Source of the DNA: Pseudomonadota bacterium
Lineage (GTDB): Bacteria > Pseudomonadota > Alphaproteobacteria > Rhodobacterales > Rhodobacteraceae
Assembly: GCA_020161655.1 (NCBI GenBank)
Contig: JAIUPC010000007.1
Location: forward strand, 124,001-188,000
DNA length: 64,000 bases
Direction of reading: 5' to 3'
The translations under genes were made by a program, and so were the position numbers. This document shows positions 1-64,000 of the stretch, one piece after another; positions within the stretch are counted from its first letter, which is position 1; the number at the start of each line of letters is the position of its first letter. The notes beneath the pieces were generated by a model that was not told the origin of the DNA, did no database searches, and worked only from the letters and a program-made list of their open reading frames with translations.

Positions 1-379
1 TCGTATGGCCGCCGAAGGGGCGCTGGTAGATCTTGCCCTCCTCGGTGCGGCTGAAGGGCACGCCGTAATGTTCAAGCTCATAGACCGCCTTCGGTGCCTC
101 GCGCGCGAGGTACTCCATCGCATCGGTGTCGCCGAGCCAGTCGGAGCCCTTGACGGTATCGTACATGTGCCATTGCCAATGGTCCGGCCCCATGTTCGAC
201 AGTGACGCCGCGATGCCGCCCTGTGCGGCAACCGTATGCGAGCGCGTCGGGAAGACCTTGGTCACGCAGGCCGTGCGCAGCCCCTGTTCGGCCATGCCGA
301 GCGTGGCGCGCAGACCCGCGCCGCCGGCGCCGACAACCACAACGTCATATTCATGCACTTCGTAGGGATAAGCAGTCAT
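1..379 (-). CDS. sdhA: Succinate dehydrogenase flavoprotein subunit, N-terminal part
   Basis: Flavoprotein of complex II, which oxidises succinate to fumarate at the cytoplasmic face of the membrane. Only the first 126 residues lie in the window; the rest runs off the left edge. Visible are the FAD-binding GAGGAG at residues 17-22 and the SHTVAAQGG segment, whose His48 is the usual site of covalent FAD attachment. The ATG at 379 lies 10 bases after the sdhD stop, so the order is sdhC-sdhD-sdhA, as is usual in this group. Identity is certain for the part seen. Confidence 0.97.
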
Positions 380-389
380 CTGTCGTTCC

Positions 390-761
390 TCAAAGCGCAA
401 GCCGGATCAGGGCGAAAAGCCCGGTCGCCATCACCGCATAGGACAGGAAGATCGTGCCGACGATCAGCACCTTGCGGGTGAAGCCATGGGCGTAATCCTC
501 GATCATCACCTGCGCGCCGTTCTTGAAATGCGTCATGCCGACCACGAGCGTCAGCCCCGCCACGATCGCCGGGAAGGGCCGCCCGTAATAGGCGACGACA
601 TCCTCGTAAGGCGCGCCAAGGATGCGACCGAAGGTGAAGATGAAGAGCGGTATCAGGATCGCCAGCGCAACGGCGCTGATCTGCATGTGCCAGAAATGCT
701 CGGTCCCGGACTTGGCGGAGCCAAGGCCGGTGGCGCGCTTGCGGTCGGTCAGGTAGCGCAT
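390..761 (-). CDS. sdhD: Succinate dehydrogenase membrane anchor subunit
   Basis: Membrane anchor of complex II, which with SdhC holds haem b and the ubiquinone site. The 123-residue protein has three hydrophobic segments (about residues 27-45, 62-80 and 97-118), the usual SdhD layout, and a His-rich stretch just before the first helix. The open frame extends upstream, but the ATG at 761 gives the normal family length and leaves an 11-base gap after sdhC, so I chose it. The sequence of anchor subunits is weakly conserved; position between sdhC and sdhA settles the call. Confidence 0.93.
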
Positions 762-772
762 CGCGGGCCCCC

Positions 773-1162
773 TTAAAGCACGGTCACGGTGATGAGGGTC
801 AGGATCACCGACCCGAAGATGCAGCCCCAGCCGAGCTTTTCCGCCGTCGGAATGTCGAGGCCACGGCCGCTGTCGAAGTAGAGATGCCGAAGCCCGGCAA
901 GGAAGTGGTACCAGACCGCCCAGATCGAGCCGAGGAACACCAGCTTGCCGAACCACGACCGGACCACGGCATCGGCAAAGGCGAAATGGTCCGCGCTGGT
1001 CGCTGCGGCGAGCAGCCACCAGACGATCAGCACTGCCGCGACAATCAGCGCGTTACCGGTGATCCGCGTCAGGATCGAGGTCATCGAGGTCAGTTGCGGG
1101 CGGTAGTAAGGCCCGATCATGAAGGGCGACAGCGGGCGCTTGCCCCGGTTCACATCAGACAT
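773..1162 (-). CDS. sdhC: Succinate dehydrogenase cytochrome b556 subunit
   Basis: Cytochrome b subunit of complex II. The 129-residue protein begins with the RPLSP segment, followed by a SILTRITG quinone-site motif near residues 29-36 and the HFLAGLRHLYFD region that carries the haem-ligand histidine. Three transmembrane helices are evident. The ATG at 1162 follows a good ribosome-binding site (GGGGAG); the longer frame starting at 1249 would add a basic, non-conserved extension. It is first in sdhCDA(B), with its own 225-base upstream gap that contains a GTGATCAC doublet. Confidence 0.95.
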   Translation of the reverse strand: MSDVNRGKRPLSPFMIGPYYRPQLTSMTSILTRITGNALIVAAVLIVWWLLAAATSADHFAFADAVVRSWFGKLVFLGSIWAVWYHFLAGLRHLYFDSGRGLDIPTAEKLGWGCIFGSVILTLITVTVL

Positions 1163-1306
1163 GAACTCTCCCCTGACTTCCGCGCCGCCGGTCGTGTTGC
1201 CGGGAGGGCGCCGCTGGCTTTTCATGCCCCCAATTCGCGCCCGTGTCACGCTGCGAATGCCCCAAATCCGGCATTCCTGGGGTTGTTAGCGAAAAACCTG
1301 ACATTT

Positions 1307-1335
1307 GTGATCACGACTTTTTCCGCTGTGATCAC
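1307..1335. promoter_or_regulatory. GTGATCAC doublet upstream of sdhC
   Basis: Two perfect GTGATCAC palindromes at 1307-1314 and 1328-1335, starts 21 bp apart (two helical turns), with a 13-base spacer holding a run of T. They lie about 145-173 bases upstream of the sdhC start, in the only sizeable gap of this minus-strand gene run. The same doublet with identical spacing occurs upstream of sucC. The binding protein is not known from the sequence. Confidence 0.7.
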
Positions 1336-1387
1336 GGAATTTGCTGCAACTGCACATATCCTGTGCCGCCTGCGCGATTCGGAAGGA

Positions 1388-2416
1388 TCACACCGGCATC
1401 AGCGCCCAGTAGTCGAGGTCAAGGAGCACTTCCGGCAGATATTTCCCGTCCACGCCCTTCAGCACGAACTCTCCTGTCCCGTGCTTCACCGCCACCAGCC
1501 TGAGGCGGATCGCCCCCACACCCGGCGCAGCGGTCTCGGCCTTGTCCAGCACTTCCGACCAGGCCCGCACCGTATCGCCAGCAAAACAGGGATTGGCATG
1601 GGCGCCCGCGTTCAGCGCGACGATCATCTGCGCATTGGCCAGACCGTTGAAGGAAAGCGCGCGGACAAGCGAGATCACATGGCCGCCGTAGATCAGACGC
1701 CGCCCGTCCTCGCGGTTGGTCGCGTCGAAATGCACCTTGGCGGTGTTCTGCCAGAGCCTTGTGGCGAGCATATGCTCGGCCTCCTCGACGGTCACACCAT
1801 CGACATGGTCGATCTTTTCGCCCAAGGCATAGTCGCCCCAGCAATGCGGCTCTCCGGCAAGGGTGAAATCATACTTGGAGAAATCCAACCCTTCGGGCAC
1901 CACGAGGTCGCCCGCAGCCACGGATTTCTTCAGTTCCGGAACAATCGCCTCCGGTGCGGGCGTCGCGCGGTTCTTCCGCACCATGACCCAGCGGACATAT
2001 TCCAGCACGATCTCGTTGCGCTGGTTCAACCCGCGTGTCCGCACATAGACGACGCCTGACTTGCCGTTGGAATTCTCCTTCAGCCCGATCACCTCGGACT
2101 CTGACCGAAGCGTATCCCCCGGCCAGACCGGCTTCAGCCAGCGGCCCTCGGCATAGCCGAGATTGGCGATGGCATTGAGCGAGATATCGGGCACCGTCTT
2201 GCCGAACACGGTATGGAAGGCGATGAGATCATCCATCGGCGCAGCGGGAAGCCCCGAGGCGCGGGCAAACTCGTCCGACGAGTAAAGCGCATGGCGGGCC
2301 GGATAAAGCGCATGGTAGAGCGCCCGCTCCCCGCCCGAAACGGTGCGCGGCACGGCGTGGGCGATCACCTCGCCAAGGCGGTAGTCCTCGAAAAATCGGC
2401 CCGGATTGGTCTTCAT
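1388..2416 (-). CDS. mch: Mesaconyl-CoA hydratase
   Basis: MaoC-like hydratase of 342 residues that interconverts mesaconyl-C1-CoA and beta-methylmalyl-CoA in the ethylmalonyl-CoA pathway for acetyl-CoA assimilation. The protein begins with the FFEDYRLGE segment and shows two hot-dog-like halves, including the PVWPGDTLRSESEV turn typical of MaoC folds. Length matches the R. sphaeroides enzyme as I remember it. It is co-directional with mcl2, which acts next in the same pathway, and with sdhCDA downstream. RBS (GAGGA) precedes the ATG at 2416. Confidence 0.9.
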   Translation of the reverse strand: MKTNPGRFFEDYRLGEVIAHAVPRTVSGGERALYHALYPARHALYSSDEFARASGLPAAPMDDLIAFHTVFGKTVPDISLNAIANLGYAEGRWLKPVWPGDTLRSESEVIGLKENSNGKSGVVYVRTRGLNQRNEIVLEYVRWVMVRKNRATPAPEAIVPELKKSVAAGDLVVPEGLDFSKYDFTLAGEPHCWGDYALGEKIDHVDGVTVEEAEHMLATRLWQNTAKVHFDATNREDGRRLIYGGHVISLVRALSFNGLANAQMIVALNAGAHANPCFAGDTVRAWSEVLDKAETAAPGVGAIRLRLVAVKHGTGEFVLKGVDGKYLPEVLLDLDYWALMPV

Positions 2417-2427
2417 TCTGTCCTCGT

Positions 2428-2457
2428 CTGCAGGATGGGCACATTGCCCATCCTACG
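2428..2457. repeat. 30-base palindromic repeat, copy 1
   Basis: Near-palindrome in which GGATGGGCA and TGCCCATCC form the arms. An almost identical copy in the opposite orientation lies at 15827-15857. Here it sits between the DUF1737 gene and mch and its end supplies the TAG stop of the DUF1737 gene (2453-2455). It is able to form a hairpin in the transcript between two genes of the same operon. Confidence 0.8.
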
Positions 2458-2656
2458 CATCGCTCAAACTCACCTCGGGCGAATAGTCCCCCGGCACGTC
2501 CTTCACCACCGCCTGCCCGCAGCGCATCACGCCCCGCGCTGCATCATGCGCATAGGTCGGCCCGCCATGGAGCATCCAGCCCTTGTTCAGCGCCGCCGTC
2601 ACCTTGTGACAAAAGGCCGCCGTGTCGTCATCGCTCAGGAACCGGTAGAGCTTCAT
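2453..2656 (-). CDS. DUF1737-type small protein
   Basis: Small protein of 67 residues starting MKLYRFL, with the KGWMLHGGPTY segment that I associate with the DUF1737 family of unknown function. Its ATG overlaps the TGA of the nnrU-like gene by four bases, so translation is probably coupled. It lies 36 bases upstream of mch in the mcl2-nnrU-DUF1737-mch run. The stop codon is provided by a palindromic repeat. Function unknown; conserved company with mch suggests, but does not prove, a link to the same metabolism. Confidence 0.8.
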   Translation of the reverse strand: MKLYRFLSDDDTAAFCHKVTAALNKGWMLHGGPTYAHDAARGVMRCGQAVVKDVPGDYSPEVSLSDA

Positions 2657-3210
2657 CCGTAGGTCCCGACGAACGGGCTGTAGCCTAACCAGCTGTGGAT
2701 GCCGGCGATCACCGCATAGACGACGAGCGAGATGACCAGGTTGATCGCATCGCCGCGCAGGGGGCCGGGCGCCGGACGCTTCCAGCCTTCCCGCATGTTG
2801 ATGAGCGCCATCGACGCCAGCGCCCACAGCCCGAGCCAGCCGAAGAGCACGATCGAGGCCATGTCGCCGTTGACCAAGAGGTGCGCGACGGCCCAGACCA
2901 CGACGCCCGCCAGCATCGGGTGGCGCAGCATCGACTTCACGCGGCCCTTGCTGTGCGGCACGCCGACAAGGAAGACCGCGATCAGCATCAGAAGGTTGTT
3001 GAGATGCCCCATCCCCGGCAGGGGCGTGTAGACCGGGTCGATCTCGGCGCGCCGGTAGCCGATCACCATCAGGATCACGGCGGCGAGCGACAGGACCGTC
3101 ACCAGCATCTTGCCCGGGCCTTCGCCAAGGGCGGCCCGCGCCCCCGGCGCCACCCGCTTGAAGAGATGGGATAGGGTCCAGAGGATCAGGCCCAGGATCA
3201 GGATCGGCAT
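2653..3210 (-). CDS. NnrU family integral membrane protein
   Basis: Polytopic membrane protein of 185 residues with about five hydrophobic segments and the HPMLAGVVVWAVAHLL motif region typical of the NnrU family. NnrU was named from nitric-oxide-related loci, but the biochemical role is unknown, and homologues often lie outside denitrification clusters. It sits 39 bases after mcl2 and overlaps the DUF1737 gene by four bases, so it belongs to this operon. The start at 3210 has a GGGAG ribosome-binding site. Confidence 0.85.
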   Translation of the reverse strand: MPILILGLILWTLSHLFKRVAPGARAALGEGPGKMLVTVLSLAAVILMVIGYRRAEIDPVYTPLPGMGHLNNLLMLIAVFLVGVPHSKGRVKSMLRHPMLAGVVVWAVAHLLVNGDMASIVLFGWLGLWALASMALINMREGWKRPAPGPLRGDAINLVISLVVYAVIAGIHSWLGYSPFVGTYG

Positions 3211-3249
3211 GTCGGCACTCCCATTCGCAATTTCGCGCGCGAGTTTGGC

Positions 3250-4107
3250 TTATTTTGCCAAGGCCGCAATAGCTTCCGCGCGGGCGATTGTCTGGCGTGC
3301 CGTGGCGACATGCAGGTTTTCGACGATGCGGCCGTCGACGACCGCCACGCCCTGCCCCGCTGCCTGCGCCTCATCGAAGGCCGCGATCTGGCGCGTCGCG
3401 AGGTCGATCTCGGCGCCCGAGGGCGCATAGGCCGCATTGGCGATCTCAAGCTGCGCCGGGTGGATCAGGGTCTTGCCGTCAAAGCCCATGTCGCGGCCCT
3501 GTTCGCATTCGGCCTTGAGGCCCGCCTCATCCTTGAACGCGTTGTAGACGCCGTCGATGATGATCCTTCCATGCGCCTTGGCCGCCAGAAGGCAAAGGCC
3601 AAGCCCGGTCAGAAGCGGCTCGCGGTCGGGGCGGAAGCGGGTGTTGAGGTCCTTGGCAAGGTCGTTGGTGCCCATCACCATGCCGGCAAGCCGCGGATGG
3701 GCGGCGATGGACGCCGCGTTCAGCATGCCAAGCGGCGTCTCCATCATCGCCCAAAGGGGCTGCTTCGGCGCCAGCGCCGCGACCTTGTCGAGATCGGCGG
3801 CAGAGCCGACCTTGGGGATCAGGAGGGCGTCGATTTTCGCCCCGGCAAAGGCCGCAATGTCGTCCCGGCCCCATTCCGTATCAAGCCCGTTGACCCGCAC
3901 GATCCGCGCCCGCCCGCCGAAGTCCTGGCTTTCCAGAACGCGCGCAAGAAGCGCCCGTGCCGCCGGCTTTTCCTCGGCCGCCACGGCATCCTCAAGGTCG
4001 AAGATGATCGCATCCGCCGGCAGATCGCGCGCCTTCTCCAGCGCCCGCTCTTTCGAGCCGGGGATGTAGAGGACAGAGCGGAAAGGGCGCAGGCGGTCAT
4101 CTGCCAT
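3250..4107 (-). CDS. mcl2: HpcH/HpaI-family (3S)-malyl-CoA thioesterase / citryl-lyase-like protein
   Basis: CitE-like TIM-barrel protein of 285 residues. The SVLYIPGS start and the FDLEDAV segment (residues 36-42, with the metal-binding acidic pair Glu39-Asp40) are diagnostic, and GTNDLAKDL follows in the C-terminal half. By length and neighbours it matches Mcl2, the (3S)-malyl-CoA thioesterase of the ethylmalonyl-CoA pathway in R. sphaeroides, rather than the longer malyl-CoA lyase Mcl1 (about 318 residues). A malyl/citryl-CoA lyase activity cannot be excluded from sequence alone. GAGGAGA precedes the ATG. Confidence 0.83.
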   Translation of the reverse strand: MADDRLRPFRSVLYIPGSKERALEKARDLPADAIIFDLEDAVAAEEKPAARALLARVLESQDFGGRARIVRVNGLDTEWGRDDIAAFAGAKIDALLIPKVGSAADLDKVAALAPKQPLWAMMETPLGMLNAASIAAHPRLAGMVMGTNDLAKDLNTRFRPDREPLLTGLGLCLLAAKAHGRIIIDGVYNAFKDEAGLKAECEQGRDMGFDGKTLIHPAQLEIANAAYAPSGAEIDLATRQIAAFDEAQAAGQGVAVVDGRIVENLHVATARQTIARAEAIAALAK

Positions 4108-4265
4108 CGGATTCTCCTCGCAACATTATTTCGCCAGTGACCACATTTCCGGCATATTCGGCAAGCCCCATTTTTCCGCAGCGCAGCGAAAACTTTCTGC
4201 GCGCGCCACATGGAGGGTTTCTTGAAAGGCTTCCGGCAGGGTTGCCTCAATCTTCAGGAGGCCCC

Positions 4266-4406
4266 ATGCAACGCGATCTCTTCGGACTTTCCCTTGGCTT
4301 CGTGGCCCTGATTCTTCTCACCACCCATGCCAGCCATCAAAGCTTCAGCTTCCCGTCGCGGCTTCCCACAGCAAGCGCAGCGACACCGCAAGAAGCGCCC
4401 AGGTGA
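4266..4406 (+). CDS. Very small protein, signal-peptide-like; possibly truncated
   Basis: Frame of 46 codons with a perfect AGGAGG five bases before the ATG. Residues 5-20 are hydrophobic and end in THASH, like a secretion signal; the remainder (SFSFPSRLPTASAAT) shows no domain. The last 62 bases lie inside the 3' end of the opposite TSUP gene. I recall longer small secreted proteins in this family of bacteria that start like this, so this may be the 5' remnant of such a gene. The strong ribosome-binding site is the main evidence. Confidence 0.4.
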   Translation: MQRDLFGLSLGFVALILLTTHASHQSFSFPSRLPTASAATPQEAPR

Positions 4407-5091
4407 CAAGCCGGAAGAAGAGCTTCTCCGGCAGGACCCGAACCAGCCAGACGCCTGCGAAGACCGCAAGCGAGGCCGGCACCATCAGCGCCGCCGCGAT
4501 CTTGAGGTCGCGGAAGGTCAGGGTCCCGAGCGCCCAGTAGGGAATGAGCTTGATGGCGTTCACATAGGCGAAAAGCACGGTGGAGGTGCCGGCAAAGACC
4601 GCCTTTTCCAGCTTCAGCGGCAGGACATAGACCTGATAGGGCGGCGCGCCGGCATGGCTGACGAAGCTGGTGAAGCCGGTCAGCGTGCCCCAGAAGATGC
4701 CGGGGCCGACCTCGGCCCGCCTCGCCGGTGCCTCCGGCCCACGCCTGAGAAGAAGCCTGAGCGCAAAGCTCGCGCCAATGACCCCGATCAGCCCGGTCAC
4801 CAGCCGCTCCGGCACGAAGGCCGCCGTGGCCCATCCCAGCGCCACGCCAAGCGTCGCCGCAGGGGCAAGGATCGCCAGCACCCGCCGGTCAAAGGCATGG
4901 CGGTAAGCGTAAAGCCCGAACATGTCCGAGACGACATAGACCGGCAGCAGAAGCCCCGCCGCCGCGACCGGATGCATGACGAGCGCAAGGACCGGCACCC
5001 CCAGCATGCCCACCACCGGCAGCCCGCCCTTGCCCATGCCGACAAGGCCGGCGGCAACGACAGCGAGAATCCAGAACGTTGTCCCTTCCAT
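4345..5091 (-). CDS. TSUP (TauE/SafE) family membrane permease
   Basis: Integral membrane protein of 248 residues with about seven or eight hydrophobic helices, starting with the glycine-rich GLVGMGKGGLPVVGML motif characteristic of TauE/SafE (TSUP) transporters, thought to move sulfite, organosulfonates or other anions. The longer frame to 5226 would run into the mdh promoter; the ATG at 5091 gives the usual family length and puts the first conserved motif at the N-terminus. It is divergent from mdh. Substrate cannot be read from the sequence. Confidence 0.85.
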   Translation of the reverse strand: MEGTTFWILAVVAAGLVGMGKGGLPVVGMLGVPVLALVMHPVAAAGLLLPVYVVSDMFGLYAYRHAFDRRVLAILAPAATLGVALGWATAAFVPERLVTGLIGVIGASFALRLLLRRGPEAPARRAEVGPGIFWGTLTGFTSFVSHAGAPPYQVYVLPLKLEKAVFAGTSTVLFAYVNAIKLIPYWALGTLTFRDLKIAAALMVPASLAVFAGVWLVRVLPEKLFFRLVTWALLAVSLRLLWEAATGS

Positions 5092-5113
5092 GCCCGCTCG
5101 TGCACCCCGCCTG

Positions 5114-5129
5114 CCGTTATCGTTAACGG
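5114..5129. promoter_or_regulatory. LacI-type operator-like palindrome upstream of mdh
   Basis: CCGTTATCGTTAACGG, 15 of 16 positions symmetric around a central CG, the arrangement seen in LacI-family operators. It lies between the divergent TSUP gene and mdh, about 122-137 bases before the mdh start. CceR, a LacI-family regulator of central carbon genes in R. sphaeroides, is a possible binder; that link is inference. Confidence 0.5.
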
Positions 5130-5211
5130 CATACCAAAGTACGCCGAAACCGCAAGCGCGGCCCCTTCGCCGCATTGCAGCGCCCTTGCGCGACGGCCCG
5201 CGAAGCTTTAA

Positions 5212-6213
<1,002 letters not shown>

Positions 6214-6222
6214 GCGGGCGAC

Positions 6223-8118
6223 ATGCCCGGACACGCAACCGGCGGGGGCCGGACAGTCCCTTACCTGAACGCGATCGTCGTGCCGCCGGCGGCACGACGC
6301 CGCCCGGGACGGGTTCTGCCGATGGCGGTCATCGACCGCACGGGCGAATCCGTCGCCGCTGCTGCCTGTGCCACCCACCGGCTGAGCAGCGCCTCCTACC
6401 GGCCGGACCCGTCATTGCTCGCCGGGGCCGAACGGCTTGGCGGAACATGGCTCTGGGGCGGCCTCTTTTCACACCATTTCGGCCACCAGATCACCCGCTC
6501 GCTCGGCCGCCTCGCCGGCCTCGCGGAACTGGCCGACATTGACGGCATTCTCTTCGCGCAGCTTGACCGCCGCGCCGCGACCGCCGCAAACACGGCGCTC
6601 TTCCGCCGCCTTCTCGACGGGCTCGGCATCAGCCAACCCGTTCACGTGGCCGCGACGCCGACCGAGGTCGAACGGCTGCATATCGGCCCGGACCTCTTCG
6701 GCGAACAGACCGACTGCATTGCGGCGCCAGCCTATGTCGACTGGGCGCAGCGCCAGTTCCTGCCTGACGCGCCCCGGCCCGTCCCCGGAAGCCGCCTTTA
6801 CGTCACCCGCAGCCGCCTTGATCCTGCGCTCGGGCGCATAATTTGCGAAGACCTCCTTGAAGAGAACCTTGCCCGCCACGGCTACGACATCTTCGCCCCC
6901 GAGGCGCACAGCATTCCCGACCAGCTCCGCCGCTATGCTGAAGCTGAAACCATCGTCACGACCGACGGATCGCACGGCCATCTCATCGCTTTCGCCCGCC
7001 AGTCCGGCCAGCGCGTCGCGATGATCGCGCGTCGGCAGGATGCGCCGGTCAATCTCGTCAATCATCTGGAAAGCTTCGGCGCCGGCCTATCCGACGCCGA
7101 ACTTCACTATCTCAGCGTTCTCAGGACCGAATGGTGGCCACGGGAGCGGGCCGACAACCGCTCGCTCGGGGAGATCGACTTCGCCGCACTCCGGCGTGAA
7201 CTGGCGAATTGCGGCGCGATCGCATCCGATGCTAGCATCCCATGGATCGTCCCAAGCGAAGCTGAACTGGAAGAATCCAAGGCGCGCGGACTACGGACGG
7301 GCGAGCAGCTGATCCCGGCAGAAGAACGCCCCGCGTTTCTCGCCGAACTCCGCAAGAGGCGAGGAATGACCGCAGATCCAAGCATGACGGCGCCCGTCCT
7401 GGACCCGGTCCCGGCGATCGACGGACTGCGCTATTTTCGCATGCTGTCGCGGCTCCACGGGCTGCTGAAGCCGGAATGGTATCTTGAGATCGGCACCTTC
7501 ACCGGCAAGAGCCTTGCCCTCGCCCAGGGCAATTACGTCGCCGTCGATCCCGAATTCCGCATCGAGCATCCGATCGTCAACGGCCGCGGCCGCGAGATGC
7601 TTCTGGTCCAGAAGACCAGCGACGATTTCTTCGCCTCCGACTTCCTCCGCCGCAACCGCATCGCCTTCAACCTGGCGTTTCTCGACGGGCTCCATCTCTT
7701 CGAGGCGCTGCTGCGCGACTTCATCAACACCGAAAAGGCGATGGACCCCGGCGGCGTGATCCTTCTGCACGACTGCTGCCCGACCACGCGGCGGATGGCC
7801 GAACGCGAGCGCCCCAAGGGGCTTTGGACCGGCGATGTCTGGAAGACCCTGCTGATCCTCCTGCGCCACCGTCCGGATCTGAAGATCGAGGTGGCGAATG
7901 CCGCGCCCACCGGCCTTGTGGTGATCAGCAATCTCGATCCGAAGAACCGCACGCTCGGCAAGGTCTACGACAAGGCCGTGGCCGAGTATTCGTCCCTGTC
8001 GCTCGATGGCCTGCCGGGCGGGGTCGGCGGGCTCTACCGCCATTTCGACCTGAAGGCGCCGGAGGCGGTCCTCGCCGGATTGGGCGCGGCCGGCAAGGCG
8101 ATTCTGCCGGCCGAGTGA
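6223..8118 (+). CDS. GT61-like glycosyltransferase fused to a class I methyltransferase
   Basis: Protein of 631 residues with two parts. Residues about 60-275 resemble the GT61/DUF563 family: HHFGHQITRSLGRL, RLYVTRSR near residue 191 and a VTTDGSHGHLIAFA segment that matches the family's conserved C-terminal block. Residues about 395-600 look like a Methyltransf_24-type SAM-dependent methyltransferase, with LEIGTFTGKS near residue 422 and HDCCPTTRRMA near 516. The start lies only nine bases after mdh and has a weak ribosome-binding site, so translation may depend on mdh. A role in surface glycan assembly is inferred; acceptor unknown. Confidence 0.72.
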   Translation: MPGHATGGGRTVPYLNAIVVPPAARRRPGRVLPMAVIDRTGESVAAAACATHRLSSASYRPDPSLLAGAERLGGTWLWGGLFSHHFGHQITRSLGRLAGLAELADIDGILFAQLDRRAATAANTALFRRLLDGLGISQPVHVAATPTEVERLHIGPDLFGEQTDCIAAPAYVDWAQRQFLPDAPRPVPGSRLYVTRSRLDPALGRIICEDLLEENLARHGYDIFAPEAHSIPDQLRRYAEAETIVTTDGSHGHLIAFARQSGQRVAMIARRQDAPVNLVNHLESFGAGLSDAELHYLSVLRTEWWPRERADNRSLGEIDFAALRRELANCGAIASDASIPWIVPSEAELEESKARGLRTGEQLIPAEERPAFLAELRKRRGMTADPSMTAPVLDPVPAIDGLRYFRMLSRLHGLLKPEWYLEIGTFTGKSLALAQGNYVAVDPEFRIEHPIVNGRGREMLLVQKTSDDFFASDFLRRNRIAFNLAFLDGLHLFEALLRDFINTEKAMDPGGVILLHDCCPTTRRMAERERPKGLWTGDVWKTLLILLRHRPDLKIEVANAAPTGLVVISNLDPKNRTLGKVYDKAVAEYSSLSLDGLPGGVGGLYRHFDLKAPEAVLAGLGAAGKAILPAE

Positions 8119-8133
8119 CGGCCCCGGCAAAAT

Positions 8134-8162
8134 GTGATCACGCAATTTTTGGCCGTGATCAC
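8134..8162. promoter_or_regulatory. GTGATCAC doublet upstream of sucC
   Basis: Two perfect GTGATCAC palindromes at 8134-8141 and 8155-8162 with starts 21 bp apart and a T-rich 13-base spacer, the same layout as at 1307-1335 before sdhC. They lie about 108-136 bases upstream of sucC in the 151-base gap after the GT61 fusion gene, implying that sucC has its own promoter here. The cognate regulator is not identified. Confidence 0.7.
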
Positions 8163-8269
8163 AAATCCGCCTATTTCCGCCTTTCGCATGTTTTTTTCGC
8201 ATTTATCGTTTCGCCTCAGCGATCCGTTGTGCCATGACCGGCGCAATCCTAGCGAAACGGGGATCAGCG

Positions 8270-9463
8270 ATGAACATCCACGAATATCAGGCCAAGGCCC
8301 TCCTGCGCAGCTACGGCGCCCCGGTCTCCGACGGCCGCCCGGTCCTGAAGGCCGAAGAGGCGAAGACGGCGGCGGGCGAGATGGACGGCCCCCTCTGGGT
8401 CGTGAAGGCGCAGATCCACGCCGGCGGCCGCGGCAAGGGCAAGTTCAAGGAAGCGGAGGCCGGCGAGAAAGGCGGCGTCCGGCTGGCGAAATCGGTGGAA
8501 GAGGCGGCGGCGCTCGCCAAGCAGATGCTGGGCCGCACGCTCGTCACCCACCAGACCGGCCCCGCCGGCAAGCAGGTCAACCGCATCTATATCGAGGACG
8601 GCAGCGACATCGCGCGCGAGCTTTACCTCGCGCTGCTGGTGGATCGCCAAACGAGCCGCATCGCCTTTGTCTCATCGACCGAGGGCGGCATGGACATCGA
8701 GGAAGTGGCGCATAACACGCCCGAAAAGATCCTGACCTTCTCGGTCGATCCCGCCTCGGGCCTTTCGGATTTCCACGGCCGCCGCGTCGCCTTCGCGCTG
8801 GGGCTTGAAGGCAATCAGGTCAAGCAATGCGTGGCGCTCATCAAGACGCTCTACCGTCTCTTCGTCGAGAAGGACATGGAGATGCTTGAGATCAACCCGC
8901 TGATCGTCGGCAAGGACGGCAACCTCAAGTGCCTCGACGCCAAGATGGGCTTCGACGGCAACGCCATCTACCGCCACCCCGATATTGCCGCGCTGAGGGA
9001 TGAGACCGAGGAAGACCCGAAGGAACTCGCGGCCTCGAAGTTCGACCTGAACTACATCGCGCTGGATGGAGAGATCGGCTGCATGGTCAACGGCGCCGGC
9101 CTTGCCATGGCGACGATGGACATCATCAAGCTTTACGGGGCGGAACCCGCCAACTTCCTCGACGTCGGCGGCGGCGCCACCAAGGAAAAGGTGACGGAAG
9201 CCTTCAAGATCATCACCTCGGACCCGAACGTCAAAGGCATCCTCGTCAACATCTTCGGCGGCATCATGCGCTGCGACATCATCGCCGAAGGCATCGTGGC
9301 GGCGGTCAAGGAAGTGGGCCTCAAGGTGCCGCTGGTGGTCCGGCTCGAAGGCACCAACGTCGAGCTTGGCAAGAAGATCATCAACGAAAGCGGCCTCAAC
9401 GTGATCGCGGCGGATGATCTGAAAGACGGCGCCGAGAAGATCGTGAAGGCCGTCAAAGGTTAA
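8270..9463 (+). CDS. sucC: Succinyl-CoA synthetase beta subunit
   Basis: ADP/GDP-forming succinate-CoA ligase beta subunit, 397 residues, the normal length. It starts [12 protein letters not shown], carries the ATP-grasp segment [16 protein letters not shown], and near the C-terminus [14 protein letters not shown] and GTNVELGK. The ATG at 8270, preceded by GGGGATC, fits the conserved N-terminus; the upstream in-frame ATG at 8234 adds 12 unlikely residues. It forms the alpha2beta2 or alpha-beta enzyme with SucD, 71 bases downstream. Confidence 0.97.
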
Positions 9464-9526
9464 CCGTAGGGCGGGGTTAACCCCGCCTTGCTTCGCACCC
9501 TCGGCGGGGTAAACCCCGCCCTACGG
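9464..9526. repeat. Large inverted repeat between sucC and sucD
   Basis: Arms of 24 bases beginning CCGTAGGGCGGGG and ending CCCCGCCCTACGG, nearly perfectly complementary with one or two mismatches, around a 15-base loop. It begins directly after the sucC stop and ends eight bases before the sucD ATG. It resembles the REP-like palindromes common in Rhodobacteraceae. It could shield the 3' end of sucC mRNA or partly terminate transcription between two subunit genes. Confidence 0.85.
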
Positions 9527-9534
9527 AGAACACC

Positions 9535-10419
9535 ATGTCCGTACTCGTCGACAAGAACACCAAGGTCATCTGCCAGGGCCTCACCGGCAGTCAGGGCACC
9601 TTCCACACCGAACAGGCCATCGCCTACGGCACCCGCATGATGGGCGGCGTGACGCCCGGCAAGGGTGGCACCACGCATATCGGCCTGCCGGTCTACAATT
9701 CGGTGCATGAGGCCAAGGCGATGACCGGCGCCAATGCCACCGTCATCTACGTGCCGCCGCCCTTCGCGGCGGACAGTATCCTTGAGGCGATCGACGCCGA
9801 GATGCCGGTGATCGTCGCGATCACCGAGGGCATCCCGGTTCTTGACATGATGAAGGTGAAGCGCGCGCTCGAAGGGTCGAAATCCACTCTCATCGGCCCG
9901 AACTGCCCCGGCATCATGACCCCCGGCGAATGCAAGATCGGCATCATGCCCGGCAACATCTTCAAGCGCGGCTCGGTCGGCGTCGTCTCCCGCTCGGGCA
10001 CGCTGACCTATGAGGCCGTGAAGCAGACCTCGGACGTGGGCCTCGGCCAGTCCTCCGCCGTCGGCATCGGCGGCGACCCGATCAAGGGCACCGAACATAT
10101 CGACGTCCTCGAATGGTTCCTTGCCGATGATGAGACCGAGAGCATCATCATGATCGGTGAGATCGGCGGTTCCGCCGAGGAAGAAGCCGCCCAGTTCCTG
10201 AAGGATGAGGCAAAGCGCGGGCGCAAGAAGCCGGTCGCGGGCTTCATCGCGGGCCGCACCGCGCCGAAGGGCCGCCGCATGGGCCATGCCGGCGCCATCG
10301 TCGCGGGCGGCAAGGGCGATGCCGAAAGCAAGATCGAGGCGATGAAATCCGCCGGTATCATCGTCGCCGACAGCCCGGCAACGCTGGGCGAAGCGGTTCT
10401 GAAGGCGATCAAGGGGTAA
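9535..10419 (+). CDS. sucD: Succinyl-CoA synthetase alpha subunit
   Basis: Alpha subunit of succinate-CoA ligase, 294 residues. The N-terminal CoA-binding Rossmann region ([17 protein letters not shown]) and the phosphohistidine loop [15 protein letters not shown] near the C-terminus are present, along with [12 protein letters not shown]. It pairs with SucC upstream to make ATP or GTP from succinyl-CoA in the TCA cycle. GGAGAACACC precedes the ATG, overlapping the downstream flank of the inverted repeat. A hairpin follows the stop. Confidence 0.97.
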
Positions 10420-10448
10420 CCGGCGCGCCCCTTCGGGGGCGTCGCCGG
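10420..10448 (+). terminator. Hairpin after sucD, possible attenuator
   Basis: A GC-rich stem in which CCGGCG and GCCCC pair with GGGGGC and CGCCGG around a TTC loop, starting at the sucD stop. There is no T-run after it, so it is more likely an mRNA-stabilising or partial-termination structure than a strong terminator. The sulfotransferase ATG follows 15 bases later. Confidence 0.45.
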
Positions 10449-10462
10449 AGGGTGACAAGGCC

Positions 10463-11182
10463 ATGCCGATCTTCCGCATCAACGACAAGCTGCACTACTA
10501 CGCCCATGTGCCGAAATGCGCCGGCACGTCGGTCGAGACCTATCTCGCCCGGCGCTTCGGCCCCCTCGCCTTCGTCAACACCCGGCACCTCGCCGACCCC
10601 GAGCCGCAGCGCTGGACGAAATCCTCGCCCCAGCACCTGCCGCTCGACGCCTTCCACAAGCTCGTCCCCGAAGGCTGGATCGCCTCTTCCTTCGCCGTGG
10701 TCCGCCATCCGGTCAAACGCCTCGTCTCGGCCTTCCAGTTCCAGGTGGAGGTCGAGGGCACGGTGGCGCCCCTCTGGTCCATCGACGAATGGTTCGAGGA
10801 CTGGCTTAAGCGCTGCAAGGCTGAGCCTTTCGGCTATGACAACCACATCCGCCCGATGGCCGATCTCGTCCCCGAAGATGCGGCGATCTTCCAGATGGAA
10901 CAGGGGCTTGATCCGGTGGTCGCCCATCTTGACCGGCTCGCGGGCAACAAGGAGGGTGAGCGCAGCATCACGCCCGAAAACGTCCGCAAGAAGAAGATGG
11001 GCACCGATTCCGAGCGGCTGAAGCCATCGAAGGAAACCCTCGCCCGCATCGCCGACTACTACGCCGAAGACTTCCGCCGCTTCGGCTATGCCATCGACCA
11101 GATCCCGAAATCCACCCATGCCGCGCCGAAGCCACAGGGCCTCAAGGGCCTCGTCGGATCGCTGATCGGGAGGCGCGGATGA
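10463..11182 (+). CDS. Sulfotransferase family 2-like protein
   Basis: Protein of 239 residues with the two PAPS-binding signatures of sulfotransferases: HVPKCAGTSVE (5'-phosphosulfate loop, about residues 14-24) and VVRHPVKRLVSAF (3'-phosphate motif, about 80-92). It would transfer sulfate from PAPS to a carbohydrate or other acceptor, as Sulfotransfer_2 proteins do. It sits between sucD and sucA, in the same direction, although it has no evident part in the TCA cycle; it may share their transcript. Acceptor unknown. Confidence 0.8.
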   Translation: MPIFRINDKLHYYAHVPKCAGTSVETYLARRFGPLAFVNTRHLADPEPQRWTKSSPQHLPLDAFHKLVPEGWIASSFAVVRHPVKRLVSAFQFQVEVEGTVAPLWSIDEWFEDWLKRCKAEPFGYDNHIRPMADLVPEDAAIFQMEQGLDPVVAHLDRLAGNKEGERSITPENVRKKKMGTDSERLKPSKETLARIADYYAEDFRRFGYAIDQIPKSTHAAPKPQGLKGLVGSLIGRRG

Positions 11183-11227
11183 AATCTCTGCGTCCCATGA
11201 CTAAATCCCCTGTCGGGTCCCAACGGC

Positions 11228-11272
11228 CCCGGCTTTTCCCCTTCATGACAGGAGCGTCCGGCCAAAGCCGGG
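11228..11272. promoter_or_regulatory. Inverted repeat in the sucA leader
   Basis: CCCGGCTTT at 11228-11236 is repeated as its exact complement AAAGCCGGG at 11264-11272, with a 27-base loop, in the 101-base gap before sucA. It could be a leader hairpin or an operator; the stem ends 11 bases before the sucA ATG and could affect ribosome access. Confidence 0.35.
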
Positions 11273-11283
11273 CGGTGTAGATC

Positions 11284-14250
11284 ATGACCGACCAATCCCC
11301 CAACGACCAATTCGCCGCCTCGTCCTTCCTGCAGGGCCACAACGCGGAATATGTCGAACAGCTTTACGCCCGCTACGCCGCCGACCCCTCGGCGGTCGAT
11401 CAAAGCTGGGCCGCCTTCTTCCGCTCGCTCGGCGACAGCGAAACCACGGTCCGCAAGGAAGCGCAGGGCGCATCCTGGGGCCGGGCCGATTGGCCGCCCA
11501 TGCCGTCGGACGACCTCACTTCGGCGCTGACCGGCGAATGGCCGCAGGCGAAAGAGGTCAAGGGCGCGGCCGACAAGATCAAGGCCAAGGCCACTGAGGC
11601 GGGCGTCGCCGTCTCCGAAGACCAGATCAAGCGTGCCGTCCTCGATTCTATCCGCGCCCTCATGATCATCCGCGCCTACCGGATCAGGGGCCACCTCGTC
11701 GCCGATCTCGACCCCCTGGGCATGCGCGAGGAAAACCCGCATCCCGAGCTTGACCCGGCGAGCTACGGCTTCACCGAAGCCGACATGGACCGGCCGATCT
11801 TCATCGACAATGTCCTCGGCCTCACCCATGCCTCGATGCGGCAGATCCTGGAGATCGTGAAGCGCACCTATTGCGGCACCTTCGCGCTGCAATACATGCA
11901 TATTTCCGACCCCGCGCAGGCCGCCTGGCTGAAGGAGCGGATCGAGGGCTACGGCAAGGAAATCACCTTCACCCGTGAAGGCCGCCGCGCCATCCTCAAC
12001 AAGCTGGTCGAGGCCGAAGGCTTCGAGAAGTTCCTCCATGTCAAGTACATGGGCACCAAGCGCTTCGGCCTGGACGGCGCCGAGGCGCTGATCCCGGCGA
12101 TGGAACAGATCATCAAGCGCGGTGGCGGGCTTGGCGTGAAGGACATCGTCATCGGCATGCCGCACCGCGGCCGGCTCTCGGTTCTCGCCAATGTGCTGAT
12201 GAAGCCCTACCGCGCCATCTTCAACGAGTTCCAGGGCGGCAGCTTCAAGCCCGAGGATGTCGACGGCTCCGGCGACGTGAAATACCACCTCGGCGCCTCC
12301 TCGGACCGGACCTTCGACGAAAACACCGTCCACCTCGGCCTGACCGCCAACCCCTCGCACCTTGAGGCGGTGGACCCCGTGGTTCTCGGCAAGGTCCGCG
12401 CCAAGCAGGACCAGCTCTCGGATCAGACCGAACGCCGCGCCGTGATGCCGATCCTCCTTCACGGCGACGCGGCCTTTGCCGGCCAGGGCGTCGTCGCGGA
12501 ATGCTTCGGTCTTTCGGGCCTTCGTGGCCACCGCACCGGCGGCACCATCCATATCGTCGTGAACAACCAGATCGGCTTCACCACCGCGCCGCACTTCTCG
12601 CGCTCCTCGCCCTACCCCACCGACATCGCCCTGATGGTCGAGGCGCCGATCTTCCACGTCAACGGCGACGACCCCGAAGCCGTGGTCCACGCCGCCAGGG
12701 TCGCGACCGAGTTCCGCCAGATGTTCGGCAAGGACGCCGTCATCGACATCTTCTGCTACCGCCGCTTCGGTCACAACGAAGGCGACGAGCCGATGTTCAC
12801 CAACCCGGCGATGTACAAGACGATCAAGACCCACAAGACCACGCTCCAGCTTTATACCGAGCGTCTGGTCAAGGACGGCCTGATCCCGGAAGGCGAGATC
12901 GAGGATATGAAGGCCGCCTTCCAGGCCCATCTGAACGAGGAATTCGAGGTCGGCAAGAACTACAAGCCGAACAAGGCCGACTGGCTTGATGGCCGCTGGT
13001 CGCATCTCGACCGCGAGGGCGAGGAATATACCCCCGGCCAGACCGCGATCACCGCCCAGACCATGGCTGAGGTCGGCACCGCGCTGACCCGCGCGCCGAA
13101 GGACTTCGACCTCCACAAGACCGTGGCGCGCCTCCTAGAGGCCAAGCAGCAGATGTTCCAGACCGGCAAGGGCTTCGACTGGGCCACCGCCGAGGCGCTG
13201 GCCTTCGGCTCGCTCCTGACCGAAGGCTACCCGGTCCGCCTCTCTGGCCAGGACTGCACCCGCGGCACCTTCTCGCAGCGCCATTCCGCCTTCGTCGACC
13301 AGACGACCGAGGAACGCCATTACCCCCTGAACCACATCAAACCCGGTCAGGCGCGCTACGAGGCCATCGACTCGATGCTCTCGGAATACGCGGTCCTCGG
13401 CTTCGAATACGGCTACTCGCTGGCCGAACCGAACGCGCTCACCATGTGGGAGGCGCAGTTCGGCGACTTCGCCAATGGCGCGCAGATCATGTTCGACCAG
13501 TTCGTCTCTTCAGGTGAATCGAAGTGGCTGAGGATGTCGGGCCTCGTCTGCCTCCTGCCGCACGGCTTCGAAGGCCAGGGGCCGGAACATTCCTCGGCAA
13601 GGCTCGAACGCTTCCTGCAGATGTGCGCGCAGGACAACTGGATCGTCGCCAACTGCTCGACCCCGGCGAACTATTTCCACGCGCTCCGCCGGCAGCTGCA
13701 CCGCTCGTTCCGCAAGCCCCTCGTGCTGATGACGCCGAAATCGCTTCTGCGTCACCCGCTCTGCGTCTCGGATGCCGATGATTTCACCACCGGCTCCGCC
13801 TTCCACCGCGTCCTCTGGGACGATGCGCAGAAGGGCCATTCCGAGACGAAGCTTGTCGCCGACAAGAAGATCAAGCGCGTGGTGATCTCCTCCGGGAAGG
13901 TCTATTTCGACCTTCTGGCCGAACGCGACAATCGCGGGCTGGACGATGTCTATCTCCTCCGTCTCGAACAGTTCTACCCCTTCCCGGCGCAGTCGCTGGT
14001 CAAGGAGCTTGAACGCTTCAAGCAGGCCGAGATCGTCTGGTGCCAGGAAGAGCCGAAGAACCAGGGCGCCTGGTTCTTCATCGAGCCGAACATCGAATGG
14101 GTACTCGGCCGCATCGGCGCCAAGGCGAAGCGCCCGCTCTATGTCGGCCGCTCCGCCTCTGCCTCGCCGGCCACCGGCCTCGCCTCGAAGCACAAGGCCG
14201 AACAGGCAGCGCTGGTGAATGATGCGCTGACGGTCGGAGGCACCGGCTGA
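11284..14250 (+). CDS. sucA: 2-oxoglutarate dehydrogenase E1 component
   Basis: Thiamine-diphosphate-dependent E1 of the 2-oxoglutarate dehydrogenase complex, 988 residues, full length. The N-terminus ([15 protein letters not shown]) is the conserved E2-contacting helix region; [15 protein letters not shown] begins near residue 290 and [12 protein letters not shown] near 395, followed by VNNQIGFTT, all E1o signatures. It decarboxylates 2-oxoglutarate and passes the succinyl group to SucB. Its TGA overlaps the sucB ATG by one base. Its own ribosome-binding site is weak. Confidence 0.98.
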
Positions 14251-15815
14251 TGGCCATCGAGGTTCGCGTCCCGACGCTTGGCGAAAGCGTGGCCGAGGCC
14301 ACCGTCGCCACCTGGTTCAAGAAGCCGGGCGACATGGTCGCGGTCGACGAGATGCTTTGCGAGCTTGAGACCGACAAGGTCACGGTCGAGGTCCCCTCGC
14401 CCGCGGCCGGTCGCCTCGGCGAGATCCTGGCACCCGAAGGAACGACCGTCGGCGTGAATGCGTTGCTCGCACAGATAGCCGAGGCCGGCAACGCCGGCCC
14501 TGAAGAGACAACCCCGAAAAAAGGCGCGCCCCCCGCGCCGCAAGCCGATGAGGGCAAGATGGCTGGCAAGAATGTTGACGTGATGGTTCCCACCCTCGGC
14601 GAAAGCGTGACCGAGGCGACGGTCTCGACCTGGTTCAAGAAGGTCGGCGACCAGGTCAATGTGGACGAGATGCTCTGTGAGCTTGAGACCGACAAGGTCT
14701 CGGTCGAGGTGCCCTCGCCCGTCGCCGGTGTGCTGGCAGAGATCATCGCGCCCGAAGGGGCCACCGTCGACGCCAAGGCCCGCCTCGCCGTCGTCACCGA
14801 AGGCGCCACCGGCGCCGCCCCGGCCCCCGCCGACACCGCGAAGTCGAAGGCCGCCGAGGCTGTCGGCTCCCCCGGTGCAGGGCCCGAGACGGTGAAGGAA
14901 CGCAAGGATGTCGAGGATGCGCCCTCGGCCAGGAAGGCGATGGCCGAGGCCGGGCTTTCCGCCGACCAGGTCGCAGGCTCGGGCCGCGATGGCCGCATCA
15001 TGAAGGAAGACGTGGCGAAAGCCGCCTCCGCCCCTGCTGCGGCCCCTGCGCCGGTCGTCACCGCCGCCCCGGCCCCCGCCACCGCCCCCCGCGCCCCGGT
15101 CCCGGCCGAGGATGCCGCACGCGAGGAACGGGTGAAGATGACACGCCTCCGCGCCACCATCGCCCGCCGCCTGAAGGACGCGCAGAACACCGCCGCCATG
15201 CTCACCACCTATAACGAGGTGGACATGAAGGGCATCATGGACCTTCGGAACGAATACAAGGACGCCTTCGAGAAGAAGCACGGCGTCAAGCTCGGCTTCA
15301 TGTCCTTCTTCGTGAAGGCCTGCTGCCACGCGCTGAAGGAAGTGCCCGAGGTCAATGCCGAGATCGACGGCGGCGATGTCGTCTACAAGAATTTCGTCCA
15401 TATGGGCGTCGCCGTCGGCACGCCGTCGGGCCTCGTCGTGCCGGTCGTCCGCGACGCCGACCAGATGAGCTTCGCCGCCATCGAGAAGAAGATCGCCGAG
15501 CTTGGCATCCGCGCCCGCGACGGCAAGCTTTCGATGGCCGAAATGCAGGGCGGCACCTTCACCATCTCCAACGGCGGTGTCTACGGAAGCCTCATGTCCT
15601 CGCCGATCCTGAACCCGCCGCAATCGGGCATCCTCGGCATGCACAAGATCCAGGACCGCCCCGTTGTGGTCGGTGGCCAGATCGTGATCCGCCCGATGAT
15701 GTATCTGGCGCTCAGCTACGATCACCGGATCGTCGACGGCAAGGGGGCGGTGACGTTCCTTGTCCGGGTGAAAGAGGCGCTGGAGGACCCGCGCCGGCTC
15801 CTGATGGACCTCTGA
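14250..15815 (+). CDS. sucB: Dihydrolipoyl succinyltransferase E2 with two lipoyl domains
   Basis: E2 core of the 2-oxoglutarate dehydrogenase complex, 521 residues. Two lipoyl domains are present, at about residues 2-78 and 109-184, each with the ETDKV lipoylation lysine motif; most E2o enzymes have one. A proline/alanine linker, an E3-binding domain (about 227-262, [16 protein letters not shown]) and the catalytic domain with [11 protein letters not shown] near the C-terminus follow. The start overlaps the sucA stop, so translation is coupled. The paired lipoyl domains are similar enough to suggest internal duplication. Confidence 0.96.
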
Positions 15816-15826
15816 TCTTCGACACG

Positions 15827-15857
15827 CGTAGGATGGGCAATATTGCCCATCCTGCAG
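15827..15857. repeat. Palindromic repeat, copy 2
   Basis: Inverted copy of the element at 2428-2457, with GGATGGGCAA and TTGCCCATCC as arms. It follows sucB. Its right end, CTGCAGGAGG, runs into the ribosome-binding site of the next small gene, so the repeat could gate that gene's translation. Confidence 0.8.
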
Positions 15858-15866
15858 GAGGCCCCC

Positions 15867-16109
15867 ATGCAACTCATCGTCACCTTCGCCACCTCCGGCT
15901 TCGACGCCTGGAAAGCCGACTACGATGCGCATTCGGAGGCGCGCGACAATGCCGGGCTGACCATGATGCAGATGTGGCGCGATGCCGATGACGGCAACCG
16001 CGCCGTGGTCCTCTTCGAGGTCAGCGACCGCGCCCGCGTCGCCCGATGGGTCAAGGAACAGTCCGCCCTCAAAGGCGGCATAACAGCGCAGTTCCTGAGG
16101 ACCGCCTGA
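15867..16109 (+). CDS. Small conserved-looking protein between sucB and lpd
   Basis: Protein of 80 residues with an excellent ribosome-binding site (AGGAGG) six bases before the ATG. The alternation of strands and helices (QLIVTFATSGFDAWKADYDAH, then RAVVLFEVSDRARVARWV) looks like a small ferredoxin-like or dimeric alpha-beta barrel fold, as in antibiotic-biosynthesis-monooxygenase-type proteins, but no catalytic residue can be named. I remember R. sphaeroides having one small gene between sucB and lpd; it may correspond. Function unknown. Confidence 0.7.
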   Translation: MQLIVTFATSGFDAWKADYDAHSEARDNAGLTMMQMWRDADDGNRAVVLFEVSDRARVARWVKEQSALKGGITAQFLRTA

Positions 16110-16151
16110 CCTGATGCCCACCGCGTCACCCTACCGTCTCCGGCCTCGCGC

Positions 16152-16187
16152 CTCCCTCCCCCTCGTGGGGAGGGCCGGGGTGGGGGG
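16152..16187. repeat. CCTCCCC/GGGGAGG repeat, copy a
   Basis: Hairpin-forming element in which CCTCCCCCTCGTGGGGAGG is followed by a GCCGGGGTGGGGGG tail. Related copies lie at 45331-45368, 45385-45420 (inverted) and 62890-62926. It resembles a dispersed repeat well known in alphaproteobacterial chromosomes. Here it lies between the small gene and the MAPEG gene. Confidence 0.8.
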
Positions 16188-16258
16188 CCGCCCCGCCCTT
16201 GACCCTTTTCGCCCGCGGGCGCAGGGTCGCCCCATGATCGGCCGCAAGGAAACCTGAC

Positions 16259-16654
16259 ATGTCCAGCGAACTGAACATCCTCGCCCTCTACGGCCTTTAC
16301 ACCGCGCTCGTCCTGCTGACGCGGGTGATCGGCGCGCAAAGCCAGCTTGGCATGGGCTACCTCCTTTCCTCGCGCGACGAACACCGGACGCTGACCGGCA
16401 TCACCGCCCGTCTCGACCGGGCGCTGACAAACTCGATCACCGCCATGACACTCTTTGCGCCGGCCGTCCTTCTCCTCCATGCCAAGGGCGCCTTCGGCCC
16501 GAGTACGCTGACCGCCGCGCAGGTCTTTCTTGCCGCCCGCGTCCTCTATGTCCCGGCCTATGGCTTCGGCCTCACCGGGCTTCGCACGCTTTTCTGGATC
16601 GCTGGCTTCGCCGCGACCGTCATCCTCTACCTCATCGCGTTCATGGCCCCCTAA
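16259..16654 (+). CDS. MAPEG family membrane protein
   Basis: Protein of 131 residues with four hydrophobic helices and the MAPEG-type layout: a conserved polar segment after the first helix (SRDEHRTLTG.TARLDRALTNS) and a C-terminal helix pair. MAPEG members act on glutathione and eicosanoids in eukaryotes; bacterial members are mostly uncharacterised. It lies 93 bases before lpd, co-directional with the suc genes. No link to the dehydrogenase complex is shown by sequence. Confidence 0.8.
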   Translation: MSSELNILALYGLYTALVLLTRVIGAQSQLGMGYLLSSRDEHRTLTGITARLDRALTNSITAMTLFAPAVLLLHAKGAFGPSTLTAAQVFLAARVLYVPAYGFGLTGLRTLFWIAGFAATVILYLIAFMAP

Positions 16655-16673
16655 AGGCCGCAGCACCCCCGTG

Positions 16674-16689
16674 CCCGACGCGTGTCGGG
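16674..16689. repeat. CCCGAC/GTCGGG hairpin before lpd
   Basis: Perfect six-base stem (CCCGAC, loop GCGT, GTCGGG) between the MAPEG gene and lpd, followed by GGATAACCGACAC. A related sequence with CCCGACGCG and GGATACCCGACGC lies at 63037-63064 beside gcvP, so this appears to be a small dispersed repeat. Confidence 0.5.
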
Positions 16690-16747
16690 ACGGATAACCG
16701 ACACTTGCCATACGCTCGCGGGACGCGAGATTTCGAAGGAGTAAGCC

Positions 16748-18136
16748 ATGGCCGAGTTTGATGTGATCGTGATCGGCGCCGGTCCCGGCGGCTATGTCTC
16801 AGCCATCCGCTGCGCCCAGCTTGGCCTGAAGACCGCCTGTGTGGAAGGGCGCGAGACGCTGGGCGGCACCTGCCTCAACGTCGGCTGCATCCCGTCGAAG
16901 GCGCTCCTCCATGCCAGCCACATGCTCCATGAGACGCATGAGAATTTCGAGAAGATGGGCCTGATGGGCGCAGCTCCGAAGGTCGACTGGACCAAGATGC
17001 AATCCTACAAGACCGATGTCGTCGGCCAGAACACCAAGGGCATCGAATTTCTCTTCAAGAAGAACAAGATAACCTGGCTGAAGGGCTGGGGTTCGATCCC
17101 TGCGGCGGGTCAGGTGAAGGTGGGCGATGAAGTGCATACGGCGAAGGCCATCGTCATCGCCACCGGCTCCGAATCCTCCTCGCTTCCCGGCGTGACCGTA
17201 GACGAAAAGACCGTCGTTACCTCCACCGGCGCGCTGGTGCTGCCGAAGATCCCGAAGTCGATGGTGGTGATTGGCGCCGGCGTCATCGGGCTTGAGATGG
17301 GATCGGTCTATGCCCGCCTCGGCACCGAAGTGACGGTCGTCGAATACCTTGACGCCATCACCCCCGGCATGGACGGCGAGGTGCAGAAAGTGTTCCAGAG
17401 ACTCCTTTCCCGCCAAGGGCTTAAGTTCATCATGGGCGCCGCCGTCCAGGGCGTGAAGACCACGAAAGGCGGCAATACCGTCACCTACAAGCTCCGCAAG
17501 GACGACAGCGAGGCAACGCTTGAGGCCGAGGTCGTCCTCGTCGCCACCGGGCGCAAGCCCTATACCGACGGCCTTGGCCTTGAGGGGCTTGGCGTCGAGA
17601 TGGAAAAGCGCGGCCAGGTCAGGATCGACGACCACTGGCAGACCAATGTGAAGGGCATCTATGCCATCGGCGATGCGGTCGTCGGCCCGATGCTTGCCCA
17701 CAAGGCCGAGGATGAGGGTATGGCCGTCGCCGCCGTCATCGCCGGAAAGCACGGCCACGTTAACTATGGTGTAATCCCCGGCGTGATATACACCGCGCCC
17801 GAAGTAGCTTCGGTCGGCAAGACCGAAGAGCAGCTGAAGGAAGAGGGCCGCGCCTACAAGGTGGGCAAGTTCCCCTTCATGGGCAATGCGCGGGCGAAGG
17901 CGGTGTTTCAGGGCGACGGCTTCGTCAAGATTCTCGCCGATAAAGAGACTGACCGGGTGCTCGGCTGCCATATCATCGGGCCGGGCGCCGGCGACCTGAT
18001 CCATGAGGTCTGCGTGGCGATGGAGTTCGGCGCCGCCGCCGAGGACATCGCCCTGACCTGCCACGCCCATCCGACCTATTCGGAAGCGGTGCGCGAGGCG
18101 GCCCTCGCCTGCGGCGACGGCGCGATCCACGCCTGA
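16748..18136 (+). CDS. lpd: Dihydrolipoyl dehydrogenase (E3)
   Basis: FAD-dependent disulfide oxidoreductase of 462 residues that reoxidises the lipoyl groups of SucB with NAD. FAD motif GAGPGG is at residues 10-15, the redox-active Cys42 and Cys47 lie in GGTCLNVGC, the NAD-binding [10 protein letters not shown] follows near residue 180, and [10 protein letters not shown] near the C-terminus holds the catalytic histidine. GAAGGAG precedes the ATG. It ends the mdh-suc-lpd run; in this position it is most probably the E3 of the 2-oxoglutarate dehydrogenase complex. Confidence 0.97.
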
Positions 18137-18168
18137 GGTGCTTCACGCTTCGCTTAAATCACAGTCGA

Positions 18169-18263
18169 AACAGAGGGTTGCGCCTGACCCGAGGGTGGGC
18201 GCCATCGCGCCCGCCCTGGGGGCGGGTCGGGCGCGGCCCGGAACGCTTTGGGCGTCCCGGGCG
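18169..18263 (+). repeat. Structured 95-base repeat, copy 1
   Basis: Begins AACAGAGGGTTGCG and folds as a long stem with an inner hairpin (GGGTGGGCGC, CATC, GCGCCCGCCC), then a second hairpin with a TTTGG loop. Copies occur at 48981-49073 and, inverted, at 57221-57312. Substitutions between this and the other copies are often paired across the stem, so structure is conserved. It lies between the convergent lpd and GntR genes. Confidence 0.8.
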
Positions 18264-18298
18264 AGGGAAATGCTGCGTCTGGTATGAACTAGCCCGCC

Positions 18299-18949
18299 CT
18301 ACGACAGAAGATGCCGCAGCCCCTGCGTCACGTCGGTGCGCACGGCAAGCCGCAGCGCCGGTTCGTCCCCGGCCTTCAGCGCCGCAAGGATCATCCGGTG
18401 CGTCTGCGGCGGCTCGCTGCGCTTCAGCCGCGAATAGACCGCGCGCATGGTCGGACCCAACTGCAGCCAGACGGTTTCGGCGATGGCCAGCATCGCCGGG
18501 GCCTGCGCCCGAAGGTAAAGCGTCCGGTGGAAGTCGAGGTTGGTGCGGATATAGGCCACCGCATCATGCTTCACCACGGCTTCCGCATTGGCCATGTTGA
18601 TCGCCTGCAAGCGTTCGATCAGCGCCAGATGGGCGCGCGGCAGGGCGCGGGTCGCAAGCTCCGTCTCGATGAGGGCGCGGACGGTCGCCAGTTCCTCGAT
18701 CCGCTCGTTCGAAAGATCCGGTGTCGTCACCCGGCCCGAGGCGGAAAGCGTCAGCGCCCCCTCGGCGGCAAGCCGCCGCAAAGCCTCGCGCGCCGGGGTC
18801 ATCGAGACGCCGAAGGTCTTCGCCAGCCCGCGCACCGTCAGCGACTGGCCGGGCGGAAGCTCGCCATGCATGATCTGCTGCCGGAGCGTCCGGTAGACCC
18901 GGTCATGGGCGGCAAGCCCGGCGTCGGAGGGGCGGTTCTGCATCAGCAT
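18299..18949 (-). CDS. GntR family (FCD domain) transcriptional regulator
   Basis: Regulator of 216 residues with a winged helix N-terminus (residues about 14-80; RTLRQQIMHGELPPGQSLTVRGLAKTFGVS split by the usual GntR pattern, with TPAREALRRLAAEG) and an all-helical FCD ligand domain (about 90-205) containing the metal-site pattern NLDFHRTLY. It is convergent with lpd. Targets are unknown; FCD regulators usually respond to organic acids. The ATG at 18949 is followed by a second in-frame ATG two codons later, either of which may be used. Confidence 0.88.
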   Translation of the reverse strand: MLMQNRPSDAGLAAHDRVYRTLRQQIMHGELPPGQSLTVRGLAKTFGVSMTPAREALRRLAAEGALTLSASGRVTTPDLSNERIEELATVRALIETELATRALPRAHLALIERLQAINMANAEAVVKHDAVAYIRTNLDFHRTLYLRAQAPAMLAIAETVWLQLGPTMRAVYSRLKRSEPPQTHRMILAALKAGDEPALRLAVRTDVTQGLRHLLS

Positions 18950-18993
18950 GGGGGATCAGAGGCGCATTTCCACGCCGCCGTCAATCTCCCCGC

Positions 18994-19692
18994 TCAATCG
19001 CTGCCGCCGAAGTCGATCCGGTGAAGGTCGTTTCCATGGCTTCTCAGCCAGCGCCGGTGGCGGGCATGATCGGGCATCATCCGCGCCACGATGGCCCAGA
19101 AGTCCGCGGAATGATTGAATTCTTCCAGATGCGCGACCTCATGCGCGGCGACATAGCTCAGCACCTCGGGCGGCGCCATGATGAGCCGCCAGCTGTACAT
19201 GAGCCGCCCGTCATGGGTGCAGGACCCCCAGCGCGACCGAGTGTCGCGGAGCGTGATCGCCCGGATCGGCCGGCCGAGCACTGCCGCGAAACGCTCGCTT
19301 TCCGCCTGGAGCCGCTGCCGTGCGGCAAGCTTCAGGAAGGCGGCGATGCGGGCCGCCATTCGCGCCGGATCACCTGGCACCAGAAGAAGATCGCCCTCGA
19401 CCCTGACCGCGCGCACCGCCGCCGCCGTGACGGTCAGCGCCCGGCCCTCGAACGGCACCGTGGCCCCCGGCCCGATCGAGCGCCGCGGGGCCGAGGTGGC
19501 GAGGATGCTCCGCACCCAGTCGGCCTTGTCGCCGGCGAAGGCCAGAGCCTCCGCTTCCGAGGCGCGCGCGGGGATCGACAGCGTCACCCGGCCGTCAAGC
19601 CGCGAGACGCGCAAGGAAAACCGCCGCGCCCGCGCCGAACGGCGCAAGGTGACGGAAACCGGGGGGTTGCCGGGAAGGGTCCGCTCTACCAT
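18994..19692 (-). CDS. M48/DUF45-type metallopeptidase (YgjP-like)
   Basis: Protein of 232 residues of the YgjP/DUF45 family, with the zinc-binding HEVAH motif in AAHEVAHLEEFNHS near residue 185 and the preceding RDTRSRWGSCTHDGRLMYSWRL pattern in two halves, diagnostic of the family. It is a predicted metal-dependent protease; cellular role unknown. The frame extends upstream to 20187 but that part is an antisense shadow of the TIGR02300 gene; the ATG at 19692 gives the family length and is divergent from that gene. Confidence 0.85.
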   Translation of the reverse strand: MVERTLPGNPPVSVTLRRSARARRFSLRVSRLDGRVTLSIPARASEAEALAFAGDKADWVRSILATSAPRRSIGPGATVPFEGRALTVTAAAVRAVRVEGDLLLVPGDPARMAARIAAFLKLAARQRLQAESERFAAVLGRPIRAITLRDTRSRWGSCTHDGRLMYSWRLIMAPPEVLSYVAAHEVAHLEEFNHSADFWAIVARMMPDHARHRRWLRSHGNDLHRIDFGGSD

Positions 19693-19851
19693 ATCCTGCC
19701 TGCCTTGGGCGCAGTCTAGCAAAGCCGGCGCCCGGGCGGAATGCCGGAAATCGACCCGCCGCGCGACCCCGCGCAAAAGCCTTTGACAGCCCCCTGCACT
19801 TGTGGCAGTTGGCTGCGACTCTGAGACAGACGCGCACGGAAGGAGTGCTCC

Positions 19852-20178
19852 ATGCCCAAAGACGAATGGGGCGTCAAACGCCTTTGCCCGCATTGCAACA
19901 GCCGTTTCTACGACCTGCAGCGCGATCCGATGACCTGCCCCGAATGCGGTCACTCGTTCTCCGCCGAAAGCCTTGTCGCCGGCCGTGGCCGCACGCTCAT
20001 CGCCGAGAAGGTTTCGGTGAAGGAGCGTGACCTCGATGTCGACGAAATCAACGAAGACGAAGATATCGACGACGACAGCAGCGACAGCGAGCTTGACGAC
20101 GATCTGCTTGAGGACGATGGCGACGATGATGTGTCGCTGGACGAGATCGCCGACGTTGCCGGCGGCGACGACGAATAA
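19852..20178 (+). CDS. TIGR02300 family protein
   Basis: Protein of 108 residues: an N-terminal zinc ribbon with CPHC (residues 12-15) and CPEC (29-32), including the FYDLQRDPMTCPECG signature of TIGR02300, and a very acidic C-terminal half (about residues 61-108) rich in Asp and Glu. The family is restricted mainly to alphaproteobacteria and its function is unknown. A good terminator follows, and tRNA-Ala lies downstream. Confidence 0.9.
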   Translation: MPKDEWGVKRLCPHCNSRFYDLQRDPMTCPECGHSFSAESLVAGRGRTLIAEKVSVKERDLDVDEINEDEDIDDDSSDSELDDDLLEDDGDDDVSLDEIADVAGGDDE

Positions 20179-20207
20179 GCCCGTCACATCAACGCGGGAA
20201 TGCCTCA

Positions 20208-20231
20208 GGGCGCGGTCTGACCGCGCCCTTT
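20208..20231 (+). terminator. Intrinsic terminator after the TIGR02300 gene
   Basis: Perfect stem GGGCGCGGT / ACCGCGCCC with a CTG loop at 20208-20228, followed by TTTGTCTTT. It lies 30 bases after the stop of the zinc-ribbon gene and fits a Rho-independent terminator. Confidence 0.85.
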
Positions 20232-20350
20232 GTCTTTCCGGGCGGGACCGCTCGCGAAACCCGTTTCGCCGCCGTCACTTTTCACTTGCGCCCCCTCGCC
20301 CCCTTGCCTATATCGCCCCTCACGCGGGCCCTCGGGCCCGGACCTCCGGT

Positions 20351-20426
<76 letters not shown>

Positions 20427-20502
20427 AATCACACCTGATCATCAGCGACTGATCGCGCAGCCCCTGCGGTGCGCGGATGTGTTTGAGGCGGGAGAAAGCC
20501 CC

Positions 20503-21555
20503 CTACCCCCGCTTCCCCCCGCGCGGCACGCCGATGCCCTGCTTCAGCTTGGTCGGCGGAACCCCGAAGCGACGGCGGAAGCTCTTGGAGAAATGCGAGA
20601 CGGAATCGAAGCCGCAGGCGAGCGAGATCTCCATCAGCGTGAGATCGGTCGTGCTGAGAAGATTGCGGCCCCGGTCGAGCCTCAGGCCCCGGTAGAACTC
20701 CCCCGGGGTCATGGCGACGGCATTCTGGAAAAGCCGCTCCAGATGACGGCGGGAATAGCCGGCGGCCTCGGCCAGCTCGTCCATCGCAAGCGGCGCGTCG
20801 AGGTGGCGGTTCATCAGGTTTACGGTCGCGATAAGCACCGGATTGCGCGAGGACATCAGGGTGGAGAGCGAGCTTCGCTGTTCGGCATCCACCCCCGGCA
20901 TCACCGTCCGCAGGCACATCTCCGACACCATCGCCGCGAAATCGGCGCCGTGGTCGGCGGCGATGATCGCCAGCATCATGTCGGTGGAGGCGGCCCCGCC
21001 ACCGCAGGAGATCAGCCGTTCATCCCGCTCATAGCGGTTCTGGCTGGGCGTATCGGTCGGGAAAATCTCGCGGAAGGCCGGCTGGTTTTCCCAATGCAGG
21101 GTGAAGCGGCGGTTGTGGAGAAGCCCGGCCTTGGCCAGCGCCACCGATCCGGTGCAGATGCCACCGACATTGCCGCCGAAGCGGTAGTGCCGCGCAACCG
21201 CCGCAACAACGGGCGGCGCGGCGGCGGCGGTGATCGGGTTCCCGGCGCAGACCAGAAGCGTCGCGTCGCGGTCAAGCGAGGCGAGCTTGCCCTCGACCGC
21301 GACCGCGATGCCGGAGGAGCTTTTGACCTGCTCGCCCGAGATGGACACCACCTGCCAGCAGTAAAGCGGCTTTTGCGAAAGCTGGTTGGCGATCCGCAAG
21401 GGCTCGACCGCCGAAGCGAAGGCCAGCAGAGTGAAGCCCGGCACGAGGACGAAGGTATAGGTCCGCGTCGTCTGCGCCTCGGGCACGGCAAGAAACGCCG
21501 CCCCCGCCGGCACGAGGGCGTCAGAACGAGGCAAGGCTGTGCCGACCGTGCGCAA
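20503..21555 (-). CDS. GlxA family (DJ-1/PfpI plus AraC) transcriptional regulator
   Basis: Regulator of 350 residues. Residues about 30-200 form a DJ-1/PfpI-like (class I glutamine amidotransferase) domain, with GGICTGSVALAKAGLL matching the nucleophile elbow region; about 240-335 form an AraC DNA-binding domain with two helix-turn-helix motifs (YSRRHLERLF and ISLACGFDSVSHFSKSFRRRFG). Members include regulators of quaternary amine and arginine catabolism (GbdR, CdhR, ArgR). The target here is unknown, as no catabolic genes adjoin. It is convergent with tRNA-Ala. Confidence 0.9.
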   Translation of the reverse strand: MRTVGTALPRSDALVPAGAAFLAVPEAQTTRTYTFVLVPGFTLLAFASAVEPLRIANQLSQKPLYCWQVVSISGEQVKSSSGIAVAVEGKLASLDRDATLLVCAGNPITAAAAPPVVAAVARHYRFGGNVGGICTGSVALAKAGLLHNRRFTLHWENQPAFREIFPTDTPSQNRYERDERLISCGGGAASTDMMLAIIAADHGADFAAMVSEMCLRTVMPGVDAEQRSSLSTLMSSRNPVLIATVNLMNRHLDAPLAMDELAEAAGYSRRHLERLFQNAVAMTPGEFYRGLRLDRGRNLLSTTDLTLMEISLACGFDSVSHFSKSFRRRFGVPPTKLKQGIGVPRGGKRG

Positions 21556-21638
21556 TTTTCTGGTACGCCCCTGAAATGCAGTGGTTCATCGAGCACCTTT
21601 CGGCCCACGGGGTCAAGGAAGATTGCCCCCCGGGGCTT

Positions 21639-22103
21639 TCAGGAATGCGCTGGCATCTCTTCCAGGAACATCTCGCCGCCCGGCCCGCCTTTCAGAAGAT
21701 CGGCGAGCGTCATCGATTCTATCATCACCAGATAGGTCCAGAACAGGTCGGAAAATGCCCGGCGGATGCGGCAGGTCGCCTCATCCCGACAATCCTCGCA
21801 GCGCTGATAGGCATTGCGCGAGAGGCAGGGAAGCGGCGCAATCGGCCCGTCGATGAGCCGCAGAAGGTTCGGGATCGACACCTGGCCCGGGTCCTTGATG
21901 AGCGCGTAGCCGCCCGAACGCCCGCGCGTCGAGGCGATGATGCCGGCATTGCGGATCTCCAAGAGGATATGTTCCAGAAACCGCTTCGGCGTGCCGGAAC
22001 GGCGCGCAATCTCCTCGATCCGAAGGGCGCGCCCATCGGCGGCCTTCTCATCGCCAAGCACCATCAGGGCCTTGATCGCATATTTCATTTTCTGCGTGAT
22101 CAT
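21639..22103 (-). CDS. Rrf2 family transcriptional regulator with four cysteines
   Basis: Protein of 154 residues starting MITQKMKYAIKAL, with the Rrf2 winged helix (PKRFLEHILLEIRNAGII, GRSGGYAL) and Cys93, Cys102, Cys105 and Cys111, the region where IscR, RirA and NsrR bind an Fe-S cluster. The C-X8-C-X2-C-X5-C spacing differs from the IscR pattern I remember. The ATG at 22103 fits the family start; the frame continues upstream without support. It is divergent from tex. The effector is likely iron, sulfur or nitric oxide related, by family only. Confidence 0.85.
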   Translation of the reverse strand: MITQKMKYAIKALMVLGDEKAADGRALRIEEIARRSGTPKRFLEHILLEIRNAGIIASTRGRSGGYALIKDPGQVSIPNLLRLIDGPIAPLPCLSRNAYQRCEDCRDEATCRIRRAFSDLFWTYLVMIESMTLADLLKGGPGGEMFLEEMPAHS

Positions 22104-22252
22104 GCGCTGATGGTAGCAAGGACCGCGCCGCACGACAAGAATACCTGACCACCGCAGTCGTGTAACTTTCATGCCGCCGGCACCGACGATGCCCCCTTGG
22201 CGCGCCCGCCCGGCATGGCTATCAGTTCAGTCCCGAGTGTGAGGAGGCCCTC

Positions 22253-24559
22253 TTGGACACCACCGCCAACCGCATCGCCGCCACCATCGCCACCGAGATC
22301 AGCGCCTCGGCCCGTCAGGTCACGGCGGCGGTCGAGCTTCTGGACGGCGGCGCGACGGTGCCCTTCGTGGCACGCTACCGCAAGGAGGTGACGGGCGGCC
22401 TTGATGACACCCAGCTTCGCACCCTTGCCGACCGCCTCGCCTACCTGCGCGAGCTTGAGGCGCGGCGGGCGACAATCCTCCAGTCGATCCGTGAACAGGG
22501 CAAGCTGACCGACGATCTCGCCCGCGCGATCCTCGGGGCAGAGACCAAGGCCACGCTCGAAGACATCTACCTGCCCTACAAGCCGAAGCGCCGCACCCGC
22601 GCGATGATCGCCCGCGAAAACGGGCTGGAGCCGCTGCTGCGCGCCATCACCGCAGACCGGAAGGCGGCGCCGGAAGCGCTTGCCGCGGCTTACGTGACCG
22701 AGGCGGTGCCGGGGGTGAAGGAGGCGCTGGAAGGCGCCCGGGAGATCCTCGCCGAGGAATTGAGCGAAAGTGCCGACCTTCTCGGCCGGCTCAGGGATTT
22801 CATGCGCGCCGAAGCCTTCATGTCGGCCAAGGTCATGCCGGGCAAGGAAGAGGCTGGCGCCAAGTTCTCCGACTATTTCGACCACCGCGAGAAATGGGCG
22901 ACCATCGCCTCGCACCGGGCGCTGGCCATCCTCCGCGCCTCGAAGGAAGAGATCGTGACGGTGGACATCGCGCCCGATCCCGACACCGGAACCCCGCGCG
23001 CCGTTGCCGCCGTCGCCGCTGCCATCGGCATCACGGGCGATGCGCCCGGCGACCGCTGGCTCCGCGATGCGGCGGCCTGGACCTGGCGCGTCAAGCTCAG
23101 CCTGTCGATGTATGTGGACCTGCTGTCGGAACTGCGCAAACGGGCGCATGACGAGGCGATCACCGTCTTTTCCCGCAATCTCAAGGACCTGCTGCTGGCC
23201 GCCCCGGCGGGCGCGCGGGCGACCCTCGGCCTCGATCCCGGCATCCGCACTGGCGTCAAGGCGGCGGTCGTGGATGCGACCGGCAAGCTTCTGGAGACGG
23301 CGACGGTCTATCCGTTCCAGCCGAAGAACGATCTTTACGGCGCCATGGCCGAGATCCTGAACCTCGTGCGGCGGCACAATGTCGAACTGATCGCCATCGG
23401 CAACGGCACAGCGAGCCGGGAAACCGAACGGCTGGTGGCCGAGGTGCTGAAGAAGCTGCCGGCGAGCGCGAAGAAGCCGGTGAAGGTCATCGTGTCGGAA
23501 GCCGGCGCCTCGGTCTATTCCGCCTCGGAGCTTGCCGCGCGGGAGTTTCCGGGCCTTGACGTGTCCTTGCGCGGCGCCGTCTCCATCGCCCGCCGCCTGC
23601 AGGACCCGCTCGCCGAACTGGTGAAGATCGAGCCGCAGTCGATCGGCGTCGGCCAGTACCAGCATGACGTCGACCAGCGCCGTCTGGGCCAGGCGCTGGA
23701 AGCGGTGGTGGAGGATGCGGTGAACGCGGTCGGCGTTGACCTCAACACCGCCTCAGCGCCGCTTCTTGCCCATGTCGCGGGCCTTGGCCCTTCCATCGCG
23801 CAGTCCATCGTCGCCCACCGCGACACGCATGGCGCCTTCGCCTCGCGGAGCGCGCTTCTGAAGGTCTCAGGGCTTGGTCCCAAGGCCTTTGAACAATGCG
23901 CGGGCTTCCTCCGCATCCGCGACGGGAAAGAGCCGCTCGACGCCTCCTCCGTCCACCCGGAAGCCTACGGCGTCGCCCGCCGCATCGTCGCCGCCTGTGG
24001 CCGCGACATCCGCGCGATCATGGGCGATGCCCGGGCGCTCAAGGGCCTCAGGGCCGAGGATTTCGTCGATGGCAGCTTCGGCCTGCCGACCGTGCGCGAC
24101 ATCCTGACCGAGCTTGAGAAACCCGGCCGCGACCCGCGCCCGGATTTTGTGACCGCAAGCTTTGCCGACGGCGTGGAGGACATCAAGGACCTGAAGCCCG
24201 GCATGATGCTGGAAGGCACGGTGACGAACGTCGCCGCCTTCGGCGCCTTCGTCGATATCGGCGTTCATCAGGACGGGTTGGTGCATGTGAGCCAGCTTGC
24301 CGACCGTTTCGTCAAGGACCCGCATGAGGTCGTCAAGGCCGGCGACGTGGTCAAGGTCCGCGTGACCGAGGTCGACGTCGCCCGGAAGCGCATCGGCCTG
24401 ACCATGCGGAAAGAGGGTACCGCACCACAACCAGCCAGCCGGGACACGCGACCGCAGGGCGCCCCGCGCGGGCCAGCGCCAAAGCCCGCACCGCAGAAAG
24501 AAGAAGGCACCGGCGCTTTCGGGGCCGCCCTTCTCGATGCGATGAAGCGCCGGACCTGA
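22253..24559 (+). CDS. tex: Tex-type S1 RNA-binding protein
   Basis: Protein of 768 residues of the Tex family. The N-terminal helical domain includes [14 protein letters not shown], the YqgF-like domain begins [17 protein letters not shown] near residue 325, the helix-hairpin-helix region contains [18 protein letters not shown], and an S1 domain starts near residue 650 ([20 protein letters not shown]). Tex affects transcription and RNA handling. The start codon is TTG, chosen because GAGGAGG lies five bases upstream and because it gives the conserved N-terminus. Confidence 0.95.
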
Positions 24560-24565
24560 CCCGGA

Positions 24566-24958
24566 TCAGGGGTGGCGGACTTCGGCAGGAACCGGTCGGG
24601 GCCGCCCCTCCTCATCAATCGCGACGAAGGTGAAGACGGCTTCCGTCACCTTCTCGCGCGCGCCGATCCTGCCGCGCAGCACCCAGGCTTCGACGGCAAT
24701 CGCCATCGAGGTGCGCCCGACGCGGCTGACCTCGGTGTAGATGCAAAGGACATCGCCGACCTTGACCGGGCGGATGAACTTCATCGCATCGACCGCAACC
24801 GTCGCCACCCTGCCCTGCGCCCGCTCACCGCCGACGATGCCGCAGGCAATGTCCATCTGGCTCAACACCCAGCCGCCGAACACATCGCCGTTGACGTTCA
24901 CGTCGCGCGGCATCGCGAGGTTGCGCAGCGTCAGCGCGCCCGTGGGTTCCGTGCTCAT
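24566..24958 (-). CDS. Acyl-CoA thioesterase, hot-dog family
   Basis: Hot-dog protein of 130 residues of the YciA type, hydrolysing acyl-CoA esters. The segment DVNVNGDVFGGWVLSQMD near residues 19-36 holds the conserved Asn, Gly-Asp and the start of the central helix; FIRPVKVGDVLCIYTEV is the typical following strand pair. The ATG at 24958 gives the usual length. The stop lies six bases from the tex stop, so the two genes converge with almost no spacer. Confidence 0.9.
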   Translation of the reverse strand: MSTEPTGALTLRNLAMPRDVNVNGDVFGGWVLSQMDIACGIVGGERAQGRVATVAVDAMKFIRPVKVGDVLCIYTEVSRVGRTSMAIAVEAWVLRGRIGAREKVTEAVFTFVAIDEEGRPRPVPAEVRHP

Positions 24959-25324
24959 GGACTGCGATCCCTCCGATTTCCTTGCCACCGGCATCCGGGC
25001 CAGAGGATAGACACGAATGCCCGACCCGCAAGTCGCATCCGTCGGGCAAAGTCACCAGGGCGCAATGCGCCTGCCGGCCGGTTCCAGTACCGCCGAACGC
25101 GCCGGAGGGTGAGAGCGATCAGGGGCGCCGGGTAAAGAACCGCGTCAAAGGCACATAGGCTAACTTGTCGTGCTGGATGGAGCGCTCTGCCAGCAACCAC
25201 AGCACCGGCAGGATAAGGACTTCCAGAGTAGATAGGTGCTGCCAAGGACGCGCCGCACGTCGGTTATCTGGGCACTATGACCGACGACGGCGTGGTCGCC
25301 GGCCAGCTTCGCCTGACGCCCCGT
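24959..25324. other. 366-base gap with possible gene remnant
   Basis: No convincing gene. On the minus strand a frame of about 51 codons ending at about 25130 translates to a hydrophobic stretch followed by RSIQHDKLAYVPLTRFFTRRP and a stop, which reads like the C-terminus of a protein whose 5' part is missing; a stop lies just upstream and no start with a ribosome-binding site is seen. It marks the boundary between the housekeeping genes and the polysaccharide locus. Confidence 0.3.
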
Positions 25325-26818
25325 TTACTCGGCGGCGAGGGCCGCCTTCATCTCGGGCGTCGGCTTCTTCACCTCGAACTCCTCGTGGTAGGAGCGTTCG
25401 ACGTTGACCGTCCAGACATCATGCTTTTCGCCGAGGATGTTGCGCGCGGCAAGCATCGCCGACAGCATGGAATGGTCCTGGTTGTTGTAGCGGTGCAACC
25501 CGTTGCGGCCCACGGTCTGGAAGTTGTCGAGCGTCAGGATCCATTCTTCCAGAGTATCGAGCGCGGCACGATATTCGCCGTCATAGACCGGATAGGCCTT
25601 CGGCTGGCGGATGATCGCGGCGCCGATGACATCGGTCGCCTTGGCAAGGCCAAGCTGCTCCAGCTCCTTCGAGGCGAGCGCGCGCAAGTCCTCGTCCGAC
25701 ATGTTCCAGAGACCGTCGCCCTTCTGGCAGAAGTATTCCATGCCGATGGACGCGGTGTTCTGGTCGGGCAGCATCTCTTTCGACCAGGCGCGGAAGTTCT
25801 GGATGCGGCCGACCTTTACCTGCGGAGAGTGGATGTAGATCCAGTTGTCCCTGAACGGGTCGGCATGGTCGAGAACCAGCGTCACGATCAGGAAGTCGCG
25901 ATACCTGAGCCTGTCGGCCGCTTCGACGACCTCGGGCGGCGGCGGCGGATCGAAGGCATGGATCAGGTCGCGGAGCGCCATCGAGTTGACGAAGTGATCG
26001 CCCTCGACCCGCTCCATGACCGGCGCGCTGCCGTCCTCGCTCCAGCGTTTCACATCGACAGAGGTGACATGATTGCCCTTGCGGTTCACCTTCACCACCT
26101 CGGACCGCATGTGGACCTCGCCACCCTGCTCCTCGATGATCTCGGCAGTCCGCTCCCACATCATGCCGGGGCCGAGGCGCGGATACTGGAACTCCTCGAT
26201 GAGGGAGGTGGTGTCGTTGGAGCCGGAAATGGCGTTCCACACCGCCTTGAAGAGCGACAGGTTCTTGATCCGCTGCGCAGCCCAGTCGGCCCGGATTTCC
26301 TTCGGGCTGATGCCCCAGACCTTCTGCGTGTAGCTGCGGAAGAAGTGCATGTAGAGCCGACCGCCGAAACGGTTGATGACCCATTCCTCGAAGCTTTCTT
26401 CCTTGCGGTAGGGCCGTACCTGCCACTTGAAGTAGGACAAGAGGATGCGCATCGACTCGTAGGGGCCGATGTTCCAGAGCGCGTTGAAAAGCTTCAGCGG
26501 GTAGTCGAAGAACTTCTCGCGGTAGTAGATGCGGCTGAGGCGCGGAACGGTGATGAAATCGTCCTTCAGAACCTCATGCCACATGTCCTCCACCTCTTTC
26601 ACCTTGGTGAAGAAGCGGTGGCCACCGATGTCGAAGCGGTAGCCGTTGTTCGACTCGGTCCGCGAGATCCCGCCGACCATGTTCGAGCCTTCGAAGACCT
26701 TCGGCGTATGACCGGAGCTGCGCTTTTGTAGCTCATAGGCAGCGGTGAGACCCGCCGGGCCGCCCCCGATAACTACCACGGGGCTGCGTTCGCCCTGTTG
26801 CATATTTGACATCACCAT
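25325..26818 (-). CDS. UDP-galactopyranose-mutase-like FAD oxidoreductase 1
   Basis: Flavoprotein of 497 residues. GGGPAG at residues 18-23 is the FAD-binding motif, followed by GGISRT and DIGGHRFFTKV, as in the UDP-galactopyranose mutase / protoporphyrinogen-oxidase-like family (COG1232). The C-terminal AYPVYDGEYR and LHRYNNQDHSM segments match the family's flavin-contacting region. It is paralogous to the protein at 36328-37752; both contain the unusual DPPPPPEV segment. Substrate unknown; a sugar-nucleotide or lipid-linked intermediate is plausible in this locus. Confidence 0.85.
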   Translation of the reverse strand: MVMSNMQQGERSPVVVIGGGPAGLTAAYELQKRSSGHTPKVFEGSNMVGGISRTESNNGYRFDIGGHRFFTKVKEVEDMWHEVLKDDFITVPRLSRIYYREKFFDYPLKLFNALWNIGPYESMRILLSYFKWQVRPYRKEESFEEWVINRFGGRLYMHFFRSYTQKVWGISPKEIRADWAAQRIKNLSLFKAVWNAISGSNDTTSLIEEFQYPRLGPGMMWERTAEIIEEQGGEVHMRSEVVKVNRKGNHVTSVDVKRWSEDGSAPVMERVEGDHFVNSMALRDLIHAFDPPPPPEVVEAADRLRYRDFLIVTLVLDHADPFRDNWIYIHSPQVKVGRIQNFRAWSKEMLPDQNTASIGMEYFCQKGDGLWNMSDEDLRALASKELEQLGLAKATDVIGAAIIRQPKAYPVYDGEYRAALDTLEEWILTLDNFQTVGRNGLHRYNNQDHSMLSAMLAARNILGEKHDVWTVNVERSYHEEFEVKKPTPEMKAALAAE

Positions 26819-27140
26819 TCCCGGAAATTTGAGTTTTTCAAATCCACCCTCACCCGCTCAATATACAGTGGGACCGGGGCATATCCAAACCTTCTCGCCC
26901 TGGATTGAGGAGGTGCGTCGCCGAATTGGAACCAATCAAGCAGTTTTGACAGGGTTCGTTCGCCAACAGTGAAGAAGTTTCCAAATGTGATTTTCATGAT
27001 TCAACCTCTGATTGCAAAACAGACTTTCCCCACCACACCAGCACGAGCTTCTTCCGAATCGCCCGCACATCACCCAGACTTCTACAGATCGAACATTTCG
27101 TCATTAAATTGTTACACATCAATATGTTATGCATGTTTTT
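26819..27140. other. AT-rich intergenic region
   Basis: 322 bases between two minus-strand genes, clearly lower in GC than its surroundings, especially at 26995-27140. It probably carries the promoter of the flavoprotein gene at 25325-26818. An inverted repeat ATTTGA / TCAAAT (26827-26843) lies just upstream of that gene. No gene is seen. Confidence 0.5.
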
Positions 27141-28487
27141 TCAGATTTTGACGTAACGCCGCCCGGCGACGACCCCGCGCCCATCCAGCGCATTGCGCGT
27201 ATCGAGCAAAAGCCGCGATGATCGGGCGACAAGGCCGTAGTCGACGGCGGTATGATCCGTCGTCACCAGCACCGCGTCATAGCCGGCAAGCGTGACTTCG
27301 CTCAGTTCGACCGACCGGCGCCCGGCAAGGGCCGGATGGTCGCGCGTCACCGGCATCACCGGGAAATAGGGGTCGTGATAGTCGCAAGCGGCCCCCATCT
27401 CTTCCAGCCGGTTGAGGATGGCGAGCGCGGGGCTTTCCCGCGTGTCTTCGACATCCTTCTTGTAGGCGATGCCAAGGATCAGGATGCGCGCGCCCTTCAC
27501 GGGTTTGCCGCCGTCCTTCGACAATTCCACCGCAACCCGGCCGGCAATCAGGTCGGGCGCATGGTCGTTGCTGGACTGCGCCAGATCGACGATCGGCAGG
27601 CTTGAGCCCACATCCTTCGCCCGCCAGGACAGATAGACCGGCGAAACCGGAATGCAGTCGCCGCCGATACCGGGGCCGGGATAGAAGGGCATGTAGCCGA
27701 AGGGCTTGGTCGCGGCGGCGCGGACGACTTCCCACACGTCGACGCCCATCGCTTCCATCGCGACCTTCATCTCGTTCACCAGCGCGATGTTCACGGTGCG
27801 GAAGCTGTTCTCGGCCAGCTTCACCGCCTCGGCGGTGGCGAGCGAGCTTACCGGCACGGTGCGCGACACGATCCGCGAATAGAACATGTCGATCAGCTCG
27901 CGCGACCGCGCATCATCAGCGCCGACGATCTTCGGGATCGACTTGGTGTCGTACTTGTGGTTGCCGGGGTCCTCACGCTCGGGTGAGAAGGCAAGGTAGA
28001 AATCCTCGCCGGCGCGGAGGCCCTTCCGCTCAAGGATCGGCTTCACGACGGTTGCGGTGGCGCCGGGCCAGACCGTGCTTTCCAGGACGACAAGCTGACC
28101 GGGGCGCAGCCATTCGGCGATGCCTTCGGCGGCGCGGATCACATAGGTCAGATCAGGCGCGCGGGCGGGTGACAGGGGCGTCGGCACGCAGATCAGGATG
28201 ATGTCGGTCTCGCCCAACACGGCGAAATCCGAGGTCGCGCGGAACCTGGCCCCGGCGATGGCTTTGGCGATCCGGTCATCCGCGAAATAGGAAATCGTTC
28301 TCTCGCCGGCGTTGATCCCCGCCACGCGCTTTTCGTTCAGGTCGATCCCCGTTGTCGGAAAGCCCGCTTCCGAGATCGTCAGCGCCAGCGGCAGCCCGAC
28401 ATAGCCAAGACCGACCGTGGCGATTCGCGCATCGCGTCGGGCGATGCGTTCCTTCAGTGCGGAAAACAACGAAAATGCGTTGGTCAT
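27141..28487 (-). CDS. UDP-sugar 6-dehydrogenase (UDP-GlcNAc/ManNAc or UDP-glucose type)
   Basis: Nucleotide-sugar dehydrogenase of 448 residues oxidising C6 of a UDP-hexose to the uronic acid. The NAD motif VGLGYVGLPLA lies at residues 25-35, ESTVWPGAT near 136-144, and the catalytic Cys278 sits in GPGIGGDCIP; the C-terminal domain has KDVEDTRESPAL. The WbpA/WecC group usually has GGHCIP and the UDP-glucose group GGSCFP, so GGDCIP leaves substrate open; overall similarity favours the former. It is divergent from the epimerase gene at 28847. Confidence 0.88.
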   Translation of the reverse strand: MTNAFSLFSALKERIARRDARIATVGLGYVGLPLALTISEAGFPTTGIDLNEKRVAGINAGERTISYFADDRIAKAIAGARFRATSDFAVLGETDIILICVPTPLSPARAPDLTYVIRAAEGIAEWLRPGQLVVLESTVWPGATATVVKPILERKGLRAGEDFYLAFSPEREDPGNHKYDTKSIPKIVGADDARSRELIDMFYSRIVSRTVPVSSLATAEAVKLAENSFRTVNIALVNEMKVAMEAMGVDVWEVVRAAATKPFGYMPFYPGPGIGGDCIPVSPVYLSWRAKDVGSSLPIVDLAQSSNDHAPDLIAGRVAVELSKDGGKPVKGARILILGIAYKKDVEDTRESPALAILNRLEEMGAACDYHDPYFPVMPVTRDHPALAGRRSVELSEVTLAGYDAVLVTTDHTAVDYGLVARSSRLLLDTRNALDGRGVVAGRRYVKI

Positions 28488-28846
28488 CTTCGATCCCGAA
28501 ATGCAGCGCCCACGTCCGATGAACTACTATAATGGAAAGTCTTTTTGCACATGCACAATAAGGCAGGCAACCTGTTCGCGGCCAGTCTGGAAAGTTGTAC
28601 CTTCCTTAGGGACAATCATGCCCCGAGCCGGGCACTGGACCCGCTTGCCACGCCCCCAACGCCCAAAAATGCGGCAAGAGATTCGGCGAACCCGCCCTTC
28701 GGCGCCTGTTGACAGGGCGGCAACCGCCGACCTGCGACTGCCATGATTGTTTCGCATCAGCAGAAAATCGGAACGGCCTGATAGCCGCAATCAGTGCTGC
28801 ATGATAGCATTCCAGTGTTCCACGGGCGGCATTCAAGCGAGGCAGA
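28488..28846. other. Divergent promoter region of the sugar genes
   Basis: 359 bases between the divergent dehydrogenase and epimerase genes. AT-rich around 28500-28620, with a perfect TATAAT at 28528-28533 on the plus strand (no good -35 at the right distance) and TATAGT on the minus strand in the same bases. No gene is seen. Confidence 0.4.
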
Positions 28847-29818
28847 ATGAAGGTACTCATCACCGGCGGCGCAGGCTTCATCGGATCGCATCTGAGTGAA
28901 CGCCTCATCGCCGAGGGCCATGCCGTGAGCGTGCTTGACGACCTTTCGACCGGGCGGCGGGAGAATCTGGCGGGCCTCGCCGGCAGCAACCGCTTCCGAC
29001 TGATCGAAGGCTCGGTTCTTGACGCCGAACTGGTGCAGGGCCTCGTTGACGATGCCGATGTGATCTTTCACCTTGCTGCGGCGGTGGGCGTCAAGCTCAT
29101 CATGGATGAGCCGTCGAAGTCGATCCTGACCAATATCAACGGCACCGAAAACGTCCTCAAGGCCGCGCTGAAGGACAAGAAACTGACCTTCATCGCCTCC
29201 ACCTCGGAAGTCTACGGCAAGGCGACGAAGTTTCCCTTCGCCGAGGACGACGACCTCACCATCGGCGCCACGAGAAACCTGCGCTGGTCCTATGCCTCGG
29301 CCAAGCAGCTCGATGAATTCCTCACCCTCGCCTATGTGCGCGAGGTTGGCCTGCCCGCCGTCGTCTTGCGGTTTTTCAACACGACCGGCCCGCGCCAGAC
29401 CGGGCGCTACGGCATGGTCCTGCCCAATTTCGTACAATCCGCGCTGGATGGCCGCCCGCTTCTGGTCCACGGCACCGGCGAGCAGACGCGCTGTTTCGGT
29501 CATGTCGCCGATGTGGTGGAGGCGCTGGTCCGGCTGATGCAGACGCCCGCCGCGCGGGGCGAGGTCTTCAACGTCGCCAATGATCAGGAAATCTCGATCC
29601 GCGGCCTCGCCGAAGAGGTCATCGCCGCAACCGGATCGCGTTCGGAAATCCGCCTCATCCCATATAGCGACGTCTATCCGCCGGGGTTCGAGGACATGGC
29701 CCGCCGCCTGCCCGATGTCTCGAAGCTCGAACGCGCCATCGGCTTCCGGCCGCGCCGCCCCTTGAGCGAGATCATCCGCGACATCATCGCCGAAAAACGT
29801 GCGTCGATGGCGGCCTGA
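28847..29818 (+). CDS. NAD-dependent sugar epimerase/dehydratase
   Basis: Extended SDR of 323 residues. [11 protein letters not shown] at residues 6-16 binds NAD, the STSEVYG block is at 118-124, and the catalytic pair is Tyr149 and Lys153 in YASAK. It resembles UDP-glucose or UDP-glucuronate 4-epimerases and related UDP-sugar modifying enzymes; the RFFNTTGPRQTGRYGMVLP segment is typical of this branch. It lies three bases before the GT-C gene, so the two are co-transcribed. Exact substrate undetermined. Confidence 0.85.
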   Translation: MKVLITGGAGFIGSHLSERLIAEGHAVSVLDDLSTGRRENLAGLAGSNRFRLIEGSVLDAELVQGLVDDADVIFHLAAAVGVKLIMDEPSKSILTNINGTENVLKAALKDKKLTFIASTSEVYGKATKFPFAEDDDLTIGATRNLRWSYASAKQLDEFLTLAYVREVGLPAVVLRFFNTTGPRQTGRYGMVLPNFVQSALDGRPLLVHGTGEQTRCFGHVADVVEALVRLMQTPAARGEVFNVANDQEISIRGLAEEVIAATGSRSEIRLIPYSDVYPPGFEDMARRLPDVSKLERAIGFRPRRPLSEIIRDIIAEKRASMAA

Positions 29819-29821
29819 GCG

Positions 29822-31315
29822 ATGCAGGCGACACAGACCCGTGACTATTTCTGGCTTGCCGCCATTCTTGCGCTCGCCGCCATCCTGCGCATCTGGGGCC
29901 TCAACGCCCCGATGTGGCACGATGAGATCCAGACGGTGGTGACGCATCTCGACCTGAACTGGGCCGATATGGTCCAGAACTATTCGATGAACCATCACTA
30001 CCTCCACAACTTCGCGGCCAAGGCCTCGATGGAGATTTTCGGCCGCGAACCCTGGGCGATCCGCCTGCCGGCGATGCTTCTCGGCCTCGGTGTCGTCGCC
30101 GCAACCTGGGTGCTCGCCCGCGAGATGGCGGGCGCGACCATTGCTCACATCACCGCGGTGCTTCTCGCGCTCTCCTATCACGAGATCTGGTTTTCGCAGA
30201 ATGCGCGCGGCTATACCGGCCTCGCCTTCTTCTCGACGCTGGGGATGCTTTTCTTCCTGCGCGGGCTACGGGAGCCGAAGCGGTCGACATGGATCGCCTT
30301 TGGGCTATCGCTCGCCGCCGCAGTCTTCACGCACCTCACCGGGGCGTTCTTCTTCATGGCGCAGGGGCTGGTCTGGCTTGGGTTGATCGCCTTCCGGGCA
30401 CGGAAAGGCACGCTCGATGCCCCGACGGTGAAGCTACCGTTTCTGGGCTTCATGGTAGGCGGCATCCTCTCGGCAATCGTCTACCTGCCCCTCGTCCCGA
30501 GCCTTCTTTCGACCGTCGGCGGCGTCTCAGAGACTTCGGCCACCGACGTCATGCAAGAGTACCAGAACCCGCTCTGGACCGCGATGGAGGCGATCCGCAC
30601 CGGCGTAGGCCATGCCGGCGCCGTGACCACGATCACCGGCCTCGCCGTGCTGGCGCTCTCGCTTCTCGGGGCCTACGCGCTCCGACGGCGCGAGCCCTTG
30701 TTCGGGATCGTCACCTTTGGCCATATCGTGCTGACGGCCCTGCTCCTGATGGCGGTCGGCATGCGCATCTGGCCGCGCTTCTTCTTCGTCGACATCGGCC
30801 TTCTGATGCTGCTGATCGTGCTTGGCGTGCGCTCCTGCTGCGAGTTTGCCAGTCGGGCGCTGGGCCAGCCCGGCGCAGCGCGTGCGCTCTTCATTCTTGG
30901 CGTGATCGGCATGGTCGGCATCTCCGCCCTTTTGGCCAAGCGGAACTACATCCTCCCGAAGCAAGGGCTCGAAGGCGCCTACGTGTTCGTCCGCGATACG
31001 GCAGCGCCCGGAGAGCGCACCTATTCGGTAGGCTATGCCGGGGAGGGTTTCCGTGACTGGTATCAGACCGGCTGGCCGATCCTTTTCACCAATGACGACT
31101 ACCTGACGGCAATGGCAGAACCCGGTCCGGTCGTCCTCGTCGTCGGCTTTCCCGAACGGACTTTCCGCGATGTGCCGCAGTTGGCGGCCGACGCCGATGC
31201 ATTCGGCGCGTCCAGTGTCTGCGAGACGGACCGCACGGCGCCGGTGCTGAAAACACTTGGCTGTTTTGGTGGCACCCTCGGCGACGGCAATGTTATCGTC
31301 CTACGACGTGACTGA
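29822..31315 (+). CDS. GT-C glycosyltransferase (GT39/ArnT-like)
   Basis: Integral membrane protein of 497 residues with about ten or eleven hydrophobic segments. The first loop after helix 1 contains PMWHDEIQTV, in the position of the DE/DD catalytic motif of GT-C enzymes that use polyprenyl-phosphate sugars, and FSQNARGYTGLAFFS follows, typical of the PMT_2 group. It probably transfers a sugar from undecaprenyl phosphate on the periplasmic side. The C-terminal ~130 residues form a soluble domain. The next gene overlaps its end by 26 bases. Confidence 0.82.
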   Translation: MQATQTRDYFWLAAILALAAILRIWGLNAPMWHDEIQTVVTHLDLNWADMVQNYSMNHHYLHNFAAKASMEIFGREPWAIRLPAMLLGLGVVAATWVLAREMAGATIAHITAVLLALSYHEIWFSQNARGYTGLAFFSTLGMLFFLRGLREPKRSTWIAFGLSLAAAVFTHLTGAFFFMAQGLVWLGLIAFRARKGTLDAPTVKLPFLGFMVGGILSAIVYLPLVPSLLSTVGGVSETSATDVMQEYQNPLWTAMEAIRTGVGHAGAVTTITGLAVLALSLLGAYALRRREPLFGIVTFGHIVLTALLLMAVGMRIWPRFFFVDIGLLMLLIVLGVRSCCEFASRALGQPGAARALFILGVIGMVGISALLAKRNYILPKQGLEGAYVFVRDTAAPGERTYSVGYAGEGFRDWYQTGWPILFTNDDYLTAMAEPGPVVLVVGFPERTFRDVPQLAADADAFGASSVCETDRTAPVLKTLGCFGGTLGDGNVIVLRRD

Positions 31316-32846
31316 GGCCTTGCACATCGTCATCGGCTCTGGCCCCGCCGGCGTCTCCGCCGCGAAGGCCCTGCTGGCGCGGGACCGGTCGGTGTTGATG
31401 GTCGATGGCGGCAAACGGCTTGAACCGGCAGCGGCGGCGCGGCGGGCGGACCTGGCGGCGACCGATCCCGGCGACTGGACTGGCAAGACCCGCGACGACT
31501 GGATGGCACCGCAATACGCCACACCTCCGGGACAGGTGCGTCGCTATGGTTCGGATTTCGCCATGGAACCAGGCGCGGCGACGCTGGCCGACGCGCCCGG
31601 CTGGATGGCGCTCCGCGCCTCGCGCGCGGCGGGGGGGCTGTCGAACCTCTGGGGCGCCGCCGTCCTGCCCTACGGCGAAAAGGACATGGCGGGCTGGCCG
31701 GTCAATGCTGCCGACCTTGCCCCGCATTACCGCGCGGTCGCAGATTTCCTGCCGGTCTCGGGCATAACCGACGCGCTTGAGGCGCTGTTTCCCTCGCTGC
31801 CGATGTCGCGGCGCAGTGCGATCGAACCGGCGCCGCAGGCAAAGGAGTTTCTGCGCCGCCTTGACGGCAACCGCGCGGCTCTGGCGGCAATGGGCGTTCA
31901 CGGCGGGCAGGCGCGGCAGGCGGTCGACGCCTCCTGCCGCCGCTGCGGACTTTGCCTCCACGGCTGTCCCTACGGGTTGATCTGGTCCGCCGCCGACACG
32001 CTGACAGAGTTGCTGCGGCATCCGGGCTTCACCTACCGCTCCGGCGCCGTGGTCCGGCGCATCACCGAAGCCGAAGGCGTGACCCTGCACCTTGAGGACG
32101 GAACGGAGATCACCGGCACCCGCGCCTATCTCGGCGCCGGGGTGCTTGAAACCGCCCGAATCCTTCTGGCCTCTGACCCCACCTTGGGGGAAGTGACACT
32201 GACGGACAGCCAGCACGCCTTCCTGCCGATGCTGCAGCGCTGGTCAAACGCCACGCGCCCGGACAGGGGGCCTTTTCACACCCTTCCGCAGGCCTTTGTC
32301 GAGATCGACGCCCCCGTGGTGTCACCTTTCCTCGTCCATGCCCAGATCTACACCTGGAACGAGTATTTCCCGCGTGACCTGGTTCAGAACTACGCGCGGA
32401 AGATCCCCTTCTCCACGCCCTTTTTCACGGCACTGGCGCGGCGGCTGATCGTGGCGCAGATGTTCCTCCATTCCGACCAATCGCACCGGATCGCGCTGAA
32501 GCTTGCGCCCGACGGCAGGCTCCTGCCGCGACTGGAGGCGAACCCGGCGGTCGAGCGGACCCTGAAACAGGCAGCGCGGCACATGGGCAAGGCAATGTCA
32601 CGGCTCGGCCTCCTGCCCCTGACCTTCGCCGTCCGCCCTGGCGCGCCGGGGTCGAGCTTTCATGTCGGCGCCTCGGTGCCGATGGCAGCCGCGGCGCGGA
32701 AAGGCCAGTCCGACATCCTTGGCCGCCCTGTCGGCTGGCAGCGCCTCCACCTCGTCGATGCCTCATGCCTGCCGGCAATCCCGGCGACGACAATCACCTT
32801 CTCGGTGATGGCGAATGCGCACCGGATCGGGACGCTGGCGCCTTAG
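31290..32846 (+). CDS. GMC family oxidoreductase with a four-cysteine motif
   Basis: FAD-dependent oxidoreductase of 518 residues. GSGPAG at residues 16-21 binds FAD, SRAAGGLSNLWGAAVLP is the family's second motif, and the C-terminus has HVGASVPM and DASCLPAIPATTITF, as in GMC alcohol oxidases/dehydrogenases. Cys216, Cys219, Cys222 and Cys226 form CRRCGLCLHGC, a ferredoxin-like arrangement also known from long-chain alcohol oxidases. It overlaps the GT-C gene by 26 bases; a GTG at 31308 is an alternative start. It likely oxidises an alcohol or polyprenyl/sugar group in this locus; substrate unknown. Confidence 0.82.
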   Translation: MLSSYDVTEALHIVIGSGPAGVSAAKALLARDRSVLMVDGGKRLEPAAAARRADLAATDPGDWTGKTRDDWMAPQYATPPGQVRRYGSDFAMEPGAATLADAPGWMALRASRAAGGLSNLWGAAVLPYGEKDMAGWPVNAADLAPHYRAVADFLPVSGITDALEALFPSLPMSRRSAIEPAPQAKEFLRRLDGNRAALAAMGVHGGQARQAVDASCRRCGLCLHGCPYGLIWSAADTLTELLRHPGFTYRSGAVVRRITEAEGVTLHLEDGTEITGTRAYLGAGVLETARILLASDPTLGEVTLTDSQHAFLPMLQRWSNATRPDRGPFHTLPQAFVEIDAPVVSPFLVHAQIYTWNEYFPRDLVQNYARKIPFSTPFFTALARRLIVAQMFLHSDQSHRIALKLAPDGRLLPRLEANPAVERTLKQAARHMGKAMSRLGLLPLTFAVRPGAPGSSFHVGASVPMAAAARKGQSDILGRPVGWQRLHLVDASCLPAIPATTITFSVMANAHRIGTLAP

Positions 32847-34105
32847 CGCGCTCCGGTCTCGACCGCGCCACCCTCCAGCGCCCGGACCAGCGCCGCATCA
32901 CCCCGGCGATGGGCGGCAGCGGCGAAAGCCGCCCCATAGGCCGCCATCACCGGCGTCTCATGCCAGATCGTCTCGAAAGCCCGTCGCGCCGCGGCTGACT
33001 GCGCCGCACGGAGCGCCGGATCGGACTGGAGCCCCCGCATCGCGGCGATCAGGTCGTCCTCCGTCGAAAAAAGCGCCCCGCCCCCTGCCCGCTCCACGAT
33101 CTCCGGGAACGGCCCGAGGCGGCGGGCGATGACCGGCGTGCCGAGACGGAAACTTTCGATCAGGATGATGCCGAAGGTCTCATAGCAGATCGAGGGGACG
33201 ATCAGCCCGAGCGCCCCGCGATAATAGGCATCAAGCTCCTCGGGCGACTTGCGGCCAAGGAACTGGATGTTCGCCCGACCCGCCGCCAGCCGCTTCAACT
33301 CCCCGGCATAGTCGCCATCGCCAAGGATCAGGAGGTCGGCATCGGGGTAGCGGTCCATCGCCGGGAACACATCCTGCAGGCCCTTGATCTTCTCAAGCCG
33401 TCCGACGAACAGGAAATAGGGTCGCGGATGTCCCCGATGCGGCTCTGCCATCTTCGCGAGGTCGGGCAGGAAGTAGGGCAGCACCGTCATCTCCTGCTTC
33501 AGCCCAAATTCCCGGTGCTTGGCGCGGCTGAACTCGCTTTTCGCGATGATGATATCCATACCATCCATTGCCCGCTCCAGAATCCCGGTGGCACGCCAAA
33601 GCTGCGGCGGGCGCCTGTATGAAAGCTGGCAGCGCAGGCAGTCGCGTGCGTCGCACAACTCCCGCCCGTAGCGCCAGAGGACATGGGTCGGGCAAACCAG
33701 CCAATGTTCATGCGCCTCATAGACCTTCAGCGCATCGCCCATCGCCAGAAGCCCCGGCCCGCCGATCAGCGAAGCATTGTTGTGCCAGATGATGTCCGGC
33801 CTGCGCTCCGCCAGAATCTCCCGGACACGCGCGGCATGGACCACGGGGCGACCAATCTGCTGGGTCAGAAGGTTCGATACGACGCCGTTCCGGGCCGACA
33901 GGCCGATCCGGCGCACCCCGTCGGACGGCCCTTCCGCCTGCACCTTGCCGCCGAGGATGCGGTAGCTGTCCTCCTCATGCACGACGGTCACATCATGGCC
34001 GCGCGCGACCAGCGCCCGCGCCATGCGCTGCACGCCGATGGCATCGCCGCCGAAGGAATGCGGCGGATAGAAAGTCGTGAACATGACGATGGAGAGCGAG
34101 CGCAT
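32843..34105 (-). CDS. Glycosyltransferase family 4
   Basis: GT-B fold transferase of 420 residues. The N-terminal FYPPHSFGGDAIGVQRMARAL is the acceptor-domain start of GT4 enzymes; the donor domain has FLFVGRLEKIKGL and the E-X7-E region ETFGIILIESF. A Cys-rich insertion (CPTHVLWRYGRELCDARDCLRC region, residues about 140-160) is notable and seen in some GT4 members. Last gene of the nine-gene minus-strand operon; its stop overlaps the convergent GMC gene by four bases. Confidence 0.9.
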   Translation of the reverse strand: MRSLSIVMFTTFYPPHSFGGDAIGVQRMARALVARGHDVTVVHEEDSYRILGGKVQAEGPSDGVRRIGLSARNGVVSNLLTQQIGRPVVHAARVREILAERRPDIIWHNNASLIGGPGLLAMGDALKVYEAHEHWLVCPTHVLWRYGRELCDARDCLRCQLSYRRPPQLWRATGILERAMDGMDIIIAKSEFSRAKHREFGLKQEMTVLPYFLPDLAKMAEPHRGHPRPYFLFVGRLEKIKGLQDVFPAMDRYPDADLLILGDGDYAGELKRLAAGRANIQFLGRKSPEELDAYYRGALGLIVPSICYETFGIILIESFRLGTPVIARRLGPFPEIVERAGGGALFSTEDDLIAAMRGLQSDPALRAAQSAAARRAFETIWHETPVMAAYGAAFAAAAHRRGDAALVRALEGGAVETGAR

Positions 34106-34110
34106 CGGAC

Positions 34111-35571
34111 CTAGGCCTCAACCGTTCCGTGACGCCCCGGTGAAATGTAGCTGAAGAGAAGCCGCAGGCGGTCGCGCATGAAGATGAGCGTCAGCACCGA
34201 AAAGACCCCGATCCCCGCCAGAATGCTCAGCGCCAGCGACAGGCCGGCGGGTGCCCCGGCGCCCACCAGCGCATGATGCAGGAAATAGACGGAAACCGCC
34301 ATCACCAAAGCGGAAATCGCCGGTTTCAGATGGCAAGCGACCAGCGGGCCGATCGCGCCGCCGCCGAGCCTTGCGACGATCCGGAAGCGGAACGGCCAGA
34401 GAAGGTAACAGGCGCCGACGAATCCGGCGGTGATCGCCACCAGACCCCAGCGGGCGGCAAGCAGCATCAGCACCGCGCCCAGCACCACATTGGCCCAGCT
34501 CAGAAGCGTGATCGCGGTCGCCTGACCGGCGGCGAGGCAGAAGCTTTGCTGTACCGATGCGATGCAGAAATAAAGGCCGAGCAAGGACATCACCTGCAAG
34601 ACCGGCACTGCCGGCAGCCACTCAGGCCCGAACGCGAGCCCAAGGATCGGTTCGGCCAAGACGCCAAGGCCCGCGAAAAAGGGAAAGGCCGCAAGCCCCG
34701 AAAGCCGCGCGATGTCCAAAAGCAGGTCGCCCGCCCGCGCGCCGGTCCGGTTCATCTCGGCGAAGGCCGGCTGCGAAACCATGCGCAGGGGCGTCGAAAT
34801 GAGGAAGGACAGAGGCTCCACCAGACGCCAGGCGATGCCGTAAAGCCCGGTCGCCAGCGGGCCGAGCAATGTCCCGATGAGAAAGACCGGCAGTTGCGCC
34901 GCAGTAACCTCTGCCGCGCGCAGGCCCAGCACCCCGGTGCCGAAGGCCGCAGCACGCCTCAGATGCGCGGGCGTTGTCCTGATCCCCGGCCGCCAGTCCA
35001 CCGCCGTCCAGGCGAGGACGACATTGGTGGCGATGAGCGCGATCCAGTGGCCGACGTAGCTCCAGACGCCCCAGCCGGTCAACGCCATGGTGATGCCAAC
35101 CGTTCCGCCGACGACCTCGCCCGCGACGGCCCGGATCGACAGGGCCCGGAAGTTGAAGGCGCGCCTGAGGATCGCCACCGGCACGGCGGTGAAGGCAACG
35201 AGCGGCACCGTCATGGAAAGGACGCGCAGCATCTCGCCGACCTCGGGCTGGCCATAGATCGCGGCGACCGGCCCGGAGATCAGGTTCAACACGACCGCCA
35301 GCGCCACGCCGATGCCCGCTGTAAGCCAGAAAGTGGCGTTGTAATCCTCTTCCGTCGGGTCGTGGGCGGCGATCAGGTATTCCGACACGCTTTCGCGCAC
35401 CAGTTGTTCGGCCGCGATGCTGAACACGGCCGCCATCGCCATCAGCCCGTAAAGCTCAGGCCCGAGGATATTGGCGAGAACGGCAAAGACCGCGAACTTG
35501 ATCGCCTGCTCGGTCCAGCCGCCCGCCGCCATCCAGGCAACGCCCCGGATGAATTTGGCGCCAACGGTCAC
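34111..35571 (-). CDS. Polysaccharide flippase (Wzx/MOP superfamily)
   Basis: Membrane protein of 486 residues with about 12-14 helices. The N-terminal amphipathic GAKFIRGVAWMAAGGWTEQ and the following LANILGPELYGLMAMA are hallmarks of lipid-linked oligosaccharide flippases of the MOP superfamily. It should move the undecaprenyl-linked glycan across the inner membrane. It overlaps the deacetylase gene by four bases and lies five bases before the GT4 gene. Confidence 0.9.
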   Translation of the reverse strand: MTVGAKFIRGVAWMAAGGWTEQAIKFAVFAVLANILGPELYGLMAMAAVFSIAAEQLVRESVSEYLIAAHDPTEEDYNATFWLTAGIGVALAVVLNLISGPVAAIYGQPEVGEMLRVLSMTVPLVAFTAVPVAILRRAFNFRALSIRAVAGEVVGGTVGITMALTGWGVWSYVGHWIALIATNVVLAWTAVDWRPGIRTTPAHLRRAAAFGTGVLGLRAAEVTAAQLPVFLIGTLLGPLATGLYGIAWRLVEPLSFLISTPLRMVSQPAFAEMNRTGARAGDLLLDIARLSGLAAFPFFAGLGVLAEPILGLAFGPEWLPAVPVLQVMSLLGLYFCIASVQQSFCLAAGQATAITLLSWANVVLGAVLMLLAARWGLVAITAGFVGACYLLWPFRFRIVARLGGGAIGPLVACHLKPAISALVMAVSVYFLHHALVGAGAPAGLSLALSILAGIGVFSVLTLIFMRDRLRLLFSYISPGRHGTVEA

Positions 35572-36326
35572 ATGAGGCTCCGCCAGGGTTTCAGGACGCT
35601 GCCCCTGACTGCGCGGAGCGTCCGGCGCAGCGCAAGATAGCCGCCGCCCCGCCCGGCAAGATGGGCGCGCCAGCGCGCGGGGTCGGTATAGTAGAACATC
35701 TCCAGCCGCGGCAGGTCATGGCGATCTTCCGCCGCGCCGGCACTGCCAAGCCGGGTGCCGACCGATGTGCCGTAGTGTTGCGCGATCCGCGCACGGACTC
35801 CGGGATTGGCAATCCCGTAAGGCGGCGCGAAATGACGGGGCGCCGCGCCCAGTTCCGCCGCGATCCGGTCGCGGGATCGGGTCAGTTCCACCTCCACCGT
35901 CTCCGGGGCGAGCGCATCGAGATCGGGATGGCTTTCGGTATGGCTACCGAAAATCACGCCTTCGGCCTGCAGCCGTCGGATCGTGTCCCAACCCATGAGC
36001 TTGCGCGGCGGGCTGGCGACGCCGCGCCAGCCTTCGTGGCCGCCAATGTAGTTGGTGGGCAGGTACACAATTGGCCGGAATCGAAGTTCGCGCATCACCG
36101 GCCAGGCCACATCGGCGAAATCCTGAAAGCCGTCGTCGAAGGTGATGATGACCGACCGCGCCGGCAGCGCCCCGCCGCCGCAATAATCGTCAAGAGTTAC
36201 GACCGGCACTCCGGCCCCGGCAATCGCCCGCATCTGCGCGGCAAAGACCTCAGGCGCGATTGCGGTCGCCCCGCCATGCCCCGAGATCGAGTGATACATC
36301 AGGATGTCGATGATGGGACCTGTCAT
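35568..36326 (-). CDS. Polysaccharide deacetylase (NodB domain)
   Basis: Carbohydrate esterase 4 protein of 252 residues. The metal triad is visible: Asp65 in TFDDGFQDFA, and His129 and His133 in SHTESHPDL; the substrate-groove motif APPYG follows. It would remove N- or O-acetyl groups from the glycan or its precursor. There is no signal peptide, so action in the cytoplasm is possible. I chose the ATG at 36326, with GAGG seven bases upstream and directly after the preceding stop, instead of the overlapping start at 36359. Confidence 0.87.
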   Translation of the reverse strand: MTGPIIDILMYHSISGHGGATAIAPEVFAAQMRAIAGAGVPVVTLDDYCGGGALPARSVIITFDDGFQDFADVAWPVMRELRFRPIVYLPTNYIGGHEGWRGVASPPRKLMGWDTIRRLQAEGVIFGSHTESHPDLDALAPETVEVELTRSRDRIAAELGAAPRHFAPPYGIANPGVRARIAQHYGTSVGTRLGSAGAAEDRHDLPRLEMFYYTDPARWRAHLAGRGGGYLALRRTLRAVRGSVLKPWRSLM

Positions 36327-36327
36327 G

Positions 36328-37752
36328 TCAGTCCTCGACCCGGTGATGTTCGAACTCACGCCGATGCGCGGCCCATTGGGCGCGGTCGACCTTGCCCTCG
36401 GGCGTCAGCACATCGGCGGCAGCATAGGCCATGGCGAAGGCGTGGTGTGTGTTGTCATGGGCAAAGAGCCCCTGCCGCCCGAAGCTGAGGAAGCCCTCCA
36501 GCGTCGAAAGCCAGTTGTCGACCGTCTCGAAATGGCGCTGATAGTCGAGATCGTAGACCGGATAGGCATGGGCGATGCGCCGCGTTTCGGTCCGGATCAC
36601 CGGCACCTTCACCGGCAGGCCGAGGTTGCCGAGCCAGTCGCAATAGTGCCGCCCCAACTCTTCGTCCGACATGTCCCACCACTTTTCGCCCGGATCACAG
36701 GGAAGCTCCGCGCAAAGGATCGTCCGGTCGGCGGGCCCGCTGGCGGAATTGTAGTTCTTCGGCTCCGACATGCGGCTGATCGGGATCGAAAGCTCGGGGA
36801 AGTAATGCGCGTCATATTCGGTGAACTGCTTCGTCCCGAGGATCAGGTAGACGAGGATCATGCCGCGAAAACGGATCGCCTTCGCCGCCTCGATCACCTC
36901 GGGCGGCGGGGGCGGGTCCATCAGGCGGACGATCGTGGTCAGCGGGATCGTCGAATAGATCTGGTCCGCCGAATAGCGCACCTCCGCCCCATCCTCGCGC
37001 GTGACGATGGCGGTGACGCGGGTGCCGTCACGCTCGATCCGCAGGATGTCGGCGCCGAAGCGGAAGGCCGCGCCCTGCCCCTTGGCGGCTTCAACCATCG
37101 CATTCGAAATCTGCCCGAAGCCTTTCTTCGGATAGTAGAATCTTCCAGTCGTGGCACCACGCAAGCCGGGGACCATCCGCATCATCTTGCCCAGGATCTT
37201 GCCGATGGAAGACCCCGAAACCCGCCGTTCCGCCAGCGTCACCGCGAGCTTGTCAGGGTCGAGGCCCCAGAGCTTCCTCACATAGGGAAAGTAGAAATTC
37301 TCCGAGATCGTCGGGCCAAGCCCGTCATAAAGCACCGACGAAAAACTCCTCGGACCGGTCGATTTCTTGCGGAACTTCTTCCCCGCCATGTCGCCGATGA
37401 GCGAGGCCGCGAAGGCCGGCGGCAGCTTCAGAAGCGCATCCTGCAGCTTCAGCGGAAAGTGTATCCAGCGCCCGCCAAGCCGGATGCGACCGTGGCGCGG
37501 CTGCAAAAGCAGGTCCGGCCCGAGAAGCGCCTTCACATCGCCGATGACGTTCGGATCGGCCACCGGGTGAAAGCGGTGCGAACCATAGTCGCACCAGATG
37601 CCGTCGATCTGGAACGAGGTCGAATTGCCGCCCGCCACCGGTGCACGCTCAAAGACTTCGGCCTCAGCCTTGCCTTTGCTCAGCCGGTAGGCGGCGGCAA
37701 TCCCCGCCGGGCCGGCGCCAAGAACCAGCACACGCGGCTTCGCACTCGTCAT
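36328..37752 (-). CDS. UDP-galactopyranose-mutase-like FAD oxidoreductase 2
   Basis: Flavoprotein of 474 residues, paralogue of the one at 25325-26818. FAD motif GAGPAG at 12-17, then GGNSTS and DYGSHRFHPV in place of the usual GGHRF block; AYPVYDLDYQ and GLFAHDNTHHAF near the C-terminus. It shares the DPPPPPEV segment with its paralogue. Its start overlaps the stop of the LPG-synthase-type gene by four bases. Role unknown; the family isomerises or oxidises sugars or lipid rings. Confidence 0.85.
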   Translation of the reverse strand: MTSAKPRVLVLGAGPAGIAAAYRLSKGKAEAEVFERAPVAGGNSTSFQIDGIWCDYGSHRFHPVADPNVIGDVKALLGPDLLLQPRHGRIRLGGRWIHFPLKLQDALLKLPPAFAASLIGDMAGKKFRKKSTGPRSFSSVLYDGLGPTISENFYFPYVRKLWGLDPDKLAVTLAERRVSGSSIGKILGKMMRMVPGLRGATTGRFYYPKKGFGQISNAMVEAAKGQGAAFRFGADILRIERDGTRVTAIVTREDGAEVRYSADQIYSTIPLTTIVRLMDPPPPPEVIEAAKAIRFRGMILVYLILGTKQFTEYDAHYFPELSIPISRMSEPKNYNSASGPADRTILCAELPCDPGEKWWDMSDEELGRHYCDWLGNLGLPVKVPVIRTETRRIAHAYPVYDLDYQRHFETVDNWLSTLEGFLSFGRQGLFAHDNTHHAFAMAYAAADVLTPEGKVDRAQWAAHRREFEHHRVED

Positions 37753-38729
37753 TCGGAAATCTCCTTGAGCGCGGGGCCGCCGTTGCGCAGCCGCCCGCCC
37801 GAAAGCACAAGGACCAGCGCACCAAGGGCGCCGGCCAGATAAAGGATGCCCTGCCAGGCGAGGCCCGAGGCGATGACATCGGGCGCGTTGGCACCAAACG
37901 GCACCAGCAGCGCGGCGAGCGAGCCTTCGCGCACGCCAAGCCCGCCGAGCGACAGCGGCAGCGTGGCGATGATCTTGGCAAGCGGCCAGGCGAAAAACCA
38001 GGCGGCGACGGGCACATGGACGCCCACCGGCTCCGCCAGCCGGATCGACAGCCAGATCAGGACCGACTGGATTGCGGCCGAAAGAACCAGCGCGAAGAGC
38101 AGCCTGAGCGGCCGCTTGGCCAGAGCCGAGAAGGAATCGGCCAGCCTCAACCCAAGTCCCCGCGCGGGGAGGCCCGGCCAGCGGGCCCAAAGCCAGCGCG
38201 CCACCGCGGGAAAGGCGAACAGCGCCGCCGCCGCAAGGGCGAGGACGGCGAGCGCCACCGGCACCGCCATGCCGTGATCACCTCCAGCGACCGCAGCAGG
38301 CAGCAGGACAAGGCCGATGAGCATGAGGCAGGCGAGCGCGGCAAGGTCGATCATTCGGTCACCGACCGCCGCCGCCGCCACCTTCGGCCCGTCGCGAAGT
38401 GCAGCGTGGGCGAGGCCGGCGCGCACCGCATCGCCGCCGGCCGCGCCCGGCAGGCAGAGGTTGGCGGCCAGCCCGGCAAAGTGGGCGCGGAGCGCCAGCG
38501 GGAAGGCGACCGCGCGATCCATCAGCATCCACCATTTCGCCGCTGCCGCCACATGGCAGACGAGGAACGCCATGAGCACCGACAGGAACAAGGGCCAGCT
38601 CAACCGGGTGAAGCCCTGAAGGATCGCTTCCTGCGGCAGGAACCAGAAGATGAACGCCAGCGTCAGCCCTGACCCTGCGGCCCGAAGCAGCCATTTCCGC
38701 GTTGCACTTCGGGCCAGCGCCAAGGTCAC
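37749..38729 (-). CDS. Lysylphosphatidylglycerol-synthase-type membrane protein (UPF0104)
   Basis: Membrane protein of 326 residues with about eight helices and the SLGGLGVREG motif near residue 265 that defines the LPG_synthase_TM / COG0392 family. These proteins flip or act on lipids; here a lipid-linked sugar intermediate is a plausible cargo. It overlaps both neighbours by four bases. Confidence 0.85.
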   Translation of the reverse strand: MTLALARSATRKWLLRAAGSGLTLAFIFWFLPQEAILQGFTRLSWPLFLSVLMAFLVCHVAAAAKWWMLMDRAVAFPLALRAHFAGLAANLCLPGAAGGDAVRAGLAHAALRDGPKVAAAAVGDRMIDLAALACLMLIGLVLLPAAVAGGDHGMAVPVALAVLALAAAALFAFPAVARWLWARWPGLPARGLGLRLADSFSALAKRPLRLLFALVLSAAIQSVLIWLSIRLAEPVGVHVPVAAWFFAWPLAKIIATLPLSLGGLGVREGSLAALLVPFGANAPDVIASGLAWQGILYLAGALGALVLVLSGGRLRNGGPALKEISE

Positions 38730-39685
38730 GGCCTCAGATGCAGGCGCGAGATCATGTCGGCGATCAGTCCGAGCGACCAGATGATGAGCGCCGAGAGGAA
38801 GGCGAAGATCGTGGTTTCGGAAAGGTTGTCCATCCAGATATCATAGACGAACTTCAGCGCCCCCACGCCCATCAGCATCAGCCCGAGCGGGATGAAGACG
38901 CGAAGCGGGTTGAAAAGCACCGTCATCCTGAGGACGAGGATGATGAAGTTGATGAAATCGACCGGGCGGATTTTCGATTTTCCAACACGTCTGCCGTATT
39001 CGATGGGCGTGTAGATCATCCGCTTGCCATTACACGACATGCAGAGGGTGATCGTCGTGGTGAAGGAAAACTTCTGCGGCAGAAGCGGGATGAAGGGCAC
39101 AAGCTCAGACTTGCGGAAGACCCTGAGGCCGGAGTTGAGGTCGTTCAGCCGCCGCTCGGCGAGAAACGAGGCGAAGGTGTTCAGCACCCATTTCGCCGGA
39201 CGGCGGATCAGGGGCACGTTCTTCATCGCAGCCCCCCGGTCGCCCACCACCATATCCTGATCGCGGCACATCGCCAGCATCGGTGGCAGGTAGCGCGGCG
39301 GATAGGTGCCGTCGGCGTCGATGATCGCGACGTATTCATACTGCGCCCGCTTGATGCCCCGCTTGAGGCTGGCGCCGTAGCCGGTGTTGACCTGATTGCT
39401 GTCGACGATCACGCCGGTTTCCCGGGCAATCTCAAGCGTCCGGTCCTCGGACCCGTCATCGACCACGATGATCTCATAGGGAATACCCTGCGGGTCCATC
39501 GCCGCACGGACCTGTTCGATCGTCTCGCGGACCGCACCTTCCTCGTTATAGGCGGGGATCACGATGCTGAGCGTCATCCCGTCGAGTTCGGATGCGACGG
39601 CCATCGCGCCCGTCTTGTCGGCGGCCTTCAAATCCATGTCCTTCATTCCCTTCCCCGCATCCGGTTGGGTTCCGTCACGCCGCAT
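38726..39685 (-). CDS. Polyprenyl-phosphate glycosyltransferase (GT2, DPM1/GtrB-like)
   Basis: GT2 protein of up to 319 residues with SIVIPAYNEEGAV, VVDDGSEDRT and the DADGTYPP metal-binding block, then QKFSFTTTI and two C-terminal transmembrane helices (about residues 245-310). This layout fits enzymes that charge undecaprenyl phosphate with a sugar, supplying donors for GT-C transferases such as the one at 29822. The start is uncertain: ATGs at 39685, 39646 and 39637 are possible, the later two near GGGAAGGGA. Confidence 0.87.
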   Translation of the reverse strand: MRRDGTQPDAGKGMKDMDLKAADKTGAMAVASELDGMTLSIVIPAYNEEGAVRETIEQVRAAMDPQGIPYEIIVVDDGSEDRTLEIARETGVIVDSNQVNTGYGASLKRGIKRAQYEYVAIIDADGTYPPRYLPPMLAMCRDQDMVVGDRGAAMKNVPLIRRPAKWVLNTFASFLAERRLNDLNSGLRVFRKSELVPFIPLLPQKFSFTTTITLCMSCNGKRMIYTPIEYGRRVGKSKIRPVDFINFIILVLRMTVLFNPLRVFIPLGLMLMGVGALKFVYDIWMDNLSETTIFAFLSALIIWSLGLIADMISRLHLRP

Positions 39686-39689
39686 CGCC

Positions 39690-40703
39690 TCATGGCACGT
39701 GGAGCCGGTTCTTCACGCCAAGGACGTGATATTCGAACAGGCACCAGGCAAAGGCCGCCGCAGAATAGACATAGTAAAACTGGTGATAGGCGAGCGTTGC
39801 CGCGGCAAAACCAGGGCCGCCGTGGGCATGCATGAAACGCGCGAAACGCCAGTTCGCGGCGATGGCTACGGCGCCAAGACCAAGCGTTGCCGGCCAGATG
39901 CCGGGCGCGAAGGGCAAGGCGAGGATCGACAGGATCAGAAGCCCGGCGATCACCGCCTTGGCCTTCTCGCCATGCGAGGTGTTGAGATCGTTGTGAACCC
40001 CTTCCCGTGCGATCATCAGCCGCGACCAGGGCAGCGCGCGGCGGAAGATGTCGGTGTGCAAGGCGCCCTTCGGTGTCCAGACCTTCAGGTGCTTGCCCAG
40101 AAGCGTCGGATCGACGGCGATGCGCCCGCCCGCCCGGCGGATGCGATAGCCAAGCTCGATATCCTCGATCGACGGCACCCGGTAGGTTTCGACGTCGAAG
40201 CCGCCGATCTTCAGGAACACGTCCTTCCTGACCGCGCCGCAACCGGCCCAGAAGGTCTGCGCATCGCGCTCGGCCGTCTGGTGGTAGAAGCGGTGCATCA
40301 GGTTCTTGTAGCGCGAGAACCAGTGCTGCCCGTCCGGCGCGGAATCGTAGGACCCGAAGACCGCCGCCACCTCGGGGTCGGTGAAGGCCGCGCGCACCTT
40401 CTCTGCGCCGTCGTCCCAGGCGATGACATCGCTGTCGACGAACCAGAGGACATCGCCCGCCGCCTCGCGCGCGGCAAGGTTCCGCGCCAGTCCCGGCCCG
40501 CCGTTCTGCGGCGTCGTCAGGACCCGCGCGCCAAGCCCGCGCGCCACCTCGGCGGTGCGGTCGGGCGAGCGGTCGTCGACGACGATCACCTCAACCACCT
40601 CGCCCCGCGCCTGCATCGCCATCAAGGGCTTCAGGACGCGCGGCAAAAGCGCCTCGGCCCGGAAAGCCGGCATCACCACGGAAATGGACACATTCGCCGT
40701 CAT
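39690..40703 (-). CDS. Glycosyltransferase family 2 with C-terminal membrane helices
   Basis: GT2 protein of 337 residues: SVVMPAFRAEALLP, VVDDRSPDRT, WFVDSDVIAW (the DXD motif) and IEDIELGYRIRRAG (the catalytic ED block), followed by two or three hydrophobic helices (about residues 240-320). It is a typical inverting membrane glycosyltransferase of surface glycan loci. Its start overlaps the preceding gene's stop by four bases. Confidence 0.9.
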   Translation of the reverse strand: MTANVSISVVMPAFRAEALLPRVLKPLMAMQARGEVVEVIVVDDRSPDRTAEVARGLGARVLTTPQNGGPGLARNLAAREAAGDVLWFVDSDVIAWDDGAEKVRAAFTDPEVAAVFGSYDSAPDGQHWFSRYKNLMHRFYHQTAERDAQTFWAGCGAVRKDVFLKIGGFDVETYRVPSIEDIELGYRIRRAGGRIAVDPTLLGKHLKVWTPKGALHTDIFRRALPWSRLMIAREGVHNDLNTSHGEKAKAVIAGLLILSILALPFAPGIWPATLGLGAVAIAANWRFARFMHAHGGPGFAAATLAYHQFYYVYSAAAFAWCLFEYHVLGVKNRLHVP

Positions 40704-42232
40704 CGCGCGCCTCCGGAGTAGAACTGCTGCGAGCGGCGGAAGAACATGACGAGGATCGTCGCACCGAGCGGCAACAGCCAGATGACGCGGGCACCGAAGC
40801 GGGTTGCTGGCTGGGATATGCCACCGCAGACCAGTGCATTGACGAGGATTCCAAGAAGCAGCACCAGAACCAGCGCCTTTATCCGTACCGGAACGCGGCC
40901 GGGCCAGAACAGCAACACCGCCGACACGACCAACGAAACCGCATAAAGCATGAGCTGCATTGTCGTGACCGGGCCGAACCAGTCGAGATTGCGTGACAAC
41001 CGCCCCTGTTCGAACTCACCAAGGAAAAGTCCCGTCACTCCGGCGTTCTGCGCCACGATGGCATCGTCCGGCAGCGTCATCTCGACGCTCACCCAGCGCG
41101 ACTGGATAAGCGTGTTCTTGATGAAGGCGAAGGACGTGTCGAAAGGCGCATCCCGGAGCACCGCGAAGAAGAACCGGATCTGGCTGTCCGCCACGATCTT
41201 CTGATCCTCCGGCTCCAGCAGCCGAAAGGAACCAAGGCGCGCGCTTCTCTCAAAGACAATGTGGTCTGCCGTCAGACGATAGGGATCGTCAGAAAGCTGC
41301 AGCGCATCATAAAGCTTGCAGGTGGGCACATGGGCATTCGGGCAGGTCTTCTCAAGATAGCGATAGCCAGGCCCGTCCTGGATCATCCGCGCCGTTATGT
41401 ACGGCTTGATGACCACTTCGGAATGGGCAACTTCCTTCGCCGCGGTCCTGAGCATGCTCTGCTCGGCAAAGCCGATCCCGAGGATGACGAGAACGAAGGC
41501 CGGTGGCAGCCACCAGCGGTCGCGCGAAAGCGTCAGCGCCGCCACCACGGAAACCGGCACCATCAGCGCGGCGATGGCGAGATGTGACAGGTGGGAAACG
41601 ACGGCAAAGGCGCCAAGGACGACCGCCAGCAGCACCTCCCACCACAACATCGACCGGCCGAAGACCGTCAGCGTCGCGATCGAAAGAAGAAGGACCGGCG
41701 CCATGGTGTCGGGCATGAGGTATGCGACGAAGAACGGCAGGGAGCCGAGCGAAGCAACGATGATCGGCAGGCAGACCATCTGCGCCAGCGAGACATGGAA
41801 GCCAAGCTGTCGCTGCGCTACGCGCATCGGCAACCAGACCGACAGGATGACCGCTAGGGCGTTGAGCGCAATCAGCCCTTCGAGAATCCCCATGCGGGCC
41901 AGAAGACCGGCGAGAAGCGCGTAGGGCGCGGAGCGCGATCCGTCCACCGTATTGTCGGCGTCGATCTCGGTTGTCTCGGGTGGAGCAATGTGGCTCTCGC
42001 CTGTCGCCTCGGCTGCGGCATTGCGCTTCTCCAGCGGCGATTCAGACCTGACACCAAGCTTGTTGAGCGCGGCGGTGCCCTGCGAGATGTAGCCGACCGT
42101 GTCGAAGTAGAAGAGCGGCCGCCCGTTGATGACAAGAACGCTGAACATCGCGAAGAAGGCGGCGGCAATCCAGAGCGTCGACGACAATGCGCTGCCAGCG
42201 TGTGGTTCATCGTGAACAGCCGTGTTTGCCAT
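40700..42232 (-). CDS. Polytopic membrane protein, possible GT-C enzyme or polymerase
   Basis: Unrecognised membrane protein of 510 residues with about ten or eleven helices and a long soluble loop (about residues 270-380). After helix 1 it has GRPLFYFDTVGYISQGTAAL, resembling the YxDxxxY region of some GT-C proteins. It could be a transferase or a Wzy-like polymerase, neither proven. Its start overlaps the UXS gene's stop by one base, so it belongs to the operon. Confidence 0.7.
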   Translation of the reverse strand: MANTAVHDEPHAGSALSSTLWIAAAFFAMFSVLVINGRPLFYFDTVGYISQGTAALNKLGVRSESPLEKRNAAAEATGESHIAPPETTEIDADNTVDGSRSAPYALLAGLLARMGILEGLIALNALAVILSVWLPMRVAQRQLGFHVSLAQMVCLPIIVASLGSLPFFVAYLMPDTMAPVLLLSIATLTVFGRSMLWWEVLLAVVLGAFAVVSHLSHLAIAALMVPVSVVAALTLSRDRWWLPPAFVLVILGIGFAEQSMLRTAAKEVAHSEVVIKPYITARMIQDGPGYRYLEKTCPNAHVPTCKLYDALQLSDDPYRLTADHIVFERSARLGSFRLLEPEDQKIVADSQIRFFFAVLRDAPFDTSFAFIKNTLIQSRWVSVEMTLPDDAIVAQNAGVTGLFLGEFEQGRLSRNLDWFGPVTTMQLMLYAVSLVVSAVLLFWPGRVPVRIKALVLVLLLGILVNALVCGGISQPATRFGARVIWLLPLGATILVMFFRRSQQFYSGGAR

Positions 42233-43206
42233 CAGAACCTCCCTCCCGCCTCTTGTAGCTCGATCCGAAGGGTCCTGAAATAGTCGATGGTGCGGGTGAG
42301 CCCGTCGCGAAGCTTCACCTGCGGTTCCCAGCCGAGCGTCCGTTGCGCAAGGCCGATGTCGGGCTTGCGCTGGATCGGATCGTCATGCGGCAGCGGCTTG
42401 AAGATCAGTTCAGAGCTGGATCCCGTCAGCTCTATGACTGCCTCTGCCAGTTCCCGGATCGTCATCTCTACGGGATTGCCGATGTTCATCGGGCCGGTCA
42501 CTCCGTCCTCGGTGCCCATCAGCCCGATGAGGCCGGAGATCAGGTCGTCGACGTAGCAGAAGGATCGGGTCTGGTTGCCATCGCCGTAGATGGTGATCGG
42601 CTCGCCCGCCAAGGCCTGCATGATGAAGTTCGACACGACTCGCCCGTCCTGCGGATGCATCCGCGGCCCATAGGTGTTGAAGATGCGTGCGACCTTGATC
42701 CTGAGCTTGTGCTGCCGGTGGTAGTCGAAGAACAGCGTCTCGGCGCAGCGCTTGCCCTCATCATAGCACGAACGGAAGCCGATCGGGTTGACATGGCCCC
42801 AGTAACTTTCCGTCTGGGGATGCACCTGCGGGTCGCCGTAAACCTCGGACGTCGAGGCTTGCAGGATCTTCGCCCTCAGCCGCTTGGCGAGGCCCAGCAT
42901 ATTGATGGCGCCATGGACGGAGGTCTTGGTCGTCTGCACCGGGTCATGCTGGTAATGGATCGGGCTTGCCGGGCAGGCGAGGTTGTAGATCTCGTCGACT
43001 TCCACATAAAGCGGGAAGGTCACGTCATGGCGCATGATCTCGAAGCGCGGGTTGCCGATCAGATGCGCGACATTGGCCCGGCGGCCGGTGAAGTAGTTGT
43101 CGACGCAGAGGACATCGTGCCCCGCGTCGATCAGACGCTCGCAAAGATGCGAGCCGAGGAACCCTGCGCCCCCAGTCACCAGAACACGCTTGGAGGTCAC
43201 CGTCAT
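42232..43206 (-). CDS. UDP-glucuronate decarboxylase-like SDR (UXS)
   Basis: Extended SDR of 324 residues that fits UDP-xylose synthase: [65 protein letters not shown] (catalytic Tyr and Lys in YxxxK) and [21 protein letters not shown] are all typical. It would convert UDP-glucuronate to UDP-xylose, consuming the product of a UDP-sugar dehydrogenase. It is first of the nine-gene operon and divergent from rfbC. ATG 43206 gives the family length. Confidence 0.9.
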
Positions 43207-43703
43207 GTCGCATTGCCTTTCCCGTCGGCGCAAGCGGCGACGGAAACCGCCAGACCTCTGCCACGCCCTTTATCCGAACTTACCCGCATCCCGCCGCTCA
43301 AGACCCCAGCCAAATGCCCTGCGTCGCTGCCACACCAGCCATCATCGCCCCGCGCCAGAATCCGCTGACGCAGGCCGCTCTCAAACTCGCCGGCCCTCAA
43401 TCTCTGAACCAATATCCTCCGCCACGCTGCAAGTATCTCGCGCCCATACGGTCGCTTCCAGCCTTTTTCTGCATCTGCCGAAAAATTAACATGATTCCGC
43501 GGCCGATGAGGCTGTCGCCGTTTCGCCGGCGCGTCAGGCGGCACCTGCTTGGCGGGATCGGAAGCGCAGCGGAAACAATCGCGGGTGGAGTTGGCGAGGC
43601 GGACGATCCCCTTCGCGCGAAAGCCGGCCGGGCCGCCTTTCCGCTTCCGCGTGGGGCGGCGGCTGGCTATGGTGCGGCGTTGTCGCGGCTTGCCCAGGTA
43701 CCC
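43207..43703. other. Promoter region between UXS and rfbC
   Basis: 497 bases between divergent genes; longest gene-free stretch in the sugar locus. An AT-rich patch (about 43466-43500) may hold promoters for the minus-strand operon. Open frames here are shadows without ribosome-binding sites. No repeat or RNA is seen. Confidence 0.5.
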
Positions 43704-44273
43704 ATGCAGATCGAAACCACCAGCCTCTCCGGTGTCCTCATCCTGACCCCGCGCCGCTTCGGCGATGCGCGCGGCTGGTTTTCCGAAGTGTGGAACAAGG
43801 ACACCCTCGCCCGCGAGGGCATCAGCGTCGATTTCGCCCAGGACAACCATTCCTATTCCGCCGTCCCCGGCACCGTGCGCGGCCTCCATTTCCAGTCGCC
43901 GCCCCATGCGCAAGCCAAGCTCGTGCGCTGCGGACGGGGACGGGTCTTCGACGTCGCCGTCGATATCCGGATCGGCTCGCCGACCTATGGGCGTTGGGTG
44001 GGCGTAGAGCTTTCCGCCGAAAACGGCCGCCAGCTCCTGATTCCCGCCGGCTTCCTACATGGTTTCGTCACGCGGGAGCCGGACAGCGAGCTTCTTTACA
44101 AATGCTCGGATGTCTACGCGCCCGACTGCGACGGCGCGGTGCGCTTTGACGATCCCGACATCAGCATCGACTGGGGCATCGACACCGCCACCGCGACCCT
44201 GTCGGAGAAGGACGCGAAGGCGCCCTACCTCAAGGACTTCCAAAGCCCCTTCCGCTACGAGGCCCGGCCATGA
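43704..44273 (+). CDS. rfbC: dTDP-4-dehydrorhamnose 3,5-epimerase
   Basis: RmlC cupin of 189 residues, third step of dTDP-L-rhamnose synthesis. [35 protein letters not shown] (with catalytic His) and [10 protein letters not shown] are family signatures. Its stop overlaps the rfbB start by four bases. I chose the ATG at 43704 as giving the standard length; the upstream frame extends to 43314 without support. Confidence 0.96.
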
Positions 44274-45307
44274 AACTTCTCGTCACCGGCGGCGCGGGCT
44301 TCATCGGCTCGGCGGTCGTCCGTCATGCCATCAGGGGCGGCCATCAGGTCGTCAACCTCGACAAGCTGACCTATGCCGGTTCGCTTTCCAATGTGGCCGA
44401 GGTGTCGGGCAGTCCGAACTACGCCTTCGAAGAGGCCGACATCTGCGACCGGCCGGCGATCGACGCGATCCTTGCCCGCCACCGGCCAGACGCTATCATG
44501 CATCTGGCGGCCGAAAGCCATGTCGACCGTTCCATCGACGGCCCCGCCGCCTTCATGGAAACCAATATCATGGGCACCTACACGATGCTGGAGGCCGCCC
44601 GCGCCTACTGGACGGCCGAGGGCAAGCCCGAGGGCTTCCGTTTCCACCATATCTCGACCGATGAGGTCTTCGGCTCCCTCGGCCCCACGGGCAAGTTCTC
44701 CGAGGACACGCCCTATGACCCGCGCTCGCCCTATTCGGCGTCAAAGGCCGCGTCCGATCATCTGGTCCGCGCCTGGCATGAGACCTACGGGCTTCCCGTC
44801 GTCCTCACCAACTGCTCGAACAACTACGGGCCTTACCATTTTCCCGAAAAGCTGATCCCGGTGGTGATCCTGAAGGCGCTCGCCGGGGCTCCGATCCCGG
44901 TCTATGGCAAGGGCGACAACATCCGCGACTGGCTCTACGTCGAGGATCACGCCGATGCCCTGCTTCTTGTCGTGCAGAAGGGCGCGCTCGGGCAAAGCTA
45001 CAATATCGGCGGCGAGAACGAGGCGACGAACCTCGACCTTGTCCAGAAGATCTGCGCCATCCTCGACGAAAAGCGCCCCGGCAACCGGCCCTATGCCGAA
45101 CAGATCGCCTTCGTCACCGACCGCCCCGGCCATGACCAGCGCTACGCCATCGACCCCAGCCGCATCCGCGAGGAACTGGGCTGGCGTCCCTCGGTCACGC
45201 TCCAAGAGGGGCTGGAAAAGACCGTTGAGTGGTTCCTCGCCAACGAGGACTGGTGGCGCGCTTTGCAGGACCGTGAGGGCGTCGGCAAGCGGCTGGGGAC
45301 GGGGTAG
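44270..45307 (+). CDS. rfbB: dTDP-glucose 4,6-dehydratase
   Basis: RmlB, extended SDR of 345 residues. [14 protein letters not shown] binds [18 protein letters not shown] and [11 protein letters not shown] are diagnostic, with [12 protein letters not shown] supplying Tyr and Lys. Second step of dTDP-rhamnose synthesis. It is coupled to rfbC; the other two genes of the pathway lie beyond the degP-like gene. Confidence 0.97.
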
Positions 45308-45330
45308 ACGGACCAGCGGCCAAATCGCCC

Positions 45331-45420
45331 CTCCCTCCCCCTTCGTGGGGAGGGCCGGGGTGGGGGGTGTCTCAGGATCGGGTACCCCCTCCCCCATCCC
45401 CTCCCCACGAAGGGGGAGGG
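45331..45420. repeat. Inverted pair of CCTCCCC/GGGGAGG repeats
   Basis: Copy b (45331-45368) and its inverted copy c (45385-45420) face each other and together could form a very large hairpin between the convergent rfbB and degP-like genes. Each copy also has its own stem. Probably acts as a two-way transcription barrier. Confidence 0.8.
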
Positions 45421-45441
45421 GAGCCGCCTTTCGCCCTACCC

Positions 45442-46956
45442 TCACGAATGCGCGAAAGGCACCGCCACGAACGACCTCGCATCACCGCGCTGCACCATCA
45501 GAAGCGCCGCCGACCGCTTTTCCTTCTGCGCCGCTTCCAGCGCCGCCGTCACATCCCGGGCGCTCGTCACCGGCTTCTGGTTCACGCTGACGATCACGTC
45601 GCCCTCGCGCAGTCCCTCGCCTGCCGCCTGACCGTCTGGCTTGATCTGGGTGACGACGACGCCCGCCACATCATCCGGCAGCCCCATGCCTGAGGCGATC
45701 TCCGGCGTCAGCGCCTCGACGCTCAGGCCAAGCGCCGGCACTTCGGCCCCGCTTGCCGCCGGGGACGACGCATCCGCCGTCTCCTCGCCGCCAAGCGTGC
45801 CGACCGTGACCTTGGCCGTGGCCTCGTCACCGCCGCGCCAGAGCGTCAGCTCTGCCGTTTCGCCCGGCGCCAGATCGGCAATCGCCCGCGACAGGTTGCG
45901 CGGGGTGTCGACGGCGGTGCCGTTCACCTCAAGCACCACGTCGCCCGCCTTCAGATCGGCCGCCGCCGCCGGGGAGCCATCCTGCACCGAAGCGACCAGC
46001 GCGCCCTTCGCAGCGTCAAGACCAAGGGCCGCGGCGATGCTCTCGTCCACCGGCTGGATCGAGACGCCGATGAAACCGTGCTCGACCGAGCCGTTCTCGA
46101 TGATCGCCTGCACCACCTTCTGGGCCTGCACCGCCGGGATCGCGAAGCCCAAGCCGACGTTGCCGCCGTTCGGCGAATAGATCGCGGTGTTGATGCCAAC
46201 GACCTTGCCTTCCGCGTTCACCAGTGGCCCGCCGGAATTGCCGTGGTTGATCGGCGCGTCGATCTGGATGAAGTCGTCATATGGCCCCGAATGGAGGTCG
46301 CGACCCCGCGCCGAGACGATGCCGGAGGTCACGGTGGTGCCGACGCCGAAGGGGTCACCGATGGCAAGGATCGGGTCGCCGACGCGAAGCACATCGGAAT
46401 CGCCCCAGGCAACCACCGGCAGCGGCTCCGCCGCGCTGACCTTCAGGACGGCGATGTCATTCTTCGCATCCGTCCCGACCAGCGTCGCGTCCAGTTCCTT
46501 GCCGTCCTCCAGCTTCACCCGGATCTTCGCGGCATTCTCGACGACGTGGTTGTTGGTCACGACATAGCCGTCGGCCGAGACGATGAAGCCCGAGCCGAGC
46601 GACCTGCCACCCTCGGCAGGGCCGCCCGGTTCGGTCTGGCCGGGGACCTGCGGCATTCCGGGCATCCCGCCGAAGGGGCCGTTCTCGCCGAAGAAGCGGC
46701 GGAAGAACTCGTCTTGCGGCATGTTGCCGGGGGCGCCGCCCTGCGCCGTCGCCTCGGGCTTCATCTCGGCCAGCACCGTCACCACGGCGGGCTTGGCCGC
46801 CGCCACGGCATCGGCATCGGTCATGGCGGTGGTCGCCGCTTCGGCCGCGCCGATCAGGGCGGGAAGCGGCGCCTCGATCGCCACGATCATCGACAGGGCC
46901 GAAACCCCGGCGAGGATGATCCTGCGACCTCGGGTAGAAATCTTGTTCGTGTGCAT
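45442..46956 (-). CDS. DegP/HtrA-type periplasmic serine protease (Do family)
   Basis: Periplasmic quality-control protease of 504 residues. An N-terminal signal (about residues 1-40) is followed by the trypsin-like domain with His in TNNHVVENA, Asp in KNDIAVLKV and the nucleophile in HGNSGGPLVN, then two PDZ domains (about 265-360 and 400-500; FIGVSIQPVDESIA starts the first). Its gene lies in reverse orientation between rfbB and rfbD. Confidence 0.95.
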   Translation of the reverse strand: MHTNKISTRGRRIILAGVSALSMIVAIEAPLPALIGAAEAATTAMTDADAVAAAKPAVVTVLAEMKPEATAQGGAPGNMPQDEFFRRFFGENGPFGGMPGMPQVPGQTEPGGPAEGGRSLGSGFIVSADGYVVTNNHVVENAAKIRVKLEDGKELDATLVGTDAKNDIAVLKVSAAEPLPVVAWGDSDVLRVGDPILAIGDPFGVGTTVTSGIVSARGRDLHSGPYDDFIQIDAPINHGNSGGPLVNAEGKVVGINTAIYSPNGGNVGLGFAIPAVQAQKVVQAIIENGSVEHGFIGVSIQPVDESIAAALGLDAAKGALVASVQDGSPAAAADLKAGDVVLEVNGTAVDTPRNLSRAIADLAPGETAELTLWRGGDEATAKVTVGTLGGEETADASSPAASGAEVPALGLSVEALTPEIASGMGLPDDVAGVVVTQIKPDGQAAGEGLREGDVIVSVNQKPVTSARDVTAALEAAQKEKRSAALLMVQRGDARSFVAVPFAHS

Positions 46957-47173
46957 GACAAGGAACTCTCAGTCTGGTCCATGAACTCTGTTCCGCCCGC
47001 CTCCTGGCGGGTCGGCGAAGCCGCACCTCGCGAACCTTTTCGCCTCTGGCGCCTCCTCACGCCTGAGATTGTCCTTTTCCGCGCAGAACCAAACTATGTG
47101 TCGGACGGGTCACGCGGGCTTGAATCCGCGTGTGCTCTGCGCGATCAATCCGGGCGGCAGGCGGAAGGGTGAG

Positions 47174-48043
47174 ATGCGGATACTGGTCTTCGGCACGACG
47201 GGGCAACTGGCCCGCGAACTTCTCCGCCGCGCGCCGGAAGGGGTCAGCCTGACAGCACTTGGCCGTGACCAAGCCGATCTCGGCAAGCCCGACGCCTGCG
47301 CCGAGGCCGTCGCAAGGGCCGAGGCCGACCTCATCATCAACGCCGCCGCCCATACCGCCGTCGACCTCGCCGAAAGCGAACCGGCGCTGGCCGATACCGT
47401 GAACGGCGAGGCGCCCGGCGCGATGGCGCGCGCCGCCGCCAAGCGTGGCCTCCCCTTCCTCCATGTCTCGACCGATTACGTCTTCGACGGTTCCGGCACG
47501 AGGCCATGGCGCGAGGATGATCCGGTCGCCCCCCTCGGCGCCTATGGCCGCTCGAAGCTTCTCGGCGAACGGCTGATCGCCGAAGCCGGCGGCAGCGCGG
47601 TAATCCTGCGCACGGCCTGGGTCTTTTCCGCCCACGGCAAGAACTTCGTGAAAACCATGCTCCGCCTCGGGGCCGAGCGCGACACCCTGTCGGTCGTCGA
47701 TGACCAGCAGGGCGGCCCGACCGCCGCCGCCGACATCGCCGACGCGCTTTTCACCATCGCCCGCGCCTACGGCGAGGGGCGCGGCGGTCCCGGCATCTTC
47801 CATTTCGCCGGCGCCCCGACCGTCACCTGGGCCGATTTCGCGGAAAGCATCTTTGCTTCCTCCCACCTCCCCCGTAAACCCGTGGTCAATCGCATCCCGG
47901 CAAGCGCATATCCGACGCCCGCGCAACGCCCGGCGAATTCCGCGCTCGATTGCTCGCGCATCCTGGAAACCTATGGCATTAAGCAGCCAGACTGGCAGAA
48001 AAGCCTGTCGGATGTGTTGAGGGAACTGGAGGCAGGCGCATGA
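47174..48043 (+). CDS. rfbD: dTDP-4-dehydrorhamnose reductase
   Basis: RmlD, SDR of 289 residues, last step of dTDP-L-rhamnose synthesis. [13 protein letters not shown] is the NAD(P) loop, [23 protein letters not shown] and YGRSKLLGE (Tyr/Lys) are conserved. ATG at 47174 follows GGAAGGGTGAG. Its TGA overlaps the rfbA ATG by four bases. Confidence 0.96.
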
Positions 48044-48942
48044 GCGGCACGGGACGCAGGGGCATCGTTCTGGCGGGCGGATCGGGGACGCGGCTTTACC
48101 CGATCACCCATGCGGTCTCAAAGCAGATGCTGCCGCTCTACGACAAGCCGATGATCTACTATCCCCTGTCGGCGCTGATGTTGGCCCGCATCCGCGAGGT
48201 GGCGATCATCTCCACCCCGCGCGACCTGCCGCAGTTCCGGGCGCTTCTCGGCGACGGTTCCGGCTGGGGTATGCGCTTCAACTATATCGAACAGCCCTCG
48301 CCCGACGGCCTCGCGCAGGCTTATCTGCTGGCGGAAGGGTTCCTTGACGGCCATCCCTCGGCCATGGTCCTTGGCGACAACGTCTTCTTCGGCGAAGGGC
48401 TGTCTTCCAAGCTCCGCGCGGCGGATGCGCGGGAAGCGGGCGGCACCGTCTTCGGCTACCGCGTCTCGGACCCGGAGCGCTACGGCGTGGTGGAGTTCGA
48501 CAAGGCCGGCAAGGTCCTCTCCATCGTCGAGAAACCGGAAAAGCCGAAAAGCAGCCATGCCGTCACCGGCATCTATTTCCTCGACGCCGAGGCCCCGGCG
48601 CGGGCCCGGTCGATCAAGCCCTCGGCAAGGGGGGAACTTGAGATCACCGATCTCCTGAACCAGTATCACCGCGACGGGCTTCTGAACGTGGAGACGCTGG
48701 GCCGCGGTTTTGCCTGGCTCGATACCGGCACGCATGAGAGCCTGCTCGAAGCCGCCGACTTCATCCGCACCATCGAGGACCGGCAGAACCTGAAAGTCGG
48801 CTGCCCGGAAGAGATCGCCTTCCTCAACGGCTGGATCAACGCCGATCAGCTCAGGGAACTGGCGCGGCCCTATCTCAAGACGCAATACGGTCGGTATCTG
48901 GCGCGGATCGCGGATGATCCGGATTTGTCAGAGGCGGAGTAG
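48040..48942 (+). CDS. rfbA: Glucose-1-phosphate thymidylyltransferase
   Basis: RmlA of 300 residues, first step of dTDP-rhamnose synthesis. [16 protein letters not shown] is the nucleotide loop; [17 protein letters not shown] and VLGDNVFFG follow, with [16 protein letters not shown] near the C-terminus. It is coupled to rfbD and ends before a structured repeat. Confidence 0.97.
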
Positions 48943-48980
48943 GGGCGGGGACGACTGACCTCGGGTTTGCAGCCCCGCGC

Positions 48981-49073
48981 AACAGAGGGTTGCGCCGGCC
49001 CGCGGGGTGGCGCCATCGCGCCGCCCCGTGGGGGCGGGCCGGCGCGGCCCGGTCGCTTTGGGCGACCGGGCGG
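48981..49073 (+). repeat. Structured 95-base repeat, copy 2
   Basis: Same family as 18169-18263. Outer stem GCCGGCCCGC / GCGGGCCGGC encloses GGGGTGGCGC-CATC-GCGCCGCCCC; then a perfect ten-base hairpin GCCCGGTCGC / GCGACCGGGC with loop TTTGG. It lies between the convergent rfbA and pxpA genes. Confidence 0.85.
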
Positions 49074-49097
49074 TGGAGAGGGTGGCGCCAAAGTAGC

Positions 49098-49838
49098 CTA
49101 GATCCCCGCCACCCTGTCCCCGCCCTTCTCCAGCACCGCCCGCAACTCCCGCGCCATCGCCACCGCGCCCGGCGTATCGCCATGGACGCAGATCGTGTCG
49201 ATGCGGGACGGGATGCGTTTGCCGGATGCCGTGATGATCGCCCCCTCCGCGATCATCGCCGCGATCCGCCGGGCTGCCTCGGCGCCGTCATGCAGCACCG
49301 CGCCGGGCTTGGAGCGGTCAAGGAGTGTCCCGTCTTCCTCATAGGCGCGGTCGGCGAAGATCTCGGCGGCATAGGCCGCGCCGAGTTCCACCGCCGCGCG
49401 CTCCATCTCTGTCGCGGCCTGCACCATCAGGATCAGGTCGCCCTGCACCTCAAGCGCCGCCCGATAACACGTCAGCGCCATCGTCCGGTCCGTCGCGGCC
49501 ATGTTCGACATGGCGCCATGCAGTTTCACATGGCGCAGCCGCCCGCCCGCCGCCTTCGCCATCGCCGCCCCGGCACCGACCTGATAGCGGATCAGGTTGG
49601 CGAGGCTTTCGGGCGGCAGCACCATCCGCCGCCGCCCGAAGCCCTCAAGGTCTGCAAAACCGGGATGTGCGCCGATGCCGACACCCTTCTCGACTGCCAG
49701 CCGCATCGTCCTCAGCATCGTGTCGGGATCGCCGGCATGAAACCCGCAGGCGACATTGGCCGAGGTCACGATCCCGAGCATCGCCGCATCGTCGCCCATG
49801 CCTTCGCCCATGTCGGCATTCAGGTCTACCCGTCTCAT
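49098..49838 (-). CDS. pxpA: 5-oxoprolinase subunit A (LamB/YcsF family)
   Basis: PxpA of 246 residues, subunit of the ATP-dependent 5-oxoprolinase PxpABC, which opens 5-oxoproline to glutamate. DLNADMGEG at the N-terminus and ANVACGFHAGDP, GAHPGFAD and CVHGDTPGAV are the YcsF signatures. Its start overlaps the pxpC stop by four bases (ATGA). Last gene of pxpBCA. Confidence 0.95.
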   Translation of the reverse strand: MRRVDLNADMGEGMGDDAAMLGIVTSANVACGFHAGDPDTMLRTMRLAVEKGVGIGAHPGFADLEGFGRRRMVLPPESLANLIRYQVGAGAAMAKAAGGRLRHVKLHGAMSNMAATDRTMALTCYRAALEVQGDLILMVQAATEMERAAVELGAAYAAEIFADRAYEEDGTLLDRSKPGAVLHDGAEAARRIAAMIAEGAIITASGKRIPSRIDTICVHGDTPGAVAMARELRAVLEKGGDRVAGI

Positions 49839-50842
49839 TCCTCGCCTCCTCCATCGGTCACGCCGCTGATCAACTGATACGAGAGAAGATCGGCCATCTC
49901 GCGCGGATCGCGCAAGAGCCGCCGTGTCGCCACCCGCAACTTCCCGCCCGGCCGCCGCGCCCGATGATCGGCCACCGCCTCCTCCAGCGTCACGAAACGG
50001 AACCTGAGCATGTCGCCGGGCGCCGCCTGCGCCACGATGGGCAGGTCGTCCGGCACCACGCTGGCGATGCGGGGGTAGCCGCCCATGGTCTGACATTCGG
50101 CCAGCAGAACGTAGGGCACCCCCTCGCCGGTCATCTGGATGTCGCCCGGCTCCACGATCTCGGACAGAAGGCTGCGCTGGCCTGACGTGGCGAAGGGCGC
50201 ACCGCCGGCCAGCCGCACCCCCTGCCGGTTGCCCGCGGCCTCGCGCCGGAAGACGGTCGCCTCGAACCGGGCGCGATCCTCTGGCGAAAACATCGAAGTC
50301 TGCGCCGTCGGCAGGACGCGGACCACGCCACCCCCGGCATGACCCCCGGCCGCAAGCCTCAGCCCCACGCCCGCGCCGCCGTCCGGCCCGATGGGCAGCC
50401 GGTCGCCGGCCGCGACGCAGCGCCCCAGCCCGGCAGTCAGATGCACCGAGCGACTGCCAAGGACCGGCTCCGTGGCGATGCCACCGCCGAGGCTGAGGTA
50501 GCCGTAGACGCCCGCCTCGACCGCGCCGATGCTCAGGCGCTGGCCGGGCAGGACCAGATGGCTCGCGTTCCAGACCAGCGGCGCGCCATCCAGAGCCGCA
50601 CGCATCGGCGCGCCGGTCAGGGCGATGCGCAACGGCTCCGTCACCGCGAAGGTGCCGCCGAACCCTGCCATCTCCAGCGCCGCCAGCCCCGGCCCCTGCC
50701 CCAGAAGCGCCGCACCTTCGGCGAGCGCCAATGTGTCCGCCGCCCCGCCCCGCGCAAGACCGAAGGCGAGGTAGCCCGTCCGCCCCTCGTCCTCGACCGT
50801 CACCTGAGGCCCGGCACTGAGGATCTCCAGCCCCCGGCTCAT
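49835..50842 (-). CDS. pxpC: 5-oxoprolinase subunit C (biotin-dependent carboxyltransferase-like)
   Basis: PxpC/KipA-type protein of 335 residues, begins EILSAGPQVTVEDEGRTGYL split by the family pattern, with FGLARGGAAD and YLSLGGGI. It combines with PxpB to form the catalytic part of 5-oxoprolinase. Overlaps both pxpB and pxpA by four bases, showing a coupled operon. Confidence 0.93.
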   Translation of the reverse strand: MSRGLEILSAGPQVTVEDEGRTGYLAFGLARGGAADTLALAEGAALLGQGPGLAALEMAGFGGTFAVTEPLRIALTGAPMRAALDGAPLVWNASHLVLPGQRLSIGAVEAGVYGYLSLGGGIATEPVLGSRSVHLTAGLGRCVAAGDRLPIGPDGGAGVGLRLAAGGHAGGGVVRVLPTAQTSMFSPEDRARFEATVFRREAAGNRQGVRLAGGAPFATSGQRSLLSEIVEPGDIQMTGEGVPYVLLAECQTMGGYPRIASVVPDDLPIVAQAAPGDMLRFRFVTLEEAVADHRARRPGGKLRVATRRLLRDPREMADLLSYQLISGVTDGGGEE

Positions 50843-51579
50843 GCCAATACCGCCTCGACCAAGGCGCCACCGCCCTCCGGGTCGCGGGCATTAAGCGCCC
50901 GTAACTCCTCCTGCCCCACTGGCCTCAGCCGCACCTCGTCGCCGGGGCGAAGCAGGAACGGCTCCGCAGCACCGGGGCGGAAGCCGCGAAAGCCGGTCTG
51001 GCCGACATGCCACCAGCCGGTCGGCGTATCGGTCGGAAAGATGATCGCCTGCCGCACGGCAACGACGATCCCGCCTTGGGGAACCTTCGGCGTCAGCCCG
51101 GCCTTGCGTGGAATGTCCCAGCGTTCCGGCAGGATGCCCATGTAGGGCAGGCCCGGCGCAAAGCCGATCGCCATGACCCGAAGTGACTGCGTCACCAGAT
51201 CGGCCAGGGCTTCCTTCGCGCCGAGGTCCACCGCCGCCGCCACCGCATCGAGGTCGGGGCCGCTCGTGCCGCCGAAAACCGCCGGAATGGTCCAGCGCCG
51301 AGCGGATGCCACCGCGTCGGAGGCCTCCCCGTCGACAAGCCCCCTCAACCGCGCCTCGATGGCCCCGTGATCGGCCCGCAAGGGATCGAGCCTCAGGTAG
51401 ACGCCACCGAGCGAGGGCGCCACCTCCTCCACACCCTCCGGCAGGGCCGCGGCAAGCCGCGCGCCAAAGTCCAGTGACCGACGGTTGGCAGGACCGTCCA
51501 GCCGGTCCGAGAATTGCACGAGAATCCCGGACAGCCCCATCCTGAGGATGCGCGGCGGCGCCTGCCCTGCCTGTTCCAT
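50839..51579 (-). CDS. pxpB: 5-oxoprolinase subunit B (KipI family)
   Basis: PxpB/KipI-type allophanate-hydrolase-like subunit of 246 residues, with IGFAPGLPYMGILP, TPKVPQGGIVVA and IFPTDTPTGWWHVG, all conserved in the family. Start choice is uncertain: ATG 51579 has a weak ribosome-binding site, and the frame extends to 51645. Confidence 0.92.
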   Translation of the reverse strand: MEQAGQAPPRILRMGLSGILVQFSDRLDGPANRRSLDFGARLAAALPEGVEEVAPSLGGVYLRLDPLRADHGAIEARLRGLVDGEASDAVASARRWTIPAVFGGTSGPDLDAVAAAVDLGAKEALADLVTQSLRVMAIGFAPGLPYMGILPERWDIPRKAGLTPKVPQGGIVVAVRQAIIFPTDTPTGWWHVGQTGFRGFRPGAAEPFLLRPGDEVRLRPVGQEELRALNARDPEGGGALVEAVLA

Positions 51580-51675
51580 CGGCGTGACTTTGCCTATTAA
51601 TTGACCCAACGGCAGCAGTTCAGCGGAAGCGCCGCCGGGACGCAAGCTTCAAGGTCAGAAAAACCTGACTGGCAT

Positions 51676-51695
51676 ATTGAACTTTCGCGTTCAAT
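51676..51695. promoter_or_regulatory. Operator-like palindrome before the RND genes
   Basis: ATTGAAC-TTTCGC-GTTCAAT: perfect seven-base arms, the style of TetR- or MarR-type operators, 93-112 bases before the adaptor gene. A second, weaker inverted repeat, GTCAG-N6-CTGAC, lies at 51654-51669. No regulator gene adjoins. Confidence 0.5.
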
Positions 51696-51787
51696 TGCTT
51701 GGTTGTATAGGAACGGCGCAGGATTTCAGGATACGCCGCCGGTGACCGCGCGAGTCGTGCGGCCGGCGCAACTTCGGGGCGAATGAG

Positions 51788-52939
51788 ATGTCTTCTCGGT
51801 TCAGGGTCCACCGGCTTGCCGCCATTGTCGTGCTGATCGCAGCGGGGCTGTGGATCGGCACAGGCCATTTTGCCTCCGTCGGCAGCGAGGAAGCGCAAGC
51901 CGCGCAGCCCGCCGGGGCCGATGCCGCCGATGGGGCTGAAGCCCCGCCAGCCGACGCCAAGCCCTTGCGCACGGTCGCGGTGGTGACCCCCTGGTTCACC
52001 GACCATGCACGCGAGATCCGCATTTCCGGCGTGACCGATGCCGACAAGCGCTCGGTCCTCGCCGCCCGCACTGACGGCGTCATCCGCACGCTTCCCGTCC
52101 GTCAGGGCGACACGGTCAAGGCGGGTGCCGCCGTCATGGACACCGAAGGCCCCGAACTGGTGGCCGCCGTCGCCATGGCCGAAGCGGCGCTGACCCAGCG
52201 CCAGCAGGAAGTCGACGTGGCCGAGAAGCTTTTCAAAAGCGGCAACACCGCCGAGCTTCAGCTTATCGGCCAGCGTGCCGCCCTTGCCGCGGCCGAGGCC
52301 CAGCTCAGCCAGGCCAAGGCGCGCGCCGATCAGCTGACCGTCCGCGCTCCCTTTGCCGGTGTCCTCGACAGCGTCGATGTGGAGCTTGGCGAATGGGTGC
52401 AGACCGGTACGCCCGTCGCCACGCTCCTCTCGCTCGATCCGATCGTGGTCCGCGCGGAGGTGAGCGAGCTGGACGTGGGTCATGTGAAGATTGGCGACAG
52501 CGCCGCGCTGCGGCTCGTCAACGGCACCGAACTCAAGGGCACCGTCCGCCACCTCTGGCGCGAGGCCTCGGTGGCCACCCGCACCTATCCGGTCGAGATC
52601 ACCCTGCCCAACCCGGACCGCAAGATCCCCGTCGGCATGACGACGGAGGTTCGCCTCTACACCGCATCGGTCAAGGCGGTGACGGTGCCGCGGTCGATCA
52701 TCACGCTGTCCGAGGAAGGCGAGCTTGGCTTGCGTGTCATCGACAAGGACGACATCGCCCGTTTCGCCTCGGTCGAGATGATCGACGACACGCCCGAGGG
52801 GCTGGTCCTTGCCGGCATACCCGAAGGCGTGCGCATCGTCGTTTCGGGCCAGGACCTTGTGTCCGAAGGCGAGAAGGTCAAGCCGGAAGACGTGACGGCT
52901 GAGGCGAAAGCCGCAATGGAAGCCGGACTCCAGCAATGA
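51788..52939 (+). CDS. RND efflux periplasmic adaptor (membrane fusion) protein
   Basis: HlyD/AcrA-type adaptor of 383 residues. An N-terminal membrane anchor (about residues 10-25) is followed by a lipoyl-like half (IRTLPVRQGDTVKAGA), a helical hairpin (about 110-180, ALTQRQQEVDVAEKLF), second lipoyl half (VRAPFAGVLDSVDVELGEW) and a beta-barrel domain. It links the inner-membrane pump to an outer-membrane channel. Overlaps the pump gene by four bases; no channel gene is nearby. Confidence 0.93.
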   Translation: MSSRFRVHRLAAIVVLIAAGLWIGTGHFASVGSEEAQAAQPAGADAADGAEAPPADAKPLRTVAVVTPWFTDHAREIRISGVTDADKRSVLAARTDGVIRTLPVRQGDTVKAGAAVMDTEGPELVAAVAMAEAALTQRQQEVDVAEKLFKSGNTAELQLIGQRAALAAAEAQLSQAKARADQLTVRAPFAGVLDSVDVELGEWVQTGTPVATLLSLDPIVVRAEVSELDVGHVKIGDSAALRLVNGTELKGTVRHLWREASVATRTYPVEITLPNPDRKIPVGMTTEVRLYTASVKAVTVPRSIITLSEEGELGLRVIDKDDIARFASVEMIDDTPEGLVLAGIPEGVRIVVSGQDLVSEGEKVKPEDVTAEAKAAMEAGLQQ

Positions 52940-55900
52940 AACTGGTCGAGACGGCGATCAACAACGCGCGGCTGACGATCTGCGTCCTTCTCTTCCTGAT
53001 GCTTGCCGGCGCGCAGGCCTATATCGCGATCCCGAAGGAAGCCGAACCCGACATCCCGATCCCGATCATCTATGTCAGCATGTCCTATCAGGGGATTTCG
53101 CCCGAAGACAGCGAACGCCTGCTTCTCCGCCCGATGGAAACCTCGCTGAAGTCGATCAGCGGGATCAAGGAAATGCGCTCCACCGCCTATCAGGGCGGCG
53201 GCAACGTCCTCATCGAGTTTCAGGCCGGCGCCAATCTCCCGAAGGCGCTTGAGGACGTGCGCTCCAAGGTATCGCAGGCCAAGCGCGACCTGCCCGACGG
53301 CACCGATGAGCCGACGGTGAACGAGGTCAACATCTCGGAATTCCCGGTCCTCGTCGTGACACTTTCGGGCGACGTGCCTGCACGCGTCCTGTTCAAGGCC
53401 GGGCGCGAGCTTCGCGACCGCATCGAAGAGGTGCCTGGCGTGCTGGATGCCGCCCTCCAGGGTGTCCATGACGATCAGGTCGAGGTCATCATCGACCCGG
53501 CGAAGATCAATACCTACGGCCTCCGGCTCGATACGCTGATCCAGGGCGTCGCCGCCAACAACCAGCTCATCGCAGCCGGCGCGCTCGAAGGCAGCAAGGG
53601 GCGCTACGCGATCAAGGTGCCGGCGCTGATCGAATCCTTCGAGGACATCGCCAACCTGCCCGTCATCTCGAACGGCACTGCGGTCGTCCGCGCCAGAGAC
53701 CTCGCCTCGATCCGCAACACCTCGAAAGACCCCGAGACGATCACCCGGCTTGACGGCAAGCCCGCCATCGCCATCGAGGTGTCGAAGCGCACCGGTTCCA
53801 ACCTTGTCGAAACCGTCGATGCGGTGAAGGCCGTGACCGAGGCGTTCCAGAAGACGATGCCCGAAGGCTCTGTCGTGGCCTTCAGCCAGGACAAGTCGAC
53901 GACGATCCGCCAGCTGCTTGCCGATCTTCAGAACTCTGTCCTGACCGCCGTCATCCTCGTCTTCATCGTCATTCTCTTCGCGCTTTCGGGCCGCGCGTCG
54001 ATCCTGATCGGCCTCGCGATTCCGGCCTCGTTCCTGATCGGCATCCTCGGGCTGCAACTGGCCGGGCTGACGGTGAACATCGTCGTCCTCTTCAGCCTGA
54101 TCCTTGCGGTCGGCATGCTCGTCGATGACGCCATCATCGTCACCGAATATGCCGAACGCCGCATGTCCGAAGGCATGGACAAGCGCGAGGCCTTCGCCAT
54201 GGCCTCGCACAAGATGACCGGCCCGGTGATCGCCGCCACCGCGACCCGCGTCGCCGCCTTCTCGCCGCTCCTCTTCTGGCCGGGCATTGTCGGCGAATTC
54301 ATGAAATACATGCCGATCACGCTGATCGCGACGCTTTCGGCCTCGCTCGTCTATGCGCTGATCTTCGCCCCCACCATCGGCGCGATCATCGCCAAGCCGG
54401 TGCATGAGGAAGACCGGGGACGCGACAGCCTCTACATGCGCTTCGTCGGCCGCGCCATCCGCCATCCCTGGCTCGTCACCGTGACGGCCATCGGCCTTCT
54501 GGTCGCGGTGCCCTTCGCCTATGGCACCTACGGCAAGGGCGTCGAGTTCTTCCCCAATGTCGAACCCGAATACGGCCTTCTTTACGTCCATGCCCGCGGC
54601 AACCTCTCCATTGACGAGAAGGATGCGCTGGTGCGGCAGGCCGAGAACCGCATTATCGGCTGGCCCGGCATCAAGACCGTCTACACCCGCTCCGGCAAGG
54701 CCGGCGGCGGTGGCAATGAGGTCGCGGCGGACGTGGTCGGCGTCATCCAGTACGAATTCGTCGACTGGCGCGAACGGCAATCGGCCAACGACATCCTCAC
54801 CGGCCTCCGCGAGGCGATGACGGGTATTCCCGGCGCGGACATCGAAGTGTCGGTGCCGGAAGGCGGCCCGCCGACCGGCAAGGCGATCCAGATCCGGCTT
54901 TCCGCCGACGACCCCTCGGGCCTCAACGATGTGGCGAAGTCTGTCGCGACAGAGCTTCGCAAGATCCCCGACGTGATCGACATCGACGACGGCCTGCCGC
55001 CGCCCGGCGTCGACTGGGAGCTGAAGGTCGACCGCGCTGCCGCCGCCCGCTTCGGCGTCTCGCCGGGGGCGGTCGGGGCGGTCGTGCTCCTTGTCACCGA
55101 GGGGCTGAAGCTTTCGGACTACCGCCCCGCCGGTTCCGACGATGCCGTCGACATCGTCCTGCGCCTGCCGCCGGAAAACCGCACCATCTCCGCCCTCGAC
55201 CAGCTCCGCATCGAAACCGCGCTGGGTCCGGTGCCCCTGTCGAACTTCATTACCCGCGAGGCGGCGCCGACGACCGGCACCCTGACCCGGATCGACGCCA
55301 GCCGCACCGTGACGGTGCAGGCCAACATCCGCGAGGGCGTGCAGGCCGACCCGATCCGCCAGATCATCACCGAGAAACTGACCGAGGCCGATCTCGCCGC
55401 CAAGGGCATCCGCTGGCGCCTGGCCGGCGAGGATGAGGAACAGGCCGCCGCCGGCGCCTTCCTCGGCAAGGCCTTCGGCGCGGCGCTGTTCCTGATCTTC
55501 CTGGTGCTTCTGGCGCAGTTCAACAACTTCGTCTCTGTCGGGCTGATCTTCTCCGCCGTGATCATGTCGACCATCGGCGTCTTCCTTGGCCTCATGATCA
55601 TGGGCCAGCCCTTCGGCATCGTCATGACCGGCATCGGCATCATTGCCCTGGCCGGGGTCGTGGTGAACAACAACATCGTTCTCATCGACACCTACGACAC
55701 CTTGCGCCGCGAGGGGATGCCGAAGGTCGAGGCGATCCTTGAAACCTGCCACGAACGCGCCCGCCCCGTGGTCCTGACCGCGCTGACCGCGATCCTCGGC
55801 GTGCTGCCCATCGCCTTCGGCCTCAACCTCGAACTGATGAACCACGAGACGACCATCGGCGCGCCATCGACCCAGTGGTGGATCTCGCTTTCCTCGGCCA

Positions 55901-56055
55901 TCGTCTACGGCCTCGCCTTCGCGACGATCCTGACGCTTGTGGTGACGCCCTCGCTTCTGATGCTGACCTCGCGCGACACGCCGGCGGCTGAGCGGCGGCA
56001 GCGGGGCGGCTGGCTCTCGCGTCTCTGGCGGCGGAGCGCCACGCCGGCAGAATGA
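52936..56055 (+). CDS. RND family efflux permease
   Basis: Inner-membrane proton-driven pump of 1039 residues, AcrB/MexB superfamily (HAE-type). Helix 1 lies at about residues 10-28, and the TM4 proton-relay aspartates are in VGMLVDDAIIVTEYAERRM near residue 395; AGVVVNNNIVLIDTYDTLRREG is the matching repeat in TM10. Two large periplasmic loops are present. Substrate range is not readable. Coupled to the adaptor. Confidence 0.95.
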   Translation: MKLVETAINNARLTICVLLFLMLAGAQAYIAIPKEAEPDIPIPIIYVSMSYQGISPEDSERLLLRPMETSLKSISGIKEMRSTAYQGGGNVLIEFQAGANLPKALEDVRSKVSQAKRDLPDGTDEPTVNEVNISEFPVLVVTLSGDVPARVLFKAGRELRDRIEEVPGVLDAALQGVHDDQVEVIIDPAKINTYGLRLDTLIQGVAANNQLIAAGALEGSKGRYAIKVPALIESFEDIANLPVISNGTAVVRARDLASIRNTSKDPETITRLDGKPAIAIEVSKRTGSNLVETVDAVKAVTEAFQKTMPEGSVVAFSQDKSTTIRQLLADLQNSVLTAVILVFIVILFALSGRASILIGLAIPASFLIGILGLQLAGLTVNIVVLFSLILAVGMLVDDAIIVTEYAERRMSEGMDKREAFAMASHKMTGPVIAATATRVAAFSPLLFWPGIVGEFMKYMPITLIATLSASLVYALIFAPTIGAIIAKPVHEEDRGRDSLYMRFVGRAIRHPWLVTVTAIGLLVAVPFAYGTYGKGVEFFPNVEPEYGLLYVHARGNLSIDEKDALVRQAENRIIGWPGIKTVYTRSGKAGGGGNEVAADVVGVIQYEFVDWRERQSANDILTGLREAMTGIPGADIEVSVPEGGPPTGKAIQIRLSADDPSGLNDVAKSVATELRKIPDVIDIDDGLPPPGVDWELKVDRAAAARFGVSPGAVGAVVLLVTEGLKLSDYRPAGSDDAVDIVLRLPPENRTISALDQLRIETALGPVPLSNFITREAAPTTGTLTRIDASRTVTVQANIREGVQADPIRQIITEKLTEADLAAKGIRWRLAGEDEEQAAAGAFLGKAFGAALFLIFLVLLAQFNNFVSVGLIFSAVIMSTIGVFLGLMIMGQPFGIVMTGIGIIALAGVVVNNNIVLIDTYDTLRREGMPKVEAILETCHERARPVVLTALTAILGVLPIAFGLNLELMNHETTIGAPSTQWWISLSSAIVYGLAFATILTLVVTPSLLMLTSRDTPAAERRQRGGWLSRLWRRSATPAE

Positions 56056-56122
56056 GCGTGCTAGACTGAACCCGGCGGCGCCGCCTCATCGGTCGCCCGC
56101 CTTTCCAGCAGGGAGCAAGACC

Positions 56123-57199
56123 ATGGGCATCCGCAGAACCGAAGGCCGCGGCCGGCTTTACGAGTCGATCCTCGACACCGTGGGCGACACCCCGGTCATC
56201 CGCATCAACCGGATCGCGCCCGCAGGCGTCACCGTCTATGTGAAGGCCGAGGCCTTCAACCCCGCGGCTTCCGTCAAGGACCGCCTCGCGCTCAACATCA
56301 TCGAGGCGGCGGAGCGCGAGGGCAAGTTGAAGCCCGGCCAGACGGTGGTGGAGGCGACCTCGGGCAATACCGGCATCGGTCTTGCCATGGTCTGCGCCGC
56401 CAAGGGCTATCCCCTTGTCGTGACGATGGCCGACAGCTTCTCGGTCGAACGGCGGCGCCTGATGCGCTTCCTTGGCGCCAAGGTGGTCCTGACACCCCGC
56501 GCGCTGAAGGGCTTCGGCATGTATTCGAAGGCCAGGGAACTGGCCGAAAAGAACGGCTGGTTCCTCGCCAGCCAGTTCGAGACGAAGGCCAATGCCGATA
56601 TCCACGAAAGCACCACGGCGCAGGAAATCCTCGGCGACTTCAAGGGCCAGAGGCTCGATTACTTCGTTTCCGGCTATGGCACCGGCGGCACGGTGACGGG
56701 CGTGGGCCGGGTGCTGCGGAAGGAACGGCCCGAGGTGAAGATCATCCTGACGGAACCCGCCAATGCCGCGCTCATCTCATCCGGCAAGGCCCAAGACCGT
56801 ACCGGCGACGGCAACCCGGCCGGCAGCCATCCGGCGTTTGAGCCGCACCCGATTCAGGGCTGGACCCCGGATTTCATCCCGCTGGTGCTGCAAGAGGCGC
56901 TCGACCGCAAGTTCTATGACGATCTCATTCCGGTCCCCGGCCCCGAAGGCATCGCTTGGTCGAAGCGCCTTGCTGCCGAGGAAGGCATCTTCACCGGCAT
57001 CTCCGGCGGCGCGACCTTTGCCGTGGCGATGCGGATCGCGGAAAAGGCGCCGAAGGGTTCGGTGATCCTCGCCGTCCTGCCCGACACGGGGGAACGCTAC
57101 CTCTCGACGCCGCTCTTCGAGGGCATCGCCGAAGGCATGACCGAGGAAGAAGCGGAACTGTCCCGCTCCACGCCCACGGCGCAGATGGCGGCGGAGTAA
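56123..57199 (+). CDS. cysK: Cysteine synthase A
   Basis: PLP-dependent O-acetylserine sulfhydrylase of 358 residues. GDTPVIRINRI, NPAASVKDRLALNII (PLP lysine), EATSGNTGIGLAMV, GYGTGGTVTGVGRVL and GISGGATFAVAMR are the CysK signatures. It is longer than most (about 310-345) owing to an acidic C-terminal tail and an N-terminal extension. ATG at 56123 follows AGGGAGCAAG. Confidence 0.94.
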   Translation: MGIRRTEGRGRLYESILDTVGDTPVIRINRIAPAGVTVYVKAEAFNPAASVKDRLALNIIEAAEREGKLKPGQTVVEATSGNTGIGLAMVCAAKGYPLVVTMADSFSVERRRLMRFLGAKVVLTPRALKGFGMYSKARELAEKNGWFLASQFETKANADIHESTTAQEILGDFKGQRLDYFVSGYGTGGTVTGVGRVLRKERPEVKIILTEPANAALISSGKAQDRTGDGNPAGSHPAFEPHPIQGWTPDFIPLVLQEALDRKFYDDLIPVPGPEGIAWSKRLAAEEGIFTGISGGATFAVAMRIAEKAPKGSVILAVLPDTGERYLSTPLFEGIAEGMTEEEAELSRSTPTAQMAAE

Positions 57200-57220
57200 C
57201 GGGGCGCAGGATTTGCCCCC

Positions 57221-57312
57221 CGCCCGGTCGCCCAAAGCGACCGGGCCGCGCCGGCCCGCCCCCACGGGGCGGCGCGATGGCGCCACCCCGCGGGCCGTCG
57301 CAGCCCTCCGTT
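57221..57312 (-). repeat. Structured 95-base repeat, copy 3
   Basis: Inverted copy of the family at 18169 and 48981, nearly identical to copy 2. It lies between the convergent cysK and DEAD-box helicase genes, as the other copies lie between convergent genes. Confidence 0.85.
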
Positions 57313-57331
57313 GCGGATTGGATAAGCCCGC

Positions 57332-58555
57332 TCAGGCCGCCCGCTTCGCAGCCGGACGACGCCCGCCCGGACGGCGCGGACGCGCGCCCGAGGGCTTCTT
57401 CGGCGCGTTCCCGGCGGGGCTGCGCCCGGCCCAGGCGACGCCACCAGCAACCGGAACCTTCTGGCCCAGAAGCTTCTCGATGGCCTTCAGATCGCCCATC
57501 TCGTCCGCAGCGCAAAGCGCCACGGCCCGGCCCTCGGCCCCGGCCCGCGCGGTGCGGCCGATGCGGTGGACATAGTTCTCGGGCACGTTCGGAAGCTCGA
57601 AATTGTAGACGTATTCCACGCCCGGAATGTCGATCCCGCGCGCGGCCACATCGGTCGCCACCAGGACCCGGATCTTGCCCTCGCGGAACTCCGTCAGCGC
57701 CCGCGTCCGCTGGCCCTGGCTCTTGTTGCCGTGGATCGACGAGGCCGCGAACCCGGCCTTGTCGAGGTTCTTCATCAGCTTTTCCGCGCCATGCTTGGTG
57801 CGGGCAAAGACCAGCGCCCGGTCGTCGCGATGGGCGTCGAGAAGGTCGATGAGCAGCGCCTGCTTGTCGCCGGCGGAAACGAAATGCACGGCTTGAGTGA
57901 CCTTGTCGGCGGCCTTGCCGGGGGGCGCCACCTCGATCCGCACCGGATCGGTCAGGTAGGCACCGGCCAGTTCCGCCATCAGCTTCGGCATGGTCGCCGA
58001 AAAGAGCATGGTCTGCCGCGCCTTCGGCAGAAGCGCCGCGATCCGGCGCAGCGCATGGATGAAGCCGAGGTCGAGCATCTGGTCCGCCTCGTCAAGGACG
58101 AGGAACTTCGCGGTATTGAGCCGCACCGCCTTGCGGTCGATGAGGTCGATAAGCCGACCCGGCGTCGCCACCAGGATCTCGGTGCCACGGAACAGCATGT
58201 CGGCCTGCGGCCCGAGCGAACGCCCACCCACGACAAGGCCGATGCGCGGCCGGTTCGCACCGGCGGCAAGGTCCATCAGCACGGCATGGATCTGCATCGC
58301 AAGCTCGCGCGTCGGCGCAAGGACCAGCGCATGGACCGTCTTCGGCTCAGCACGTTCCTTGCCGATCAGCGCGTTCAGAAGCGGCAGGCCGAAGGAGGCG
58401 GTCTTGCCGGTCCCGGTCTGGGCAAGGCCAAGGATGTCGCGGCCCTTCAGCGCCTCGGGGATCGCCCGCGCCTGGATCGGCGTCGGCAACGACATGCCAA
58501 GTTCCGCCAGACGCGCGGTCAGTCGGGGCGTCAGCCCCAGTTTTTCGAAAGTCAT
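57332..58555 (-). CDS. DEAD-box RNA helicase (RhlE-like)
   Basis: ATP-dependent RNA helicase of 407 residues. Q motif LGLTPRLTARLAELGMSLPTPIQ in outline, then AQTGTGKT (motif I), PTRELA (Ia), DEAD (II), SAT (III), ARGIDIPGV (V) and HRIGRTARAG (VI). The C-terminus (about 375-407) is basic and rich in Arg, Lys, Pro, typical of RhlE-type tails. Probably unwinds mRNA or rRNA. Confidence 0.95.
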   Translation of the reverse strand: MTFEKLGLTPRLTARLAELGMSLPTPIQARAIPEALKGRDILGLAQTGTGKTASFGLPLLNALIGKERAEPKTVHALVLAPTRELAMQIHAVLMDLAAGANRPRIGLVVGGRSLGPQADMLFRGTEILVATPGRLIDLIDRKAVRLNTAKFLVLDEADQMLDLGFIHALRRIAALLPKARQTMLFSATMPKLMAELAGAYLTDPVRIEVAPPGKAADKVTQAVHFVSAGDKQALLIDLLDAHRDDRALVFARTKHGAEKLMKNLDKAGFAASSIHGNKSQGQRTRALTEFREGKIRVLVATDVAARGIDIPGVEYVYNFELPNVPENYVHRIGRTARAGAEGRAVALCAADEMGDLKAIEKLLGQKVPVAGGVAWAGRSPAGNAPKKPSGARPRRPGGRRPAAKRAA

Positions 58556-58884
58556 TCAAATTCCTCTGCGGACCCCCAAAGGCCCGGATATGGCGCGCCG
58601 CCGTCAGGCAGCCTCTGCGCCGGGATGCGCCGCGAAGCACCGCCGCCGGGACCTCATTGCCCCGGGGCCGCTCGCAGGCGGCGTCCCCCTCGCGTGAATG
58701 CGGGAAACTGTCGTTCGGACGTTCGTCACGGGCCGAGGCCCGCCTGCTCACGCGGCAGAACTCCGACGACTGGCCCGATATGGATGCTGCGGCGCAGAAA
58801 GTCAACCGGAAGATTTGGCACGCCACCTTGCCGCCCCGGCTTCGCGCCTGCATTCTGTGAATGCCCCTGCCCCGAGATGGTCCC
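58556..58884. other. 329-base divergent gap
   Basis: Lies between the helicase and SRAP genes, which diverge. GC-rich with no recognisable gene, repeat or promoter; it may include an untranslated leader for the helicase. Confidence 0.4.
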
Positions 58885-59505
58885 ATGTGCAACCTCTACA
58901 ACCAGACGACCGCCAAGGAAGCGATGCGCCGGCTGATGAACTTCACCCAGGACCTGACCGGGAATATCGAGCCGGGCGAGGTCTATCCCGACCGCATGGC
59001 CCCGATCATCCGCAACAGCGCCGGGGGCCGCGACCTCGCCATGGCGCGCTGGGGCATGCCGACGCCGCCGCAATTCCTTGCCGGACGGAAGACCGACCGC
59101 GGCATCACCAACATCCGCAACACCGCCTCGCCCCACTGGCGGCGCTGGCTCGGGGTCGAACACCGCTGCCTGGTGCCCTTCACCGCCTTCGCCGAACCCG
59201 ATGCCGCGAAGGGCGGCAATACCTGGTTCACCTTGCGAGGCGACCGCCCCGCCTTCTTCGCCGGCCTAAACCTCTGCGGCTGGACCTCGGTGCGCAAGCT
59301 GAAGGACGGCGAGACGACGGACGATCTCTTCGCCTTCCTCACCACCGAAGCCAACGCCCTCGTCGCCGCCATCCACCCCAAGGCCATGCCGGTCATCCTG
59401 ACCCAACCGGACGACTGGGAGACCTGGCTGACCGCCCCCTGGACCAGTGCCGCCCGACTGCAACGCCCGCTTGCGGACGATGTGCTGGAACGGCAGGCAT
59501 CGTAG
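58885..59505 (+). CDS. SRAP-domain protein (YedK/HMCES family)
   Basis: Protein of 206 residues. Starting at 58885 makes Cys2 the residue after Met, which in SRAP proteins links covalently to abasic sites in single-stranded [26 protein letters not shown] and [10 protein letters not shown] are the conserved blocks; the usual GFYEW block reads AFAEPDA here. The upstream ATG at 58861 would bury the catalytic cysteine and is rejected. Confidence 0.9.
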
Positions 59506-59538
59506 CCGCCGCGCGAAGTTATCTCTGAGGGAGGTGAT

Positions 59539-59614
<76 letters not shown>

Positions 59615-59723
59615 GCACCGGCGCGCGTTCTGGGGCAAATCCGGGCGGGTGTCAAGAAGCCTCTTGCCTTGCCGGGCGCTTTTCGCCGACCCTGACCGAA
59701 CCGTTTTCGCTCAACGGGTTGCC

Positions 59724-61004
59724 ATGCCGACCGAGACCCGCAAGCTCCTCTCGAAATCGCTCTTCCGTCTCAGACGGTTGTTCCGGAAGCTCTGGGTCCG
59801 GACCTGGGGTTTTGCCTTTCTGGCGCTGGCGGCGGCGGCACTGAGCCGTGTCCTCGCACCCTTCCTGCCCGCTTCGCTGGCAAGTTTCGCCGATGTCGGC
59901 GCGGTCCTGAACATCCTTGCCGTCCTCTCCGCCTCTATGCTCGCCGTCACGACATTCTCCCTCGGCGTCATCATGTCGACGCGCCTCGCGATCATCAGCA
60001 CGATCACGCCCCGCGCGCATCAATTCGTCGCCGACGACCCGGTGACGCAGCGGGTGCTCGCCACCTTCATGGGCGCCTTCGTCTATGCGCTGACCGGGCA
60101 GGTCCTCCTCTGGACCGGCGTCTATGAACAGGGCGCCTCGGCGGTCCTGCTCCTCGTCAGCATCCTTGTCCTCATCCTCGTCGTGGTGGCGATGCTAAGC
60201 TGGATCGGCCACCTGACCAAGGTCGGCAGCATCCCGGCAACGGTGGAGGAGCTGGAGGAAGCGTTGGAGGATGCCTTCGCCGACTGGCGCGGCCGCCCGG
60301 CGCTTGGCGCCCGCCCGGTGGCGCGGGATGCGCCGCCCGGCGATGCCACCGCGACCGTCGCCGCGACCGCGGCCGGCTATGTCCAGCACGTCGACATCGG
60401 CGCGCTCAACGATCTGGCCGAAAGGGCGGGCGCAGCGATCCATGTCAAAGCCCCGCCCGGCAGCTTCGTCGTGCCGGGCACGCCGCTCTGCCACCATTCA
60501 GGACAGATGGACCCCGCCGACCTCCGCGCCGCCTTCACCATCGACCGCACCCGCGCCTTCGATCAGGACGTGCGCTTCGGCATCATCGTCCTCTCGGAGA
60601 TCGCCCAGCGCGCTCTCTCGCCCGCCGTCAACGACCCCGGCACGGCGATCTTCATCATCGACCGCATCACCGCCCATCTTGTCGGCGATGGCCGCCCGGA
60701 TGCGCCCGAGCCGCCGACCTGCCCGCTTGTCTTCATGCCCGAGGTGACGCCCGCCGACCTGATCGCCGACGGACTTGCGCCGATTGCCCGCGACGGGGCG
60801 GAGAAGGTGGAGATCCAGGACCGCTTGCAGCGCGCCTTCGCCACGCTTGCCCACCAGGGCGACCGGACGCTCGCCGATGCGGCCCGCGATGCCTCGCGCC
60901 GTGCCGCCAGCCTTGCGGAGGAGGCGCTGAAACTCCCCGAGGACCGCGCCCGCATCCGGGCCATGGCCGCCACGGTGCAAGGGACCGGCGCTTCAGCCAT
61001 GTGA
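59724..61004 (+). CDS. DUF2254 membrane protein
   Basis: Predicted membrane protein of 426 residues with four transmembrane helices (about 25-160), including SMLAVTTFSLGVIMSTRL, and a long soluble C-terminal domain with ALSPAVNDPGTA, the signature of DUF2254. Function unknown. ATG 59724 gives the family length; 59649 would overlap no gene but adds an unsupported extension. Its end overlaps trxC by 12 bases, convergent. Confidence 0.88.
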   Translation: MPTETRKLLSKSLFRLRRLFRKLWVRTWGFAFLALAAAALSRVLAPFLPASLASFADVGAVLNILAVLSASMLAVTTFSLGVIMSTRLAIISTITPRAHQFVADDPVTQRVLATFMGAFVYALTGQVLLWTGVYEQGASAVLLLVSILVLILVVVAMLSWIGHLTKVGSIPATVEELEEALEDAFADWRGRPALGARPVARDAPPGDATATVAATAAGYVQHVDIGALNDLAERAGAAIHVKAPPGSFVVPGTPLCHHSGQMDPADLRAAFTIDRTRAFDQDVRFGIIVLSEIAQRALSPAVNDPGTAIFIIDRITAHLVGDGRPDAPEPPTCPLVFMPEVTPADLIADGLAPIARDGAEKVEIQDRLQRAFATLAHQGDRTLADAARDASRRAASLAEEALKLPEDRARIRAMAATVQGTGASAM

Positions 61005-61439
61005 GCGGACGAAGGCCTCGATCTCTGCCGCGGGTCGCGCACCCGGCAGCCGCGCCACCTCGCGCCCGTTCTTCCAGAGGATCAGAAGCGGGATGCCGCG
61101 AATGCCGAGCCGGGCCGAGACGGCGGGGAAATCCTCGGTGTTGATCTTGGCGAAACGCGCGCTGACCTTCAGCGACTGCGCGGCGCGGGCAAACTCCGGC
61201 GCCATCGACCGGCAGGGTCCGCACCATGGCGCCCAGTAGTCGACAACCAGCGGCAAGGCGTCGCCCCGCGTCAACGCGTCATGCGCGGAAAGGTCCAGTT
61301 CCGCCACCTTGCCGGTGACAAGCGGATCGCCACAGGAGCCGCATTTCGGCCCCTCGGCAAGCCGCGCCAACGGCACCCGGTTCGCCTGCCCGCAGGTGGC
61401 GCAGACAAGCTTCACCGCATCTTTCACCGCTTCGGCCAT
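60993..61439 (-). CDS. trxC: Thioredoxin 2
   Basis: TrxC of 148 residues: an N-terminal zinc ribbon with Cys13/Cys16 and Cys33/Cys36, then a thioredoxin fold with the active site WCGPC at Cys73/Cys76 and the cis-proline region GIRGIPLLI. Reduces protein disulfides, often under oxidative stress. Convergent with the DUF2254 gene. Confidence 0.95.
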   Translation of the reverse strand: MAEAVKDAVKLVCATCGQANRVPLARLAEGPKCGSCGDPLVTGKVAELDLSAHDALTRGDALPLVVDYWAPWCGPCRSMAPEFARAAQSLKVSARFAKINTEDFPAVSARLGIRGIPLLILWKNGREVARLPGARPAAEIEAFVRSHG

Positions 61440-61505
61440 GTCATCCCCCGCGCCGCACCCATGCCCGGAATGTCAGGCCCGGCGCGGCGGTTTTCAAGGG
61501 CCTAG

Positions 61506-61823
61506 CTAAAGCAGGTCCTCCTCCTCGCCGGTCACATCGACGCCCAGCGCCTCAAGCCCCGCCTCAAGATTTTCCGCCAGATGTGGCATCCCCATCAGGT
61601 AATCCTCGGTCGGGACCGTCGCCTCGGCCAGCGCCGTCGCCACAGCCTCATCGAATTCCTCGGCCTCGAAAGCACCGCGCCCGACCCAGGCCACGGCGGT
61701 CAACTCGGCCTTCTCGTCCTCGGCGAGGCCGGCAATGAAACCGGCAAGCTGTGCCTCTGCCGAGGCGCCTTCACGCGCCAGCAGTATGACCTGCACCACG
61801 ACAGCCGGCGCGATTTCCATCAT
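61506..61823 (-). CDS. DUF3775 domain protein
   Basis: Acidic protein of 105 residues with the segment DYLMGMPHLAENLEAGLEALG that I associate with DUF3775. Function unknown. ATG at 61823 is preceded by GGAAGGAAAG; the frame extends upstream into the region before the ArsR gene, which is divergent. Confidence 0.8.
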   Translation of the reverse strand: MMEIAPAVVVQVILLAREGASAEAQLAGFIAGLAEDEKAELTAVAWVGRGAFEAEEFDEAVATALAEATVPTEDYLMGMPHLAENLEAGLEALGVDVTGEEEDLL

Positions 61824-61906
61824 CTTTCCTTCCCCCATTGCCTCTTCCGACGACAGCACGGGCGCCGCCTGCCTGCATTGATGCGTATCAAGCCTGCCCC
61901 CGCACT

Positions 61907-61970
61907 CATTCAACAGATGGGTTGACTGATTCGCCGCAAGCCCTATCATTCAATATCATGGTTGAATCAG
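61907..61970. promoter_or_regulatory. ArsR promoter with tandem operator-like repeats
   Basis: A promoter reads TTGACT (61922-61927), 16 bases, TATCAT (61944-61949), which would start transcription at about the ATG at 61958, so the mRNA may be leaderless. Two matching sites, CATTCAA-N7-GTTGA at 61907-61925 and 61947-61965, each with inverted TCAA and TTGA 12 bases apart, overlap the -35 box and the start codon. They are 40 bp apart. Autoregulation is likely. Confidence 0.6.
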
Positions 61971-62329
61971 AATCACCCCACTTGAGCGCCATCTTCCACG
62001 CCCTCGGCGATCCGACCCGGCGCGACATGATCCGCGACCTCGCCAGTGGAGAACGCACCGTCGGCGACCTTGCCGCGCCGCACGCGATCTCGCTCGCCGC
62101 CGCATCGAAGCACGTGAAAGCGCTCGAATCCGCCGGGCTGATCCGGCGTGAGATCCGCTGGCGGACTCACATCTGCCACCTGAACCCTGGCGCTCTGGCT
62201 GCGGCGCATGACTGGCTCGACAGCTACCGGCGCTTCTGGACCGACAGGCTCGACATCCTCGAAGACCTGCTCCGGCAGGAGGACAAGGCACCGAAACCGA
62301 AACCCGAACCGGAAGGAGACGCGACATGA
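61958..62329 (+). CDS. ArsR family transcriptional regulator
   Basis: Winged-helix regulator of 123 residues. IFHALGDPTRRDMIRDL begins the domain and SLAAASKHVKALESAGLIRRE is the recognition helix and wing. It lacks the CXC metal site of ArsR itself, so it belongs with the metal-independent group that commonly pairs with SRPBCC genes. Its stop overlaps the next gene's start by four bases. Confidence 0.93.
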   Translation: MVESESPHLSAIFHALGDPTRRDMIRDLASGERTVGDLAAPHAISLAAASKHVKALESAGLIRREIRWRTHICHLNPGALAAAHDWLDSYRRFWTDRLDILEDLLRQEDKAPKPKPEPEGDAT

Positions 62330-62859
62330 CCCCCGCCGACACGATCGACCTTTACGGCAAGCTTACCACGCATGACACGCTGGAGATATCCCGCCTCCTG
62401 CCCGGCCCGATCGAGCGGGTCTGGTCCTGGCTCACCGAAAGCGACCTGCGCCGGAAATGGCTGGCTTCGGGCGAGATGCCGATGGAAATGGATGGCGAAT
62501 TCACCCTCACCTGGCGCAATGACGACCTGACCTCGCCGCCCGGCAAGCGGCCCGAGGGGTTCGGCGAGGAACATTCGATGGCGAGCCGGATCACCGACCT
62601 CGCCCCGAAACGCCGCCTCGCCTTCACCTGGGGCGACAATGGCGAGGTCGAGATCACGCTTGAGCCAAGGGGCGAGGATGTGCTCCTGACCCTCGTCCAC
62701 AAGCGCACCCGCGACCGCCTGATGCGGCTCATGGTCGGCGCCGGCTGGCACGCCCATCTCGACATCCTGAAAGCGCGTCTCGAAGGACAATCGCCCGCGC
62801 CCTTCTGGGACACTTGGCAGGTTCTCAGGGCCGAATACGACCGCCGCATCGCCGCCTGA
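62326..62859 (+). CDS. SRPBCC (AHSA1-like) protein
   Basis: Protein of 177 residues of the SRPBCC/START-like fold: PIERVWSWLTESDLRRKWL, then the strand run and a C-terminal helix (GWHAHLDILKARLEG). It should bind a hydrophobic ligand; function unknown. It is coupled to the ArsR gene, an arrangement common in actinobacteria and proteobacteria. Confidence 0.92.
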   Translation: MTPADTIDLYGKLTTHDTLEISRLLPGPIERVWSWLTESDLRRKWLASGEMPMEMDGEFTLTWRNDDLTSPPGKRPEGFGEEHSMASRITDLAPKRRLAFTWGDNGEVEITLEPRGEDVLLTLVHKRTRDRLMRLMVGAGWHAHLDILKARLEGQSPAPFWDTWQVLRAEYDRRIAA

Positions 62860-62889
62860 CCAAAGCGCAAGGCTGGGCATAAGGCACTT

Positions 62890-62926
62890 CCCCTCCCCCT
62901 TCGTGGGGAGGGGTCAGGGGTGGGGG
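62890..62926. repeat. CCTCCCC/GGGGAGG repeat, copy d
   Basis: Fourth copy of the family at 16152 and 45331, located between the convergent SRPBCC and gcvP genes. Confidence 0.8.
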
Positions 62927-63024
62927 CCATCGCATCCCGCTCATGCCCCCCGTAGGCTGCGCATTCATCGCGCACCCCCCCCTGCCCCCCCGTTGCGCCA
63001 ACCGCCATTCCACCGCCCGCTGCT

Positions 63025-63064
63025 GTCGGGCAAAATGCCCGACGCGAAACCGACGGATACCCGA
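63025..63064. repeat. GTCGGGCA palindrome downstream of gcvP
   Basis: GTCGGGC / GCCCGAC with loop AAAAT (63025-63043), then CCGACGGATACCCGACGC, related to the repeat at 16674. On the minus strand it follows the gcvP stop closely and could serve as a terminator. Confidence 0.55.
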
Positions 63065-63066
63065 CG

Positions 63067-64000
63067 CTATTCCGCCGCCTCCATGTAGCTTTCGACCGGC
63101 GGGCAGATGCAGACGAGGTTGCGGTCGCCGTAGACGTTGTCGACCCGGCCAACCGGCGGCCAGTACTTGTCCACCCGGAACGAGGCCGGCGGGAAGCAGC
63201 CCTGTTCGCGGCTGTAGGGCCGGTCCCAGTCGCCGATGAGCGCGCTGACCGTATGGGGCGCGTGTTTCAGCGGGTTGTTCTCGGCATCCATCTCGCCCTT
63301 CTCGATCGCCGCGATCTCGTCGCGGATCGAGAGCATGGCGGTAATGAAGCGGTCCAGTTCGGCCTTGGTCTCCGATTCCGTCGGCTCCACCATCAGCGTC
63401 CCGGCCACCGGCCAGGACATGGTCGGCGCATGAAAACCGTTGTCGATCAAGCGCTTGGCAATGTCGTCAACGGTCACATGGGCGCTATCGGCGAAGGGCC
63501 GCGTGTCAAGGATGCACTCATGCGCGACCCTGCCCTGCTTGCCCTTGAAGAGAACGCCGTAAGCCCCTTCCAGCCGCTTGGCGATGTAGTTGGCATTGAG
63601 GATCGCCACCTTCGTCGCCTGCGTCAGCCCGGCCCCGCTCATCAACAGGATATAGGCCCAGGAGATCGGCAGGATCGAGGCCGACCCCCAGGGCGCCGCC
63701 GAAACCGGCCCCTCAAGCCCCCCGATCGCCGGATGGCCCGGCAGGTAGGGTTCCAGATGCGCTTTGACGCCGATCGGCCCCATGCCCGGTCCACCGCCGC
63801 CATGCGGGATGCAGAAGGTCTTGTGGAGGTTGAGGTGGCTCACGTCACCGCCCAGATCGCCCGGCCGGACAAGCCCGACCATGGCGTTCATGTTGGCCCC
63901 GTCGATATAGACCTGACCGCCGAAATTGTGCGTGATATCACAGACTTCGCGGACCGTCTCTTCGAAGACGCCATGCGTGGAAGGATAGGTGATCATGCAG
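63067..64000 (-). CDS. gcvP: Glycine dehydrogenase (P protein), C-terminal part
   Basis: The last 310 or so residues of the glycine cleavage P protein; the gene continues beyond the right edge. [12 protein letters not shown] and [18 protein letters not shown] contain the PLP-binding lysine, and [13 protein letters not shown] is conserved near the C-terminus. It decarboxylates glycine with PLP and passes the methylamine to the H protein. Confidence 0.97.

Follow-up and report, generated by a model that had tools for sequence, protein, structure and literature searches.

Which protein reads the paired palindromes that stand before two TCA-cycle operons in this 64-kb window (the whole stretch of DNA analysed), and how could sites placed well upstream of the start codons switch these genes on? 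From the sequence and from published work, the pairs are very probably binding sites for AkgR, a regulator of the TCA cycle.

AkgR is reportedly RSP_0981 of Rhodobacter sphaeroides, the main paper on it being an mBio study of 2015. The regulator, its targets and its motif are essentially already known from print, and we take all three, together with the activator role, from there. The accessible part of PMC6365646 ties GTGATCAC to AkgR and calls AkgR an activator, while that of PMC4344238 presents the GntR protein RSP_0981 as the predicted regulator of the succinyl-CoA synthetase, succinate dehydrogenase and 2-oxoglutarate dehydrogenase genes. In our incomplete coverage of the literature, no print source was found for a fixed 21-bp doublet, for A/T tracts phased at 10 bp in register with it or for a box of autoregulation, parts of which the main AkgR paper may show. 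The present analysis connects this published regulator with a precise arrangement of DNA sites at two core operons of energy metabolism.

Paired palindromes upstream of sdhC and sucC

The window contains five copies of GTGATCAC, a number reached in none of 100 shuffles (mean 0.85, s.d. 1.02). Four of them, located by sequence search and given without strand, form two doublets. The first lies upstream of sdhC (773..1162, minus strand), the first gene of the sdh operon, with its promoter-proximal box at 1307..1314 and its distal box at 1328..1335, 144 bp from the sdhC start codon (1162-1160). The second precedes sucC (8270..9463, plus strand), with the distal box at 8134..8141 and the proximal box at 8155..8162, 107 bp from the start codon at 8270. 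Both genes come from the open reading frame list and have homologs (for sdhC by tblastn, and also in 19/23 genomes). Downstream of sucC on the plus strand follow sucD (9535-10419), sucA (11284-14250) and sucB (14250-15815), named from position and translation only, and lpd (16748-18136), named from Pfam. As the initial annotation had described, box starts are 21 bp apart in both pairs and the 13-bp spacers, GACTTTTTCCGCT and GCAATTTTTGGCC, are T-rich; each spacer has a run of five T. The fifth copy, at 38274, is inside long open reading frames.

The whole genome (4.08 Mb) has 34 copies of GTGATCAC, and GTGATCAC-N13-GTGATCAC occurs in it twice, before sdhC and sucC only, not at many unrelated places. 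Searches with 8-18 bp or 2-32 bp between the boxes returned these same two pairs and no others. About 0.0003 pairs would be expected at exactly 21 bp (34 squared over the genome length, our own arithmetic), which bears out the earlier view that chance pairing is very unlikely.

The doublets are also kept in close relatives, pairs being present in 273/296 family genomes and the doublet architecture in most of those sampled. Spacing among the listed family pairs, counted by eye, was 21 bp in 65/75 and 20 bp in 5/75. The suggested scan of a genome collection for GTGATCAC-N13-GTGATCAC, unbiased as to target gene, returned at least 127 doublets; among those listed, 58 stand before sucC, 43 before sdhC (101/127 together) and 26 elsewhere, and distances to the start codon run from 95 to 204 bp. 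In one genome outside the family (G421) the doublet stands before another, GntR-like gene.

Predicted promoters and a phased A/T array

Using a matrix of our own choosing, we predict an sdhC −35 element GTGACA at 1244..1249 (minus strand; 4.8 bits; at +86) and, with the same matrix, a −10 element CATGAA at 1221-1226 (minus strand). Across the family, sdhC −35 predictions gather in a main cluster at +86 to +89 (24/44), and those for sucC at +76/+77 (14/59); the single-position peak in shuffles was at most 5. The sucC register is weak by score (median 5.8 vs 5.5 in shuffles), and the window's own sucC has its best −35 score elsewhere than in the family register. In the family set the window's start distances stood at 145 and 109 bp instead of 144 and 107, which affects only the end point of its promoter scan. 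The doublets probably lie upstream of the −35 element, an activator-like position, with box centres estimated near −88/−109 for sucC and −99/−120 for sdhC.

Between doublet and promoter, family statistics and the window's own sequence both point to a phased A/T array, at 1250..1306 (minus strand) before the predicted sdhC promoter and at 8163..8219 (plus strand) before the sucC promoter region. Downstream of the doublet, A/T positions recur with a 10-bp phase in register with the doublet (phasing score 6.63; 1000 rotations gave no more than 1.93). Mean identity of these sequences is only 31% (sdhC) and 35% (sucC); what is conserved is the A/T phase, with the doublet fixing its 10-bp register, rather than the sequence. 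This pattern hints at how the paired sites switch genes on. In-phase A/T-rich subsites upstream of the predicted −35, as in UP elements, are seen here as base composition only.

The phasing may instead have nothing to do with AkgR and reflect either the usual curvature of promoters or the binding of a nucleoid protein, a reading to which we give substantial, though minority, weight. Weaker 10-bp phasing does occur without doublets, in the regions preceding mdh (ratio 1.3-2.4) and citE (1.7-2.2), and curvature predicted with wedge parameters is moderate. Against this, two unrelated promoters share a phase tied to the doublet, and it held in 36/36 fresh sequences, a set from which 8/44 loci with no sdhC or sucC beside the pair had been left out (five class loci and three pairs at 27, 18 and 31 bp). 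Moreover, sdhC and sucC of genomes lacking a perfect doublet reached phasing ratios of only 1.1-1.4, near background, at control loci with the gene start aligned and 160 bp present.

A GntR/FCD regulator gene behind lpd

The initial annotation proposed that complex II and the suc operon have a regulator of their own, and suggested looking for its gene beside sdhB. The first proposal gained strong support from the doublet targets sdhC and sucC and from ortholog co-occurrence; the second failed, no FCD-type GntR gene being found next to sdhB. We therefore rejected an FCD-type neighbour of sdhB: the sole FCD match on the contig is the gene at 18299..18949 (minus strand), behind lpd. Its product matches Pfam GntR (63.1 bits), the source of its helix-turn-helix assignment, and FCD (58.5 bits), both above cut-off. 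A search of NCBIfam gave no match at cut-off, hence no curated name.

Close orthologs of this gene were found in 37/37 genomes with the doublet and in 3/23 without a perfect pair (Fisher p 4e-13). Two of those three keep a 21-bp doublet with one mismatch, and in the third neither sdhC nor sucC was found. In a sample of the class, orthologs and two pairs occurred together in 6/6 family genomes, and the other 371 genomes had no regulator match better than E 2.1e-42. A copy of GTGATCAC also lies in the region upstream of the regulator gene in 23/35 orthologs and is lacking in 12/35. The AkgR motif is represented by the doublets, their co-occurrence with the gene and this upstream box, and the doublet positions make the sdh and suc operons the predicted targets. 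We consider 18299-18949 to be probably akgR, and AkgR, already named as a candidate in the initial annotation, to be very probably the right one, with the published motif and the predicted RSP_0981 targets in agreement.

It appears unlikely that the doublet is bound instead by another GntR paralog (one on contig C18, for example, is 43% identical) or by some unrelated protein, with 18299-18949 merely co-occurring. The genome has 15 FCD matches in all, 14 of them besides the 18299-18949 gene, and the co-occurrence test covered that gene alone. Paralogs may share the motif, since the doublet in G421 precedes a different GntR-like gene and a second GntR protein has been proposed for GTGATCAC in Pseudomonas, according to the accessible part of PMC6365646. 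Yet the co-occurrence of 18299-18949 orthologs with the doublet is near-perfect and the motif recurs at the regulator's own promoter, whereas paralog-level matches (about 35-43% identity) are listed for only part of the doublet genomes and also appear in G049, G106 and G174, all without a doublet. With 12 of the 15 FCD matches as tblastn queries, no hit to any of them came from the 120 scan stretches or from 29 additional loci.

The arrangement TTGAC-N13-GTGATCAC occurs in 18/296 loci, all 18 being loci of this regulator gene. In the window, TTGAC at 18980..18984 (minus strand) is the −35 element predicted for the regulator gene; its start codon follows about 30 bp downstream, and the transcript is probably leaderless. 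In most orthologs examined, a single box overlapping the promoter of the regulator gene would give negative autoregulation, that is, autorepression by the regulator; the box is absent from the window's own regulator gene and from that of G009.

A model for joint activation

We propose that one dimer of the 18299-18949 product, probably AkgR, would bind each GTGATCAC, and that two dimers, spaced by 21 bp or two helical turns and lying at a distance upstream from the predicted promoters, would activate the sdh and suc operons together. The 21/20-bp spacing is compatible with both dimers lying on one face of the DNA. Toward the promoter, A/T-rich minor grooves at about one per helical turn, their register fixed by the boxes, would most likely dock the alpha C-terminal domains of RNA polymerase, curve the DNA and so bring AkgR to the polymerase, or both; activation through the A/T array would then follow. 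To this explanation as a whole, paired AkgR dimers activating both operons with the A/T grooves assisting, we assign a probability of roughly 0.8. The conserved phase also opens a way to test how an FCD-type GntR activator works, through half- or whole-turn shifts of the sites.

Each RNA polymerase has only two alpha C-terminal domains, so that five A/T tracts exceed what alpha docking needs. A fuller version, which we offer tentatively and at less than even odds, treats the unit as a single composite element for activation. Two AkgR dimers would keep a constant spacing of 20-21 bp, and some five A/T minor grooves, all in phase, would follow as a rail that allows the promoter to lie at differing whole helical turns (sdhC one turn further than sucC). 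Selection would act on helical face and groove shape, not base identity, and the curved DNA would wrap AkgR onto RNA polymerase.

Repressors are numerous among GntR/FCD proteins, and the box in front of the regulator gene resembles an operator. It is nevertheless quite improbable that AkgR, or paired dimers, would block or modulate both operons from the doublets: these precede the start codons by 95-204 bp and probably lie upstream of the −35, and AkgR is termed an activator in the accessible part of PMC6365646. Chance or a sequence artefact, such as common valine-isoleucine-threonine codons, finds some echo in lone GTGATCAC copies elsewhere, which mostly read GTGATCACC (10/15 listed), and in the 21/26 unassigned listed scan doublets from records named for unrelated organisms, but is practically eliminated by the shuffles, the genome search with its two doublets, the target bias of the scan, the family count and the regulator co-occurrence.

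Comparison with known systems

By sequence, the closest solved structure to the 18299-18949 protein is McbR of E. coli (PDB 4p9f, E 1.2e-20), likewise a GntR-family regulator; the similarity is at the level of the fold family only, with no evidence for common targets. The window's regulator resembles AkgR of R. sphaeroides in its GntR family, the motif and the targets predicted in the accessible parts of the sources (sucCD, sdh and the 2-oxoglutarate dehydrogenase genes). However, the numbering of RSP_0981 puts that gene near sdh, whereas the window's gene is behind lpd, which counts against the AkgR identity. PS417_07240, the GntR protein of the Pseudomonas simiae deoxyribonate genes, is 32% identical to AkgR, and its proposed binding site is likewise a palindrome, GTGATCAC (PMC6365646, accessible part). 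It differs in serving sugar-acid catabolism rather than TCA genes and in the position of the palindrome, which spans −47 to −40 relative to the start codon, with no doublet mentioned in that part of the paper.

The arrangement also recalls E. coli promoters with far-upstream, class I-like activation and with UP elements, in which a site upstream of −35 is combined with A/T-rich minor-groove subsites, the UP subsites being at −37 to −58, just upstream of −35 (PMC2613000, accessible part). The window differs in its paired putative activator site and in the series of some five tracts, in phase with one another and at a fixed register to that site, which may serve as contact points for the polymerase.

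Paired boxes upstream of sdhC and sucC

When the window was re-scanned, we found two GTGATCAC-N13-GTGATCAC doublets with starts 21 bp apart, at 1307–1335 before sdhC and at 8134–8162 before sucC, exactly where the initial annotation had placed them. It had suggested that they point to a dedicated regulator. The whole 4.08-Mb genome holds 34 copies of GTGATCAC, and a scan for paired boxes (8–18 bp between) returned solely these two. Thirty copies are not part of a doublet; in the 15 of these whose flanks were inspected (L128–L142), the reading is GTGATCACC in 10, and T directly precedes the box in none. In the aligned doublets T precedes the distal box in 84% (sdhC) and 98% (sucC) of sequences and A follows the proximal box in 84% and 92%, respectively. 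The window's sdhC doublet has C, not T, before its distal box, and a window copy at 38274 lies inside long ORFs.

We scanned GTGATCAC-N13-GTGATCAC in a collection of genome contigs from 84,980 species, where at least 120 stretches matched, with at least 127 doublets. Among the matches listed, 58 doublets precede sucC, at 95–149 bp from its start, 43 precede sdhC, at 113–204 bp, and 26 are elsewhere. Since the search pattern carried no gene information, the agreement in genes is independent evidence. Of the 26 listed elsewhere, 21 come from records that bear the names of unrelated organisms (actinobacteria, Bacteroidetes, archaea, others); the other 5 are rhodobacterial, 3 of them at the edge of their stretch. 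Among related genomes, 273 of 296 Rhodobacteraceae genomes have at least one pair (2–32 bp between boxes), mostly two, and a reversed control pattern matched in one of the 296. By eye count, starts are 21 bp apart in 65 of 75 listed pairs, 20 bp in 5, and 13, 18, 18, 27 or 31 bp in the remaining 5. In a class-wide sample, pairs at 19–22 bp occurred in 6/6 family genomes versus 5/371 others, and neither sdhC nor sucC was found beside the pair in those five.

Several variants of the arrangement were seen. In G421, one of those five non-family genomes, a 21-bp doublet (L264, boxes 992 and 1013) lies, judged by eye, between a TonB-receptor-like and another GntR-like ORF, which suggests that this paired motif also serves other GntR proteins. 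Seven genomes with at least four pairs were inspected for triplets, and GTGATCAC triplets were seen in G122 (contig C8:374318–374367, 21+21 bp) and G232 (contig C39:213291–213351, 32+21 bp), spacings of two, two and three helical turns. The 2.6-Mb family genome G233 has 11 pairs, only 2 at 21 bp; its other pairs vary in spacing, are in part clustered (contigs C6, C9) and perhaps reflect an expanded regulon. A third 21-bp doublet in G263 (L298, contig C168, boxes 1501 and 1522), ~200 bp before an ORF resembling acetyl-CoA acetyltransferase by eye, may mean that the regulon extends to a thiolase. Beside the sucC doublet itself, an ORF at 6223–8118 with Glyco_transf_61 and Methyltransf_24 matches separates mdh from sucC, and a different, glycosyltransferase-like family begins beside the doublet in 10 loci among the scan matches listed; the interval is a possible insertion hot spot.

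Co-occurrence with a GntR/FCD regulator

The genome has 15 FCD-domain matches, one of them on this contig: the probable akgR at 18299–18949 (minus strand), whose product carries GntR and FCD domains. We searched for this protein in 60 genomes, namely 37 doublet genomes with listed places and all 23 lacking a pair. Orthologs were found in 37/37 (E ≤ 5.1e-76) versus 3/23 (G035, G139 and G258), giving a Fisher p of 4e-13 with relatedness ignored. Upstream regions of the pairless genomes were then inspected (sucC found in 20, sdhC in 19). G035 has a one-mismatch 21-bp doublet before sdhC and none before sucC, G258 one before sucC and none before sdhC, and in G139 neither gene was found. No pair with fewer than three mismatches occurs upstream of these genes in any ortholog-less genome of the set. 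G248, with a borderline match (50% identity), has no doublet before the genes. In the class sample orthologs are present in 6/6 family genomes (E ≤ 1.1e-95), and no match better than E 2.1e-42 was seen among the up to eight candidates scored in each of the other 371. In pairless G100 the regulator is present only as split fragments in more than one frame (contig C56:33057–33643, 44–62% identity), with no doublet before sucC or sdhC, which fits a loss of the regulator together with its sites.

GTGATCAC also lies upstream of the regulator's own start in 19/30 orthologs, within 11–19 bp in 18 of them, and in 23/35 once five more are included. In the typical case the start codon follows TTGAC by ~35 bp and the box lies 18 bp on from TTGAC, a position that would overlap the −10 of a predicted leaderless promoter. 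TTGAC-N13-GTGATCAC was found in 18 of 296 comparison loci, all being loci of the regulator gene. Within the 35-ortholog comparison, the source genome and its congener G009 have no box there. The box at the regulator's promoter closes the circle between regulator and motif, and we consider it very likely that AkgR binds the doublets.

FCD metal sites have D and three H as ligands. N137, H141, H184 and D206 are invariant among the 35 aligned orthologs, raising the possibility of a variant ligand pocket.

A phased A/T array in register with the doublet

Upstream regions of 44 sdhC and 59 sucC genes, the window in each set, were aligned on the doublet. In both sets A/T-rich positions fall near +30, +40, +50, +60 and +70, measured from where the distal box begins. 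From +32 to +91 the strength at 10.25 bp, sets combined, was 6.63, against a maximum of 1.93 in 1000 rotations per sequence, a null that keeps each sequence's own periodicity and breaks the register. Upstream of the doublet it was much weaker (1.56), yet above its own null (≤1.12), owing to the sucC set. A fresh set of 36 sequences, each <80% identical to every sequence used earlier, was drawn from 44 loci; in the other 8 neither sdhC nor sucC adjoins the pair. A/T content was 0.81 at predicted peaks versus 0.31 at troughs, with peak above trough in 36/36. Mean pairwise identity of the array stretch is 0.31 (sdhC) and 0.35 (sucC).

Per-sequence power over shuffles was 4.3 and 3.8 in the doublet sets, compared with 1.1–1.4 before these genes in genomes lacking a perfect doublet (20 sucC, 19 sdhC; G035 and G258 included). 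Ratios were 0.75–1.2 before maoC and sucA, 1.3–2.4 before mdh and 1.7–2.2 before citE, so weaker phasing is not unique to sdhC and sucC promoters. What sets the doublet promoters apart is how strong the phasing is and that it keeps register with the boxes. In the scan loci, doublet-free mdh upstream regions show raised phasing at −160 to −100 (ratio 2.4, 47 sequences). A wedge model predicts moderate curvature, 48 and 38 degrees versus 23 and 21 upstream (mean z versus shuffles 2.6 and 1.4).

A simple sigma-70-like matrix puts the top-scoring predicted −35 at +86 to +89 in 24/44 sdhC sequences and at +76/+77 in 14/59 sucC sequences; single-position peaks reach 9 and 8, versus ≤5 in 30 shuffles. 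The two registers are ~11 bp, or one helical turn, apart. Median −35 scores were 6.6 versus 4.8 shuffled for sdhC and 5.8 versus 5.5 for sucC, and in the window itself the top sucC score falls at a different position; the sucC register is thus tentative. Given that register, A/T tracts at sucC would tentatively lie near −42, −52, −62, −72 and −82. UP-element subsites have been placed at −37 to −58 (PMC2613000).

Proposed mechanism and relation to AkgR

We propose that two AkgR dimers would sit far upstream on the same DNA face, with an in-phase A/T rail running from doublet to promoter. Such dimers and rail would fit activation through polymerase alpha C-terminal domains, bent DNA or both; for the role of the rail we put the odds at roughly even.

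AkgR is reportedly RSP_0981, from an mBio study of 2015. RSP numbers suggest that its gene lies near sdh in R. sphaeroides, whereas the candidate here lies behind lpd; with gene placement differing, its direct orthology to RSP_0981 is tentative. In print, the box motif has been attributed to AkgR (PMC6365646). RSP_0981, a GntR protein, has been predicted to control the succinyl-CoA synthetase, succinate dehydrogenase and 2-oxoglutarate dehydrogenase genes (PMC4344238). Given the literature on the motif and on RSP_0981 targets, regulator, motif and targets were already known, and what the present analysis adds is the architecture.
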